Source: JAHJDO01 sp030671985 [NCBI: bacterium] (GTDB lineage: Bacteria; JAHJDO01). From it: 12,571 nt of DNA. Shown here in pieces: positions 1 through 12,571 of the stretch. Below the pieces are notes generated by a model that worked only from the letters and a program-made list of their open reading frames with translations, had not been told where the DNA came from and made no database searches. Positions within the stretch are counted from its first letter, which is position 1. Each line of letters begins with the position of its first letter. Both the position numbers and the translations under genes were made by a program. The stretch covers positions 1-12,571 of the forward strand of contig DAOVHI010000030.1 in NCBI GenBank assembly GCA_030671985.1, written 5' to 3'.

Positions 1-585
1 AACCAAATTATGCTCTTCTAAAGAACCCATTATCCAGAAAATAATTCCGTGAAGATCCTCTGTGCGGGATACAGCCATGATGAGCATAATTAGAGACGAG
101 GAGATAAAACTTATCATTACTCCCGTAAGAAGAAGCCCTTGAATTCTCAATATGCCTCTTCTCATGCTTAAGAAATAAACAATTGTGATTACAATAATCG
201 CTCCTAAAAATCCGCTTACAGGAATGGACAATATCCCTCCTATCCTATTTAATCCCAAAACAATACTTAGACATACCCCAAGAGCAGCCCCGCCTGAAAT
301 GCCAAGAGTATACGGCTCTACCAGAGGATTGCGAAACATACCCTGAAGAACTACTCCGGCAATACTCAATGCGCTTCCTACCGCAAGACCCAGAATAATT
401 CGAGGTAAGCGTATATCAAAAAGGATGCTGTACTCAGTAGTTCCCCTGCCTTCAAGGATCAAAGGTATGATTTTCTTAAAAGGGATACCTGCCGAGCCAA
501 CGCTTAATGAAAAAGCGCCTGCTCCAATAAGAATCCCACCTAAAACCAATATCCAAACAATCCAGCGAACCTGTTTTTTATCCAT
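1..585 (-). CDS. btuC: BtuC/FecCD-type ABC transporter permease (partial, C-terminus off the window)
   Basis: Inner-membrane permease of an ABC importer for cobalamin or an iron chelate. I translated this frame by hand from the ATG at 585-583. It gives 195 codons, open to the window edge, starting [17 protein letters not shown]. One membrane helix comes first, then the family hallmark LPRIILGLAVGSALSIAG followed by LQGMFRNPLVEPYTLGISGG, which is the conserved TM2-TM3 region of BtuC/FhuB/FepD permeases. More hydrophobic helices follow up to the edge. Full-length relatives have about 320-350 residues, so roughly 130-150 are missing. The start overlaps the stop of the binding-protein gene by one base (TAATG), which implies translational coupling. 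Choosing cobalamin over a siderophore rests on the upstream cobalamin riboswitch. The ATPase gene would be expected further left, outside the window. Confidence 0.9.
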   Translation of the reverse strand, partial: MDKKQVRWIVWILVLGGILIGAGAFSLSVGSAGIPFKKIIPLILEGRGTTEYSILFDIRLPRIILGLAVGSALSIAGVVLQGMFRNPLVEPYTLGISGGAALGVCLSIVLGLNRIGGILSIPVSGFLGAIIVITIVYFLSMRRGILRIQGLLLTGVMISFISSSLIMLIMAVSRTEDLHGIIFWIMGSLEEHNLV

Positions 586-1433
586 TATTCAGCCTTTGCA
601 TGCATCAATTCGACTATCTCCTCCAACCCCGCAACAAAACTAACCGGTGTAGGACTGCAAAATTTATATGAATCTACAACGTAGATTCTATTGTTTTTCG
701 CCGCATTCAATGTCTTGTATTTCTGCCACGTTTTCTTCTCCTGTTCCCCGATAATGCCCATAGTTACAATAATAATTACATCAGGATTTTGCTCAAGAAC
801 TTTTTCACGGCTGTAAAGACCGCTTTTCCCGGATGGACCAATATTAATTCCTCCTGCAAGTTCAATAAAATTATTGATGAAAAAATCTTTTGTTGCCACC
901 CATAATGGCTTTGCTCCTATCTGAACAAGTACTCTCGGCTTCTGTAACCCCTTAATTCTTTTCTGAATGGAGAATACCCTGCGTCTTGCCCTGAGAACAA
1001 CTTGTTTTGCCTTGTTCTCGGCGCCGACAATCTTACCCAGTTCTATAAACTCTTCACAAATTTCTTGGAAATTTTTGACCTCAGTGAAAACCCTTACTTC
1101 TATTCCAAGTTTTCTTAATTTTTTTATCTGTTTTTGTGCGTTATATGATTTAGCCAGAATTAGATCCGGCTCAAGATACACTATCTTCTCCAGATTTATT
1201 TCCATTCCATTACCTATTTTTTCTTTTTTCTTTGCGGCAGGAGGCCTTTTGCAATATGAAGTGTTTGCTATAAGCTTGTCTTCTACGCCTAAAAGATAAA
1301 GTTCTTCTGTTAGAGCAGGAACCAACGAAATTATCCTCTGATAGGAATTGTCCTCAGCATGAATTGCAGAGCCGATATACAAGAAAGCAAAAATTGCAAG
1401 AAACCGGATTAATACTAGTTTTGAGTTTTTCAT
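585..1433 (-). CDS. btuF: BtuF-like periplasmic cobalamin/iron-chelate binding protein
   Basis: Substrate-binding protein (282 residues) of the ABC importer whose permease follows. It begins with a lysine-containing n-region and a hydrophobic stretch (about residues 7-22), with a likely signal peptidase I site after AIHA at 26; no lipobox cysteine is seen. The mature part opens with [17 protein letters not shown] and continues YCKRPP, then [16 protein letters not shown]. This is the typical N-lobe pattern of the helical-backbone BtuF/FepB fold. A second lobe follows from about residue 165 ([15 protein letters not shown]). Length fits the family. The ATG overlaps the stop of the prepilin-like gene in an ATGA junction, and the stop overlaps the permease start, so the three genes are one operon. 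The upstream riboswitch favours cobalamin or a corrinoid as substrate; sequence alone does not exclude a siderophore or haem. Confidence 0.88.
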
Positions 1434-2203
1434 ATTTCTCTGTCATACAAAGTATTATTTGTTCCTACAAAACCGATATTGTTAGCCCTAAAGATATTCG
1501 CAGAATGTGTCCATCCACCTACAGTGCAGGAATCCATGCTCTTTGACTCCACATGCCCGTCGCAAAATGCAACGTTCGCTATTCCATTGTGTCTGAAATG
1601 AATACTTGGATCTGAGTTTCCCCAGACAGTTGTAGGCGACTCAATAAAGGAATATTCAACAATGTTTGCGTTGGTATCTAAATGCGCACAATCACTAAGC
1701 ATTATGGTTTCAGATGAGTTTTTTATCTGACTATCTTTTGCTGGAAGTTCAAGATTGTTTACAGAACCGCCAATATATTGGCTATTGTAACCGTATCCTC
1801 CACAGCCTGCTTCAAAAGCACCAGCTCCAGTGACTAAGTACTTTTTGAAAGAAGGACACGCCTTAATTTTAGCATTTTTCAGATACGGATAAATGGGTGT
1901 TTCCCCATCTAAAACAAAAGGACTAGAGGTATCAGATCTCGTTCCATGCCATCTGTGACAATTGGCATGTCCCCAATTTATATCTGCTGCTGCTGGTGGG
2001 AACCATCCGTCATTATCATTTGAATACATCATAAACACAAGACTCAGCTGCTTTAAATTTGAAATACAAACCGCCCTCCTCCCCATTTCCCTTGCACTTG
2101 CAAGCGCGGGTAGCAGCATTGACGCAAGTAAAGCTATGATCGCAATAACGACCAGAAGCTCAATAAGCGTAAATCCACACATTTTTTTAATCCATTTCAT
2201 CAT
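1430..2203 (-). CDS. Prepilin-like protein with N-terminal methylation motif and H-X9-DG motif
   Basis: A 257-residue type IV pilin/type II secretion pseudopilin-like protein. Residues 1-10 are a short basic leader ending in glycine. A prepilin peptidase would cut between G10 and F11 of FTLIELLVV, with the key glutamate at mature position 5 (E15), followed by a hydrophobic helix to about residue 36. The globular part has the GYGYN segment (136-140) and [12 protein letters not shown] (205-216), a histidine followed by nine residues and then Asp-Gly. This is the H-X9-DG signature of a prepilin family that is expanded in Planctomycetes, Verrucomicrobia and Lentisphaerae. Start: ATG at 2203 preceded by AAGGAG 9 bases upstream; a second ATG follows directly. 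It is the first gene after the cobalamin riboswitch and overlaps btuF by 4 bases. Its molecular role is unknown; a surface or periplasmic part in corrinoid capture is conjecture. Confidence 0.9.
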
Positions 2204-2233
2204 CTTTCTTTTCTCCTTTTTATTAACTCATCC

Positions 2234-2270
2234 AAAATAAAAAAGCTCAATCTTCGCAGACTGAGCTTTC
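2234..2270 (-). terminator. Intrinsic terminator forming the expression platform of the riboswitch
   Basis: On the minus strand AAAGCTCA (2269-2262) pairs with TGAGCTTT (2249-2242) around a loop containing CTGCGAAG, and a T-rich tract (TTTTTTATTTT, 2244-2234) follows at once. This is the layout of a Rho-independent terminator. It lies between the cobalamin aptamer and the ribosome-binding site of the prepilin-like gene, so it is most simply the off-switch of the riboswitch. Its loop is complementary to a segment just upstream at 2298-2290. Confidence 0.85.
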
Positions 2271-2289
2271 CGTTATACAAATTTCCCTT

Positions 2290-2412
2290 TCTGCGAAGGT
2301 ACTTACCTAAACAGACAATAGCCCGGGCTCTTTTAGAATATCTAAAAATTACCGTTGCGTGACAGCGCCTCGAATCTCACGAGGACTTCCTTTGCCTATC
2401 CGGCTAAAAACT
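2290..2412 (-). promoter_or_regulatory. Cobalamin (vitamin B12) riboswitch aptamer
   Basis: Read on the minus strand, the leader contains GGCAAAGGAAG (2396-2386), a small hairpin CCTCG-TGAGATT-CGAGG, then CGCTGTCACGCAACGGTAA (about 2367-2349), and later GAGCCCGGG (2330-2322) and TGTCTG. The order and wording match the conserved core of cobalamin riboswitches. The E. coli btuB leader has the equivalent segments AGGGAA, GTGCGAATCTGGAGCTG, CGCAGCGGTAA and AGCCCG. The 3' box is more divergent than the 5' core. The element sits between a promoter and a terminator and precedes btuF/btuC-like genes, the expected target of cobalamin repression. Boundaries are approximate because P1 and P2 pairing was judged by eye. 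Confidence 0.88.
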
Positions 2413-2420
2413 AGTTTTTA
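2405..2420. repeat. 16-bp AT-rich perfect palindrome at the 5' end of the riboswitch leader
   Basis: TAAAAACTAGTTTTTA reads the same on both strands. It falls between the predicted transcription start (about 2432) and the conserved aptamer core. It could be part of a 5' hairpin of the leader or an operator; nothing further in the sequence decides this. Confidence 0.5.
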
Positions 2421-2438
2421 AAAGAACAATTTTCATGG

Positions 2439-2466
2439 ATTGTAACACTATTAATTTGTATGTCTA
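2439..2466 (-). promoter_or_regulatory. Sigma70-type promoter for the riboswitch-controlled operon
   Basis: The minus strand reads TAGACA (2466-2461) and TACAAT (2444-2439), each one mismatch from the consensus TTGACA and TATAAT, with 16 bases between them. Transcription would start near 2432, a little before the riboswitch core. The promoter lies in the gap after the feoB stop at 2513, so the cobalamin operon has its own start. Found by inspection only. Confidence 0.6.
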
Positions 2467-2512
2467 TAACTGATTTGCATATTTTTGGTAATATCTTGCT
2501 ATTTTTATATTC

Positions 2513-4240
2513 CTAAAGAATAAGATTAAGCATTCCTCCTACTATTAACGCAGATGCGATCATAATTGCCGATGCTTTGAGCATGTCTACAAATCCCAAC
2601 TCCTTTATCAGTATGCTGAAAGTAGCTATACACGGAAAATACATTGTCAGGACTACGCTGGCTATTATCAGTTGTTTCAAGTTAAGAGCTAAAGGCGCTA
2701 ACATTCCAACAGCCACATCTTTACGCAGGAAGCCGACTAATAACGCTCCTATTGCCTCTTTTGGCAATCCAAAAATTCCAGAAACAACGGGAGCAGTATA
2801 CTTTCCCACAAATTGAATTATACCCAATGTATAAAGTATGTTTACTATAAATACTCCCAAAAGCACAAAAGGGATCGCTTCCTTAATAAACCACTTCATG
2901 CGAATCCATATTTTTTTCAGCAGATCTGTTAGATAAGGTCTTCGATAAGGCGGTATTTCTATAAATATCTCTGGAGATGTTCCGCTTACCAGACGATCCA
3001 TCAAAATCCCCAGTACCACCCAGACCACAAAGAGTGTTCCGTAAACAACGCTTAGTCCAAATACCATGTGCTTGCCCATCAATCCCACCACCATTGCCTG
3101 CAAAGCCGCGCATGGTACTGCAATAGATAGCAGAGTAGCCGCAATGAATCGCTCCCTTCTGGTAGCCAGTATTCTGGTAGAGAGAATACCCGGAACATTG
3201 CATCCCAATCCAAGCATCATGGGTATTATTGCCAGACCATGTATGCCTAAACGGTGCATCAGTCCGTCCACCAGAACAGCTAATCTTGGCAGATAACCAC
3301 AATCTTCTAAAACCGACAATATTATGTAAAAAGCAAAAACATAAGGCAATACCGCTCCTATTGGAACAAACAGACCTGTGGTCAATAGCCCAAAGGACTG
3401 CCCATAATCTATTTTGCCTTCTATCAGCTTACCAATCAAGACGTCATGGATAAGTCCATCAGAGCCTAATACCGCGGAGAATTTCAGTAATAACGGTGAC
3501 CATAATTTTTCGAAAACAGGTTCAAATACATAACCTATAAGTCCTTCCCCGATAAATCTGATAATTTTGAAAGTGAAGAATAATATCACTAGCGCTAACG
3601 GAATTCCGAATAAAGGAATCGTTGAAATATCTCCTAATCTTTCCATGAAGGTGTGGTGACGATGACTTAATTTTTGAACTTGACCTATAATATCTCCTAT
3701 AACATGCCATTTTTCTTTGTCTTCGTAACTAAACTTAGAAATTTTTGCCTCTTTCAACCTCTCGGTCAATTTTTTGATCCCCTCGCCTGTAACTGCGCAG
3801 ATAGGAATACATGGAACGCCTAATATTTCTTCCAGCTTTTGAAAATCAATGGCAATTCCTTTGTGTTTGGTTTCATCCCAGAAGTTAAGCGCTATTATCA
3901 TAGGAGTTTTCTTTTTTAATAATTGCACTGTAAGGTTAAGACTTTTTTCCAAATTGGTAGCATCAACAACATTAACAACTATATCTCCATCTTTAAGCAT
4001 TTTTACCGCAACTCTTTCTGCTTTATCCCCGGCATCTAAGGAATAAGTTCCCGGCACATCCATTACCATCATATCTTCTTCGTCTATCCGCATTTTACCC
4101 TGCGTAAAATCAACCGTTGTACCCGGATAGTTGGAGATAATAACATCGGCGCCCGTCAGCCTATTGAAAACGACACTCTTGCCGTTGTTGGGATTCCCCA
4201 TAAGCAATATTTTTTTCACGATTATTCTATCTCCATCCAT
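2513..4240 (-). CDS. feoB: Ferrous iron transport protein B (FeoB), short form
   Basis: Inner-membrane Fe(II) uptake protein with an N-terminal GTPase domain and a C-terminal membrane domain. The G domain shows G1 GNPNNGKS (15-22), the switch I region YPGTTVD (38-44), G3 DVPG (61-64), G4 NFWD (119-122) and G5 AVTGEG (149-154). Membrane helices begin near residue 207. The Gate regions contain EDCGYLPRLA, GLGCNVPGI with C347, VPCAALQA with C377, and YFPCIATF with C537. These three cysteines match positions conserved in E. coli FeoB. At 575 residues it is shorter than E. coli FeoB (773) but looks complete. The second Gate cysteine sits in VPCAALQAMVV rather than the usual MSCxARLPVY. Start: the ATG at 4240 overlaps feoA by 19 bases. 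A GTG at 4219, three bases past the feoA stop and preceded by GGAG, would give the more typical N-terminus MKKILLMGNPNNGKS and may be the real start. Confidence 0.95.
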   Translation of the reverse strand: MDGDRIIVKKILLMGNPNNGKSVVFNRLTGADVIISNYPGTTVDFTQGKMRIDEEDMMVMDVPGTYSLDAGDKAERVAVKMLKDGDIVVNVVDATNLEKSLNLTVQLLKKKTPMIIALNFWDETKHKGIAIDFQKLEEILGVPCIPICAVTGEGIKKLTERLKEAKISKFSYEDKEKWHVIGDIIGQVQKLSHRHHTFMERLGDISTIPLFGIPLALVILFFTFKIIRFIGEGLIGYVFEPVFEKLWSPLLLKFSAVLGSDGLIHDVLIGKLIEGKIDYGQSFGLLTTGLFVPIGAVLPYVFAFYIILSVLEDCGYLPRLAVLVDGLMHRLGIHGLAIIPMMLGLGCNVPGILSTRILATRRERFIAATLLSIAVPCAALQAMVVGLMGKHMVFGLSVVYGTLFVVWVVLGILMDRLVSGTSPEIFIEIPPYRRPYLTDLLKKIWIRMKWFIKEAIPFVLLGVFIVNILYTLGIIQFVGKYTAPVVSGIFGLPKEAIGALLVGFLRKDVAVGMLAPLALNLKQLIIASVVLTMYFPCIATFSILIKELGFVDMLKASAIMIASALIVGGMLNLIL

Positions 4241-4458
4241 ATTCTCTGTGTCATACCAAAACCTACAGCAACTCTGGCATTTCCATGGCTGACAATAACA
4301 GGACCCCTCATTAATTGCTTGCTTACTTTCTGAATTTTTTTGCCAACCCTTAAACCAAGCGCGTCAAGCCTGCGAGTCATCCCGCCTCCGCCATCTATTT
4401 GAACTATTCTCCCTTTTTGACCAGACTGCATATCAGCTAAAGAAATCCGTTCATTCAT
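4222..4458 (-). CDS. feoA: FeoA-like ferrous iron transport protein A
   Basis: Small cytosolic SH3-like partner of FeoB, 78 residues, near the usual length of about 75. The sequence starts MNERISLADMQSGQKG. It contains the family pattern TRRLDALGLRVGKKI, then MRGPVIV and NARVAVGFGMTQRIWME, which correspond to the RL-x-x-LG-x-x-x-G turn and the C-terminal strand of FeoA. The start was chosen at the ATG at 4458 because AAGGA lies 7 bases upstream and the family begins here. The frame stays open further upstream to 4572, but that part only overlaps nadB and adds unrelated residues. It begins 13 bases after the nadB stop and ends next to feoB, so it is probably co-transcribed with both. Confidence 0.92.
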   Translation of the reverse strand: MNERISLADMQSGQKGRIVQIDGGGGMTRRLDALGLRVGKKIQKVSKQLMRGPVIVSHGNARVAVGFGMTQRIWMEIE

Positions 4459-4471
4459 TTTTGTTTCCTTT

Positions 4472-6058
4472 TTAATGATTATTTCCCCACTTTGCGTCGT
4501 TCTGTTTTGGATAATCCATACGATAATGAACGCCCCTGCTTTCCTTCCTGATAAGGGCCGCTTTCTGAACAAGTCCTGCTATAAGAAGCATATTCTGCAA
4601 TTCCCAGTCCCTGACATCGCTAAATTCTTTTTTCATTACATATGAAGACCAAAAACTAATTTCTTTCTGAGCGGCTAAAAGCCCTGTCTCATTTCTTTCA
4701 ATACCCACATACCTTGTCATTAAACTTTTTAGAGCAGCTTTGAGATCTCCTATATCCAATTTTCTTGTACTGACATGGTCTAATACATTGCTTATATCCG
4801 GAGTTGTATCCACTTTTTTCCCGCTATCTATATCCTTGCCCGCAAACTGCCCTGCTCTATAACCAAAAACCAGCCCCTCAAGGAGAGAATTGCTCGCCAG
4901 TCTGTTAGCACCATGAGCCCCCGAAGAAGCAGTTTCTCCGCACGCATATAGATTTTGAATATTAGTTTTCCCCTTCTCATCTATCTTAATTCCTCCTATC
5001 ATATAATGAGCAGTAGGCCGGACAGGTATAAGATCTTTTTTAATATCTATGTCAAAAGAAGAGCAGACCTCCATTATATTCGGAAAACGATTCTTAATTA
5101 AACTAGGCGGTAAATGTGTAATATCTAAATAGACACGCGTATCGGATGTTTTTCTCATTTCTTTCAGAATTGATCTTGATGTCACATCACGGGGAGCAAG
5201 CTCTCCATCCTTATGATATTTAAACATGAATCTCTCGCCATGCCTATTTTTCAACACACCACCTTCGCCTCTAACCGCTTCGGAAATCAAGATGCGCGAC
5301 AGCCCTGCTACATACAGGGTGGTAGGATGAAACTGAACAAATTCCATATCTACAAGTTTAGCTCCCGCTCTATAGGCAAGCGCCATACCGCATCCTGTCG
5401 CAACGGAAGAATTTGTTGTCTCCCGATAAAGCCGGCCAATTCCGCCTGTAGCCAATATTACTTTTTGCGCGTAGATTATTCTTCGTTCATTGTTTTTCAT
5501 ATTAACAATAGTGCCAAAACAAGTTCCGTCCTTATGAAGCAAATCTATGGCAAAAGCATACTCTAAAATCTTAATATTAGTGTTTTGTTTGACTTTCGCT
5601 ATCAGAGTTCTTTCTAGTTCTATACCTGTGGCATCGCCTTTTGCATGTATAACTCTTCGCATGCTATGACCTGCTTCCCGAGTAAAAGAGAGCTCGTCCC
5701 CCTGTTTGTCAAATTCAGCTCCCCACTTAATCAATTCTCTAATACGAGCAGGTCCTTCTTCTACTATTATTTTAACCGCCTTCTCGTCGCATAATCCGCA
5801 TCCAACTTTCAAAGTATCTTTTATATGCTTTTCAGGCGCATCGTTCTTTGACAGCGCCACAGCTATTCCGCCCTGCGCTTTTTGGGTGTTGTTCTCGCTG
5901 AGTTTATTCTTCGTTATTATAGTTACCGTTCCATATTTTGCCGCTTGAATAGCGCTGGAGAGCCCGGCTACCCCGCTTCCAACAATTAAGATATCTGTTT
6001 TGCCAGATGGAAGATCTTTTGAATTAAAAGATACCAAGAATCTATTCATAAGCCGCAT
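4472..6058 (-). CDS. nadB: L-aspartate oxidase (NadB)
   Basis: FAD enzyme that oxidises L-aspartate to iminoaspartate, the first step of de novo NAD synthesis; NadA then makes quinolinate. The 528 residues show the dinucleotide-binding GSGVAGL (27-33), HSMRRVIHAKGDATG (131-145), EFVQFHPTTL with H244, SEAVRGEGG (259-267), RDVTSRS with R290, PTAHYMIGGI with H351, and GANRLASNSLLEG with R386. The set of active-site histidines and arginines and the C-terminal helical domain ending RGVHYRMDYP separate NadB from succinate dehydrogenase and fumarate reductase flavoproteins. No strong ribosome-binding site precedes the ATG at 6058. The in-frame ATG at 6049 gives the N-terminus MNRFLVSF, closer to relatives, so the start is uncertain by three residues. 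nadA and nadC are not in the window. feoA follows after 13 bases. Confidence 0.96.
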   Translation of the reverse strand: MRLMNRFLVSFNSKDLPSGKTDILIVGSGVAGLSSAIQAAKYGTVTIITKNKLSENNTQKAQGGIAVALSKNDAPEKHIKDTLKVGCGLCDEKAVKIIVEEGPARIRELIKWGAEFDKQGDELSFTREAGHSMRRVIHAKGDATGIELERTLIAKVKQNTNIKILEYAFAIDLLHKDGTCFGTIVNMKNNERRIIYAQKVILATGGIGRLYRETTNSSVATGCGMALAYRAGAKLVDMEFVQFHPTTLYVAGLSRILISEAVRGEGGVLKNRHGERFMFKYHKDGELAPRDVTSRSILKEMRKTSDTRVYLDITHLPPSLIKNRFPNIMEVCSSFDIDIKKDLIPVRPTAHYMIGGIKIDEKGKTNIQNLYACGETASSGAHGANRLASNSLLEGLVFGYRAGQFAGKDIDSGKKVDTTPDISNVLDHVSTRKLDIGDLKAALKSLMTRYVGIERNETGLLAAQKEISFWSSYVMKKEFSDVRDWELQNMLLIAGLVQKAALIRKESRGVHYRMDYPKQNDAKWGNNH

Positions 6059-6090
6059 TCTACATCATTTTAGCTAATTCGCCAACTTCT

Positions 6091-6759
6091 TCACGCTGAT
6101 AATCTCAAACATTCATCTTTTAAATTACATGTATATGGAGAACCACAGTGTTTGCCTATTGAAACCGAAGGGCAGCTGCTTAATTTTACAACATCGGACA
6201 TCTTGCTGATCCTCTCCCTAATACCTTGCTGAGCTTCAGCAACTTCCATACTTATATCCTGAATGCAAAACAGTTCCCCCACATTAATATCGCCTTGTCT
6301 GACATATTGATTATTGATAAAGCATAAATGACATTTTGCTATCTTCAGCCCTGCCATTTCACAGCAATGTTTTTGAAAAGAAACATCGTGGATATTCTCT
6401 TCTTTAACCTTTGTTCCTGATTTGACTTCAATGATATCAAAGCTCACGTCATCATTCGGCTTGAGAACATCAATTCGCGAGTAACAATTATTAGCCATAA
6501 TCCCTGCTTCAAAAAGCGGCGCATTTTCCAACAGACCATCCCTTGTCAAATAAATATTCCGCATAAAATCATCCGTCGGAATATCAATACCTTCGGGAAA
6601 TAATTGTTTGGCAAGAATCCCAATTTCAGTTCCGGCATCCATCCTACGTTGAACCTCTTCCGACGGCGCAGGAATCTTATCCTTCGCCTTGACAAGCATC
6701 CATAATAGTTTTGAACACTGAAGCCCTGCAAGATATTTTGATTTGGTTAAAAGAGCCAT
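6091..6759 (-). CDS. Short PD-(D/E)XK nuclease with four-cysteine Fe-S-type pattern (DUF2779-like N-terminal region)
   Basis: A 222-residue protein. It begins MALLTKSKYLAGLQCSKLLW, with a cysteine at 15, then GTEIGILAKQLFPEG (43-57). The nuclease core shows D97 in SRIDVL, then IIEVKSG with E111 and K113, and Q129 in SFQKHC, the D...ExK...Q arrangement of RecB/Cas4-type nucleases. Three more cysteines, C205, C211 and C217 (HCGSPYTCNLKDEC), follow. One N-terminal plus three C-terminal cysteines is the pattern that binds a 4Fe-4S cluster in Cas4, AddB and Dna2. The sequence resembles the N-terminal part of longer proteins carrying DUF2779, but it stops right after the cysteine cluster, so the second half is missing or was never present. 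The start has AGGA 7 bases upstream. It sits 22 bases behind the transposase gene and 32 before nadB. Substrate and role are unknown; DNA repair or defence are possibilities. Confidence 0.8.
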   Translation of the reverse strand: MALLTKSKYLAGLQCSKLLWMLVKAKDKIPAPSEEVQRRMDAGTEIGILAKQLFPEGIDIPTDDFMRNIYLTRDGLLENAPLFEAGIMANNCYSRIDVLKPNDDVSFDIIEVKSGTKVKEENIHDVSFQKHCCEMAGLKIAKCHLCFINNQYVRQGDINVGELFCIQDISMEVAEAQQGIRERISKMSDVVKLSSCPSVSIGKHCGSPYTCNLKDECLRLSA

Positions 6760-6781
6760 GTTGTTTTCCTAAAATATCCTT

Positions 6782-7282
6782 CTATTCAAAGTCATCCCAC
6801 ATAAAATTATCCGTATCATACAATATTGGTTCAAAAAGCTTTTGTATTTTGGATACCGCTAACTCTCCCCATCTTTCTTCATGCTTGAGATAATTATTGT
6901 TCACATATTCAATAGCATTGAAAAGATGGTCTTCATCATCGAGAAATGAATCGTTATAACCTTTTGACCAGAGGCTTTGCTGATATCCACTCCCTTGAAC
7001 CGACGATTTAAATCGTCGGTTCACTTCATGGGCCGATGCTCCTTTTATCTGCTTTGCGATATTCTGAATATCCTTTCCCATATCAGCAATTATCAAATGA
7101 ACATGATCTGGCAAGATTGTTCCTGCGAGAAGCTTGATGCCAAGTTTTTTTACTGACTCAACAATGCACTTTGCTAGCAAACATCTTTCCTTATCAACCA
7201 AAATCACAGCCTCTTCACCCTTTTTATGACTTCTTTTACGAGAATATTTTGTCTCAAATGTCAGTAAATGAAACTTAGCCAC
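6782..7282 (-). CDS. Y1/HUH transposase of the REP-associated (RAYT, IS200-like) type
   Basis: Single-strand DNA transposase-like protein, 166 residues. It has the HUH motif LPDHVHLII with H60 and H62, and a candidate catalytic tyrosine Y126 in AIEYVNNNYLKH. The segment LWSKGYNDSFLDDEDHL (104-120) is typical of the Y1 transposase family and its REP-associated branch. Length fits. The start is a GTG at 7282, three bases past the stop of the upstream gene, with GGG about 9 bases before it. No tnpB or clear IS ends flank it, which favours a RAYT over a complete IS605 element. Residues 87-96 are encoded by a perfect 28-bp palindrome (6996-7023) that occurs again at 8277-8304. RAYT proteins act on palindromic repeats, so this copy may be its target or a remnant of insertion. 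All recognisable active-site residues are present. Confidence 0.88.
   Translation of the reverse strand: MAKFHLLTFETKYSRKRSHKKGEEAVILVDKERCLLAKCIVESVKKLGIKLLAGTILPDHVHLIIADMGKDIQNIAKQIKGASAHEVNRRFKSSVQGSGYQQSLWSKGYNDSFLDDEDHLFNAIEYVNNNYLKHEERWGELAVSKIQKLFEPILYDTDNFMWDDFE
6996..7023. repeat. 28-bp perfect palindrome, copy A, inside the transposase gene
   Basis: Each half is TGAACCGACGATTT followed by its exact reverse complement, with no loop. Identity with copy B also covers three flanking bases on the low-coordinate side (CCT), so 31 bases (6993-7023) match in direct orientation. The palindrome is read through in frame and encodes roughly VNRRFKSSVQ. A single-strand form would fold into a long hairpin, the kind of structure Y1 transposases recognise. 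Confidence 0.95.
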
Positions 7283-7285
7283 CTT

Positions 7286-8206
7286 TTAATACCCTTTTTT
7301 TATTGCCCCAGTTCTCAGAAGTTCTTCCAGGCAAGACTTTACATCAAAGACTCTCAACTGGTTAAAAGTATCTAACCCCATTGTCTTGAATACCAGCACT
7401 TGTGTCAGATGCCTGAATAGTTCTAGATATTTTTTACACTCATCCCAATCCAGATGTTGAAATGGTGATTTGGGGTTCTCAATGGGTAACTTTCCACTGT
7501 GAGACAACTGATTTCTTACATCAGAAAAAATCCTCAGACACTCCTCCGGGATCGAAGCCACACTACTTACAAGGTATTTTTTGACCAGATAGTTGATCTT
7601 GGTATTGAGAGATGTACTTGTCAAAGCATCATAAGACACACTTCTATTATTACAGTAATACAAGTATTCCCAGATGGTTACATCTTCTAGAAATCTCGGT
7701 TCTGTAAAAAAAATACTCGAGGCATTGTAGAATGCTCTTATGTGAAACCCGTTATCGTACTTTTCCTGCCACTCATTCTTAAAAATCTCCGTGATTGCGG
7801 TTTTCAAGTGAGTTTTGAGTTCTGTCGAGTTTTTTGATATTATCTCGCAATGTTTTGCCGAGCATAAAGGAAATTCAAGTCGCTTTTCGTAAAATTTCGG
7901 CACCACATTCCGCCCAATGCAAATTGAGATAACCACTAACAGGTCTTCTAGAAACTTGATGCTTCTATACATGGAATCTGTTCGACCCGTACGAAAGATC
8001 GAATCCTTTTGCCTAGCAGGAATTGAGACGCGAGCATTTAGGTGCATTCTTCTGTTGTATCTCAACATATAATAGGAGCTAGTTCTTACCCTTCTCTGCT
8101 GTTGTTTCTTTTGGATTGGATAAAAAGTGTAGCCATCGACAGTGAAGTGTTGAAAGTCCTCTGCGAAGATGAAATCCAAATTGTACAATCTCAACAATCT
8201 GCTCAT
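7286..8206 (-). CDS. Uncharacterised protein with a candidate HEPN RNase motif
   Basis: I do not recognise a named family over its 306 residues. There is no signal peptide and no membrane helix. The N-terminal 70 residues look beta-rich and basic (QKKQQQRRVR near 32-41, YNRRMHLNARV near 50-60). The rest is mainly helical with many aromatic residues. Near the C-terminus, DVRNQLSHSGKLP contains R231 to H236, which fits the Rx4H motif of HEPN domains, often written RNxxxH, and lies between predicted helices as in that fold. HEPN proteins are frequently RNase toxins or phage-defence effectors such as ApeA, but one motif is thin support. The ATG at 8206 is preceded by GAGGG at a rather long 12-base spacing. 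The gene ends three bases before the transposase start, so the two are probably co-transcribed. It could also be a non-defence protein in which the motif is accidental. Confidence 0.7.
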   Translation of the reverse strand: MSRLLRLYNLDFIFAEDFQHFTVDGYTFYPIQKKQQQRRVRTSSYYMLRYNRRMHLNARVSIPARQKDSIFRTGRTDSMYRSIKFLEDLLVVISICIGRNVVPKFYEKRLEFPLCSAKHCEIISKNSTELKTHLKTAITEIFKNEWQEKYDNGFHIRAFYNASSIFFTEPRFLEDVTIWEYLYYCNNRSVSYDALTSTSLNTKINYLVKKYLVSSVASIPEECLRIFSDVRNQLSHSGKLPIENPKSPFQHLDWDECKKYLELFRHLTQVLVFKTMGLDTFNQLRVFDVKSCLEELLRTGAIKKGY

Positions 8207-8227
8207 GTCAATTCATATCCCTCAACT

Positions 8228-8250
8228 CTTTAAGCTTGAAGCTCTTAAAG
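8228..8250. repeat. Short inverted repeat upstream of the candidate HEPN gene
   Basis: CTTTAAG (8228-8234) and CTTAAAG (8244-8250) are exact inverted copies separated by 9 bases. The pair lies just upstream of the ribosome-binding site of the gene starting at 8206. It could be an operator or a weak hairpin; no T-run follows on either strand, so it is not a convincing terminator. Confidence 0.35.
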
Positions 8251-8276
8251 GCGACCTGCAGCTGTGGCGATTGCCT

Positions 8277-8304
8277 TGAACCGACGATTTAAATCGTCGG
8301 TTCA
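8277..8304. repeat. 28-bp perfect palindrome, copy B, between pckG and the candidate HEPN gene
   Basis: Identical to the palindrome inside the transposase gene, in the same orientation as judged by the shared flanking CCT, 1281 bases away. It starts 12 bases after the PEP carboxykinase stop. No T-tract follows on the minus strand (AAGGCAATC follows), so it is not a standard terminator, although it could slow transcription or protect the 3' end of the upstream message. It marks the pckG-side edge of the accessory island. Confidence 0.95.
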
Positions 8305-8316
8305 GGGAACAGGGTG

Positions 8317-10203
8317 CTACTTGCAGAAAACCTCAGGAGCTATGTAACCTCCGTATTTTCCCTGCGCAGCTTTCAGACGTTTCTTCTGTTCTTCAAGAAT
8401 GCTGAAAAGAATATCCGGAGTATCTGAGACTTTTGTTTTGTATATCTCTGTGATTCTTTCTATTTTTTCCAGATTTTCGGGTATTCTCAATGTGAACTGA
8501 TTTATATAGTCTTCTTCTGAGTAATCGACATCAAGAACCTGTTTAAATAATTTTTTAAGGTCTTCGTATTTCGGGATAAAACCTGTTGGAGTTTTGATCG
8601 CGTCTACATCATTGTTAACCCGCAATTCCATCCATTTAATCCATACACGCTTATCCTGCATACCTGTTATATACTCACCTGTTTTACTGTCTTTAAGAAA
8701 GTAATTGGCTGCAAAAATCGCAGGCGGAGAATCCAGAGAATCTGCGAATTTAAGATAATTGCTAATATATTTACCTAGCGAAACGGAAACAAAATCTATA
8801 TTAGACATAGGGCAAAATTGTCTGACGCCTTCCTGCCCAAGAGTTGCGGATGTAGTCTCTGATTCCAAAGAAGCTCCCATTGTTATTACTCCGTGCGACC
8901 AATCAAAAGACTGCTGCAGGGGAGACCATGTACTTGAATCCCTTCCGCCGTAGATTATTCCTTTTGTTTCTGCTCCCTGGACATCATCCAGTTTAGGATC
9001 CAGATTCTTAAGAGAATGAAGTTTGACTGTATATCTTGCATTTTTATGAGAATGTGTTATCTCTGTTCCTTTTGAATCTTTTTTCCCCTTTACCCATTGT
9101 CCTGAATGGTTGATCCCGCTTTCAGGTATTTCTCTTTTGTCTCCAAGCCAAAAAGGAATTTTATCTTCCGTTACAAGAATATTAGAGAATATTACTTCGT
9201 TGGGAGATGTTAAAACATCCCATATTAAAGGATCATCCTTTGCGTTAACATTCTGAATAATTCCAAATATTCCGCTCTCAACATTTACTGCATAAACCTT
9301 GCCATCCCGATGCCTTAAATACGCTATATCATCCCCTACAATGCTTTCTCCTCTCATCATAGCAGTTGACGTTTTTCCGCATGCGCTTGGATAAGCTCCG
9401 GTGAAATAGGTAACTCTTCCATCCGGGCCATGCACTCCCATAACCAGCATGTGTTCAGCAAGCCAGTCTTCTCCCGATGCCTTGTTGATGGCAAGCCTAA
9501 GAGACAGCTTTTTAAGCCCGACTGTGTTACCAGCGTATTGAGTGTTTGTGCTGTATACAATATTCTCCTCAAGATCCATATATATTCTGCGTTTGTCTAT
9601 ATCTTTGCTTACCATATTGCTCAGAGCACCGGCGCTGTGCATAATCCTAAAGAAACTCTCGGAATTACCAATTCGTTCAAACTGCTTGTATCCTCTCCTA
9701 TAGAGAATATGTTCCGAATGCGCAACATAACTGGAATCGGTTATCTGAACACACGGTATGGAAAATTCAGAATTAGTCGGCCCAAGACAGAAAAACAAAA
9801 CCAGCATCTCCTTTCCAGCCATACTATCCTTTAAATATTCATGGACTTCTGCCAGACCTGCTTTTTTGTCTATTGTATTAAAACTGGCTCCGAGCTTTAT
9901 TCCCTCAGAAAGAAGGTATTTGGTTTGCGCTTTATCTCGAGCTTGATCATTGTAACCGTCATAATGAACTGTATGTCCCTGAACAGCGAGCTTTCCTTCC
10001 TCCCCAGTTTCCAACGCCTTATTTCTTATATACTGAGCATCCTCATCAGAATCGTTGCCAATAAAAACCGAATCAGGGTTACAAAGCTCTGCATATTTTC
10101 CGACAAAATCATGCAGCTTTGCATTATCCAAAGCCATCAATTTCTTATAACTTGCTTCCGTACATTTTTTCTTAAGCAACTCAGCGTATTTCTCTTCCAT
10201 CAT
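8317..10203 (-). CDS. pckG: GTP-dependent phosphoenolpyruvate carboxykinase
   Basis: Cytosolic enzyme interconverting oxaloacetate and PEP with GTP/GDP, either for gluconeogenesis or for anaplerotic carbon fixation. The 628 residues match the GTP family rather than the ATP family: YAGNTVGLKKLSLRLAI (223-239), WLAEHMLVMGV, the P-loop TGAYPSACGKTS (268-279) with the family's active-site cysteine C275 and K277, kinase-2 GDDIA (290-294), GGRDSSTWSPLQQS (419-432), and HGVITMGASLESETTSA. The C-terminal lid and KRVWIKWMELRV also fit. Length is close to the usual 600-630. Two adjacent ATGs occur at 10203 and 10200; GGGG lies 3 and 6 bases upstream of them, so the second has the better spacing. The gene begins 13 bases after the lon stop, so it may be read through from lon. 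No separate promoter is evident. Confidence 0.95.
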   Translation of the reverse strand: MMEEKYAELLKKKCTEASYKKLMALDNAKLHDFVGKYAELCNPDSVFIGNDSDEDAQYIRNKALETGEEGKLAVQGHTVHYDGYNDQARDKAQTKYLLSEGIKLGASFNTIDKKAGLAEVHEYLKDSMAGKEMLVLFFCLGPTNSEFSIPCVQITDSSYVAHSEHILYRRGYKQFERIGNSESFFRIMHSAGALSNMVSKDIDKRRIYMDLEENIVYSTNTQYAGNTVGLKKLSLRLAINKASGEDWLAEHMLVMGVHGPDGRVTYFTGAYPSACGKTSTAMMRGESIVGDDIAYLRHRDGKVYAVNVESGIFGIIQNVNAKDDPLIWDVLTSPNEVIFSNILVTEDKIPFWLGDKREIPESGINHSGQWVKGKKDSKGTEITHSHKNARYTVKLHSLKNLDPKLDDVQGAETKGIIYGGRDSSTWSPLQQSFDWSHGVITMGASLESETTSATLGQEGVRQFCPMSNIDFVSVSLGKYISNYLKFADSLDSPPAIFAANYFLKDSKTGEYITGMQDKRVWIKWMELRVNNDVDAIKTPTGFIPKYEDLKKLFKQVLDVDYSEEDYINQFTLRIPENLEKIERITEIYKTKVSDTPDILFSILEEQKKRLKAAQGKYGGYIAPEVFCK

Positions 10204-10216
10204 GATCCCCTTTCTT

Positions 10217-12526
10217 TTATTTTAAAATACCCGCTTTTTTAAATACCTGATCAGTATTTTTTACAAAAACAAATTGCATCTTTTTTCTTACATTCAAAGG
10301 AATCTCATCAAGATCCTTTTTGTTTTCCTGCGGCAGAATAACTGTCTTTATATTGCTTCTATGGGCTGCCAGAACTTTGGATTTCACACCTCCTACCGGC
10401 AAGACGTTTCCTCTGAGCGTTATTTCTCCCGTCATCGCAATATCCTTCTTGATAGATTTATTAGTAAGCGCAGAAGCCAGAGAAACTGCCATTGCAACGC
10501 CGGCAGAAGGACCGTCTTTTGGGATACCTCCTTCGGGCACATGAATATGTATATCGATATCCTTATAAAAATCCTCCGATAAATGAAGTTCTTTTGCTTT
10601 AGAACGAACAAAGCTGAGCGCTGCCTGACCGGATTCCTTCATAACATCTCCCAACTGACCTGTTAGAGTAAGCTCTCCCTTTCCTTCCATTATAGCAACC
10701 TCTATTGACAATATCTCACCTCCAACCTCTGTCCATGCAAGACCGGTAACAACTCCAACTTCAGCTTTTTCCTCTCCCTTATTATATCTAAATTTTTTAT
10801 TCCCCAAAAAATCATAAAGATTGCCTGGAAGCACTTTAATCTTTTTCTTTCTCTTTTTTTCAACAATCAGCTTAGCTGCTTTTCTGCATATAGACGCAAT
10901 CTCTCTTTCGAGATTTCTCACCCCCGCTTCGCGCGTATAATATCTTACTATACTGAAAAGGGTTTTATCCGAAATTTCAAGCAAGTCACTATTCAACCCA
11001 TTGAGCTTTAGCTGTTTTGTTATTAAAAATTTGTTTGCTATTTTCACCTTCTCCATTTCTGTATAACCTGAAAAATCTATTACTTCAAAACGGTCAAGTA
11101 ACGTCAGAGGAATATTATGAATGACATTTGCCGTTGCTATGAACATTACATTCGAAAGATCAAAATCTACTTCAAGATAGTGATCATTGAATTCTTGATT
11201 CTGTTCGGGATCAAGCACTTCAAGAAGCGCAGAGGACGGATCTCCTCTAAAATCAACACTCATTTTATCAACCTCATCAAGCAGAAATACGGGATTTCTT
11301 TTACCCGCCTTTCTAATGGATTGAATTACCTTTCCTGGCAAAGCACCTATATATGTCCGCCGATGACCTCTAATCGTTGCTTCATCTCTTACTCCGCCAA
11401 GAGAAACCCTTATAAATTTCCTGCCTAAAGCACGAGCGATTGATCTCGCTAATGACGTTTTTCCTACACCTGGAGGCCCCACAAAACAAAGTATCGGACC
11501 TTTAAGCTTTTTTACTAACTTTCTTACTGCCAGGAATTCCAGTATCCTTTCCTTGGCCTTTTCAAGTCCATAATGATCCTGATCAAGAATTTTACCGCTC
11601 TTCTTTATATTTAATTTATCCGGTGTTTCTTTACTCCACGGAACACCGATCAGCCAGTCCAGATAATTGCGAACCACAGTCGCCTCAGGAGACATTGAAT
11701 GCATCTTTGCCAGCTTTTCCAGCTCCTTATTCGCTTTCTCTTCAGCCTCTTTTGTCATCTTAGCTTCTTTTATTTTTGCCTTAAGCTCACTAATCTCGTC
11801 TCCATCTTTTGAGCCTTTTCCCAGCTCCTTTTCTATTGCCTTCATCTGCTCATGCAGATAAAACCGCTTTTGCGTTTTACCAATCTGTTCCGTAACCCGC
11901 CCTTGAATCTTCTTCTCAACACCAAGAATCTCTATCTCTCCTGCAAGTATTTCTATCATTTTCTTTAATCTATCTTCATGATGAAAGGATTCTAGAATTT
12001 GTTGTTTTATTTCCGTTTTAACTTTAATATGAGAAGCAATTACATCCACTAATTTGCCGGGTTGATTAAAACTATTAATTGAGTTTAGGAATTCTCCGGG
12101 TATTTTAGGACTCAGTTCTCCGTACTTCTGAAATATTTTTTTAACCGTTCTCATTAAAGCTTCTATTTCAGGTGTCTTTTTAGAGGATTCTTTTACTCTT
12201 TCTGCTTTTACTTCAAATATTCCTCTTGTATTGACATATTTTATTATCCTTGCTCTATCCATCCCTTCTATCAATATTTTAATGGATCCATCCTGATTTT
12301 TCGCTACCTGTAGAATTTCTGCGACTGTTCCGACCTCATACATATCTTCAGGGATTGGATCTTCTGTAAGCGCGTTCTTCTGCGCCACTAACAAGACCTT
12401 CTTTGATCCTGCCATAGCTTTTTCTACAGCAAGAATAGACCTGCTTCTGGCAATCCATAACGGAACTATCATGTATGGAAGCACAACAATATCTCTGATG
12501 GGGATAAGGGGAAATCTATCAGGCAA
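10217..12526 (-). CDS. lon: ATP-dependent Lon protease
   Basis: Cytosolic AAA+ serine protease that degrades misfolded and regulatory proteins. All domains are present in 769 residues. The N-terminal LON substrate domain (about 5-200, starting FPLIPIRDIVVLPYM) is followed by a coiled coil (about 215-275). The AAA+ module has Walker A GPPGVGKT (350-357), Walker B VFLLDEVD (413-420) and the GGVRDEATIRGHRRTYIGA segment. The proteolytic domain carries S674 in PKDGPSAGV and K717 in GGVKSKVLAAHR as the Ser-Lys dyad. Length is close to E. coli Lon (784). The start codon is TTG at 12526. No ATG or GTG lies between it and the in-frame stop at 12547-12545, the family begins at this point, and GGAAAG lies about 10 bases upstream. 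Its promoter would lie at or beyond the right edge. Confidence 0.97.
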   Translation of the reverse strand: MPDRFPLIPIRDIVVLPYMIVPLWIARSRSILAVEKAMAGSKKVLLVAQKNALTEDPIPEDMYEVGTVAEILQVAKNQDGSIKILIEGMDRARIIKYVNTRGIFEVKAERVKESSKKTPEIEALMRTVKKIFQKYGELSPKIPGEFLNSINSFNQPGKLVDVIASHIKVKTEIKQQILESFHHEDRLKKMIEILAGEIEILGVEKKIQGRVTEQIGKTQKRFYLHEQMKAIEKELGKGSKDGDEISELKAKIKEAKMTKEAEEKANKELEKLAKMHSMSPEATVVRNYLDWLIGVPWSKETPDKLNIKKSGKILDQDHYGLEKAKERILEFLAVRKLVKKLKGPILCFVGPPGVGKTSLARSIARALGRKFIRVSLGGVRDEATIRGHRRTYIGALPGKVIQSIRKAGKRNPVFLLDEVDKMSVDFRGDPSSALLEVLDPEQNQEFNDHYLEVDFDLSNVMFIATANVIHNIPLTLLDRFEVIDFSGYTEMEKVKIANKFLITKQLKLNGLNSDLLEISDKTLFSIVRYYTREAGVRNLEREIASICRKAAKLIVEKKRKKKIKVLPGNLYDFLGNKKFRYNKGEEKAEVGVVTGLAWTEVGGEILSIEVAIMEGKGELTLTGQLGDVMKESGQAALSFVRSKAKELHLSEDFYKDIDIHIHVPEGGIPKDGPSAGVAMAVSLASALTNKSIKKDIAMTGEITLRGNVLPVGGVKSKVLAAHRSNIKTVILPQENKKDLDEIPLNVRKKMQFVFVKNTDQVFKKAGILK

Positions 12527-12571
12527 TTTTTGTTTTCTTTCCGGTTATAATAATAGGCGGTATTTTTTTAT

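What the first reader, a model, noticed from the sequence alone, without database searches (positions are those of the whole stretch)
6993..8304. Identical 31-bp palindromic repeat inside a RAYT gene and at the island edge
A perfect 28-bp palindrome plus three matching flanking bases occurs twice in direct orientation 1281 bp apart. One copy (6996-7023) lies in the coding frame of the Y1/HUH transposase and encodes about residues 87-96; the other (8277-8304) lies right after pckG. RAYT enzymes act on palindromic REP sequences, so the transposase may carry its own target within its gene, or the palindrome may be a small mobile element inserted in frame, like the Rickettsia palindromic elements. 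Recombination between the copies would remove the candidate HEPN gene and half the transposase.
Basis: partly seen in the sequence, partly recalled or inferred. Interest (0 to 1): 0.65.

Follow-up and report, generated by a model that had tools for sequence, protein, structure and literature searches.

The report
Transposase gene carrying its own palindrome
A small transposase gene has, inside its protein-coding sequence, a perfect DNA palindrome that also occurs elsewhere in the genome; related transposases, most of them embedded in restriction-enzyme genes, carry palindromes of their own, so the gene probably carries a copy of a DNA hairpin that its enzyme recognises.

Summary
The repeat is real and far beyond chance. 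It belongs to a low-copy palindrome family: 5 copies in the window's genome, 1-5 in the 5 held genomes of its genus, 1-7 in 47 genomes reached through palindrome hits. The gene is a Y1/HUH transposase. With 12 relatives it forms a clade; at least 9 of the 13 lie in frame inside Eco57I-type methylase genes. All 13 sampled carry an in-frame hairpin of 9 bp or more, against 2 of 42 other Y1 genes. In window, L039 and L182 it covers the same codons (HUH+29 to +36), though L182's sequence differs. One free-standing relative has a 26-bp palindrome upstream, downstream and inside its gene, with no other copy in 320,875 sampled bases. Best reading: a REP-like hairpin carried in frame in a permissive loop. 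It is not a Rickettsia-type added block, since the window gene shows no net insertion. In-frame REPs in tnpAREP genes are published for another subclass (Quentin 2018), so this is a new variant of a known kind. I found no report of the methylase-embedded lineage (listings only). Recognition by the enzyme is untested.

The parts
6782..7282 (-). Y1/HUH (IS200-like) transposase gene, 166 aa, GTG start
   Evidence: Pfam Y1_Tnp 2.5e-13; fold match to ISDra2, IS608 and REP-associated TnpA structures
7097..7105 (-). HUH motif (residues 60-62, HVH)
   Evidence: H60 and H62 invariant in alignment A2
6905..6907 (-). Tyr126, likely catalytic tyrosine (EYVNNN)
   Evidence: Invariant in A2; catalytic role inferred from the family, not tested
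6956..7009 (-). Loop between helix alphaC (residues 72-91) and the next strand (110-114), residues 92-109
   Evidence: AlphaFold2 model from a 6-sequence alignment, pLDDT below 50 at residues 93-100
6996..7023 (.). 28-bp perfect palindrome inside the transposase gene, codons 87-96
6972..6995 (-). Tail next to the in-gene palindrome, shared with intergenic copies on C101 and in G003
   Evidence: Local alignment; 0 of 5000 (G003) and 2 of 5000 (C101) shuffles reach the score
8277..8304 (.). Second copy of the 28-bp palindrome, between pckG and the 306-aa gene
7286..8206 (-).
   Evidence: No Pfam, NCBIfam or PADLOC match
6784..8317 (.). Window-specific segment (both palindromes, 306-aa gene, Y1 gene) between pckG and the Cas4-like/DUF2779 gene
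   Evidence: DNA similarity to G001 and G004 ends at 6772-6783 and resumes at 8318

Best explanation
The palindrome is a REP-like (IS-end-like) hairpin of Y1/HUH single-strand transposases, including the lineage to which the window's gene belongs. The enzyme most likely recognises this hairpin in single-stranded DNA, as ISDra2, IS608 and TnpAREP enzymes do. Copies stand beside some Y1 genes and at a few other sites. One copy is kept in frame inside the gene itself, from the last turn of helix alphaC into the flexible loop before the conserved LWxKxY strand, where the changed residues are tolerated. A likely consequence is that the gene always travels with a copy of its own substrate, and that cutting at that copy would inactivate the gene. 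Shown: the repeat, its distribution, its codon position, in-frame hairpins in every clade member sampled, the low-confidence loop. Inferred: recognition, cutting, mobility and any selective benefit.
For: 13 of 13 clade members have an in-frame stem of 9 bp or more within HUH-65 to HUH+95, against 2 of 42 other Y1 genes. Synonymous shuffles reach the observed stem in 0 of 60 for 10 genes, 1 of 60 for two and 2 of 60 for one. Eight of 13 longest hairpins lie at HUH+28 to +62, with 7 different sequences; window, L039 and L182 share HUH+29..36. In G087 the 26-bp palindrome lies 38 bp before, 24 bp after and inside the Y1 gene, with no other copy within 4 mismatches in 320,875 bases, about 9% of that genome. 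For the window-type palindrome, 9 of 11 Y1 matches in all 113 tiles lie within 500 bp of a copy (1 of 20,000 random placements; two matches are pieces in one locus, L135). Three of 4 copies in G006 lie within 4 kb of its Y1. Clade support 0.75; window+L039+L183 0.986. Structure.
Against: No binding or cutting data. Four of 5 genus genomes hold 1-2 palindromes but no relative of this Y1 at E 0.001. 103 of 113 palindrome tiles show no Y1. Apart from L039, the Y1 genes beside window-type palindromes that were in the tree (L080, L082, L085, L116) lie outside the clade, and G043 and G049 hold window-type palindromes while their clade Y1 carries a different one, so this palindrome is not tied to one enzyme lineage. 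The window gene has no palindrome on its far side. Copy number is 1-7. The 9-bp and 500-bp cut-offs were set after seeing data; L205-L207 are near-identical; L153 and L169 were picked partly for their long open frames. In G454, G043 and G474 the in-gene palindrome was seen only in that gene in the parts sampled.
Confidence: 0.65

Rival explanations
1. The palindrome is an independent selfish or regulatory repeat that merely landed in a permissive loop of this gene, as REPs and Rickettsia palindromic elements do in many proteins; the Y1 enzyme has nothing to do with it.
For: 103 of 113 tiles with the palindrome show no Y1, and genus members lacking this Y1 have it. Intragenic REPs in unrelated genes are known (PMC3733652). 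In L182 in-frame palindromes also follow the Y1 domain, and by protein sequence similar repeats sit upstream in the methylase part.
Against: 13 of 13 clade genes carry hairpins against 2 of 42 other Y1 genes; in the G087 sample the palindrome is only at and in the Y1 gene; window-type copies lie close to Y1 genes more often than expected. No net insertion in the window gene.
Confidence: 0.22
2. The hairpin acts in the RNA or as a protein-binding site: it controls expression of the transposase and affects transcripts after pckG.
For: The copies fold strongly; one lies 12 nt after the pckG stop, and the C103 copy lies 9 nt from the 5' end of a tRNA-Gly gene.
Against: No T-run follows the copies in the window; the in-gene copy is mid-frame; no Rfam family reaches its gathering score in the window. 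Hairpins kept at one site with changing sequence would fit an RNA role too, so this is not excluded.
Confidence: 0.1
3. The in-gene copy is old coding sequence and at least some intergenic copies were copied out of such a gene (compatible with the main explanation).
For: Copies on C101 and in G003 share a further tail of about 24 nt with the window gene (2 and 0 of 5000 shuffles), and in the gene this tail encodes the GxGxQ..LW segment also seen in L039 and, as GGGKQ..IW, in L182.
Against: A tail pattern from these copies is found beside only 1 of 121 copies in 113 tiles, the G003 one; the copy after pckG shares only its first few bases. The tail could also be part of the repeat.
Confidence: 0.25
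4. Chance codon use produced a palindrome in the gene.
For: None beyond the fact that NRRFKSSV can be encoded this way.
Against: 0 of 60 synonymous shuffles reach its 14-bp stem; an identical 31-mer lies elsewhere.
Confidence: 0.01

Closest known systems
TnpAREP subclass 2.4 with in-frame REPs inside its own gene (Quentin et al. 2018, PMC6006769; outline and passages seen)
   Same: Y1/HUH genes with REP sequences inside the coding sequence, frame kept, generally between HUH and Tyr motifs, in a peripheral region
   Different: Paper: motifs NH[IFV]H / WQ / YIxNNP, GT[AG]G-footed REPs, variable insertion between beta3 and alphaC. Here: DHVH, LWSK, YVNNN; site at the alphaC end and following loop; no GTAG foot; lineage mostly inside methylase genes. 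L021, another Y1 of this genome, resembles a true 2.4 case (GTAG...CTAC at HUH+16)
IS200/IS605 TnpA (ISDra2, IS608)
   Same: Fold; hairpin recognition in single-stranded DNA is known for that family (recalled; PDB titles)
   Different: No element with two defined ends was found at the window; the hairpin lies inside the gene; NCBIfam IS200 model below cut-off
Subclass 1.2 TnpAY1 (Quentin 2018; motifs DH[IV]H / WQ / YIKNQKEHH)
   Same: By motif L082 and L085 fit it, and the window-type palindrome lies 53 and 462 bp from them
   Different: The paper's table lists no REP for this subclass; the window's gene has other motifs
REPs, BIMEs and REPINs with RAYTs
   Same: Short palindromes in intergenic sites, some beside Y1 genes
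   Different: 1-7 copies per genome; same core in several phyla
Rickettsia palindromic elements
   Same: Palindromes read in frame inside protein genes
   Different: The window gene shows no net insertion; here one gene lineage is affected in every member sampled

Membership tests
Y1/HUH transposase (Pfam PF01797) | Profile match over the curated cut-off, HUH motif and downstream Tyr | tested here: met
   50.6 bits vs 23; H60, H62, Y126 invariant; fold
REP-associated tyrosine transposase as NCBIfam NF047646 | Score over the curated cut-off | tested here: not met
   57.4 vs 80 bits
IS200/IS605 transposase as NCBIfam NF033573 | Score over the curated cut-off | tested here: not met
   41.1 vs 55 bits
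TnpAREP subclass 2.4 (Quentin 2018) | NH[IFV]H, WQ and YIxNNP motifs | tested here: not met
   Window has DHVH, LWSK, YVNNN; motifs of the subclass
TnpAREP subclass 2.4 (Quentin 2018) | REP-like palindrome inside the gene without breaking the frame | tested here: met
REP sequence | GT[AG]G foot at the hairpin base | tested here: not met
   Window palindrome is TGAACCGACG...CGTCGGTTCA
REP sequence | High copy number | tested here: not met
   5 copies in G000; 1-7 in 47 genomes
REP sequence | Bound and cut by the linked Y1 enzyme | not testable with these tools
   Needs purified protein
Rickettsia palindromic element | Extra block absent from relatives of the same protein | tested here: not met
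   HUH-to-W distance 45 in window, L039 and L182; 42 in L153 and L205-L207

The most novel reading that the evidence does not exclude
A lineage of HUH transposases lives mainly as an in-frame domain inside type IIG-like restriction-modification genes and encodes its own hairpin substrate within its coding sequence: the site is kept while the hairpin sequence turns over with the enzyme's specificity, so gene and target are inherited as one unit and cutting it shuts the gene off.
Probability: 0.3. Interest if true: 0.8.

Novelty: new variant of a known kind. Interest (0 to 1): 0.6.

Why it matters
How REP families and their transposases stay matched is, to my knowledge, an open question. A gene that carries a hairpin in frame, with different hairpins at the same codons in relatives, offers natural enzyme-substrate pairs that can be tested directly. 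The embedding of a Y1 domain inside methylase genes suggests a mobile domain that spreads in frame without splicing.

Tried and rejected
RPE-like added block in the window gene: rejected, no net insertion against L039 and L182. Chance: rejected. Rfam element: none at gathering threshold. Close relatives by protein in genome contigs, viral contigs, plasmids and phages: none confirmed. A clean empty site between pckG and the next gene: not obtained, since G001 and G004 carry other sequence there. Codon identity of the palindrome between window and L039 is 8 of 8, against 35 of 69 elsewhere (P = 0.007), but a 20-nt identical run also exists outside it, so this alone is modest. In G371, 106,553 sampled bases, not including the gene's own contig, held no copy of its palindromes. 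In the G087 sample one palindrome with similar arms and another centre was also seen (L320). The second structure job, VIA-align, the covariance-model tools and three paper searches were not used.

Controls and dropped rows: the 42 control genes came from 69 named loci; 6 were left out as clade loci or their duplicates, 21 gave no ORF through my motif filter or were repeats. One search repeats proximity, pairing and arm length on all 113; with 80 tiles the proximity result was 5 of 7 (P = 0.02), with 113 it is 9 of 11 (P = 0.00005). In one search I gave 50 of the 114 palindrome loci held; 2 were not held and 47 genomes were searched. One of these, G048, appears by contig to be the genus member G002.

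Full report
Observation. Two identical 31-nt copies lie at 6993-7023 and 8274-8304; chance expectation is nil. The first covers codons 87-96 of the minus-strand Y1 gene 6782-7282. The gene passes Pfam's Y1_Tnp cut-off but not those of two NCBIfam families. Its model (mean pLDDT 71.7) resembles ISDra2 and IS608 TnpA and the REP-bound transposase 4er8.

Distribution. The window's genome (1.25 Mb MAG, 92% complete) has 5 copies of AACCNACGATTTAAATCGTNGGTT and none of the reversed control. The 5 held genomes of the genus, which are also all that the phylum search covered, have 1-5 copies. Only the window's genome has a relative of this Y1 at E 0.001. Viral contigs gave 1. Of 53 genomes counted, the 47 reached through palindrome loci have 1-7 copies; 6 hosts of other clade members have 0. 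The variable base covaries: 102 of 120 distinct copies keep a Watson-Crick pair, 14 more a G-T or its complement, 4 neither.

The same palindrome in a second transposase. In an Ignavibacteriales MAG (L039) a Y1 domain 52% identical to the window's has the same 24 bp at the same codons. That contig carries two more copies, its genome four in all. This Y1 lies in frame inside an 851-aa open frame of an Eco57I-type methylase.

A clade with in-frame hairpins. Profile searches of 47, 391 and 395 genomes gave 11 further relatives that I took into the clade: L153, L169, L182, L183, L184, L188, L190, L205-L208. With window and L039 they form one group in a tree of 46 sequences (support 0.75; window+L039+L183 0.986). 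Nine of 13 continue in frame into a GGFD...GNPPY methylase motif; a tenth (L169) has methylase sequence upstream and ends with its contig. In the six embedded frames given to Pfam (L039, L182, L183, L190, L205, L208), Eco57I is matched in two stretches, the better one at or just after the Y1_Tnp match; the place of the other stretch is not printed. All 13 have an in-frame hairpin with a stem of 9 bp or more in the Y1 region, against 2 of 42 other Y1 genes (Fisher 7e-11). Those two, L020 and L021, both come from the window's own genome; L021's GTAG...CTAC hairpin is of the published subclass 2.4 kind. Eight hairpins start between HUH+28 and HUH+55; L153 and L205-L207 have their longest after the tyrosine (HUH+77 to +90), L184 before the HUH motif. 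In window, L039 and L182 the hairpin covers HUH+29..36, encoding NRRFKSSV, NRRFKSSV and CRELKLSV; L182's is a different sequence. The model puts this at the end of helix alphaC and in a loop with pLDDT below 50 at 93-100.

The palindrome as part of a transposase unit. In G087 a free-standing 179-aa relative (L247:12060-12599) has the identical 26-bp palindrome at 11996, 12375 (inside) and 12624, and no other copy within 4 mismatches in 320,875 bases. Window-type palindromes lie on both sides of the Y1 domain in L116 and about 50 bp upstream in L080 and L082. In all 113 tiles, 11 Y1 matches in 10 tiles were found, 9 within 500 bp of a palindrome (1 of 20,000 random placements). But 103 tiles show no Y1, so most copies stand alone, and L080, L082, L085 and L116 fall outside the window's clade. 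G043 and G049 carry both window-type palindromes and a clade Y1 with another palindrome. The window-type palindrome is therefore not private to one enzyme lineage.

Local context. G001 and G004 keep lon, pckG and the Cas4-like/DUF2779 gene but lack the 6784-8317 segment with the Y1 and 306-aa genes at that place; G002's contig shows only lon and pckG. Two intergenic copies (C101 and G003:C163) share a tail with the in-gene copy (2 and 0 of 5000 shuffles). Because that tail encodes residues also found in L039 and L182, I lean to a flow from gene to intergenic site, with modest confidence; the tail pattern is beside only 1 of 121 copies in the 113 tiles.

Prior work. Quentin et al. 2018 (PMC6006769: outline and passages seen) report REPs inserted in frame in tnpAREP genes of subclass 2.4 and call this unique to it. 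The 2013 BMC Genomics paper on GTAG and CGTC palindromes (PMC3733652: passages and section 15 read) reports intragenic REPs in many genes. Searches for Y1 transposases in methylase or type IIG genes gave no title or abstract that reports it (listings only, nothing read, open-licence papers only). Motifs and site differ from subclass 2.4, so I file this as a new variant, not a member.

Verdict. Observation confirmed; the 'own target' reading is the best one; the Rickettsia-type insertion reading fails for this gene. Activity is untested.

Noticed in passing
L039:5099-7651, L153, L182, L183, L190, L205-L208: Y1 transposase domains embedded in frame inside Eco57I/type IIG-like methylase open frames, in these 9 just before the GGFD...GNPPY motif; no report in the listings.
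   Followed up: partly
L038-L150 (113 palindrome tiles): Many copies are extended by further perfectly paired arms, often locus-specific (up to 82 bp in all): 41 of 120 distinct copies extend 5 or more pairs beyond the 20-bp core, against a mean of 2.3 of 116 when flanks are swapped. Cause unknown; insertion into the tip of existing hairpins is one idea.
   Followed up: partly
L021 (G000:C48, near 4761-4985): Another Y1 gene of the same genome carries a GTAG...CTAC palindrome in frame at HUH+16, matching the published subclass 2.4 pattern.
   Followed up: partly
L183 (G368:C8): 18 in-frame 20-nt hairpins of four sequences (CTACACC.., CCACATC..) stacked in the loop and tail of one embedded Y1 domain.
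   Followed up: no
L082, L085: Window-type palindrome near genes whose motifs fit Quentin's subclass 1.2, for which the paper's table lists no REP.
   Followed up: no
window 6091-6759: The Cas4-like/DUF2779 gene is 222 aa here but 485 aa in G004; it appears to have lost its C-terminal part.
   Followed up: no
window 7286-8206: 306-aa gene without a family match; contains RNQLSH, which recalls a HEPN Rx4-6H motif (recalled, not tested).
   Followed up: no
L011, L027: Palindrome copies next to CGTCATTGCGAACG-like sequence, reminiscent of CGTC-tagged REPs.
   Followed up: no
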